From a virus: 31,561 nucleotides of DNA. The translations under genes were made by a program, and so were the position numbers. Below the pieces are notes generated by a model. The model saw nothing but the letters and a program-made list of their open reading frames with translations, was not told where the DNA came from and did not search any database. Every line of letters starts with the position of its first letter. Positions within the stretch are counted from its first letter, which is position 1. The stretch spans positions 1 to 31,561 of IMG/VR virus record IMGVR_UViG_3300043568_000149. One strand, 5' to 3'. Of the stretch, positions 1 to 31,561 are shown in pieces.

Positions 1-127
1 CAACCCATTTTTAGGCGATGTAATCAAGGAAGAGATTGAAAGGCTGAAACAAGTCGATGAGAATTATTGGAGGGTTTACGGCTTGGGAGAAAGGGGGCAA
101 TCGAGGTCTTTGGTTTATCAGTTCCAA
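1..127. repeat. Terminal direct repeat (left copy), identical to 31435-31561
   Basis: These 127 bases recur exactly at the end of the window. The terminase reading frame continues in phase through both copies, so this is one locus seen twice. A 127-base end overlap equals a maximum k-mer length often used by de Bruijn graph assemblers, so the simplest reading is assembly closure of a circular or circularly permuted molecule rather than a biological terminal repeat. Confidence 0.95.
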
Positions 128-634
128 ACGTGCAAGGAGATACCCAAGGAGGCGAAGCTTGTTTCTTATGGCCTTGACTTTGGCTACTCCTCAGACCCGA
201 CTTCCTTGGTTCGGACGTATCTACTCGAGGACAATATGTATGTCGATGAGTTGCTTTACCGCACGGGCATGACCAATCAAGACATCGCAAACGAGATGAA
301 GGCCTTGGGGCTTGATAGGAGTAACGAGGTATTTGCCGATAGTGCCGAACCCAAGTCAATCGAGGAGATTTACCGCATGGGGTGGAACATAAAGCCAACT
401 ATCAAAGGATCGATTAACATCGGTATCGACATCATCCGAAGGTACAAGCTACACGCAACGGAGTCGAGTTTTAACTTGATTAAAGAGCTAAGAAATTACA
501 AGTACATCGAGGACAAAAATGGTTTGCTAACTAACCGCCCCGTGGATAATTTTAATCATGCGCTGGACGCGCTTAGGTACTCCGTGGTCAACAAGATTTC
601 CAAGAGCCATTTGGGTCGCTACTCCTTCCGATAA
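2..634 (+). CDS. terL: Terminase large subunit, C-terminal part (gene starts at 30908)
   Basis: This is the nuclease half of the DNA packaging motor, which cuts concatemeric DNA and pairs with the ATPase half at the other end of the window. The first complete codon is at position 2, in phase with the frame at 30908. Joined across the circle the protein is about 386 aa. Visible motifs fit a Terminase_3C RNase H-like nuclease: an early acidic motif GLDFGY, a middle acidic motif FADSAEPKS and a late motif NHALDALRYS. The acidic residues are expected metal ligands. The stop at 632-634 is followed by a 33-base A-rich gap before the next gene. The split is an artefact of where the circle was opened, not a broken gene. 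Confidence 0.93.
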   Translation, partial: NPFLGDVIKEEIERLKQVDENYWRVYGLGERGQSRSLVYQFQTCKEIPKEAKLVSYGLDFGYSSDPTSLVRTYLLEDNMYVDELLYRTGMTNQDIANEMKALGLDRSNEVFADSAEPKSIEEIYRMGWNIKPTIKGSINIGIDIIRRYKLHATESSFNLIKELRNYKYIEDKNGLLTNRPVDNFNHALDALRYSVVNKISKSHLGRYSFR

Positions 635-667
635 AATACACAAACCAAACAAAATATATTTACGATT

Positions 668-1270
668 ATGTGGGACAAATTATCCGTGGGTCAATTTATC
701 ACCTTGTACGATATCGAGGTAAACGCTAACCTTAACATTATTGAGAAGCAACAAAAGATGCTTGCGGTAGTGGAGGGAAAAGACGAGAGCGAGTACGATG
801 ATTACAAGTACCGAGACCTCATGCACGAGTACGGGGAAAAGCTTTCTTTCTTTGATAACTTACCCGAGACGAAGCCCGTGGATTTCTTGCAAGTTGGGGC
901 GAACAGATACAAGTTTTGCCACGAGATAAGCGAGATCACGGCTGGTCAATATATCGATATACTTGCCTTCAGCGGGGAGATAATGCAGCTCAACAAGATT
1001 GCGGCTTGCTTCTTTCTACCGATGGAGGGTGACAAATACAAGGGCTACGGGGTAGTTCCTCATGACGTGGTTGCGGATGATTTGCTTAATGCAAAATTCC
1101 TTGATGTCTATGGGTGTATGCTTTTTTTTTGTCAACTATTCAACGAATTAATAAGCGATACAATAACCTCCTCCGTGGAGAACAAGGCGTTGGCGGAGAA
1201 AGCTCTCCGTTTATGGAACGTTGGGGGTGGGTACTTAGCACTAAACAAGTCGCAGACTTTAACAATATAA
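668..1270 (+). CDS. Putative tail assembly chaperone, zero-frame product (gpG-like)
   Basis: A 200-aa protein with mixed helical content and several acidic stretches. It begins with a short motif SVGQFITLYDIE, of a kind I associate with conserved tail-region proteins in siphoviruses of Bacteroidota. No catalytic motif is visible. Its 3' end overlaps an open -1 frame (to 1395) whose residues look more like the C-terminal domain expected for this family, including RWGWVLSTKQVADF. A run of nine T at 1122-1130 provides a U_UUU_UUU slip site in this frame. The pattern matches the lambda gpG/gpGT scheme, in which a short chaperone and a frameshifted longer form are made before the tape measure. The call rests on this layout and on the following HK97 gp10-like gene. 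A separate unknown structural protein remains possible. Confidence 0.55.
   Translation: MWDKLSVGQFITLYDIEVNANLNIIEKQQKMLAVVEGKDESEYDDYKYRDLMHEYGEKLSFFDNLPETKPVDFLQVGANRYKFCHEISEITAGQYIDILAFSGEIMQLNKIAACFFLPMEGDKYKGYGVVPHDVVADDLLNAKFLDVYGCMLFFCQLFNELISDTITSSVENKALAEKALRLWNVGGGYLALNKSQTLTI
1123..1129 (+). promoter_or_regulatory. Candidate -1 ribosomal frameshift site (U_UUU_UUU)
   Basis: In the frame of the 668 gene, codons CTT-TTT-TTT-TGT give the heptamer T_TTT_TTT, an ideal X_XXY_YYZ slip sequence. Slipping back one base continues at codon TTG (1129) and stays open to 1395. No other canonical heptamer lies in the overlap between 1131 and 1213. A one-base homopolymer error in assembly would look the same. 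Confidence 0.5.
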
Positions 1271-1395
1271 AAGTCAGCGAGGCTTACGATTTACGGGTAA
1301 TTGAGTACTTGAACACCCTAGCATATTTGAAGGATTATAATAAACACAAGGATAACGAATACAAAAAATGGCAGTTGCAACAAAGGCTCAAGTAG
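1129..1395 (+). CDS. Frameshift extension of the tail assembly chaperone (gpT-like)
   Basis: This -1 frame adds 88 residues after a slip at the T run, giving a fusion of about 242 aa. The segment starts with a basic helix, passes a Gly/Ser-rich linker (GGESSPFMERWGW) and ends in a helical, charged tail with EYLNTLAYLKDYNKHKDNE. An internal ATG at 1213 would give a stand-alone 60-aa product, so independent initiation is an alternative. The last 28 bases overlap the next gene (ATG 1368), as expected in a tightly packed operon. The C-terminal domain is judged real because RWGW and the helical tail look like family features, whereas the zero-frame end reads as low-complexity sequence. Confidence 0.5.
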   Translation: MSTIQRINKRYNNLLRGEQGVGGESSPFMERWGWVLSTKQVADFNNIKVSEAYDLRVIEYLNTLAYLKDYNKHKDNEYKKWQLQQRLK

Positions 1396-2018
1396 ATGCG
1401 GTTTTTAAAGTAGGGGTTGGCGGTACCTCTCGAGATTCCAAGACCTTCGTTTTGGATGTTGAGAAAACTCTTAACTTAAATATGCTGAATGCTATGGAAC
1501 GCCTTGGATTTCGTCTTGTTGATGCCTTGGATAGAAATGCTCCCGAGTCAAGTGGTGGCCTAAAAAGTTCATTTAAATTTGACCAAGTAAGGGAAACGAA
1601 AACAGGGTATCGAATTGAAATAAGCGTTGGTAAAGATTATGCCGATTACGTTGACAAAGGCGTGAGAGGTGTTGACCATAAACTTAAAAATAAAAAGACC
1701 CTTCCAAATAGAGACGGCAAATTTTACCAATTCGAAACGTACTTCATGCCCGCCAAAGCCTTGATGGAATTGGAGGGATGGATGAGGCGCAAGAATATGG
1801 AGATAGAGGCTACAAACTTAATTAATAGAAATGACGAGGGGAGAACAATGCTACCTCAAATATCAAGTTCAGCAAAACGCATGGCTTACTATATCAAAAA
1901 GTATGGTATTGCAGCGAGCAATTACCAAGGCAAAAGTATCGAGGAGGTAACTCCCGATTTTAATATTGACATCCGAGAAATCGGAATGAATTCCATCACT
2001 TTAAAAGTAAGCAAATGA
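1368..2018 (+). CDS. HK97 gp10-like tail completion / head-tail joining protein
   Basis: A 216-aa protein. Residues of about 40-110 have the pattern of the HK97 gp10-like family: a helix with RLVDALDRNAPESSGGLKSS (substrate-like helix, then NAP and a Gly-rich turn), strands, and DYADYVDKGVRGVD. Members sit at the head-tail interface or tail completion step of siphoviruses. The protein is longer than the usual 110-150 aa; the extra C-terminal part (from about residue 125) is not recognised. It starts inside the end of the frameshifted frame and its stop overlaps the next start as ATGA (2015-2018). Codons look more A/T-rich than in the flanking genes. Confidence 0.65.
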   Translation: MAVATKAQVDAVFKVGVGGTSRDSKTFVLDVEKTLNLNMLNAMERLGFRLVDALDRNAPESSGGLKSSFKFDQVRETKTGYRIEISVGKDYADYVDKGVRGVDHKLKNKKTLPNRDGKFYQFETYFMPAKALMELEGWMRRKNMEIEATNLINRNDEGRTMLPQISSSAKRMAYYIKKYGIAASNYQGKSIEEVTPDFNIDIREIGMNSITLKVSK

Positions 2019-3199
2019 TAACTCTCGTTGAACCTTCAATCGACTACCTCCCAGCATTCAACCGAATCAACTACACGATAAGCAGCACGAACGCAAACGA
2101 GTCGGGCTTTAAGTATGTGGTGCAAGTTTACAACGATGCGGACGAGTTAATCACTCAAGCCTTTTATGATTCACCCGCCAACCCTGTAGACCCCGTAGAG
2201 TTTGACGTGTCTAAATTCGTTTCGGTAAACTTCAACTATCAAACGGGCTTTTATCAAGTAGCTACCTCGGCAAGTAATACCAATACAATCAAAGGATACT
2301 ATCTCAAGTGCTATGAGTATTACGAGGTCGGTGGGGTATTTATAATCGTGGAGGCTTCCGAGGTTATCAGCGAAACCAAGTACGCCTTGGCTATCTCTTT
2401 GCCTTTGCTAGAGTTAGACAATTGGTATGCGGACGTCAACAAATACACGGGCGCAAGTAATAGCGAATATAAGCCTTTGACCGATTGGTCTACAATTAAA
2501 GTTCGGGAGACCGATGCTCAAATCTTTGCCTTTATCAATACGGGGCTTTTGACAAACGTGGAGCTTTTGGTTACCGATACTGCGGGCACTACCTCGACAT
2601 ACTACATTACCCCAACGGCTCCAGCGGTAAACCCTAGCGTGACCTTTGTAAGGGTGACCCCTATGGATTACGATCCAAATGTGGCATCGATTCAACTATT
2701 TGCCAATTGGAATAATGGCACCGCAAGACGTGCAAAGTTTGCGACAATATTCACCCAAGGATGCGGAAGGTTTGACCCGATGCGCTTGGCCTACCTCAAC
2801 AAGTACGGAGCCTATGACTTCTTTAATTTTGACCTTGTAAGCAAGACCACATTTGACGTGGAGCGCAAAGGATACGAGCGAAATTATAGCGGAAGCATTT
2901 ACGAGGGCAACGGGGTAGTGGTTAAAAATATCAATCCCGTTTATTACACGAAGGAAACGCAAAAGTGGAAGGTGATAAGTGACTATTTAAACGATGCACA
3001 GGCCGAGACCTTGCGAGAGCTTTACTCTTCGCCCCTAGTTTACATGAATTTGGTAAACGATAATTACATCAATTTCTCTTGGATACCCGTGAAGCCTACC
3101 GCTACCTCATACGAGGTTAAAAGAACGGCAATAGACAAAGTATTCAATATTGAATTAGACCTCGAATTTGGGCTTATAAACCCCCGACAAGTAATATGA
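2015..3199 (+). CDS. Putative tail-tip / distal tail structural protein
   Basis: A 394-aa, beta-strand-rich protein with many aromatic residues and no signal peptide or membrane segment. The N-terminal half looks like tandem beta-sandwich domains (motifs EPSIDYLPAFNRINYTIS and YYLKCYEYYEVGG). The C-terminal half includes CGRFDPMRLAYLNKYGAYDFF and ends in a strand-rich region. This kind of protein precedes the large tail-tip protein in many siphoviruses of Bacteroidota, so a place at the distal tail or baseplate is inferred from position. It is joined by ATGA overlaps to both neighbours (2015-2018 and 3196-3199), implying translational coupling and a related role. No enzymatic motif was seen. 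Confidence 0.5.
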   Translation: MITLVEPSIDYLPAFNRINYTISSTNANESGFKYVVQVYNDADELITQAFYDSPANPVDPVEFDVSKFVSVNFNYQTGFYQVATSASNTNTIKGYYLKCYEYYEVGGVFIIVEASEVISETKYALAISLPLLELDNWYADVNKYTGASNSEYKPLTDWSTIKVRETDAQIFAFINTGLLTNVELLVTDTAGTTSTYYITPTAPAVNPSVTFVRVTPMDYDPNVASIQLFANWNNGTARRAKFATIFTQGCGRFDPMRLAYLNKYGAYDFFNFDLVSKTTFDVERKGYERNYSGSIYEGNGVVVKNINPVYYTKETQKWKVISDYLNDAQAETLRELYSSPLVYMNLVNDNYINFSWIPVKPTATSYEVKRTAIDKVFNIELDLEFGLINPRQVI

Positions 3200-5373
3200 G
3201 CGCAAGACTATTTATAGAGGGCTACGAAGCCGATACACTTGGGGACATCGATGTTGAGTTCACCTTTTCCGTTGCGGATATTACGGATATTGAGCGGAGA
3301 AATACTTCCTTTTCAAAGACGTTAACGTTACCAAGCACGGCAAGAAATCAGCAAATCTTTGGAAATATCTTTGACATCTCGGTAGCGAATGACGTTTTGC
3401 CAAACGTTCCGAACGTATTGCAGAACTTCAACCCAGCGAGGCAAGCAAAGGCGCAAATTTTTCTCGATAACGTCAAGATATTTGACGGCGTTTTAAGGCT
3501 CTCTAAGATTAACAACCTTGAGGGGGACGTAGTATATGAGGTCAACGTATTCGGTCGCTTACGGGACATCCTAGATGCCTTGGGAGATAAGACTCTTGCA
3601 CAACTTCCCTTCGATGATTACCACCACCTTTGGACTAGGGAAAATATCGAGGATTCGTGGGACAGATTTGAATGGGTTGAGGGTGGCGATAACTATGTTT
3701 ATCCTTTGGTCGATTACGGCTACGGGGTACTTGATGGAGGGGTTAAAGTATACCCCATTAAAAACTTTAAACCCGCAGTCTTTGTCACCGAGATACTCAA
3801 GCGCATCTTTTCCGAGGCGGGCTTTTTAATTAAAGAGCCTAACTTCTTTGAATCTTTCTACTTCCGCAAGTTGCTTTTGATAACGGCCGAGAAGAACATC
3901 ACTCGAGAGGTCACCAAATTACTCGAGCAAACTACCAACGTTTTCTTTGATGATGTAACGGGCACCCCATCGTATGAGCATATCTTGACTTTCTTAAACG
4001 TGGAGAGCGAAGGCTTTGACGTAACGGGAGGCGATACCTTTACATGGACAAGAACGCAGCCTTTGAACACGGGTGCCACATTCAATGCGAGAATATCCTT
4101 TGAGGCTCTTGGCGCTCCTACGAATAACACTTGGACGATTCAAATCACACGGGATGGAGTTCCCGTTTTATCCAACAACGTGGTAGTTGAATTGAACTCG
4201 GTAGGTGCCTTATTCAATTGGGATGTCGAGATCGCTGGAGGTATTTCCCTAGCTTTAAACCAAGACTTTCAAGTCAAGTTGGTAGGACAAGCCAACACGG
4301 GCTTTGATTTGAATACGAAAGTAATCATTCAGCAATTGGGAGTATTTGCTATCGGTAACACAGTCCCCACGGCGGTCGAGTTGGAAGAGGGAGATGAGAT
4401 GCAAATCGGCTACACCTTGCCAAAGTCAATGAAGCAAAGGGATTTCTTGAAGTCAATTATCTCGATGTATAATTTATACATTACCCAAGACCGCTTGCAA
4501 TCCAACGTTCTCGAGATAGTACCTTATAACGAGTTTTTCAAAGCGTTTAAAAATGAGGCTTTAGATTGGAGCGATAAGTTTGACCAAAGCCAAGAGATAA
4601 CAATCACACCTTTGAGCGAATTGAGTGCGAAGGAGTACCGCCTTTTGTTTGACGATGACCAAGACTATTGGAGTACGTTTTACAAGACCAAGTTTAATAA
4701 GGTATATGGGGAAAGCCGAGAGGTGGTGCCGAATGATTTTGTACTTGAGACCAAATCGGTTAAGGTAATCTTTGGCGCACCCGTAATGAGGGAGGAAGAG
4801 CCAGGCCAAATCATGGTGCATTTATACAAGTTGGAAAACAATATAAAGGTACCCGATAACTTCAAGCCTCGCATCGTTTACTTCGCCCCAAATCAGCCGA
4901 CTTTAACATCTTGGCAAATTGACTACGAAGGCGGGAACGCTACTTACGATACTTTACCTTATGCGGGTCACTTGGATAACCCGATTGAACCCTCCACGGA
5001 TGTACTATTTAGCTACCCCGAAGAGGTGTATTTTTCAACGGGTGTTTATCCTCAGAACACAAACTTGTATACCACATATTATAAGCAATTGATTGACTCA
5101 ATAGGGGATAGAAATTCTCGTCTTTTGGAGGGGTACTTTTACCTCACCCCAACGGATATAAGTAATCTCGATTTTCGCAAGATTATCAAGGTGGGCAACC
5201 ACTTCTTTCAATTGCAAAAGGTGGACAAGTACAACCCCATCGCAAACGGGTTAAGCTACGTTTCGCTATTCAAGATTTTGGGAGAATTGGAGCCTCAAGA
5301 TTTCGATTACATCCTATTGGAAAACGATGCGTTTATGTTACAAGAAAACGGGGTTAGTAAGTTTTATATTTAA
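3196..5373 (+). CDS. Large tail-tip / baseplate hub-like protein
   Basis: A 725-aa soluble protein, rich in beta strands and aromatic residues. The N-terminal region (RNTSFSKTLTLPSTARNQ, residues about 35-52) and the following strand pairs resemble the large tail-tip proteins that follow the distal tail gene in siphoviruses of Bacteroidota. Residues about 270-390 include a likely beta-sandwich insert. I see no lysozyme or peptidase motif, so a hub or adaptor carrying the fibre is more likely than a wall-degrading enzyme. It overlaps the upstream stop by 4 bases and is 5 bases from the fibre gene, consistent with a tail-tip/fibre unit. The family assignment is by context and general composition. 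Confidence 0.5.
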   Translation: MSARLFIEGYEADTLGDIDVEFTFSVADITDIERRNTSFSKTLTLPSTARNQQIFGNIFDISVANDVLPNVPNVLQNFNPARQAKAQIFLDNVKIFDGVLRLSKINNLEGDVVYEVNVFGRLRDILDALGDKTLAQLPFDDYHHLWTRENIEDSWDRFEWVEGGDNYVYPLVDYGYGVLDGGVKVYPIKNFKPAVFVTEILKRIFSEAGFLIKEPNFFESFYFRKLLLITAEKNITREVTKLLEQTTNVFFDDVTGTPSYEHILTFLNVESEGFDVTGGDTFTWTRTQPLNTGATFNARISFEALGAPTNNTWTIQITRDGVPVLSNNVVVELNSVGALFNWDVEIAGGISLALNQDFQVKLVGQANTGFDLNTKVIIQQLGVFAIGNTVPTAVELEEGDEMQIGYTLPKSMKQRDFLKSIISMYNLYITQDRLQSNVLEIVPYNEFFKAFKNEALDWSDKFDQSQEITITPLSELSAKEYRLLFDDDQDYWSTFYKTKFNKVYGESREVVPNDFVLETKSVKVIFGAPVMREEEPGQIMVHLYKLENNIKVPDNFKPRIVYFAPNQPTLTSWQIDYEGGNATYDTLPYAGHLDNPIEPSTDVLFSYPEEVYFSTGVYPQNTNLYTTYYKQLIDSIGDRNSRLLEGYFYLTPTDISNLDFRKIIKVGNHFFQLQKVDKYNPIANGLSYVSLFKILGELEPQDFDYILLENDAFMLQENGVSKFYI

Positions 5374-5378
5374 GGATT

Positions 5379-7760
5379 ATGGCAGATAAGAGGATTAGTC
5401 AACTAGTTGATAGAGGTACCATTGAGAACAATGATGTGGTACCAATCGTAGTATTTGGGGCAAGCACCACAAACAAAGCAACGATTTCGAGCATTCAAAC
5501 CTTCATGCAAGAGAACCTTGACGTGGGGGTTACCTCGGTGGGCATTACCTTGGGCACTACGGGAACGGATGTGAATGTCACGGGTTCACCTATCACTACT
5601 TCGGGAAACATCACCATAAACATCCCCGATGCATCTGCTACTGCAAGAGGTGTAGTTACTACGGGAAGCCAAGTTTTCGGTGGGGTTAAGACTTTTGCAA
5701 ATGGCTTTATTTTACCATCTGCGGGAGGCACAAATCAGAATTCAAGATTTGTAAACATCGGAACAATTCACGAAGGAAGCGCAGGATCTACCCAAATAGG
5801 ATTCAACAACTCAAACAATATCTACTTCGGCAAAGGCTTATCAAATGGCGGGGTAATTCAATGGACAAATGCAGCGGTGAGGTATTACACTTTGCCCGAT
5901 GCAGATGGCACTATTGCCTTGACTTCAGACTTGACAGGCTACGTCACCCTAGGAACTGTCCAAACTATCACGGGGCAAAAGACCTTCAATAGTACGATTG
6001 TTGGACAGGATGCAACATTGACAAGTAGTGGCTCAGGTCAAACTTTGCTAGTCACTCACTCAAGCGGGAGCGGTATTGCTTTGGATATAAGCAAAGGCGG
6101 AAACGGCGAAGGGCTACGAGTTACAAAGACTAGCGGAAGCGGTAACGCGGTAACCATCACGGGCGGTGCTTTGTCTGCGGTTGCGGGTCAATTCAGCGGT
6201 GACGTTCAAACAGCTACTAGGTTCGCAGCAAGCAGCGGAGCAAATGGTATTACTATCACTCCAAACGTAGGCGGCACTCAAAACCGAATTGAAACCACAG
6301 GATCACTACCTTTGTCTTTGGTATCTGCTGCTTCAATAACGCTAGCAGCGGGAGGCACTACACCTCAAATAACTTTGGCTACTACAGGAGCGGTGACATT
6401 AACAGGTGCTTTGAACGGGACTAGTGCTAGTTTTACCACAGAAGTATCTGCAAGAAATGGAGATATTTCAATAGGTTTAGATGCTACTTATTCTCTACCT
6501 TACATGGCTTTAGGTTTTGGCGGTAGGTCAAATTCTTCTAATAAGATATTTGCAGCAAGAGATTCTACTGATGGAATTTATATTCATGCAACAACTGGAA
6601 GGGGAATAAAATTTGAAGTAAATGCTGCATCTACACCAAGTTTAGAAATCGCCTCCACAGGCGCGGCTACCTTCTCAAGTAGCGTGACGGCGGGTGGGAT
6701 AACTATTGGTGATTATTCTAGTGCTTCATCAAGAACATTTGATATAAGAACAAATAACTCAATTTTTGCAATTGAAACAAATGGAGTTACAGGGTCGGCA
6801 GGAACTAATATAATCTATTCTTGGGCTAATGGAGGGCAGGGCCCTTTGAGATTTAGTAATGCTAGTGGGGAAGTTATGAGGTTGGCAGGTAACGGCAACG
6901 TAGGCATCGGAACGACTAGTCCTCAAAAAAGACTTGATGTTTTTACAACTGCATCCTCTGCTACCGAGTATCAATTATCCCTTAGAAATGGCGCAGGGGC
7001 TAATGATGTTTCTGCAGGCATAGCCTTTGGCTTTAATTCATCAAGTGCAGACCCTGACTATTTATCTGCAATTTCTTCAATCATTACCAATCGAAGTACA
7101 AGGGCTGCGGATCTAACTTTCTTAACTGCTGCAACGGGAACATTAGTAGAACGAATGCGCATCACTTCGGCGGGGCAAATGAGAGTTGGCACTTTAGATA
7201 TAAACTCATCTGCGATAAGTGCATTTGTATCAGGTTTCAATGGCATAGGTTCAAAAGTTAGTAATAACGCTTTCTATTTATTTAGTGGTCTAAATACTAG
7301 CGATGCAACTACTTTTTTTGTTCTAGGTAATGGAGATGTAAAGAACACGAATAATAGTTACGGGGCTATCTCTGATATTAAATTAAAGGAGAATATTGAG
7401 GATGCTACCCCTAAACTTGATGACCTTCTAAAAGTCAAGGTGAGAAACTACAATTTGATAGGAGATGACAAAAAGCAAATCGGGGTAATTGCTCAAGAAC
7501 TTGAGGAAGTATTCCCTTTGATGGTTGACGAATTAGAAGACTTCGAAGAGGTGGAAGTACCACAACTTGATGAAGAAGGAAACGAGTTACTAAATGAGGA
7601 AGGCGAAGTTGTAACTACCAAGGAAAGAGTAAGCAAAGGTACTACCACAAAGTCCGTAAAGTATTCAGTTTTTGTACCTATGTTAATCAAGGCTATCCAA
7701 GAACAGCAAGAGATTATAAATGAAATGAGAGCAGAAATAGATTCACTTAAAACCAAATAA
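5379..7760 (+). CDS. Tail fibre / receptor-binding protein with C-terminal S74 intramolecular chaperone
   Basis: A 793-aa fibre. The N-terminal about 60 residues (DKRISQLVDRGTIENNDVV) are likely the tail-attachment part. The middle is a long Gly/Thr/Ser/Asn-rich beta-structured shaft with repeated patterns such as ITLATTGAVTLTG and VGIGTTSPQKRLDV. Near the C terminus, S665 lies in SDIKLKENI, followed by IGVIAQELEEVFP, the signature of the Peptidase_S74 (endosialidase) chaperone. This domain trimerises the fibre and cuts itself off, with the serine of the SD motif acting as nucleophile. A terminal coiled coil (IQEQQEIINEMRAEID) ends the protein. From about residue 350 base composition becomes more A/T-rich than in the first third, suggesting exchange of the receptor-binding part. 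Confidence 0.88.
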   Translation: MADKRISQLVDRGTIENNDVVPIVVFGASTTNKATISSIQTFMQENLDVGVTSVGITLGTTGTDVNVTGSPITTSGNITINIPDASATARGVVTTGSQVFGGVKTFANGFILPSAGGTNQNSRFVNIGTIHEGSAGSTQIGFNNSNNIYFGKGLSNGGVIQWTNAAVRYYTLPDADGTIALTSDLTGYVTLGTVQTITGQKTFNSTIVGQDATLTSSGSGQTLLVTHSSGSGIALDISKGGNGEGLRVTKTSGSGNAVTITGGALSAVAGQFSGDVQTATRFAASSGANGITITPNVGGTQNRIETTGSLPLSLVSAASITLAAGGTTPQITLATTGAVTLTGALNGTSASFTTEVSARNGDISIGLDATYSLPYMALGFGGRSNSSNKIFAARDSTDGIYIHATTGRGIKFEVNAASTPSLEIASTGAATFSSSVTAGGITIGDYSSASSRTFDIRTNNSIFAIETNGVTGSAGTNIIYSWANGGQGPLRFSNASGEVMRLAGNGNVGIGTTSPQKRLDVFTTASSATEYQLSLRNGAGANDVSAGIAFGFNSSSADPDYLSAISSIITNRSTRAADLTFLTAATGTLVERMRITSAGQMRVGTLDINSSAISAFVSGFNGIGSKVSNNAFYLFSGLNTSDATTFFVLGNGDVKNTNNSYGAISDIKLKENIEDATPKLDDLLKVKVRNYNLIGDDKKQIGVIAQELEEVFPLMVDELEDFEEVEVPQLDEEGNELLNEEGEVVTTKERVSKGTTTKSVKYSVFVPMLIKAIQEQQEIINEMRAEIDSLKTK

Positions 7761-7767
7761 AAACAAA

Positions 7768-7911
7768 ATGAAAATCACGCTAACAGAAGACCAAATCAAA
7801 ATGCTAGAAGCATGGGCGCAAGAACTGCCCACTAAGTACGGGATGTCCTTCATCCAATTCCTAGCACAGCAAGTGCAGGAGCAGAACCCGAAGGAAGCAG
7901 AAACAGAATAG
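7768..7911 (+). CDS. Small hypothetical protein following the fibre
   Basis: A 47-aa acidic helical protein starting MKITLTEDQIKMLEAWAQ and ending in EQNPKEAETE. It lies 7 bases after the fibre stop, behind an A-rich spacer, and before a hairpin at 7919-7939. It has no signal peptide or membrane segment. Placement between fibre and tape measure suggests a small tail-associated or assembly factor, but I do not recognise the family. Its clean start and normal codon use make it a plausible real gene. Confidence 0.6.
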   Translation: MKITLTEDQIKMLEAWAQELPTKYGMSFIQFLAQQVQEQNPKEAETE

Positions 7912-7918
7912 TACAAAT

Positions 7919-7939
7919 GGGGAATCAAATCGATTCCCC
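7919..7939 (+). terminator. Hairpin between fibre operon and tape measure gene
   Basis: A perfect 8-bp inverted repeat GGGGAATC / GATTCCCC with a 5-nt loop, followed by TAAATTTTAAAA. The weak, interrupted T tract makes it a poor intrinsic terminator, so it may instead attenuate transcription or protect mRNA ends ahead of the tape measure gene. Confidence 0.45.
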
Positions 7940-7960
7940 TAAATTTTAAAACTTACACCA

Positions 7961-10147
7961 ATGGCTGAAAATACTATCATACTCGATGCGGACGTCAAAC
8001 CCTTAAAGAAACAATTAAGGGAAGCCACGCTCGAACTCCAAAACGCCCGTCAAACCTTTGGCGAACTAAGCACCGAAGCGGTAAATGCTGCTAAAAAGGT
8101 AGCGGGAATCCGTGATAGTATTGAAGATGCCAACGAGCAAGCGGGTTTATTTGACCCAGGGAAAAGGTTCCAAGCATTAACTACGGCGGCAAGTACGGCG
8201 GCTGGAGCGGTCGGTGCCGTTCAAGGTGCGATGGGTTTATTCGGTGCCGAGAGTGAGGACGTACAAAAGGCTTTGCTCAAGGTTCAATCAGCGATGGCCT
8301 TGTCTCAAGGTCTTTCTCAATTGGCGGATTTGGGCAAGGTTACGGATCAATTAAAGGCATCCTTTAAAGGGTTAATAACAACCACCGCACAAAAGACCGC
8401 AGCAACGGGAGCGGATACCGCAGCAACTACCGCAAATGCCGTGGCCAACAAAGGCCAAGCGGCGGCCACAAATGCCTCATCGATGGCAAGCAAAGCGGCG
8501 GCAATATCTTTAAAGGTCTTGCGTGGTGCTTTGATTGGTTTGGGTATTCCCGCCTTGATAATTGGATTGATTGCCTTGGTGCAAAACTTCGATAAAATCA
8601 AGACAGTTGTATTAAACTTCCTTCCAGGACTTGGTCAATTAGCTTCCTTCTTTGGTAACCTAGTTACAAAGGTGACCGACTTCGTAGGCGTTACAAGCCA
8701 AGCAAATAGAGAGCTTGAGAAGTTGGCAAAGACAACAAGCCGAAGCAATGAGGACATCACGGCGAGAATTAACTTGCTAACCGCTCAAGGTGGTAAGGAG
8801 AAAGAAATCTTTGAACTCAAGAAGCAGCAAAGCAATAACGAGTTGAACCTCTTGCGAGCTAACTTAAAAACCAAAGGCACCTTAACCGATGAGGAGGCGA
8901 AACAATTCCGTGACCTAAAAAATCAGCAATTGGTTGACCAAGCCGAATACGATAAAAAGCAAGCGGATGATGCCAAGGCGGCGGAGGAAAAGAAAGCGAG
9001 CGAAGCCAAGGCGGGAGCGGAGAAAGCAAAGGCGCAACAAGAGAAGGTTAACGCTCAGAAGTTGGAAGCTCAAAAGATTTTGCAAGATGCACAAAACTCT
9101 TTGCTTACCGAGAGAGAACAAGAGGCGGCCGCAATCGAGGCAACCTTCCAAGAGCAAAGCAAGAAATTGAAAGAGGCGGGCATTAAAAGCGATGGGTCTT
9201 TGGAGGAGGTAAGGAGAAGAGCCCTTGCGGATTTAGATAAGAAATACAACGATGAGAAGGCGGCAAAAGATGCGGCATTCCAAGAGCGGTTGAATGAAAT
9301 CATAACCGAGACAAGGTTGGCGGGTATCAAGGACGAGAACGAAAGAGCGAGAGCGGAGTTACTTGTTGAGCAAAACCAAAGGCTTGCGGATTTGGCGGCC
9401 GATACAACCTTGGAGGAAGACCAAAAATTAATCCTTAAAAAGCAACTTGAAATTAGAAACAAGCAAGAGCTTGATGCATTGGAAATGACTTTCGCCGAGG
9501 AGGATGCCATACGTCAACTTGATGACCTTGATAAGCAAATGGAGGCGGATAATTTAAGCCTTCAAATGCAAAAGGATTTATTAGATAAAAAGGATGCACT
9601 TACAAAGGAGCTATTTCTTAAGGGTGACATTGACGAGAAAAAGTATAACGAGCAAGTTGCCGAGAATACCCAAGCGAGAATTGATTTGGCACAAAAGGAA
9701 GCCGATGCAAAAAGTGCCTTACTCCAATCCGTTTCTCAGTCTCTAAATGTGGCAGCGGATTTATTAGGTAAGGACACAAAGGCGGGCAAGGCTTTGGGAG
9801 TTGCGAGCGCAACGATTAACACTTTCCAAGGTATCTCTGCGGGTGTAAAGTTGGGCTACCCCGCTGCGATTCCAGCGGTGGCAATGGCTGCGGCCACGGG
9901 CTTTGCTGCGGTTAGAAATATATTGGCGGTGAAGGTTCCAGGTGGAGGGGGTGGAGCATCCGCACCTTCAATGGCTACGGCTGCACCTTCAACGATGCCA
10001 GCGGTTCCCACTTTGGGAAGTAGCCCCGTGACGGCTTTGGGTACCATGATGTCAAACCAACCACCACTCAAGGCTTACGTTGTCGAGAGCGAAGTGACAA
10101 GCACCCAAAAGCGGGTTGCGGATATTGAACGAAGAGCGGGTTTCTAA
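7961..10147 (+). CDS. Tail tape measure protein
   Basis: A 728-aa protein that sets tail length and is expected to fill the tail tube. The N-terminal part is helical and Ala/Glu-rich (PLKKQLREATLELQNARQ). Residues about 187-208 form a hydrophobic segment (LRGALIGLGIPALIIGLIAL), typical of tape measures that enter the host membrane. Residues about 245-590 are a long Lys/Glu/Ala/Gln coiled coil. The C-terminal 130 residues contain a Gly/Ala-rich helix pair, GGGGG and a Pro/Ala/Ser-rich stretch. At about 0.15 nm per residue the tail would be near 110 nm. Unusually, it lies upstream of the head genes and far from the chaperone at 668. Confidence 0.85.
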   Translation: MAENTIILDADVKPLKKQLREATLELQNARQTFGELSTEAVNAAKKVAGIRDSIEDANEQAGLFDPGKRFQALTTAASTAAGAVGAVQGAMGLFGAESEDVQKALLKVQSAMALSQGLSQLADLGKVTDQLKASFKGLITTTAQKTAATGADTAATTANAVANKGQAAATNASSMASKAAAISLKVLRGALIGLGIPALIIGLIALVQNFDKIKTVVLNFLPGLGQLASFFGNLVTKVTDFVGVTSQANRELEKLAKTTSRSNEDITARINLLTAQGGKEKEIFELKKQQSNNELNLLRANLKTKGTLTDEEAKQFRDLKNQQLVDQAEYDKKQADDAKAAEEKKASEAKAGAEKAKAQQEKVNAQKLEAQKILQDAQNSLLTEREQEAAAIEATFQEQSKKLKEAGIKSDGSLEEVRRRALADLDKKYNDEKAAKDAAFQERLNEIITETRLAGIKDENERARAELLVEQNQRLADLAADTTLEEDQKLILKKQLEIRNKQELDALEMTFAEEDAIRQLDDLDKQMEADNLSLQMQKDLLDKKDALTKELFLKGDIDEKKYNEQVAENTQARIDLAQKEADAKSALLQSVSQSLNVAADLLGKDTKAGKALGVASATINTFQGISAGVKLGYPAAIPAVAMAAATGFAAVRNILAVKVPGGGGGASAPSMATAAPSTMPAVPTLGSSPVTALGTMMSNQPPLKAYVVESEVTSTQKRVADIERRAGF

Positions 10148-10158
10148 TACTTAAAGAC

Positions 10159-11067
10159 ATGGAAGAAAAAATACCATTATATAAAATGCTTATCTCCGAT
10201 GATATTGACGGGGAGGAGGAAGTTGACTTTGTGGCCTTGGTGGAAAGCCCTGCGATTCAGCGCAACTTTCTTGCCTTTGCCGAGGAGAATTTTGAATCGT
10301 ACAATGACTACCCACAAAGCGCAAAGGATGCGGCGGCAAGAGGTATCGAATTGAATGAAAAGTTAGGTAATCGATGCGCCACGCAAGTGGGCAAAGTGAG
10401 AGCGACCCAAATCATGAACGGAGAAAATCTTTCGGAGGAAACGATAAAAAGAACTTACTCTTATTTAAGCCGTGCGGCTGAGTATTACAACCCCGATGAT
10501 ACCGAGGCTTGCGGAACTATCTCTTATCTTTTATGGGGTGGCGAGTCGATGCTACGTTGGGCGGAATCCAAGATTATAAAAGAGGAGTTCAGCGCAAACC
10601 TTTCCTTTGCCGTACAAGACGAGGAGCAAAAGATTGTATCTGGTCCGCTTATGATTGCCGACTTGCCGATCTACCGAAGAGATGAGGAGGGTGAGTATTA
10701 TGTGATGTTTACCAAAGACCAAATCAAGAAAATCGTGCAGCGGTTTTTCAAGAAGGGCTACCAAGCAAAGGTTAACATTGAACACGGCAAGCCAGCGCAA
10801 GGGGTGTATATGTTTGAATCGTATATCATCGACCGAGAGCGGGGAGTCAATCCTCCTAAAGGTTTTGAGGACGTGGCAAATGGCTCTTGGTTCGGTTCCT
10901 TCAAAGTAGAAAATGAGGGGCTTTGGAAGAAAGTTAAAGATGGCACGTTTAAAGGCTTCTCGGTGGAGGGTTTATTCAAGTACGAAAAGACGGGCGAGGT
11001 GATGACCAAGGAGGAGGAGACGATGGCGGCTATCTTCAAAATACTTTCTCAAATTGAACAAAAATAG
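10159..11067 (+). CDS. Prohead maturation protease, XkdF-like, with extra N-terminal domain
   Basis: A 302-aa protein. The C-terminal half, from about residue 165, matches the XkdF/S78-like pattern: FTKDQIKKIVQRFFKKGYQA, then a histidine in NIEHGKP, then GSWFGSFKVE and a serine in FKGFSVEGLF; His and Ser are the expected catalytic residues. It should process scaffold and capsid during head maturation. Residues about 55-140 form a separate helical domain (AKDAAARGIELNEKLGNRCA ... YLSRAAEYYNPDD ... ISYLLWGG), widespread in phages but without a function I can name. The gene sits directly before scaffold and major capsid genes, the usual order. Start ATG at 10159 follows an 11-base gap after the tape measure gene. 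Confidence 0.8.
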   Translation: MEEKIPLYKMLISDDIDGEEEVDFVALVESPAIQRNFLAFAEENFESYNDYPQSAKDAAARGIELNEKLGNRCATQVGKVRATQIMNGENLSEETIKRTYSYLSRAAEYYNPDDTEACGTISYLLWGGESMLRWAESKIIKEEFSANLSFAVQDEEQKIVSGPLMIADLPIYRRDEEGEYYVMFTKDQIKKIVQRFFKKGYQAKVNIEHGKPAQGVYMFESYIIDRERGVNPPKGFEDVANGSWFGSFKVENEGLWKKVKDGTFKGFSVEGLFKYEKTGEVMTKEEETMAAIFKILSQIEQK

Positions 11068-11087
11068 TTAATCAAATACTTACAATT

Positions 11088-11678
11088 ATGAACGCAAAAG
11101 AAGCACTCACACAAATCAAAAGCTTGCTATTTTCAGAGCAAGAAGCAAAGGCGGCCTTCGCTATGGTTGAAGGTGCCTTGGTTGATGGTACTAAGGTATC
11201 GTATGACCTAGAGACTTCCGAAATCTTCGTTATCGGAGAGGACGGCGAAGCAATTCCCGCACCAGTTGGCGAGCATCAACTAACTACGGGCGAGATTGTA
11301 GTGGTAACCGAAGCGGGTAAAATTGCCGAGGTTAAAGAAGGCGAAGCACCAAAGGTGGAAATCGAAATCGAAGCCGCAGAGGTTGAGGTTGCGGTGGAAG
11401 AGCCAAAGAAAGATGAGGTCATGGCCAAGTTTGAAGAGGTCATGGGGGCACTTGAAAAGAAGGTTGAAGAACTTTCTGCCAAGGTTAAAGCAATGGAAGA
11501 GAAAGCCGAAGATGTGAAGGAAGCCGTTAAGCTATCCGCTCAAGTAATCGAATCTCTTGCAAAGGAGCCAAGCGATAAGGCCATCACTGCGCCTAATCAG
11601 TTTGCAAAGCAAATCAAAGTAGAAAAAAACGAAAGGTATAATAGCCTTCAGAAAGCATTCCAATCACTAAAAAAATAA
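11088..11678 (+). CDS. Capsid scaffold protein
   Basis: A 196-aa, very acidic protein between protease and major capsid genes. Residues about 20-90 look like a small beta domain (VEGALVDGTKVSYDLETSEI). Residues about 110-160 form a Glu/Lys/Ala/Val coiled coil (VEELSAKVKAMEEKAEDVKE). The C terminus is basic (IKVEKNERYNSLQKAFQSLKK region), as in scaffolds that bind the inner capsid surface through a basic tail. No enzyme motif is present. It is probably degraded by the upstream protease during maturation. The identification is by position and composition. Confidence 0.72.
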   Translation: MNAKEALTQIKSLLFSEQEAKAAFAMVEGALVDGTKVSYDLETSEIFVIGEDGEAIPAPVGEHQLTTGEIVVVTEAGKIAEVKEGEAPKVEIEIEAAEVEVAVEEPKKDEVMAKFEEVMGALEKKVEELSAKVKAMEEKAEDVKEAVKLSAQVIESLAKEPSDKAITAPNQFAKQIKVEKNERYNSLQKAFQSLKK

Positions 11679-11684
11679 AAAACA

Positions 11685-12641
11685 ATGGCACTAGATTTAT
11701 CAGGACTAGCTAACTATGTAAAAGAGAACGAATTGCAGTTGACTTCTGCTGCTATCTTCTCAGCAAAAACCGCTTCTTTGATCGAAGCGCAAGGAAACGT
11801 TCAAGTGGGTATCAAATCCGCTGAGACTATCAACGTAATGACTACCGATGCGGTATTCCAAGCGGGAGGTACTTGCGGTTTCAACTCAAGCGGAACCACT
11901 ACCATCACTCAGCGCACGTTGACAGTTGGTAAAATCAAAATCCAAGAGAGCATTTGCCCTAAGACTTTCGAAGCAAAGTACACTCAAAAGGCATTGCGTG
12001 AGGGTTCAACTTACGATTACATGGCATATGGTGCTGAGTACTCTGCACAAAAAGTTGAGAGAATCGGAGCGGCTCTTGAGACTGCAATTTGGCAAGGTGA
12101 CACCGCAAGCGGTAACGCTCAATTGAACAAGTTCATGGGTATCGGTACAATCATCAATGCGCTAGGTTATGGCGGAGCGGGTGACCCTATCCTTGGTAAC
12201 ATTTCTCAGTTGACTACTTTGACATCTGCGAACGTTATCGCTGCGGTTGATGATGTATTCATCGCCCTTCCAGCTGCTTTGCTTGACAAGTCAGACGTGG
12301 TTATCTTCTGTGGTAACGATACCTTCAGAGAGTACGTTATCGCTTTGAGAAATGACAACCTTTTCCACTACCCCGTTGACGCGGCTAACATGGAGCTAAT
12401 CGTACCAGGTACTAACGTGAAGTTGATTGGTGTTAACGGCTTGAACGGAACCGATAGAATGTTCGGTCTTTCCATGAGCAACCTTTACTTAGGTACCGAC
12501 CTTTTGAACGAGCAAGATCGTTTCGAATTGTTCTATGCCAAAGAGGCGGACGAGATGAGATTCGTTGTTGAGTTCAAAATGGGTGTTCAGGTAGCATTCC
12601 CAGACGAGGTAGTGTTCTGGAAGTTGTACGTTGCACCATAA
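11685..12641 (+). CDS. Major capsid protein
   Basis: A 318-aa protein, probably with the HK97 fold. Likely elements are an N-terminal helix (DLSGLANYVKENELQLTS), a strand-rich E-loop/P-domain region (TITQRTLTVGKIKIQESICP), a long spine helix (YMAYGAEYSAQKVERIGAAL) and a C-terminal A-domain ending FPDEVVFWKLYVAP. It follows scaffold by 6 bases and is followed 9 bases later by a strong terminator, fitting high-level expression of one abundant product. Length is normal for this group. The family was not confirmed by search. Confidence 0.85.
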   Translation: MALDLSGLANYVKENELQLTSAAIFSAKTASLIEAQGNVQVGIKSAETINVMTTDAVFQAGGTCGFNSSGTTTITQRTLTVGKIKIQESICPKTFEAKYTQKALREGSTYDYMAYGAEYSAQKVERIGAALETAIWQGDTASGNAQLNKFMGIGTIINALGYGGAGDPILGNISQLTTLTSANVIAAVDDVFIALPAALLDKSDVVIFCGNDTFREYVIALRNDNLFHYPVDAANMELIVPGTNVKLIGVNGLNGTDRMFGLSMSNLYLGTDLLNEQDRFELFYAKEADEMRFVVEFKMGVQVAFPDEVVFWKLYVAP

Positions 12642-12650
12642 ATAAATTAG

Positions 12651-12678
12651 GGGGAGAGAGTGGCCTCTCCCCTTTTTT
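12651..12678 (+). terminator. Intrinsic terminator after major capsid gene
   Basis: An 8-bp stem GGGGAGAG / CTCTCCCC with a 6-nt loop, immediately followed by six T. It is a textbook rho-independent terminator nine bases after the capsid stop. Confidence 0.9.
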
Positions 12679-12701
12679 CACACTCTAAAAAATAAATAAC
12701 T

Positions 12702-13205
12702 ATGGCTTGCGCATTAACTCAATCATATACGCTCGATTGCAAAGATTCAATCGGTGGCTTGAAGGAAGTATACTTTGCAGCCGTTGAAGATGTAGCCTCT
12801 TGGACAGGAGCAAATGGTACTTATACTGGCGTCACTATGGACGCGGGAAAGTACTTTTGGAAATATGACCTTGTTAAAGAAAGCTCCAACTTTGCGGAGG
12901 CGGTGAATACTAACGTTCAGAACGGAACAGTATTTTACGCTCAAACTCTTGAGATTATCCTAAACAAACTTCAAGTAAATACACGCAACGAAATCCTTTT
13001 GCTTGCAAAAAATAACTTGGTTGCTTTGGTTAAAGATAACAACGACAAGATTTGGGTACTTGGCTTCTCAAATGGCCTTGACATCACGGGTGGCGGGTCT
13101 GCTACGGGTACCGCTTTCGGTGATCGTAACGGCTACACCTTGACCTTCACGGGTAACGAAAAGGAACTTGCTCCACTATTTACGGGCACTCCTCCTTTGG
13201 ACTAA
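12702..13205 (+). CDS. Major tail (tube) protein
   Basis: A 167-aa protein beginning MACALTQSYTLDCKDSIGG, a start I associate with major tail proteins of siphoviruses of Bacteroidota. The rest is strand-rich and has a long helix around FYAQTLEIILNKLQ, consistent with the tail tube fold that stacks as hexameric rings. The gene lies between two strong terminators (12651-12678 and 13234-13261), so it may be made as its own abundant transcript. No promoter with the Bacteroidota consensus is obvious in the 23 bases after the first terminator, so read-through is also possible. Confidence 0.8.
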   Translation: MACALTQSYTLDCKDSIGGLKEVYFAAVEDVASWTGANGTYTGVTMDAGKYFWKYDLVKESSNFAEAVNTNVQNGTVFYAQTLEIILNKLQVNTRNEILLLAKNNLVALVKDNNDKIWVLGFSNGLDITGGGSATGTAFGDRNGYTLTFTGNEKELAPLFTGTPPLD

Positions 13206-13233
13206 TATTTGGTTTATAGGTTTGATGTGAAAG

Positions 13234-13261
13234 CACCTCCGATTGTGGAGGTGTTTTTTTT
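13234..13261 (+). terminator. Intrinsic terminator after tail tube gene
   Basis: A perfect 7-bp stem CACCTCC / GGAGGTG with a 6-nt loop followed by eight T. This is strong rho-independent termination 29 bases after the tail tube stop. Confidence 0.9.
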
Positions 13262-13295
13262 GTGTACATCCAAACGAACTTTTGTATTTATAGTC

Positions 13296-13655
13296 ATGAT
13301 AGCAATACCACAAGGAGAAAATACTTCCATTTATATCACGCTAACCGACAAGAGAGAAACCACGAGCAACGTGTATATTTTTCTTTTCGAGCATGAGGTG
13401 ACAAAGGAGGAGGTTACCTTGACCTTAACGGATACGAGCGCATTCAAAGAGCGAGTTTCTGTTTTTGCAATTACCGAGGCTAACTTTGACGAAAGCACAA
13501 TTGGCTTTTGGCGGTACTATGTGACCCAAACGGAGAGCGGAGCGGATGTCATTGCAACGGGTAAAATGGAACTTACCGCACCTAACCTAAGCACGGCGGG
13601 GGTGGTAAGATATAACGGCTATAACGGGGACTTCAAAACCTACACAACCACATGA
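13296..13655 (+). CDS. Putative beta-rich structural protein upstream of portal
   Basis: A 119-aa protein starting MIAIPQGENTSIYITLTD, rich in predicted beta strands, with motif TIGFWRYYVTQTES and ending in FKTYTTT. The frame is open from 13209, but that would put the start inside the terminator hairpin, so ATG 13296 is chosen. It ends overlapping the portal start as ATGA (13652-13655). Its position between tail tube and portal suggests a minor head-tail or decoration component. I do not recognise a family. Confidence 0.65.
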   Translation: MIAIPQGENTSIYITLTDKRETTSNVYIFLFEHEVTKEEVTLTLTDTSAFKERVSVFAITEANFDESTIGFWRYYVTQTESGADVIATGKMELTAPNLSTAGVVRYNGYNGDFKTYTTT

Positions 13656-15676
13656 TAAAATTTCTCAAGTTTGACCAAGTGCCCTTGCCCATTTACAAAG
13701 AAGTAAAGGGGAAGGATTACATTTTTTACGGGGAGCGTAATGATTACCCTAACTACCTTTTGAGGATTTACAATAACTCAGCCAAGCACAACGCAATCGT
13801 AACGGGTAAAGTCGACTACATTTGCGGGAATGGTTGGGGTGTAAAGACCGAGGATGAGATGGAGAAAGCCAAGGTCTTTGGCATGATTGACAAGGTCAAC
13901 AAAGAGCAAGAATCCTTGAATGAGTTGACGAATAAATTGGTGACCGACTTGACTATCTTTGGCGGTTACTATTTACAAGTAATTTGGACAAAGGCCACGG
14001 GCGAGATTGCCGAGCTTTATCACGTTGACTACTATAAGGTTCGCACGAACGCAGACAATAGCGAGTTTTACGTTTCCGATAATTGGATTAAAAACGATAA
14101 CGTTAACCCACGTCCCGACTTCGAGACTTACCCAGCGTTTGACCCGAACAATACCACGGGGTCGCAAATCCTTTACTTTAAAGAATACAGAGCGGGTGTA
14201 AATACCTACTCTTTACCCGACTATCGTGGTGCCATTTCTTACATCGAGCTTGATATCTCAATCGGTGAGTACCACTTGAACACCATTAATAATGGTATGT
14301 TCTCAAGCAAGCTAATCAACCTTAACGGGGGCAAGGTTAGCCAAGAGGAAGAGGACAGAATCGAGAGACAATTCCAAAGCAAATTCTCAGGCTCAAAGAA
14401 TGCGGGAAAATTCATGCTTGCCTTCAACGATAGCAAGGAGAACGAGCCATCAATTATCGACTTGAGCGGTACGGAATTGGACAAGCACTTTGACCTCTTG
14501 AACTTGACAGTTCAGCAAGAGATTTTTAGCGGTCACAAAATTACAAGCCCCATGCTTTTCGGCATCAAGACTGAGGGACAATTGGGAGGACGTAGCGAAT
14601 TGAGAGAGGCATATCAGCTATTCCAAAACACCTACGTTAATGCCAAGCAAAGAGCCTTGGAGGAGACCATCAATTACCTATATAAATTTAACGATGTCAC
14701 GGCCAAGTTGGAATTGAAAGCAACAGAGCCAATATCTTTTGAATTTAGCGAGGCAATCATCTCGCAAAACATGACTCAAGACGAGATCCGTGAGAAGCTA
14801 GGTTTGGCGGCTATCGAAAAGAAAGAAACCGCTGGCTCTCAAGACATCATCAACTCCTTGAATAGCTTATCTCCTTTGATTGCGACCAAGGTAGTCGAGA
14901 GCATGGATATAAACGAGTTGAGAACCTTGATTGGATTGGCTCCAAAGGTTGAGGTAATCACTCCCGAGGTAGCGCAAGAGCAAGAAATTATTACCTCTTT
15001 AGCCTTGAGCGACCAAATGCACTTGACTTGTTCCCACACGAAAAAGGACGAGGAAATCCTTGCCCTATTTGAAGGCAAAGGCTTCAGCCGTGACCGCTTC
15101 AAGGTAATACAAAACGACCGCATGGTTTTCTCTTCCTCAATGGATGAGTTCGTAAAACAAGAACTCTTTGCCGAGTACCAATTGAATGAGGTACAAAGAA
15201 AGATTTTGAAAGAAATCCAAAGCAATCCAAAGGTTACTATTCCACAAATCGCAGAGGCTACGGGAATCGATGAGGCTTCGGTTATTGGAAGGATTAACAC
15301 CTTGATAGATGATAACGTCTTGACCGAGGATATCAGCCGTGTTGGCTTGGTTACTCGCAAGATAACGAGAACTGGCGAGGCGGCTATCAAAAGGCTTCAA
15401 CCCTTAACCTCCTTCCGAGTGCTTTACTCTTATGAGTTGAGAAAAGATGCTCCCGCACTTCTTGCTGGTTCTCAATCGAGACCTTTGTGCGCAAGATTAA
15501 TGAAGGAGCAAATGCTTTTTACCCGTGAAGAAATCCAAAATATTTCCAATCAATTAGGCTACTCCGTTTTCCAATTATGCGGAGGGTGGTACACCAACCC
15601 GAACACGGGAGTGCGGACACCTTTTTGCCGACATGAGTGGAGAAGAAATGTAGTAGTAGAAAAGACAAGCCGATGA
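13652..15676 (+). CDS. Portal protein fused to winged-helix and MuF-like C-terminal domains
   Basis: A 674-aa protein. Residues about 1-440 look like a siphovirus portal: MIKFLKFDQVPLPIY, YIFYGERNDYPNYLLRIY, the helical LNELTNKLVTDLTIFGGYY and an SPMLFGIKTEGQLGGRSE segment. Portals form the dodecameric DNA channel at one head vertex. Residues about 510-575 read as a winged helix (NEVQRKILKEIQSNPKVTI, then an IAEATGIDEASVIGRINTL recognition helix). The end (residues about 600-667, with SRPLCARLMKEQMLFTREEI and FCRHEWRRNVV) resembles the capsid morphogenesis domain often fused to, or encoded after, portals. The length (674 versus about 400-500 aa) supports the fusion. It overlaps both neighbours by ATGA. 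Confidence 0.8.
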   Translation: MIKFLKFDQVPLPIYKEVKGKDYIFYGERNDYPNYLLRIYNNSAKHNAIVTGKVDYICGNGWGVKTEDEMEKAKVFGMIDKVNKEQESLNELTNKLVTDLTIFGGYYLQVIWTKATGEIAELYHVDYYKVRTNADNSEFYVSDNWIKNDNVNPRPDFETYPAFDPNNTTGSQILYFKEYRAGVNTYSLPDYRGAISYIELDISIGEYHLNTINNGMFSSKLINLNGGKVSQEEEDRIERQFQSKFSGSKNAGKFMLAFNDSKENEPSIIDLSGTELDKHFDLLNLTVQQEIFSGHKITSPMLFGIKTEGQLGGRSELREAYQLFQNTYVNAKQRALEETINYLYKFNDVTAKLELKATEPISFEFSEAIISQNMTQDEIREKLGLAAIEKKETAGSQDIINSLNSLSPLIATKVVESMDINELRTLIGLAPKVEVITPEVAQEQEIITSLALSDQMHLTCSHTKKDEEILALFEGKGFSRDRFKVIQNDRMVFSSSMDEFVKQELFAEYQLNEVQRKILKEIQSNPKVTIPQIAEATGIDEASVIGRINTLIDDNVLTEDISRVGLVTRKITRTGEAAIKRLQPLTSFRVLYSYELRKDAPALLAGSQSRPLCARLMKEQMLFTREEIQNISNQLGYSVFQLCGGWYTNPNTGVRTPFCRHEWRRNVVVEKTSR

Positions 15677-16266
15677 GCGCAAACGTATTAATGATAAGTG
15701 AGCAGTCCTTCAAGGACTTCACTGTGGCAAGTGCAAATATTGACCTTAAAAACGTCACTCAAGTCATTAAGATGACCCAAGATAGGTATATCCACCCCAT
15801 CGTAGGAACGGCCTTGTATGACAAGATTCTTGACCTCATCGTGGCGGGTACCATTGGACTCAATACGAATGCGGTTTACAAGACTTTGCTTGATGACTAC
15901 CTAACGGATACGCTATTTAATTACGTTTTGGGAGAATTGCCGATGGCGATGCAATACAAGTTCGTAAACAAAGGCGTGGTAAAGCGCAAGAGCGAGAACA
16001 TAACCGAGCCAACCTTTGCGGAATTGCAAAGCGTGAGCCAATATTACAAGGGTTATGCGGAGTGGTATGCCGAGAGGTCAATCAATTACCTATGTGCAAA
16101 CTCAACTCTTTACCCCGAGTACTTAAATCCTGGCAGCGATGTAACTACCATCCAACCCGTGAGCAATCAATATAAGGTGGCTATCAATTTGGGGCGTGGG
16201 GATTACGAAGATTACCGCCCGTACTCGGAGAGATACCAAGGCAATCGATACAAGAAACCATTCTAA
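15673..16266 (+). CDS. Head-tail connector / adaptor protein
   Basis: A 197-aa helical protein starting MSANVLMISEQSFKDFTVAS. It contains QVIKMTQDRYIHPIVGTALY, a pattern seen in adaptor (gp6-like) proteins that follow portal and capsid genes in phages of Bacteroidota, and ends in a Tyr/Arg-rich tail (YRPYSERYQGNRYKKPF). ATG 15673 is chosen over 15637 because it gives an ATGA overlap with the portal stop, as at other junctions here. The adaptor role comes from position between portal and tail terminator and from helical content. Confidence 0.65.
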   Translation: MSANVLMISEQSFKDFTVASANIDLKNVTQVIKMTQDRYIHPIVGTALYDKILDLIVAGTIGLNTNAVYKTLLDDYLTDTLFNYVLGELPMAMQYKFVNKGVVKRKSENITEPTFAELQSVSQYYKGYAEWYAERSINYLCANSTLYPEYLNPGSDVTTIQPVSNQYKVAINLGRGDYEDYRPYSERYQGNRYKKPF

Positions 16267-16270
16267 AAAC

Positions 16271-16402
16271 ATGGCTTACTCGAAAAACGAAAAGAAGCTC
16301 AAGCAGTACCTAAGCAAGCAAGATGACACTCTCAAATCTAATCGAAAAACTCAAGGCAATTCAAGAAGACCATCCGATGATTCGGACGTTCGGAGAGGGT
16401 GA
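16271..16402 (+). CDS. Small basic hypothetical protein (overlapping)
   Basis: A 43-aa hydrophilic, Lys/Arg/Ser-rich protein starting MAYSKNEKKLKQYLSKQDD. It starts 4 bases after the connector stop and overlaps the next gene by 80 bases in another frame. The close spacing and A-rich leader favour translation, but the long overlap and low complexity leave it doubtful. Confidence 0.35.
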   Translation: MAYSKNEKKLKQYLSKQDDTLKSNRKTQGNSRRPSDDSDVRRG

Positions 16403-16757
16403 CATCTACGATTACACCGATAACGGGGGCGAGATAGTTTACCCCGTATTTTGGACAGTTGTACGGCCTTCGCAGTACTCTAACATGACGATGCGCTACC
16501 GCCTTGTTCTCTTATTTGCGGATCTACTTACCGAGGATAAAAGCAACCGCTTGCAAGTTCAAAGCGATCAATTGCTTGTGGCCTTGGATGTCTTGGCGAA
16601 ATTAAAATTGGATAACGATTATAACTTTAACACTCAGCCGCAAGCCTCGGTCGAATTCTTTCAAGAGCGATTCGATGACTTCACCGCTGGCGTTAGTATT
16701 GAAATAGAGATTACAAGCCCGATGCCTCTCAACCTTTGTCAAGTTCCAACTACCTAA
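16323..16757 (+). CDS. Putative tail terminator / tail completion protein
   Basis: A 144-aa protein starting MTLSNLIEKLKAIQEDHPMI. It contains VEFFQERFDDFTAGVSIEIE near the C terminus, a pattern I associate with tail terminator-like proteins of Bacteroidota phages, which cap the tail tube and join the head. Length and mixed alpha/beta composition fit that role. It sits after portal and adaptor genes, as neck genes usually do. The role is inferred. Confidence 0.6.
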   Translation: MTLSNLIEKLKAIQEDHPMIRTFGEGDIYDYTDNGGEIVYPVFWTVVRPSQYSNMTMRYRLVLLFADLLTEDKSNRLQVQSDQLLVALDVLAKLKLDNDYNFNTQPQASVEFFQERFDDFTAGVSIEIEITSPMPLNLCQVPTT

Positions 16758-16761
16758 AAAA

Positions 16762-16956
16762 ATGAATATTTTGAAAAGCGATGAGTTAGGAGTACCCTCG
16801 ACCTTTTTGGCGATGTTTGCCAACGTCACGGCTATGGCTGGACTCCAATTTATAAACGTGGTTTTTACCTCCGTGATTTCTATTCTTTCAATCATTTATT
16901 TGGGTTATAAGTTACGGCACGAAATCAAAAGGAATCAAGAGAATGGCAAAGGCTAA
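16762..16956 (+). CDS. Small membrane protein, possible holin component
   Basis: A 64-aa protein with two hydrophobic stretches (about residues 14-30 and 33-49, including VVFTSVISILSIIYLGYKL) and a basic C terminus (RHEIKRNQENGKG). It starts 4 bases after the preceding stop and overlaps the next small gene by 14 bases. The amidase lies just downstream, so a lysis role such as holin or antiholin is reasonable, alongside the holin-like protein at 17490. Confidence 0.6.
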   Translation: MNILKSDELGVPSTFLAMFANVTAMAGLQFINVVFTSVISILSIIYLGYKLRHEIKRNQENGKG

Positions 16957-17071
16957 AGTAAGCGCGGCACAAGTAAAGACCTCCTTCGGAAAGAAGAGAA
17001 CGGGGAAGGCAAAGAATACTAACACCCCAAAGGGTAGCAAAGTGAAACAATATAGAGGGCAAGGAAGATGA
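16943..17071 (+). CDS. Small highly basic protein
   Basis: A 42-aa protein, about one third Lys/Arg, starting MAKAKVSAAQVKTSFGKKR and ending KQYRGQGR. It has no acidic residues and no membrane segment. It overlaps the holin-like gene by 14 bases and the amidase start by ATGA (17068-17071). A disordered nucleic-acid- or envelope-binding peptide, possibly packaged in the virion, fits its composition. I do not know its function. Confidence 0.65.
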   Translation: MAKAKVSAAQVKTSFGKKRTGKAKNTNTPKGSKVKQYRGQGR

Positions 17072-17493
17072 AAAAAAGAGCTATCAAATTTATAGCCGTG
17101 CATTGCACCGCAAGCCAACCAAACGCCACACCCGAGGCGATACTTCGATATTGGAGAAATCACCTTGGATGGAAAAACCCTGGGTATCATTTGCTAATCG
17201 ATGTCAAAGGTGTGGTACACCGCCTCCTTCCATTTGACCAAGTTTCGAATGGCGTGCGTGGCTTCAATAATCACACGATTAACATCTCTTATATCGGAGG
17301 CATAACCAAAGAAGGGAGGCCGATTGACAACCGAACCGCTGCGCAAAAAAAAGCACTTTTGGAGTGCATAAATGAGGCGATTGAATGGAGCGAAAATAAG
17401 AACCTAATCATTCAAGGACACCGAGATTTCCCGAATCAAAACAAGGCTTGCCCGTGTTTCGATGCAAAGGCGGAGTACAAGCATTTAACATGA
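17068..17493 (+). CDS. N-acetylmuramoyl-L-alanine amidase (endolysin, T7 lysozyme type)
   Basis: A 141-aa Amidase_2 enzyme that cuts the bond between muramic acid and L-alanine in peptidoglycan and so releases progeny. Expected zinc ligands are visible: H12 in FIAVHCTAS, H118 in IIQGHRDF and C128 in KACPCFDAK. The middle has the family patterns WKNPGYHLLID, GVVHRLL and NNHTINISYIGG. Length matches T7 lysozyme (about 150 aa). There is no signal peptide, so export or access depends on a holin. It overlaps neighbours by ATGA at both ends (17068-17071 and 17490-17493). Confidence 0.93.
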   Translation: MKKRAIKFIAVHCTASQPNATPEAILRYWRNHLGWKNPGYHLLIDVKGVVHRLLPFDQVSNGVRGFNNHTINISYIGGITKEGRPIDNRTAAQKKALLECINEAIEWSENKNLIIQGHRDFPNQNKACPCFDAKAEYKHLT

Positions 17494-17681
17494 AGGTGAC
17501 TAATAACGTGAGGCAATGGAAAACCACCACGCTCGGCTTGGTGCTAATCGTTGCCTCTATTGTTTCCGTTTTTGTGAAGAGCGTTTCTTGGTCGGATGCC
17601 GTGTTTGGTATTGGGGCGGGTCTCGTGCTTATCTTTTCCCCCGATACGATTCTTACCAAGTTTGACAAGTTCGTCAAATAA
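17490..17681 (+). CDS. Holin-like membrane protein
   Basis: A 63-aa protein starting MKVTNNVRQWKTTTLG, with two hydrophobic segments (about 14-29, and 37-52 with SDAVFGIGAGLVLIFS) joined by a short polar turn, and a Lys-containing C terminus. This is the shape of small holin-like proteins found beside amidases in phages of Bacteroidota. ATG 17490 overlaps the amidase stop as ATGA; the open frame extends upstream to 17448, but that would lie inside the amidase. It likely makes membrane holes that let the amidase reach the cell wall. Confidence 0.75.
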   Translation: MKVTNNVRQWKTTTLGLVLIVASIVSVFVKSVSWSDAVFGIGAGLVLIFSPDTILTKFDKFVK

Positions 17682-17701
17682 AAAAAACCAAACCAAACCA
17701 A

Positions 17702-18583
17702 ATGGAATTGACCAAAGTATCCCGCAACCTCCACACCTTGGAACTAAGTAGGGACGAGAGTAAACTTGCCATCCTATCGGATCTCCATTGGGACAATCCC
17801 AAATGCGACCGAGTAATGCTCAAGAGGCACCTCGATTACTGCTTGGATAATCTAATCCCCGTAATGATTGTCGGTGACTTGTTCTGTTTGATGCAGGGGA
17901 AGGGTGATCGAAGAGGAAACAAGAGCGATATCTTGCCCGAGCATAACAATGCTAGGTATTTGGATAGCGTGGTTGAGACTGCGGTTGAATGGTTCAGCCC
18001 CTATGCCCACATCATTACTGTGATAGGTTACGGCAATCACGAGACCGCAATCATTAAGCACCAAGAGACCGACTTACTTCAGCGTTTTGTTGACCTCATG
18101 AACTATAAAAACAAGGCCAATATTTTTACGGGTGGGTATGGTGGTTGGATGGTTATCCGCAAGGAGATTAAATCAAATACAAGCATCACCAAAATGCTCA
18201 AATATTTTCACGGAAGCGGTGGCGGTGGAATAGTGACCAAGGGTGCCATCAACTTGACCCGTGCCTTGGAGACATACGAGAACATGGATATTTTTGTCAT
18301 GGGGCATATCCACGAGAACGCAAGCCGAAACGATGTACGGGATGCGGTGCAATACAACCCAGGAAAGCGGAGCTACGAATTAATCCAAAAGCAAATCCAC
18401 CTTGCTATTACGGGAACCTATAAGGAGGAATACGTTGATGGCTTTGGAGGTTGGCACGTTGAGAGGGGCGCACCCATAAAACCTTTGGGCGGTCGCATCT
18501 TAACCTTGACTGGACGAGTGCAATACAAAGCGGGGAGCGAGAATTATGACGTACTAATTGACTCACATAAATTCCCATTATGA
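17702..18583 (+). CDS. Calcineurin-like metallophosphoesterase
   Basis: A 293-aa cytosolic enzyme with the full set of metallophosphoesterase motifs: DxH in LSDLHWD (residues about 26-30), GD in IVGDLF, GNHE in GYGNHETAI, and late histidines in FHGSGGG and MGHIHENA. These residues bind two metal ions and act on phosphoesters; the substrate (nucleotide, nucleic acid or cyclic nucleotide) cannot be told from sequence. It follows the lysis genes after a 20-base leader rich in AAACC and overlaps the next gene by ATGA. The role could be nucleotide turnover, DNA processing, or removal of a host signal nucleotide. Confidence 0.88.
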   Translation: MELTKVSRNLHTLELSRDESKLAILSDLHWDNPKCDRVMLKRHLDYCLDNLIPVMIVGDLFCLMQGKGDRRGNKSDILPEHNNARYLDSVVETAVEWFSPYAHIITVIGYGNHETAIIKHQETDLLQRFVDLMNYKNKANIFTGGYGGWMVIRKEIKSNTSITKMLKYFHGSGGGGIVTKGAINLTRALETYENMDIFVMGHIHENASRNDVRDAVQYNPGKRSYELIQKQIHLAITGTYKEEYVDGFGGWHVERGAPIKPLGGRILTLTGRVQYKAGSENYDVLIDSHKFPL

Positions 18584-18801
18584 AAGCGACAATCACATTT
18601 AACTTGCCCGAGGAAGAACACGAATATAGGAACGCCGTGGAGGGGGCAAAGATGCGCTCTATCCTTTGGGATGTCGACCAATGGTTGAGAGCTAAGTTGA
18701 AATACGAGGAACTCTCAGATGGAGCGTATGATGCCTTTAAAGAAACCCGAGATCACTTGCGAAGATTATTGATTGAAGAAAACGTTGACCTTGAAAAGTA
18801 A
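18580..18801 (+). CDS. Small hypothetical protein
   Basis: A 73-aa charged protein starting MKATITFNLPEEEHEYRNAV, with a helical C-terminal half (AFKETRDHLRRLLIEEN). I recognise it only as a type common in phages of Bacteroidota; its function is unknown. It starts within the metallophosphoesterase stop (ATGA at 18580-18583), so the two are translationally coupled and may work together. Confidence 0.65.
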   Translation: MKATITFNLPEEEHEYRNAVEGAKMRSILWDVDQWLRAKLKYEELSDGAYDAFKETRDHLRRLLIEENVDLEK

Positions 18802-18812
18802 GTATCGACAAA

Positions 18813-18905
18813 ATGGCGACACTTGAAAAAATCAAAGCGATAATAAAAGAAATATGCCTTGGCTTTTCCACGGCTAATAAAAACCGAACCTTTGGCAAAA
18901 TATGA
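18813..18905 (+). CDS. Very short hypothetical protein
   Basis: A 30-aa peptide starting MATLEKIKAIIKEICLGF and ending in a basic tail. It begins 11 bases after the preceding stop and ends with an ATGA overlap (18902-18905) with the next gene, the arrangement used throughout this operon. That layout is the main support. An amphipathic helix is likely. Confidence 0.45.
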   Translation: MATLEKIKAIIKEICLGFSTANKNRTFGKI

Positions 18906-19450
18906 AAGACCTACTCGATGACGAGCGAATCCGCATCTCAATCATCTCCTTTTTGGTTGGCGTCTTTTTAGCTTTTGTAATATACCCAAAGCCCGAGGCG
19001 GAAACCTTTTATAAGTTCACAACCAAGACCGAAACGGATACAATCTATGTAGCATCAATTGATACTATCTTCGTGCCAAAGACCAAGATAAAAACTCAAG
19101 TTTTGCGTGATACAATCCTCTTGAATTATCGGCCTCAAATTAGAGCCTTTGAGACGTCCTTTCCTTCGAAGTATGGCAATACTAAGGTGAGCGGAGAAGT
19201 CCTCGGAGAGGTGCTTAAAATGACCTCTATTAACGATTATAGTATACCCGTGGTAAACACCACAACAACCGAGACAAAAACGGAGACAATTGTCCAAAAG
19301 CCAAAGGGCATTTATCTAGGCGTTGGCGTCTCTTCCGTATTGCAACCGAGCGCAAAACTTTCGTACCTTGATAATAAGTATTTGTTTTCGTATCAAATCG
19401 AACCATTGCTTGGGGTGCATCAAATAAGCGTGAGCAAAAAACTATTTTAA
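18902..19450 (+). CDS. Membrane-anchored protein with extracytoplasmic beta-rich domain (possible spanin-like)
   Basis: A 182-aa protein with an N-terminal hydrophobic segment (IISFLVGVFLAFVIYP, residues about 14-29) preceded by charged residues, as in a signal anchor. The rest is Thr/Lys-rich (KFTTKTETDTIYVAS, TTTTETKTETIVQ) with beta strands and no cysteine. It lies after the lysis genes, so an inner-membrane-anchored spanin-type role in disrupting the outer membrane is possible. An anchored structural or exclusion protein is the alternative. The family was not recognised. Confidence 0.5.
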   Translation: MKDLLDDERIRISIISFLVGVFLAFVIYPKPEAETFYKFTTKTETDTIYVASIDTIFVPKTKIKTQVLRDTILLNYRPQIRAFETSFPSKYGNTKVSGEVLGEVLKMTSINDYSIPVVNTTTTETKTETIVQKPKGIYLGVGVSSVLQPSAKLSYLDNKYLFSYQIEPLLGVHQISVSKKLF

Positions 19451-19452
19451 AG

Positions 19453-19698
19453 ATGTGGATTGAAATCGAGGTAATGCTTAACGGCTCGACAATGGATTGG
19501 GATGCCTTGGGCTTGGAGGTAAAGCACGAGTTCGTGAGACGTATGGTAAGGGTCAAAGATGTTGCATACGTTCAAGAGTTAATTAACGATATTCAGCTAA
19601 TCTTTTTTTACGATAATTCCTCATGCCTAATTCGTGGCACCTATGCCGAAATTCGTGACGAGCTAATCCACCTCACGCAAGACGAGGACTTTGACTAG
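19453..19698 (+). CDS. Small hypothetical protein at the end of the late region
   Basis: An 81-aa acidic protein starting MWIEIEVMLNGSTMDWDALG and ending LTQDEDFD. Two helices (VKHEFVRRMVRVKDVAYVQE and a C-terminal one) flank a central hydrophobic strand pair (IQLIFFYD). It begins 2 bases after the previous stop and is the last rightward gene before a convergent junction. Its function is unknown. Confidence 0.6.
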   Translation: MWIEIEVMLNGSTMDWDALGLEVKHEFVRRMVRVKDVAYVQELINDIQLIFFYDNSSCLIRGTYAEIRDELIHLTQDEDFD

Positions 19699-19718
19699 TT
19701 AACCCATAAGATTAAAAG

Positions 19719-19743
19719 CCTTTGACATTTTTATACTCAAAGG
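19719..19743. terminator. Hairpin at convergent gene junction
   Basis: An inverted repeat CCTTTGA / TCAAAGG with an 11-nt loop lies between the ends of the late operon and the lone reverse gene. The flanking T tract is weak in both directions. It could act as a modest bidirectional terminator. Confidence 0.4.
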
Positions 19744-19744
19744 T

Positions 19745-19783
19745 AAAAAACCCTTGACTTTACCCTCGTCATTGGTAAAAGTC
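19745..19783 (-). terminator. Terminator for the reverse-strand NMAD1-like gene
   Basis: On the minus strand, GACTTTTACC and GGTAAAGTC pair with one bulge around the stop codon, and six T follow five bases later (AAGGGTTTTTT). This fits termination of the reverse gene within or just after its stop. Confidence 0.5.
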
Positions 19784-20119
19784 CCACTTGCCATCCTCTC
19801 CCCTTTCCATCTTTTCTATCTTGCTCCATTTGTGGGAGCCATCCAATTCATCGTATTTGCTTTGCTCATTTGCATGAATTTTTAATAGAACAAGGTACCC
19901 GATTAAATCATTGATAACGTCCTCGTCATCATTCTCAAGGCTTCCGTTTTTAATCCGCTTCAACTTGTCATCGATGCGAATCTTCAACCCCTCCTCGGGG
20001 GATAGCTTGGAGAAAACCCCCAAAGGTTCAATGGCGGAATTGCCATATTTAAGATTCTTTGCAATTAGCATTTCTTGAATTTCTTGGAGGACTTCCCCCA
20101 CTTGTTGGTCAAATTTCAT
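19769..20119 (-). CDS. NMAD1-like protein (nucleotide modification associated domain 1, DUF1599)
   Basis: The only reverse-strand gene, encoding 116 aa. The pattern LIAKNLKYGNSAIEPLGVFS, then KIRIDDKLKRIKN and DVINDLIGYLVLL, matches the NMAD1/DUF1599 domain seen in many phages. It is helical and recalls MazG-like all-alpha nucleotide hydrolases, with acidic residues in DEDVINDL that could bind a metal. The role may be cleaning or controlling the dNTP pool or supporting modified-base chemistry. Orientation and position next to the early promoter region suggest separate timing. No other base-modification enzyme apart from the methyltransferase at 26555 is visible. Confidence 0.7.
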   Translation of the reverse strand: MKFDQQVGEVLQEIQEMLIAKNLKYGNSAIEPLGVFSKLSPEEGLKIRIDDKLKRIKNGSLENDDEDVINDLIGYLVLLKIHANEQSKYDELDGSHKWSKIEKMERGEDGKWDFYQ

Positions 20120-20267
20120 GGCTTTTTTTTGTCAAGTTAAAAGCAAAATCCACGGGACTAAAAAATAAATTTACGTTTTGTGTGAAAATATTTTTTAAAA
20201 CTCTTTTTTATTTAATTTATTTGTTAGATATTTGATTCATCAAACAATAACAACAAACCAAATCGAT
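20120..20267. promoter_or_regulatory. AT-rich divergent regulatory region
   Basis: A 148-base gene-free stretch between the reverse gene and the rightward early operon, strongly AT-rich (T runs at 20190-20220). It must hold promoters for both directions. The best rightward -7 box is GATATTTG (20227-20234), one mismatch from TAnnTTTG, with no clear -33 TTG at normal spacing. No perfect leftward box was found. An operator-like palindrome follows at 20231-20244. Confidence 0.55.
20231..20244. promoter_or_regulatory. Operator-like palindrome at the early promoter
   Basis: TTTGAT-TC-ATCAAA has two perfect 6-base arms around a 2-base spacer. It overlaps the end of the candidate -7 box and the expected start site, a typical place for a dimeric repressor to bind. 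The phage's own HTH proteins (22247, 23608, 28541) are candidate ligands. Confidence 0.45.
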
Positions 20268-20516
20268 ATGAAAGCAAGAAAATTTGAAAATGTAGAAGTT
20301 GATCAGATAGTAAGTTTTGAAGAAAAAGGAATGATTGAAACAGGTGTGGTTTGTGAAGTTAAGGAAAACACATTCACATTGAGAGCCTTGAGAATGTGGG
20401 ATGACAACGGGGTAAAAAGTTTTTATGAAAGATATTTTAGTTTCTTAAAGACAGGTACTAAAAGCCACTCTCACTACACACATGGAAATGCTATTCAAAT
20501 CACAGGAAGAATCTAA
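20268..20516 (+). CDS. First early-operon gene, hypothetical
   Basis: An 82-aa protein starting MKARKFENVEVDQIVSFEEK, with beta-rich content and a C-terminal HSHYTHGNAIQITGRI. The open frame reaches a TTG at 20232, but ATG 20268 lies behind an A-rich CAACAAACCAAATCG leader like other genes here and clears the predicted start site. It is more A/T-rich in codon use than neighbours. As the first gene of the early operon it may act on the host. No family was recognised. Confidence 0.6.
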   Translation: MKARKFENVEVDQIVSFEEKGMIETGVVCEVKENTFTLRALRMWDDNGVKSFYERYFSFLKTGTKSHSHYTHGNAIQITGRI

Positions 20517-20522
20517 TAAAAT

Positions 20523-20536
20523 GCCCCTTCGGGGGC
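20523..20536 (+). terminator. UUCG hairpin in early operon
   Basis: GCCCC-TTCG-GGGGC forms a compact 5-bp stem with a UUCG tetraloop, six bases after the stop of the first early gene, with no T tract. It may be an attenuator or an mRNA stability element. A related hairpin lies at 23162. Confidence 0.5.
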
Positions 20537-20551
20537 TTAACCTTTACACCT

Positions 20552-20827
20552 ATGAGCGAATCATACAAAGAAACAACGCACGAGTACAACCAAACCTTTG
20601 AATTCACCTACGAGAATCGTGACTACTATTGGCAAGGAGACTACACAATCGAATCTTGGGGGCAAACTAGCGATTACGATAACGCTGGAATGTACGAGCA
20701 AGAGATCACCATCGACTCAACCGAGAGCCTCACCTATTACTGCGAGGAAACGGATACCCACATCGAGGTTCTCCCCACCCCTTCGCTAATCGTAGCAATT
20801 GAAAACCAAATCGAAAGAAATTTATAA
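20552..20827 (+). CDS. Hypothetical early protein
   Basis: A 91-aa very acidic protein, rich in Tyr, Glu and Thr (YKETTHEYNQTFEFTYENRD, then YYWQGDYTIESWGQ), and apparently beta-structured. It starts after the UUCG hairpin and is followed by a 22-base (ACCAA)-rich leader before the ERF gene. Small acidic early phage proteins often bind host factors or mimic DNA, but nothing here proves that. The function is unknown. Confidence 0.6.
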   Translation: MSESYKETTHEYNQTFEFTYENRDYYWQGDYTIESWGQTSDYDNAGMYEQEITIDSTESLTYYCEETDTHIEVLPTPSLIVAIENQIERNL

Positions 20828-20849
20828 ACCAAAACCAAACCAAAACCAA

Positions 20850-21410
20850 ATGACAACATCACCGAGTATCACAAATCTCACCCAAGGACTAGCCAAGTTC
20901 CACGCTATGGTTGGGCGCATCTCAAAGGATGCAAAGAACCCTTTCTTTAAAAGTAACTACGCAAGCCTTCCGCACATCATTAGCGAGGTTGCAGAACCCT
21001 TGGAAAAGGCTGGGCTAGTACTTAGTCAGTTCCCCGATGGCGATGGCTTGACCACAATGGTAATTCACGCAGAAAGCGGGGAGTTTATCTCGGCAACCTA
21101 CACCTTGCAAGTTGTGCGAATGAATGACCCGCAAGCGCAAGGCTCTGCGATAAGCTACGCAAGAAGATACGCCATCACAAGCATCCTAAATCTAGCCATT
21201 GCGGATGACGATGCGGAGGCAGCAACAAGACCCGTAAGGCAAGCACCGCAAGCCCCCGCACCCGTGGCAAAGGTTGAGCCAACCGAGGAGCAATTTGCCT
21301 ACATCGTGAGATACTTGAATGGCACCGATGCCCAACGCAAGCAAGCCAAGGAGGCACTATCAAAATACAAGTTAACCAAGGAGCAACAAGACACCATCGA
21401 AGGACTATGA
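20850..21410 (+). CDS. ERF-family single-strand annealing recombinase
   Basis: A 186-aa protein with ERF family patterns: FKSNYASLPHIISEVAEPL (residues about 28-50), then ISATYTLQVV and QGSAISYARRYAITSILNL (about 90-115), followed by the acidic ADDDAEAA. ERF proteins anneal complementary single strands and support phage recombination and genome circularisation. An Ala/Pro-rich linker leads to a C-terminal helical domain (EEQFAYIVRYLNGTDAQRKQ). The frame is open from TTG 20799; ATG 20850 is chosen because it follows an ACCAA-rich leader and starts at the family domain. It overlaps the next gene by ATGA. Confidence 0.88.
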   Translation: MTTSPSITNLTQGLAKFHAMVGRISKDAKNPFFKSNYASLPHIISEVAEPLEKAGLVLSQFPDGDGLTTMVIHAESGEFISATYTLQVVRMNDPQAQGSAISYARRYAITSILNLAIADDDAEAATRPVRQAPQAPAPVAKVEPTEEQFAYIVRYLNGTDAQRKQAKEALSKYKLTKEQQDTIEGL

Positions 21411-21652
21411 ATATCGTTGACGTTTTAATACCCGATGCATACAAGTTGAAAAAAGTAAAAGGTGGAGGCTTTACATCGATTATCGTAGATGAAGAACTTG
21501 ACCCTTTTAAAGTTGACCTTATTGGAGATGATTGTATGGTAATAGACACGGGGGAAATGGCATACATCACCCTATCAATTTCCACTCTTTATGATATGAT
21601 TGACTTGATTGAAGAAGCACAATTCCAACTTTCTAAAAAAAGAAAAAAATGA
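21407..21652 (+). CDS. Hypothetical protein between ERF and Gp157 genes
   Basis: An 81-aa protein starting MNIVDVLIPDAYKLKKVKGG, acidic in the middle (VDEELDPFKVDLIGDDC) and ending in KKRKK. It overlaps the ERF stop and the next start by ATGA, so it is co-translated with the recombination genes and may belong to the same pathway. No known domain was recognised. Confidence 0.6.
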   Translation: MNIVDVLIPDAYKLKKVKGGGFTSIIVDEELDPFKVDLIGDDCMVIDTGEMAYITLSISTLYDMIDLIEEAQFQLSKKRKK

Positions 21653-22131
21653 ACCTATATGAAATAACAAGGGAGGCTCAAGAGCTGGCCTCCCTACTAG
21701 AGACAGACGAGTTGACGCCCGAACTAGAGGCGGCCTTGCATATCAATCAATTCCAACTACAAGAAAAGGCGGCAAACTACGCGAAGGTGATTACCAACAT
21801 ACAAAGCGATAGCGATGCAATCGATGCGGAGATCAAGAGATTGAAAGCCATGAAGGACGCCAAGGATCGTGCGGTTAATAGATTGAAGGAAGCCTTGCGA
21901 GAGGCGATGATGGTGAGCGGAATTGATAAAATGGAAAGCGCACTTTTCAAGCTATCCTTGAGACGTAGCGAAGCCGTAGAGGTTGATGTGGTGGAAGCCC
22001 TACCGAATGACTTTGTCACACGCAAGGTGGTAGTAACGGCCGACAAGGTGAGCATCAAGGAGGCCATCAAGAGAGGCGAGAATATCACGGGGGCGAGAAT
22101 AGTTGAGAACTTTAATTTACAGATAAAATGA
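21649..22131 (+). CDS. Siphovirus Gp157-family protein
   Basis: A 160-aa protein matching the Gp157 layout: an N-terminal helix (MNLYEITREAQELASLLE), a long coiled coil (DAIDAEIKRLKAMKDAKDRA), then a beta-rich C-terminal part with KLSLRRSEAVEVD and LPNDFVTRKVVVTADK. Gp157 proteins are common beside phage recombination and SSB genes; a link to phage resistance was described in Streptococcus thermophilus, but the mechanism is unclear. Its place next to ERF fits the usual cluster. Overlap with the next start is ATGA (22128-22131). Confidence 0.85.
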   Translation: MNLYEITREAQELASLLETDELTPELEAALHINQFQLQEKAANYAKVITNIQSDSDAIDAEIKRLKAMKDAKDRAVNRLKEALREAMMVSGIDKMESALFKLSLRRSEAVEVDVVEALPNDFVTRKVVVTADKVSIKEAIKRGENITGARIVENFNLQIK

Positions 22132-22274
22132 AAACTTACACCTATTGCGGGAAGATAATAAAGACCCCCGAAGACCTTCAGCCGAGAGGAGTGCGGTCAA
22201 CTTATAACGAAGAGCAATTACCATTCACCGAAACCTTTGAAAGATTATGGCAGCTAATAAATACATTGAGATAG
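22128..22274 (+). CDS. Small hypothetical protein
   Basis: A 48-aa protein starting MKTYTYCGKIIKTPEDLQPR and ending in a helix (FTETFERLWQLINTLR). It starts within the Gp157 stop (ATGA) and overlaps the next gene by 28 bases. The ATGA junction and normal codon use support it. No family was recognised. Confidence 0.55.
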   Translation: MKTYTYCGKIIKTPEDLQPRGVRSTYNEEQLPFTETFERLWQLINTLR

Positions 22275-22588
22275 TCGACCAGGTTCGGGAGATGTACATC
22301 CAAGGCTTGAGCAAACGCAAGATAAGCGCACAACTTGACATCGACCAAGCGCAAATAGGTTACATCTTATACGTCCAATTAAGAATCCATGAGGAGTACC
22401 CGAGAAAGAGTACGGGCAAGCACCTACTCGAGGGGCTTCCAAAGGAGAAAATCAACAAGATTATAACACTAACAAACTTCGGATACAACCCTCTGGAGAT
22501 TGCCAACGATCAAGAGATGCAAGCAAGGGACGTTTTCAAAATAGTAAGCGAGGCGAAGAAAAAAAAATTAATAAAAAAAGTTTGTTAA
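22247..22588 (+). CDS. HTH DNA-binding regulator
   Basis: A 113-aa protein with two probable helix-turn-helix units: residues about 14-35 (EMYIQGLSKRKISAQLDIDQ) and about 75-98 (TLTNFGYNPLEIANDQEMQA). The C terminus is lysine-rich (EAKKKKLIKKVC). A tandem HTH resembles small phage DNA-binding proteins and RNA polymerase recruitment factors. It ends just before a predicted promoter with an inverted repeat over its -7 box (22605-22632), so it could be the local regulator. Confidence 0.6.
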   Translation: MAANKYIEIVDQVREMYIQGLSKRKISAQLDIDQAQIGYILYVQLRIHEEYPRKSTGKHLLEGLPKEKINKIITLTNFGYNPLEIANDQEMQARDVFKIVSEAKKKKLIKKVC

Positions 22589-22591
22589 TTG

Positions 22592-22621
22592 TTGGAATCT
22601 AAGAAATAACTCATATCTTTG
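22592..22621 (+). promoter_or_regulatory. Bacteroidota-type promoter for 22651 gene
   Basis: TTG (22592-22594), a 19-nt gap and TATCTTTG (22614-22621) match the Bacteroidota consensus TTG-N17-23-TAnnTTTG. The predicted start is near 22627, giving a leader of about 24 bases before ATG 22651. Confidence 0.75.
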
Positions 22622-22632
22622 AATCAGTTATT
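22605..22632. promoter_or_regulatory. Operator-like inverted repeat flanking the -7 box
   Basis: AATAACT (22605-22611) and AGTTATT (22626-22632) are perfect inverted arms on either side of the -7 element TATCTTTG. A dimer bound here would block RNA polymerase. Confidence 0.5.
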
Positions 22633-22650
22633 CATCTAAACCCTAAAGCA

Positions 22651-23157
22651 ATGACAAATCTTAACCTAGTTCAAGCACTTAGAAACGAAACCGAAACAAT
22701 GAAAATCGAATACTTGAATAACATTTCAGTATGGGCGGTTCAGGAATTTGAGAAAGCCATCAAAATAAATGAGGATTATTTGAAGCAAAAAAAATACTAC
22801 ATCAATTCAGGTCTAAATGAATTATTTGGTGGAGTAAAAGAAGAGCCAACTAAAGAATTTTATCAGTCTAGAGATTTTCTTTTGAACAAAGGATTTTCAA
22901 TGATTAAAATAGGTCTTAAAAAATATGTAGAAAAGGAAGTAAAAAAAGCCCAAGAACACTACGAAAATTCAATCTTGAAACTATCCTCAAAAATTCAATC
23001 AAAAGGCTTGAACCTTGATAAACTAGAAGTAAAAAGCGGAAGGGTTGATATAAATTTTGAAACTACCCTAACAGATGGAGAAAAAGTAGTGAGAGCCTTC
23101 ACAATAATAGCAGAAGGAGAAATTCAAAAACCACACTACAGATACCTTATCAAATAA
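22651..23157 (+). CDS. Hypothetical helical protein under its own promoter
   Basis: A 168-aa Lys/Glu-rich protein, largely helical in the first 110 residues (IKINEDYLKQKKYYINSGLN; KKYVEKEVKKAQEHYENS) and strand-like at the end (GRVDINFETTLTDGEKVVRA). Its codons are markedly more A/T-rich than the neighbours, and it has a strong promoter with an operator-like repeat and a UUCG hairpin after its stop. It is therefore a self-contained cassette that may be a moron, such as an anti-defence or exclusion gene. No family was recognised. Confidence 0.65.
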   Translation: MTNLNLVQALRNETETMKIEYLNNISVWAVQEFEKAIKINEDYLKQKKYYINSGLNELFGGVKEEPTKEFYQSRDFLLNKGFSMIKIGLKKYVEKEVKKAQEHYENSILKLSSKIQSKGLNLDKLEVKSGRVDINFETTLTDGEKVVRAFTIIAEGEIQKPHYRYLIK

Positions 23158-23161
23158 AAAC

Positions 23162-23181
23162 AAGCCCCCTTCGGGGGGCTT
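23162..23181 (+). terminator. UUCG-loop hairpin after 22651 gene
   Basis: A perfect 8-bp stem AAGCCCCC / GGGGGCTT with a TTCG loop lies 4 bases after the stop. The T tract is broken (CACTTACTT), so it may only partly terminate transcription. The stem and loop resemble terminators common in Bacteroidota. Confidence 0.6.
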
Positions 23182-23203
23182 CACTTACTTAACTAAAAAT
23201 TTT

Positions 23204-23296
23204 ATGAAACTTATCAAAGACATCCTTTACTTTATCGTAGGCTTTGCGCCTCTATTTATCTTTTGCTACATGGTAGGCAAGCACATCACAAACTAA
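23204..23296 (+). CDS. Very short membrane peptide
   Basis: A 30-aa peptide starting MKLIKDILYFIVGFAPLFIF, with one hydrophobic helix and a basic end (GKHITN). It follows the UUCG hairpin by 22 bases and precedes the next gene by 12 bases. Single-pass phage peptides of this size exist, but its short length limits certainty. Confidence 0.45.
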   Translation: MKLIKDILYFIVGFAPLFIFCYMVGKHITN

Positions 23297-23308
23297 AAAC
23301 CAAAAACA

Positions 23309-23611
23309 ATGGAACCAATCAAAATTCAAATCAACACGCTGGTAGTCGATGAGATGATTATCCCGCCTTTCTTCACCATCAAAGGGAGCTTTCAGTATTT
23401 CAAAATACTGAGCGAAAGAAGCTACATCAAAGTAACAAATTACGAGGTCGACACGGAAAGCATGGAGAACTTGGAGGTTTACCCGAATATCAGAGTAGAC
23501 CAAGTGAGGTACCTTGAAATCTTTGTCAAGGGAAAGGAGTTGGTTGAGATGACCGAGGAGGAGTTTAAGAAGGAGTATAAAAAATGTGTTACCACAATCG
23601 CAAAATTATGA
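23309..23611 (+). CDS. Hypothetical early protein
   Basis: A 100-aa acidic protein starting MEPIKIQINTLVVDEMIIPP, with strand-rich content and a helical end (EEEFKKEYKKCVTTIAKL). Its start follows an A-rich leader (AAAACCAAAAACA). It overlaps the next start by ATGA (23608-23611). No domain was recognised. Confidence 0.6.
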   Translation: MEPIKIQINTLVVDEMIIPPFFTIKGSFQYFKILSERSYIKVTNYEVDTESMENLEVYPNIRVDQVRYLEIFVKGKELVEMTEEEFKKEYKKCVTTIAKL

Positions 23612-23811
23612 GACTAGATTCGCAAAACGCACTCATCAAAGGATGGCTTATGAACGGCCGCTCTTTGACCACCTTGGAAGCTTTAAATATGTTCGGATGC
23701 TTCCGCCTTGCCGCAAGGATTGCAGACCTAAAAGAAAAAGGAATGGACATCCAAACGGACATCGTAGAGATTAATGACAAGAGGGTTGCACGTTATTCAA
23801 TAAAGAGATGA
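23608..23811 (+). CDS. Small winged-helix / HTH protein
   Basis: A 67-aa protein matching a small phage helix-turn-helix domain: SQNALIKGWLMNGRSLTTLE, then ALNMFGCFRLAARIADLKEK (recognition helix) and a beta wing (TDIVEINDKRVARYSIKR). Such proteins lie in phage replication or regulation modules. ATG 23608 is preferred over 23584 because of the ATGA overlap and because the domain starts there. It likely binds DNA near the replication or early promoters. Confidence 0.72.
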   Translation: MRLDSQNALIKGWLMNGRSLTTLEALNMFGCFRLAARIADLKEKGMDIQTDIVEINDKRVARYSIKR

Positions 23812-24197
23812 CCGAGCAAGAGATTGTAAAGACATTAACCAAGGAGCAAATCGTGAGGGAACTCCAGCACCGCTCAACTCAAAAGTACTTGACGTACTTG
23901 GCACTTCAAGAAATCATGCTCGACAATTACGAGGACTGTACCTTCTTAAAAGATTACGATTATTACATTACCACCAAGCATAAGAACCTCTTGGTTGATC
24001 TAAAGCGAAACGCAACAAAGGCTTTCCGTTTTCTTGAGGGGTACGATGAGGGACAAAAGACAATCCGCCAATTCCACCACTTTGTCAAGATATTCGAAGG
24101 ACTACACGAGTCAATTGATAAGGGTGGCAAGACGTTCCACGATTGCCTTGAGGCGATTGATACCATACTCCAAAGAGATGCCACGGCGCAAGATTGA
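23808..24197 (+). CDS. Hypothetical helical protein in replication module
   Basis: A 129-aa helical protein starting MTEQEIVKTLTKEQIVRELQ, with TQKYLTYLALQEIMLD and FLEGYDEGQKTIRQFHHFVK. No catalytic or membrane motif is visible. It is linked by ATGA to the HTH gene upstream and overlaps the next small gene by 20 bases. Its function is unknown. Confidence 0.6.
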   Translation: MTEQEIVKTLTKEQIVRELQHRSTQKYLTYLALQEIMLDNYEDCTFLKDYDYYITTKHKNLLVDLKRNATKAFRFLEGYDEGQKTIRQFHHFVKIFEGLHESIDKGGKTFHDCLEAIDTILQRDATAQD

Positions 24198-24327
24198 TGA
24201 GGCCATGAAGGAGCAAATCTTTTTCCTATGGCAAGACCGACTTTCCGTCAAGGCCATTGCGATAAATGTGGGGCTTTCTTATACCGCAGTTTATCAAGAA
24301 TTAAAAAGAAGGTATTTAGTAGGTTAA
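24178..24327 (+). CDS. Small HTH protein
   Basis: A 49-aa basic protein starting MPRRKIDEAMKEQIFFLWQD, with a complete HTH unit (LSVKAIAINVGLSYTAVYQE) and a basic end. It resembles the resolvase-type or transposase-type HTH used alone as a small regulator. It lies directly upstream of the structured RNA element and replication initiator, so control of that region is possible. Confidence 0.6.
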   Translation: MPRRKIDEAMKEQIFFLWQDRLSVKAIAINVGLSYTAVYQELKRRYLVG

Positions 24328-24340
24328 TTGAAAAAAATGT

Positions 24341-24348
24341 TATATTTG
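24341..24348 (+). promoter_or_regulatory. Candidate -7 box driving the structured RNA
   Basis: TATATTTG matches TAnnTTTG exactly and is placed so that transcription would start at about 24354-24357, at the base of the first hairpin. No TTG at normal -33 spacing was found (nearest TTG ends 10 bases upstream), so an activator or phage sigma factor may be needed. Confidence 0.5.
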
Positions 24349-24352
24349 ATAA

Positions 24353-24385
24353 ATGATTGAAACATTTAAGAGGTCGGAGCCTTAG
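24353..24385 (+). CDS. Possible 10-codon leader ORF across hairpin 1
   Basis: ATG at 24353 gives MIETFKRSEP then a TAG stop at 24383-24385. The codons cover the GGTCGGAG loop, so a translating ribosome would block the loop-loop pairing. It would be leaderless from the predicted start, but normal if transcribed from upstream. It could also be chance. Confidence 0.25.
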   Translation: MIETFKRSEP

Positions 24386-24444
24386 ATGTTTTAAAGGTGA
24401 AAACCAACCCAGCCCCATCGCTCCGACCCGATTGGGGCTTTTTT
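24357..24444 (+). ncRNA. Predicted two-hairpin kissing-loop RNA / attenuator
   Basis: Hairpin 1 pairs 24357-24370 with 24381-24394: 14 continuous pairs including two G-U, with the 10-nt loop AGGTCGGAGC. A 16-nt linker follows (24395-24410), with a possible GGT-GAAA-ACC mini-hairpin. Hairpin 2 pairs AGCCCCATCG (24411-24420) with 24429-24439 (one bulged T), with the 8-nt loop CTCCGACC, then six T. All eight bases of loop 2 are complementary to 24372-24379 in loop 1. Both non-Watson-Crick pairs of hairpin 1 are G-U on this strand and would be A-C on the other. The RNA would be about 90 nt, ending at a terminator 10 bases before the replication gene. It may be a free small RNA or an attenuator. 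I do not recognise the class. Confidence 0.7.
24411..24444 (+). terminator. Intrinsic terminator upstream of replication initiator
   Basis: AGCCCCATCG pairs with CGATTGGGGCT (one bulge), a stem of 10 bp with loop CTCCGACC, followed by six T. It lies 10 bases before ATG 24455. The apical loop is complementary to an upstream loop (24372-24379), so folding upstream could change terminator efficiency. Confidence 0.85.
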
Positions 24445-24454
24445 ATTTCCTATT

Positions 24455-25171
24455 ATGAGCGGATGGATTAAAGTACACAGGCAATTGACCAACCATTGGA
24501 TTTGGGAGAAACCCGAATACCTCAAGTGGTGGATGGACATTTTGATGCAAGCCAACATCGAACCAAAGAGAGTTTTAATCAAGGGTCAAGTCATTGATGT
24601 AAATCGTGGCGAGGTGATTTACTCATACGATACATGGGCAAATCGCTGGAAAATTAGCAAGTCTAAGGTAGTACGCTTTTTAAAAATGCTCGAGAAAGAT
24701 TTAATGATTGAGCTAAAAAGCGAAACGATAACGACACGGCTAACTATCTGTAAATATGATACTTACCAAGGTGAGCGAAACGATAGTGAAACGCAAGTGA
24801 AACGCACACGATACGCAAGTGAAACGCAAGTGAAACCAACTAAAGAAGTAAAAGAATTAAAGAATGAAATAAATAAAGATAGCCTCCTCTCATTTGTAGA
24901 AATAGAAGCAGAGATGGCTAAGGAGAAACCATTGAAGAGACCATACTTTAAAAGGATGCAAGAGATATACAACCTAGATGATAACACCTTAAAAGAAGCA
25001 TTTAAGAAATGGTCAACCTTGAAGGAAGGAGAAGCAATGACAATCGACAAAGCGCAAAACTCCTTCAATCTTTATTTGCAGAATCAAAGTAAAAACAATA
25101 GCTACTCTGAAGGCGGAAAAGTAGAGCCACCTAAGTACGCAAAATCAACCCTTGAAAATAATTGGTGGTAA
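24455..25171 (+). CDS. Replication initiator-like protein (DnaD/DnaT type) containing the origin
   Basis: A 238-aa protein. Residues about 1-95 are a winged-helix domain of the phage replication organiser type: MSGWIKVHRQLTNHWIWEK, then VNRGEVIYSYDTWANRWKIS (the strand-helix part that binds DNA). Residues about 108-128 carry the repeat SETQVKRTRYA/SETQVK made by the iterons, then a Lys/Glu linker. A C-terminal helical domain (YFKRMQEIYNLDDNTLKEAF) ends in ENNWW and may contact helicase. The layout is like lambda O, with origin iterons inside the initiator gene. Helicase follows at 25482 with a small gene between. The gene ends TAATG with its neighbour. Confidence 0.75.
   Translation: MSGWIKVHRQLTNHWIWEKPEYLKWWMDILMQANIEPKRVLIKGQVIDVNRGEVIYSYDTWANRWKISKSKVVRFLKMLEKDLMIELKSETITTRLTICKYDTYQGERNDSETQVKRTRYASETQVKPTKEVKELKNEINKDSLLSFVEIEAEMAKEKPLKRPYFKRMQEIYNLDDNTLKEAFKKWSTLKEGEAMTIDKAQNSFNLYLQNQSKNNSYSEGGKVEPPKYAKSTLENNWW
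24772..24837 (+). repeat. Six tandem 11-bp iterons: candidate origin
   Basis: Six contiguous 11-bp units: TGAGCGAAACG, ATAGTGAAACG, CAAGTGAAACG, CACACGATACG, CAAGTGAAACG, CAAGTGAAACC. The consensus is CAAGTGAAACG. Spacing near one helical turn places all sites on one face of the DNA. They lie inside the initiator gene; three iterons (33 bp) equal 11 codons, giving the protein repeat SETQVK. An AT-rich tract follows at 24841-24882. Confidence 0.8.
24841..24882. other. AT-rich putative unwinding element next to iterons
   Basis: A 42-base tract dominated by A and T (TAAAGAAGTAAAAGAATTAA onward to AAATAAAGAT) directly follows the iterons, as in iteron-type origins where the initiator melts adjacent DNA. 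Confidence 0.55.
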
Positions 25172-25485
25172 TGGAAAAGCAAAAGCAAACAATCAAAGAC
25201 TTGAATGATCTAAACCGAGATTTGTGGGGAATGCTAGTATTGGCGGTACAAACTAAAAATTGGGCATTGATTGAACAGAACCTCAAGCGCATGAATGCCT
25301 TACAAAAGAAATATATCAATATAATAAATTTACAAGATTATGAGATAAAAGGTATTACCTTGTCATTGCAAGAAGAGGTAAGGGTGAGAAATCAATTTGA
25401 GAAACAATGGTTTAAAGACCTTGCCAAGAGACAAGGGAACTACCAAGAGTTAAAAGATAATATTGATAAATGCTTCGGTGAATGA
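25171..25485 (+). CDS. Hypothetical helical protein, possible helicase loader partner
   Basis: A 104-aa helical protein starting MEKQKQTIKDLNDLNRDLWG, followed by long amphipathic helices (ALIEQNLKRMNALQKKYINI; LQEEVRVRNQFEKQWFKD). It starts as TAATG with the initiator stop and ends ATGA with the helicase start, so it lies between initiator and helicase and is translationally linked to both. A loader or adaptor role is suggested only by that position. The frame opens at TTG 25162, but ATG 25171 is preferred. Confidence 0.55.
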   Translation: MEKQKQTIKDLNDLNRDLWGMLVLAVQTKNWALIEQNLKRMNALQKKYINIINLQDYEIKGITLSLQEEVRVRNQFEKQWFKDLAKRQGNYQELKDNIDKCFGE

Positions 25486-26543
25486 AAAAGAAAAGCGACA
25501 AGGTATTTGACCTCGATTTTTGCGAGGCATCTATCAAGACATTTGCTGGACAAAGAAACTCAATGCTTGCCAACTTTAGAAAGGGCAAGGAGGCTGGGAG
25601 CAAAACATACGTCCGAGACATCGACCACATTACAAGCGGAGGGATACAGAATAAGATGTGGTCTTGGAAGGCGGGAGAGTTTAACCTTTGGACTGGATAC
25701 AATAACGAGGGAAAGTCTCAGTTCCTAATTTTCCTTTGCGTATTGAAGGCAATCAATGAGGGGTGGAAGTTTGCCTTTTTCTCTCCCGAGAACTACCCGC
25801 CCGATGAGTTCTTTGATGACATCATCCACACCATTTTGGGAAAGTCAACCGATAGAGCATACAAGAACTTTGACGTAAACGAGGAGGAGTATTTGAGAGC
25901 CTTTGATATGGTGAAGGATAACTTCTTTTTCGTGTACCCCGAAACGGATAAGATGCCCGACTTTAGGATTGAGCAAATTGAAAGTGTATTTGAGTACCTT
26001 GTTTGGGAGAAGGATGTGAAGGCGGTAATCGTTGACCCGTACATTAAGATTCGGCACGAGATGTCCCCAGGTGAACCCGAGCATTTGTACGCTTCCCGCT
26101 TCATGATGGACAGGATAAACTTCACTCGAAAGAATAATGTTTCCTATCACTTGGTAATGCACCAAACCACACCGAGGAAAGAGAAGGATGGAAACTACCC
26201 ACCGCCAAGCCTATACCAAATCAAAGGGGGTGGCACCTTTGCGGATAGTACGGATAATACTATCAGCGTATGGCGGCCAAATAGAGCTACCGATCCAAAC
26301 GATACCACAGTCATAATCAAGACCGACAAGATTAAAAAGCAAAAGTTGGTAGGCATACCCTTTGAGATTACCATCGACTTTAACCGCAAAAGGAATAGGT
26401 ACATCGGTAAAGATGGTTTCGATTATTTCGATAATGCGGTCATCGGTAAGGTACCCGAAACAAGGGTTGAAAAGTTTACCACCTCGGGAATTGATGATTT
26501 CATTTTTCCCGATCAAGAAGAAATAAAAAACGCACCATTTTAA
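25482..26543 (+). CDS. DnaB/RecA-type replicative helicase-like ATPase
   Basis: A 353-aa RecA-fold ATPase. The Walker A-like loop GYNNEGKSQ (residues about 71-79) follows GEFNLWT, as in phage DnaB/gp4-type helicases. Walker B is VKAVIVDPYIK (about 182-192). A later LVMHQTTPR and an Arg-rich region (WRPNRATDPND) may hold motor residues. The N-terminal primase or DnaG-interaction domain of larger helicases is missing. The role is unwinding at the fork, recruited by the initiator and perhaps the preceding helical protein. No primase or polymerase is visible, so host enzymes would complete the fork. The C terminus ends EEIKNAPF. Confidence 0.82.
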   Translation: MKKKSDKVFDLDFCEASIKTFAGQRNSMLANFRKGKEAGSKTYVRDIDHITSGGIQNKMWSWKAGEFNLWTGYNNEGKSQFLIFLCVLKAINEGWKFAFFSPENYPPDEFFDDIIHTILGKSTDRAYKNFDVNEEEYLRAFDMVKDNFFFVYPETDKMPDFRIEQIESVFEYLVWEKDVKAVIVDPYIKIRHEMSPGEPEHLYASRFMMDRINFTRKNNVSYHLVMHQTTPRKEKDGNYPPPSLYQIKGGGTFADSTDNTISVWRPNRATDPNDTTVIIKTDKIKKQKLVGIPFEITIDFNRKRNRYIGKDGFDYFDNAVIGKVPETRVEKFTTSGIDDFIFPDQEEIKNAPF

Positions 26544-26554
26544 AGCAATAAAAT

Positions 26555-27370
26555 ATGGATAATACTTTTAAAATAAATTGCATTTATAATGAAAGCAATT
26601 TGGAAACCATGAAAAGAATGCCTGATAATTTTATTGATTTGACTGTGACGTCACCTCCATACGATGACCTTCGAGAATACAATGGGTACTCTTTTCCATT
26701 TGAACCAATAGGAAAGGAACTTTACAGAGTTACAAAAGAGGGAGGTGTCCTTGTTTGGATTGTTGGCGATGCAATAATCAATGGAAGTGAAAGCGGTACA
26801 AGTTTCAAGCAAGCCTTATTTTTTAAGGATTGCGGATTCAATATTCACGATACGATGATTTACTCAAAGACGCCAAGTTTCCCAGCCAAGAACGGAGATA
26901 AAAGGTATTCTCAATCTTTTGAGTATATGTTTATTTTAAGCAAGGGAAGCCCAAAAACTGCCAACCTTTTGAAGGATAGAAAAAACAAATGGGGCGGGCA
27001 TCAATCATGGGGAAATGCTTCGGTAAGATTAAAGAGTGGAGAGATTGTTGAGAAAGACAAAATCAATGTTCAAGAGTTTGGATATCGTTTCAACATTTGG
27101 GAGTATGCGACAGGAAAAGGAAACACCACAAGGGATGAAATAGCCTATCAGCACCCAGCAATGTTCCCCGAAAAATTAGCCGAAGACCATATCTTGACTT
27201 GGAGCAATGAGGGAGATTTAATTTATGATTGTTTTGGCGGTAGCGGTACTACTGCAAAGATGGCAAACAAATGGAAAAGGGATTGGGTGTTATCTGAAAT
27301 AAGTCCCGATTATGTCGATATAGCTAGAAAAAGAATTGAACCATACATTTCACAAACTCAACTATTTTAA
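26555..27370 (+). CDS. DNA methyltransferase (N6-adenine or N4-cytosine), beta class
   Basis: A 271-aa enzyme that transfers a methyl group from S-adenosylmethionine to DNA. Catalytic motif SPPY is at residues 33-36, and the SAM-binding motif DCFGGSGTT at residues 225-233. Motif IV before motif I marks the beta class. The last part (SEISPDYVDIARKRI) is typical of this family. No target recognition domain can be read from sequence. It may protect phage DNA from host restriction or time replication. A/T-rich codons suggest acquisition. A small membrane gene and a nuclease follow. Confidence 0.92.
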   Translation: MDNTFKINCIYNESNLETMKRMPDNFIDLTVTSPPYDDLREYNGYSFPFEPIGKELYRVTKEGGVLVWIVGDAIINGSESGTSFKQALFFKDCGFNIHDTMIYSKTPSFPAKNGDKRYSQSFEYMFILSKGSPKTANLLKDRKNKWGGHQSWGNASVRLKSGEIVEKDKINVQEFGYRFNIWEYATGKGNTTRDEIAYQHPAMFPEKLAEDHILTWSNEGDLIYDCFGGSGTTAKMANKWKRDWVLSEISPDYVDIARKRIEPYISQTQLF

Positions 27371-27372
27371 CC

Positions 27373-27522
27373 ATGAAAAAAGCAGACCTATTTTCCCTCT
27401 CCTCAACCTTGCTCGCCATCTTTGGCTTGATGCAATTGGATATCTCAAACCTTTTCTTTTTTATGGTCTTGGTGGGCTTGTATACGCTCGGCATGGACTT
27501 CGTGTATAAGCATTGCAAATGA
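27373..27522 (+). CDS. Small membrane protein
   Basis: A 49-aa protein starting MKKADLFSLSSTLLAIFGLM, with two hydrophobic segments (LSSTLLAIFGLMQL and LFFFMVLVGLYTLGMDF) and a basic end (YKHCK). It begins 2 bases after the methyltransferase stop. Its function is unknown; small membrane peptides can act in exclusion or lysis timing. Confidence 0.55.
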   Translation: MKKADLFSLSSTLLAIFGLMQLDISNLFFFMVLVGLYTLGMDFVYKHCK

Positions 27523-27557
27523 TTTTGATAATCCAATAAAAACAATTAACTTTAGGA

Positions 27558-28466
27558 ATGGCAAATTTATGGGATGAAAAAGACATTGAATTTCTAAAAA
27601 TCAATTACCCTCAAAAAGGTAAATTGTTTTGTGTAAAAGCCTTAAATAAAAGGGAGGCTCAAGTAAGGAGTATGGCTGCAAAATTAAATTTAAGAATTAA
27701 TCAAAATTCTGAATTTTTTAAGGAGTTTCAAAAAAGAGCAGCAAGTTCCAAGGTTGGTAAAAAAAGACCTGATCATTCTGAATTAATGAAAAGACTAACA
27801 AAGGAAGGTCGATTCGATATAATTACAGGAGAACGAACAGAGGAGCAAAGAAAAAATATATCAGAAAAAGCAAGAAAAAGAATTGCGGAAAAGGGACATC
27901 CTAGAGGTATGCTTGGTAAAACTCACACTCAGGACATTAAAGATAAACTTTCTGAAAGAACAAAAAGAATGTGGGCTAACCCTAATTCGAAAGTTAATTC
28001 TTTAGAAAATAAAGAAAAGAGATCAAAATTACAATCTGAAGCAATGATAAAAAGACTTAAAGAAAATCCGCAGAATCAATATAGCAGGGTAAAAAAAGGC
28101 AAAATTACTATTGCTGACAAAACCTTTTTTGCAAGATCAAGGTGGGAGGCAAATGTGGCTGCCTACCTTCAGTACTTAAAAGATAACGAGTTGATTAGTG
28201 ATTGGCATCACGAGGCAGAAGAATATAGGTTTGAGCAAATAAAAAGAGGTGTTATGAGTTATTTACCTGATTTCAAAGTCACGCGAACAAATGGCACATT
28301 TTACCTAATTGAAGTAAAAGGCTACATGGATGACAAATCAAAAACCAAACTTAACAGAATGAAAAAGTATTTCCCAGAGGTTTTGATTGATTTGATTGAG
28401 GCAAAGAGATACAAAGAACTTCAAAACCAGTCCTATCTTTTTAAATGGTGGGGGATGTTGGATTAA
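27558..28466 (+). CDS. Homing-endonuclease-like protein: HTH, NUMOD3-like motifs and PD-(D/E)XK nuclease
   Basis: A 302-aa protein with three parts. Residues 1-50 read as an HTH unit often found at the start of phage homing endonucleases (WDEKDIEFLKINYPQKG). Residues about 90-175 contain NUMOD3-like DNA-binding motifs (MLGKTHTQDIKDKLSERTKR; ENKEKRSKLQSEAMIKRL). The C-terminal nuclease fold shows D238 in YLPDFKV and E252-V253-K254 in LIEVKGY, the PD-(D/E)XK core. The organisation fits a free-standing homing endonuclease. Codons are much more A/T-rich than the surrounding genes, which supports recent entry. The adjacent methyltransferase makes a restriction-modification pair an alternative, but NUMOD3 motifs favour homing. 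Confidence 0.78.
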   Translation: MANLWDEKDIEFLKINYPQKGKLFCVKALNKREAQVRSMAAKLNLRINQNSEFFKEFQKRAASSKVGKKRPDHSELMKRLTKEGRFDIITGERTEEQRKNISEKARKRIAEKGHPRGMLGKTHTQDIKDKLSERTKRMWANPNSKVNSLENKEKRSKLQSEAMIKRLKENPQNQYSRVKKGKITIADKTFFARSRWEANVAAYLQYLKDNELISDWHHEAEEYRFEQIKRGVMSYLPDFKVTRTNGTFYLIEVKGYMDDKSKTKLNRMKKYFPEVLIDLIEAKRYKELQNQSYLFKWWGMLD

Positions 28467-28492
28467 AATATTTTCTCACAAATGCACCTTTT

Positions 28493-28524
28493 TACATTTG
28501 ATTAAAATATAAAAATTACATTTG
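28493..28524 (+). promoter_or_regulatory. Tandem TACATTTG boxes: promoter/operator of the 28541 operon
   Basis: TACATTTG occurs at 28493-28500 and again at 28517-28524 within a repeated TTACATTTGA. Both match TAnnTTTG. The second fits a start near 28530, 11 bases before ATG 28541. The TTG inside the first box lies 16 nt upstream of the second, one below the usual 17-23. An inverted CAAATG copy sits at 28479-28484. The three half-sites may also bind the HTH protein encoded next. Confidence 0.6.
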
Positions 28525-28540
28525 AAGAAATAACAAAACA

Positions 28541-28744
28541 ATGGCAGAACTTGAAGGATTAATGATTAAGAAGAAGCGCAAGCAGAGGGGGTATACCCAG
28601 CAGCAGCTTTGCGAAAAGATAGGCTTGAGCCATGCACCCGTTCACCAATTGGAAAACGGAAAGGAAAGCATAAGCCTCGCTAACTTGCGAACCATTTGCC
28701 ATGAGTTAGGATTAGAGGTAATCATCAAAGAGAAGGATGCCTAA
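28541..28744 (+). CDS. Cro/CI-type (XRE) HTH regulator
   Basis: A 67-aa protein with one clear HTH_3 domain: LMIKKKRKQRGYTQQQLCEK, then IGLSHAPVHQLENGKESISL (recognition helix with the LENGK pattern) and a C-terminal helix. Proteins of this size usually act as Cro-type repressors or activators. It is the first gene of the operon leading to the sigma-like protein and terminase, behind a promoter with repeated half-sites, so self-regulation of the switch to packaging and late genes is likely. With no integrase seen, it is probably a timing regulator rather than a lysogeny repressor. Confidence 0.85.
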   Translation: MAELEGLMIKKKRKQRGYTQQQLCEKIGLSHAPVHQLENGKESISLANLRTICHELGLEVIIKEKDA

Positions 28745-28988
28745 GGGATTGCCCATATCAAAGCCCGACTACTCTCTTGAGATTCGCTACCGCATGAACA
28801 ATGGTGAGTGGAGTGGATGGTCGGCAAAGGGTCACGGCACTTTCCAAGGTATCGAGATAGTGCAGAAACAAATAAGGATGTTGGCAAGCCCCTACCAATA
28901 CCGAGAGAAGGAAATCCGTTTTATCTTATTCGGCTCCTTTTGCGACTTTAACGGGAACCCAACGGGCAAGGTGATAACATTGAAATGA
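28737..28988 (+). CDS. Small hypothetical protein
   Basis: An 83-aa basic, strand-rich protein starting MPKGLPISKPDYSLEIRYRM, with EWSGWSAKGHGTFQGIEIVQ in the middle. It overlaps the XRE gene by 8 bases and the next gene by ATGA (28985-28988). No domain was recognised. Confidence 0.6.
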   Translation: MPKGLPISKPDYSLEIRYRMNNGEWSGWSAKGHGTFQGIEIVQKQIRMLASPYQYREKEIRFILFGSFCDFNGNPTGKVITLK

Positions 28989-29470
28989 GGTCGATTGCAT
29001 GGCTATATGACACCGAGTTTGAGTATGTCTTTAAGAACATAGGAAAGGATTTGTGGGAAGACTTGAGGCAAGAGGTGGCCTATATAGTCCTCCAATACGA
29101 TAGCAAAAAGATTGGCGAACTAGAGGAGAAGGGTAAGCAAGTTTTCAAGTTTTGGATAGTGCGAATTTGCTGCAATCAAACTAACTCAAAATACGGCAAG
29201 TTTGGGAGGATGTACGCAAGCCTTTTACCCGTGGAGGATATCATGAAGTTTGTCAAAGAGGAGGAGCCGATTGATAATAGCCAAGCGGTAGCCGATGGGA
29301 TTGCCAAGATAGTCGAAGGGCTTTATTGGTACGATCAAGAGATACTCAAGATGTATGTGGAACTCGGAAGCGTTCGCAAGGTGAGCAAGCAAACGGGCAT
29401 CCCGCATACTTCAATTTTCATAACCATTAAAAAGATTCGCTCATGTATCAAATCGCAGTTGGTGTATTAG
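28985..29470 (+). CDS. Sigma-70-like transcription factor
   Basis: A 161-aa protein with the layout of a small sigma factor. Residues about 20-75 recall region 2 (DLWEDLRQEVAYIVLQYDSK ... FKFWIVRICCNQTNSKYGKF). Residues about 118-157 recall region 4 (DQEILKMYVELGSVRKVSKQ, then a GIPHTSIFITIKKIRS HTH) that contacts the -33 element. A linker of about 30 acidic residues joins them, and the protein is slightly shorter than ECF sigma factors. Such proteins are frequent in phages of Bacteroidota. It may direct host RNA polymerase to late promoters, which would explain why the structural region lacks host-type promoters. Identity is by pattern, not search. Confidence 0.68.
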   Translation: MRSIAWLYDTEFEYVFKNIGKDLWEDLRQEVAYIVLQYDSKKIGELEEKGKQVFKFWIVRICCNQTNSKYGKFGRMYASLLPVEDIMKFVKEEEPIDNSQAVADGIAKIVEGLYWYDQEILKMYVELGSVRKVSKQTGIPHTSIFITIKKIRSCIKSQLVY

Positions 29471-29709
29471 GGTCGATAGGTTTGACCTTGCTATACTTTT
29501 ACATTCTCAATGTACCACGTCATTACAAGGTTACCACGGGGCGCAATATGGGTAAGCCTTTCTCTTGCTCATTTTGTATGTCCTTTTGGATAAGCCTATC
29601 GTACCTCCTTTGGAATACAACTATTCTCGAGGCGATATTTATAGGAAGTACCACGCCATTCATTTACCTAATTGTCGAGGATTACATCACTAACAAGTTT
29701 CAATTATGA
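29443..29709 (+). CDS. Small membrane protein with CSFCMSFW motif
   Basis: An 88-aa protein with three hydrophobic segments (about residues 5-24, 45-60 and 63-80) and a loop with FSCSFCMSFWI, a CxxC next to aromatic residues. The pattern resembles DUF1360-like membrane proteins with a conserved CPFC motif. It overlaps the sigma-like gene by 28 bases and the next gene by ATGA. A role in envelope interaction or metal/redox binding is conceivable; none is known. Confidence 0.6.
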   Translation: MYQIAVGVLGSIGLTLLYFYILNVPRHYKVTTGRNMGKPFSCSFCMSFWISLSYLLWNTTILEAIFIGSTTPFIYLIVEDYITNKFQL

Positions 29710-30047
29710 CACCCGAAGACCACGAACTATTTAAGAAGCATATGCCCTTGTATGAGAGTTACAAGAAGCACGCTTTTATCCGCAACTACTCAAAGGAAGT
29801 ATACAACGAGATGCTTTACTTATACACCACATACGTCAACGCAAAGCATAACTTCTCGCATTGGTGCAGCTCATGCCGAATGGAGTTAGTCAATTACTTA
29901 TACGGGTGGTACACGAATGAGGAGCAGACTACATGGTACCGCAAGCAAGAGGAGGAAGCGGCTGCACTTTTGGCAGCACAATCGGAAGCGGTAGCGGAGC
30001 CAGCACCGAAGACCATCACGAGAAAGAGAAAACCAAAAACCAAATAA
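29706..30047 (+). CDS. Hypothetical protein with CSSC motif
   Basis: A 113-aa protein starting MTPEDHELFKKHMPLYESYK, with FSHWCSSCRMELVNYLYGWY around residues 55-74 and a disordered basic C terminus (ITRKRKPKTK). The WCSSCR pattern recurs in conserved phage proteins I have seen but cannot name. The CxxC with neighbouring His could bind zinc. It lies in the operon leading to terminase genes. Confidence 0.6.
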   Translation: MTPEDHELFKKHMPLYESYKKHAFIRNYSKEVYNEMLYLYTTYVNAKHNFSHWCSSCRMELVNYLYGWYTNEEQTTWYRKQEEEAAALLAAQSEAVAEPAPKTITRKRKPKTK

Positions 30048-30057
30048 ATAAAAACAC

Positions 30058-30324
30058 ATGGAACCAAAACCAAAAGTAAGGCTAGGAAGTGGCAAGAAGA
30101 GGAGCGCATCTTGGATGACCTCAGCAATTTGCCTAACCGATGCCGAGGCGCACGCTTACGAGTACAACGGCAAGAAGTACGTCAACCTCAATATCAATAT
30201 CTTTGAGACCCCTAACCAATACGGCAAGGACGTTTCGATTACTTTGAACGAATACGAGAAGGATGCCTCGGTACCCAAGGCCAACGCTTTCGAAACCGCA
30301 CCCGTTGACAATCTACCATTTTAA
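30058..30324 (+). CDS. Hypothetical protein with SSB-like C-terminal tip
   Basis: An 88-aa strand-rich protein starting MEPKPKVRLGSGKKRSASWM. The core (YNGKKYVNLNINIFETPNQY) has alternating strands, and the C terminus ends VDNLPF. Single-strand binding proteins end in acidic DxxPF tips that recruit partners, so a small OB-type SSB is possible. It is shorter than host SSBs (about 170 aa) and the aromatic ssDNA-binding residues are not clear, so the call stays tentative. Confidence 0.45.
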   Translation: MEPKPKVRLGSGKKRSASWMTSAICLTDAEAHAYEYNGKKYVNLNINIFETPNQYGKDVSITLNEYEKDASVPKANAFETAPVDNLPF

Positions 30325-30338
30325 AAAAACCACCAACC

Positions 30339-30518
30339 ATGTCAAACTTCCAATTAAATTTCAACTCCTCCAAAAAGGTAGTCACTATCGAGCTAACCGA
30401 AGAGGATGCCATCTTTGACCTTGCCATTCTATTCAAGAGATTGCTAGACGATGCGGGCATTCCGAACACAATCAGCGAGCAAGTAATTGAAGAGCCGAAG
30501 GTCGAGGAAACGGCCTAA
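30339..30518 (+). CDS. Small acidic hypothetical protein
   Basis: A 59-aa acidic protein starting MSNFQLNFNSSKKVVTIELT, with two strands, a helix (AIFDLAILFKRLLDDAG) and an acidic end (IEEPKVEETA). It starts 14 bases after the preceding stop behind an ACCACCAACC leader. It is the last gene before the terS hairpin. No family was recognised. Confidence 0.6.
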   Translation: MSNFQLNFNSSKKVVTIELTEEDAIFDLAILFKRLLDDAGIPNTISEQVIEEPKVEETA

Positions 30519-30568
30519 TCTTTGAGGCAAAGAATCCGTATAACTAGGGTCTCCTGGTTGTACGGATT
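30519..30568 (+). promoter_or_regulatory. Two abutting hairpins upstream of terS
   Basis: Hairpin A is TCTTTG-AGG-CAAAGA (30519-30533). Hairpin B pairs 30533-30548 with 30553-30568: 16 continuous pairs with loop GTCT. Two pairs of B are G-U on the + strand (30541/30560 and 30545/30556) and would be A-C on the other, so the fold is favoured as + strand RNA. No T tract follows, so it is not a terminator. terS starts at 30586. It may stabilise or control terminase mRNA, or mark the packaging start. Confidence 0.65.
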
Positions 30569-30585
30569 AACCAAAATTATACAAT

Positions 30586-30921
30586 ATGAAAAAGCCCGAC
30601 CGATATATTATAAAGGAAGCCATTGTCAAGGCATTTGGGAACCTCTCAACGGCTGCAAAGTCCTTGCAGGTGGAAAGGGCTACCCTTTACGCTTGGATTG
30701 AATTAGAGGGCTTGGAAGAGGCCGTAATGGAAGGGCGTAATCGGAGGCTTGACTTTGCCGAATCGATGCTTGATAAGGGCATGAAAGATGGCAATATGAC
30801 CGCCATCATTTTTTACCTAAAGACCCAAGGCAAAAGCCGAGGATATATCGAACGCCAAGAGGTGACGGGAGCCGATGGCAAAAAGCTTTTCGAGGTGACC
30901 ATTGTGGATGGGGACAAATAG
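30586..30921 (+). CDS. terS: Terminase small subunit
   Basis: A 111-aa protein that recognises the packaging site and regulates the large subunit. The N-terminal helix-turn-helix (IIKEAIVKAFGNLSTAAKSL, then QVERATLYAWIELEG) is typical of TerS. The middle helices (AESMLDKGMKDGNMTAIIFY, then LKTQGKSRGYIERQEV) match the usual oligomerisation core. It overlaps TerL by 14 bases, a common coupling. The two hairpins just upstream could be its RNA leader or a DNA target for packaging. Confidence 0.85.
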   Translation: MKKPDRYIIKEAIVKAFGNLSTAAKSLQVERATLYAWIELEGLEEAVMEGRNRRLDFAESMLDKGMKDGNMTAIIFYLKTQGKSRGYIERQEVTGADGKKLFEVTIVDGDK

Positions 30922-31561
30922 CATAAAGACAAACAAGGTATTTAAACACCTTGAAACCTCCACGGCCAAGATAGTAGTGCAGCAAGGAGGCACCCGCTCG
31001 GGCAAGACCTATAATATCCTTCTTTGGATTATCTTCGCTTATTGCCAAAGAAACGAGGGCAAGATTATAACCATTTGCCGCAAGTCATTCCCCGCATTGA
31101 GGGGGACTGTGATGCGAGACTTTTTTACCATCCTCAAAGACCACGATATTTACTCGGAGGAATTCCACTCCAAGACTGCACACGAATACAGGCTAAATCA
31201 AAACACGATTGAGTTTATTTCTTTGGACATGGCTCAGAAAATTAGGGGGCGCAAGAGGGATTTGCTCTTTGCCAACGAGGCGAACGAATTGACCCAAGAG
31301 GATTGGACGCAATTGCTTTTCCGTACAAATGAGAAGGTAATACTTGACTACAACCCAAGTGAAGAGTTCCATTGGATTTATGACCAAGTACTAAACCGAA
31401 GCGATGTTGACTTTTTCCAAACCACTTACAAGGACAACCCATTTTTAGGCGATGTAATCAAGGAAGAGATTGAAAGGCTGAAACAAGTCGATGAGAATTA
31501 TTGGAGGGTTTACGGCTTGGGAGAAAGGGGGCAATCGAGGTCTTTGGTTTATCAGTTCCAA
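30908..31561 (+). CDS. terL: Terminase large subunit, N-terminal ATPase part (continues at position 2)
   Basis: The ATPase half of the DNA packaging motor. The Walker A-like loop GGTRSGKT is at residues 27-34, and a Walker B-like LLFANE at 119-124 with catalytic Glu124. The adenine and arginine motif regions around ICRKSFPALRG and the C-motif region around VILDYNPSEE fit the family. ATG 30908 lies inside terS. The frame runs in phase through the window end into position 2, giving a full protein of about 386 aa. It drives DNA into the prohead through the portal. Confidence 0.93.
   Translation, partial: MGTNSIKTNKVFKHLETSTAKIVVQQGGTRSGKTYNILLWIIFAYCQRNEGKIITICRKSFPALRGTVMRDFFTILKDHDIYSEEFHSKTAHEYRLNQNTIEFISLDMAQKIRGRKRDLLFANEANELTQEDWTQLLFRTNEKVILDYNPSEEFHWIYDQVLNRSDVDFFQTTYKDNPFLGDVIKEEIERLKQVDENYWRVYGLGERGQSRSLVYQFQ
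31435..31561. repeat. Terminal direct repeat (right copy), identical to 1-127
   Basis: An exact copy of the first 127 bases, in the middle of terL. It marks the closure point of the circular assembly. Only one copy should be counted when giving genome length. Confidence 0.95.

Follow-up and report, generated by a model that had tools for sequence, protein, structure and literature searches.

A candidate leader RNA with complementary, covarying loops precedes a helicase-loader gene in Bacteroidota phages

Pairing between complementary hairpin loops controls replication in several plasmid families. ColE1 RNAI/RNAII and similar plasmid antisense copy-control systems act through kissing of loops on partners that come from opposite strands. 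In pT181-type attenuation by antisense RNA, a terminator lies before the replication gene, and the terminator and antiterminator pairings are mutually exclusive. In I-complex plasmids, a loop of the rep pseudoknot has its match at the start codon. In these plasmids (IncI, IncK, IncB/O), RNAI kisses stem-loop I of the rep leader, and loop changes alter compatibility (PMC10724649). In T4-related phages, RNA structure ahead of homing endonuclease genes limits their expression (PMC3014915).

Here we describe a phage element with both halves of a predicted kissing interaction in one RNA. The window, meaning the whole stretch analysed, is a 31,561-base virus record, and the element sits in it between an HTH-type reading frame that ends at 24327 and a gene that starts at 24455. 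An earlier note on this DNA had described a TAnnTTTG box, a 14-bp hairpin with two wobble pairs that are G-U on the + strand, and a terminator hairpin followed by six T; direct reading bears out all of this. TAnnTTTG is the -7 box consensus of Bacteroidota (PMC7366714). The features are as follows.

24341..24348, + strand: -7 promoter box TATATTTG (Bacteroidota consensus TAnnTTTG), from direct reading
24357..24394, + strand: hairpin 1, 14 bp, loop AGGTCGGAGC, from direct reading, folding and compensatory changes in relatives
24372..24380, + strand: X, the loop-1 segment GGTCGGAGC, predicted kissing partner 1
24396..24405, + strand: hairpin 2, GGU-GAAA-ACC, small, in the middle position, from folding
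24411..24439, + strand: hairpin 3, the stem-loop of an intrinsic terminator, loop CTCCGACC
24420..24428, + strand: X', the terminator-loop segment GCTCCGACC, exact complement of X
24439..24444, + strand: T run (T6) of the intrinsic terminator, predicted 3' end
24445..24454, + strand: 10-nt gap from terminator to start codon, too small for another promoter
24455..25171, + strand: DnaD-like helicase loader, 238 aa, behind the element (PHROG 2514, E = 3e-32)

The loops of hairpins 1 and 3 complement each other. Hairpin 1 consists of arms at 24357-24370 and 24381-24394 around a loop at 24371-24380, and the terminator hairpin has one bulged T and a loop at 24421-24428. The complementarity, earlier put at 8 nt, is one longer: X pairs with X' over 9 nt (24372-24380 with 24420-24428), and the outermost of these pairs competes with the closing pair of the terminator. 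What was first described as a 16-nt linker between the two hairpins holds small hairpin 2, which is kept in relatives. A 110-nt stretch covering the element folds with z = -3.3, and one of 200 shuffles did as well. Scanning for a terminator with an upstream complement returned a single location in the window, the element at 24341-24444, and zero matches in the reversed or complemented window. A second exact copy of the 9-mer was found on neither strand of the 31.6-kb window.

Three other features of the window deserve record. The portal protein (13652-15676) is long, at 674 aa; its residues ~496-561, in the C-terminal part, weakly match helicase/unknown PHROG profiles and read like a winged-helix segment. 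An N6/N4 DNA methyltransferase (26555-27370) has its closest match in the phage collection, at 61%, in an uncultured 636-kb phage, followed by a Bacillus phage. A strong terminator-like hairpin, AAGCCCCCCGAAGGGGGCTT, lies on the - strand at 23162-23181, in the gap before 23309.

Comparison among close relatives supports both the structure and the loop pairing. With the window loader as query we recovered 62 viral loci, and most of those with closer loaders hold the same RNA plan at the same place; we call these close relatives group A. In all 22 distinct close relatives, X and X' are complementary over 7-8 nt with the two hairpins folded independently, and the promoter box TATATTTG or a near variant is present. 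Each of the 7-nt loop types of group A (GTCGGAG, GTAGGAG, GTGAGAG, GTGGAAG and GTGGTAG, to which L207 adds GTCGCAG) comes with a matching partner, and loops taken from different types usually pair over about 3 nt. The loops of homologs thus change with compensation, which is what the earlier note had proposed looking for. In hairpin 1, 6 of the 12 aligned pairs have changed with compensation, and a small middle hairpin is predicted in relatives too, with a sequence that differs from that of the window. Kissing pairs in group A were counted on folded loops; MAFFT shifts loop 1 of the GTGGAAG type by one base in alignment A6, whose hairpin 3 columns are poorly aligned between subgroups, and compensatory counts for the hairpin 3 stem were left out.

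Loop identity can differ where the neighbouring protein hardly does. On the loader tree the loop type switches repeatedly, even between near-identical proteins, and X differs despite a near-same downstream protein between L026/L027 and L031 and between L004 and L010. Where the loader gene lies directly behind another gene, the element is absent (L033, L039, L043, L165 and others). At the DNA level the RNA is too variable to be followed far: a distant blastn of the locus against cultured phages returned a single short piece, inside a loader gene, and blastn of an HNH-type element against the same phages returned no match.

By sequence comparison, the window element belongs to a large class found in Bacteroidota phages. 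Other loci, whose loaders are more distant, carry another form of the plan, the loop-E branch (branch B): loop X tops a short hairpin, an A-rich linker follows, and in the terminator AGUA faces GAA, enclosing a 3-bp stem that carries loop X'. This sarcin-ricin/loop-E-like motif occurs in branch B only and is without counterpart in the window element; motifs resembling it also appear in branch B elements found through gene homology. A search with the loop-E terminator pattern returned at least 120 stretches. From these we took 61 distinct elements by pattern and promoter box, ignoring the loops, and asked how far the motif-defined apex can pair with the 30 nt nearest the promoter; among the matches listed, X and X' pair over at least 6 nt in 58 of the 61, against 4.7% for shuffled apices. 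An alignment of 65 elements, which were selected with complementarity and so inform only on the pattern of change, shows all 7 kissing pairs changed on both sides, while slid controls fall away. In alignment A4 the constancy of AGTAG...CGAAA is due to selection, being the search pattern itself. The linker between hairpin 1 and the terminator is A-rich there, with a recurrent UUAAAAA, and is perhaps a site of protein or tertiary contact. Covariance model R1, built on the loop-E branch, does not detect the window element, which implies that the two branches share a plan and not one alignable structure.

A general scan extended the class further. It gave 276 matches with a promoter in 2.66 Mb, corresponding to 120 distinct ones because loci overlap, against 1 in the reversed control; the loci had partly been fetched for the element. 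In most elements, 7-11 nt separate the promoter box from X. Across the class we counted about 86 X strings; their lengths differ and some are shortened versions of others, so the X types are fewer. These results bear on the most economical reading, an ordinary terminator with complementarity by chance. Terminators are common in phages, but the scan's excess over its control, even with overlapping and partly pre-selected loci, and the covariation of the loops leave this reading a practically negligible chance, and the comparative data refute it.

Some branches rearrange the loop code. In one, X and X' are exchanged, with GCTCTCAC in the first loop and GTGAGAGC in the terminator (L101, L157, L192, L223, L261, L263, L276, L278, L279, L293 near 520, L297 near 611, L341, L360 and L362). 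Its purine-rich loop is in the terminator, not in hairpin 1, and its surroundings are conserved, with GGTTC-X-ATTATAGAAC in hairpin 1 and a GTGAGAGC-type loop in the terminator. Another branch (L107, L225, L262, L274, L280) has GCGTAGGA or GCGTGAGA as X and a terminator with CCTACGC/CTCACGC. The window's loop GGTCGGAG and the related GGTAGGAG are seen again in loop-E elements, of different structure and ahead of other genes, at L397 (3889-3982) and L380 (1502-1596).

One branch carries X a third time. Where X mostly ends in CAG, an extra copy is found at the start codon or immediately before it and varies together with the others (GTTGCAG, GTCGCAG, AGTACAG, GTGCAG, AATGCAG, AAGCAG), and TCGCAGC occurs in another branch. 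A stretch of X of 6 nt or more recurs in the first 45 nt after the T run in 15 of the 130 elements, whereas permutation gives 1.8 on average and 6 at most. At least two of the 15 (L342, L204) seem due to chance, and X' is never present in that interval in the 130. In that branch, X' would have two possible partners.

Class-wide placement ties the element to the gene behind it. Of the 135 elements followed by enough sequence, 124 have the ATG of a reading frame of 50 or more codons no further than 40 nt from the T run, and the median distance from element to start codon is 11 nt. For the other terminators of these loci the figure is 59 of 183. Because elements precede an ATG so much more closely than ordinary terminators do, we take the element to be a leader, and this placement favours an attenuator or leader over a free-standing RNA. 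The earlier note had named an initiator downstream; a replication gene it is, though the window's product, with its ATG at 24455, is a helicase loader and not an initiator in the strict sense. Across the class, the genes behind the elements are often replication initiators, helicase loaders or HNH/GIY-YIG endonucleases. The 56 downstream proteins of the loop-E branch include 13 of DUF6291 (related to primosomal protein profiles), 9 NUMOD4-HNH endonucleases, at least 2 of NUMOD3/GIY-YIG type, 6 DnaD-like loader matches and about 5 matches to replication initiation profiles; these families overlap, and the remaining proteins have no recognised family. The recognisable genes fit types that need tight dosage: initiators, primosomal proteins, helicase loaders and homing endonucleases. 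The earlier reading is partly supported: its structural side stands, but it missed the middle hairpin, the third copy of the loop that one branch has, and the occurrence before endonuclease genes.

The downstream genes also weigh on two other explanations. The element adjoins a helicase loader, which would suit an element working as folded DNA, for instance an origin or a site for single-strand initiation. It also precedes endonuclease genes, and its AGUA/GAA internal loop, many + strand G-U pairs, promoter box and T run are RNA features, so a DNA role has a very slim chance. A free small RNA acting on other phage or host messages, with the adjoining gene incidental, would explain why the element has its own promoter box and terminator and why loops such as GTGAGAG and GTGGAAG recur in unrelated branches in both polarities. 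Tight placement before start codons speaks against it, as do the lack of any further exact target for X or X' in the window and the failure of copies within one genome to share loops; we give this reading only a small chance of being right.

The class includes cultured phages, several with more than one copy. Among Flavobacterium phages, the element occurs in 11b, elemoC_14-1A, tooticki6-1 (two), hattifnatt9-1 (three) and FCL-2, where it lies 16 nt before a replication initiation protein. Other cultured carriers are Cellulophaga phage phi19:3 (two), Olleya phage Harreka_1 and Tenacibaculum phage JQ; Polaribacter phage Leef_1 holds no convincing element, its sole 6-nt match being AT-rich. In every case seen, loops differ between copies within one genome. 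Likewise, seven loci (L293, L297, L321, L342, L357, L375, L422) have two general-scan matches each, always with different X, though the second L342 match is AT-rich and probably chance.

Different loops per copy, together with quick switching, suggest self-recognition and hence a copy sensor. Our best explanation, held at just under even confidence, is that the window element is the leader of the helicase-loader gene and gives a self-specific, attenuating, terminated RNA that acts as such a sensor. Most transcripts would stop at the terminator, making an RNA of about 90 nt the main product, and the downstream gene would depend on read-through, which yields its message. X' would be the active loop, with X in its own molecule, X in a sister molecule or, in one branch, the third X at the start codon as possible partners. 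Contact between X and X', in cis or between molecules, would set read-through or translation. As phage genomes multiply, terminated RNA would accumulate and kiss X or X' of nascent or read-through leaders, lowering expression of the replication gene or endonuclease. The loop sequence would serve as an identity tag, like the loop of a plasmid antisense RNA, but encoded on the target's own strand. Somewhat more tentatively, we propose that one sense-strand RNA holding both halves of a loop-loop code recognises its own copies, which would amount to incompatibility-like control of self and non-self without an antisense gene. Counting against the copy sensor, group A, the window element included, has no third X at the start codon.

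What comparison has shown is complementary, covarying loops in a promoter-terminator unit directly before a gene, and a strictly cis-acting element could give the same covariation. As a purely cis leader, the element would use kissing within one molecule to tune terminator strength or RNA stability, its loops drifting with compensation. Its position before the gene is in keeping with this, and the long unstructured linker of the loop-E branch allows contact inside one molecule. Exact complementarity of 7-8 nt across very many loops looks instead like selection for identity, and loops switch between near-identical phages and are unlike among the copies of one genome. Group A geometry also appears unfavourable: its hairpins lie so close that, by a rough estimate of about 32 stacked base pairs (near 90 Å) against 16 linker nucleotides, kissing in one molecule should need hairpin 2 opened. 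A dimer or trans contact is thus a serious option for group A, which might be chiefly a dimer, and we consider the purely cis reading unlikely, if well worth keeping in view.

Trans action of the kind that the copy sensor requires is also presupposed by a device for immunity or competition, in which a phage that is resident, or that infected first, would use its short RNA to silence the replication gene of incomers with the same loop, and diversity would reflect escape. Great loop diversity, repeated switching and the choice of replication genes as targets agree with this idea. Many carriers look virulent, however, and an R1 scan of 296 Bacteroidota genomes, run without a positive control among them, found zero copies and so no prophage source; we think the idea improbable.

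If the copy sensor is correct, many Bacteroidota phages tie expression of replication genes or homing endonucleases to recognition of their own RNA, and this might explain why interference occurs between some co-infecting phages but not between others. The class also offers a large natural set of matched loop pairs, with about as many X strings as counted above and cultured phages at hand, from which useful orthogonal RNA parts could be drawn.

The earlier note knew of no described class with this plan, and our searches agree. At the gathering threshold, Rfam 15 matched neither the window nor the elements in 33 representative loci, the only match being a tRNA in L411; the best sub-threshold matches of the window fall far below threshold, and we reject a known Rfam family as its identity on these covariance-model scores. 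Open-access papers yielded no description of such an RNA, and a term search of a 2025 review of phage-derived small RNAs found no mention of kissing loops, Bacteroidota phages or Flavobacterium phages. As far as the open-access literature and Rfam show, the RNA plan is undescribed; the mechanism is our reading of it.

Measured against described systems, the element shares covarying complementary loops with plasmid antisense copy-control RNAs and departs from them in strand, since X and X' lie on the same strand with one promoter box and one terminator. As in ColE1, the loop sequence would set self-recognition and replication would be under control, but both loops here belong to one RNA and the 3' partner is the terminator loop. 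As in a classical transcription attenuator, a terminator with its U run stands between promoter and gene start, and as in pT181-type attenuation it precedes a replication gene, but no antiterminator pairing that excludes the terminator stem is present: the complementarity of group A does not extend beyond the loops (the window element overlaps the closing pair by one base), so kissing and terminator can coexist, and the sequence sets no direction for a switch. The I-complex pseudoknot is likened to the branch with a third X at the start codon. The I-complex regulator is an antisense RNA without a built-in terminator loop as partner (PMC10724649), a loop that the phage element has. The hairpins of T4-related phages cover the ribosome binding site with a helix and have neither kissing loops nor a terminator (PMC3014915), whereas the phage element has both, the kissing being predicted. 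By analogy of parts and proposed action, the plasmid antisense systems are the nearest working analogue of this phage RNA.
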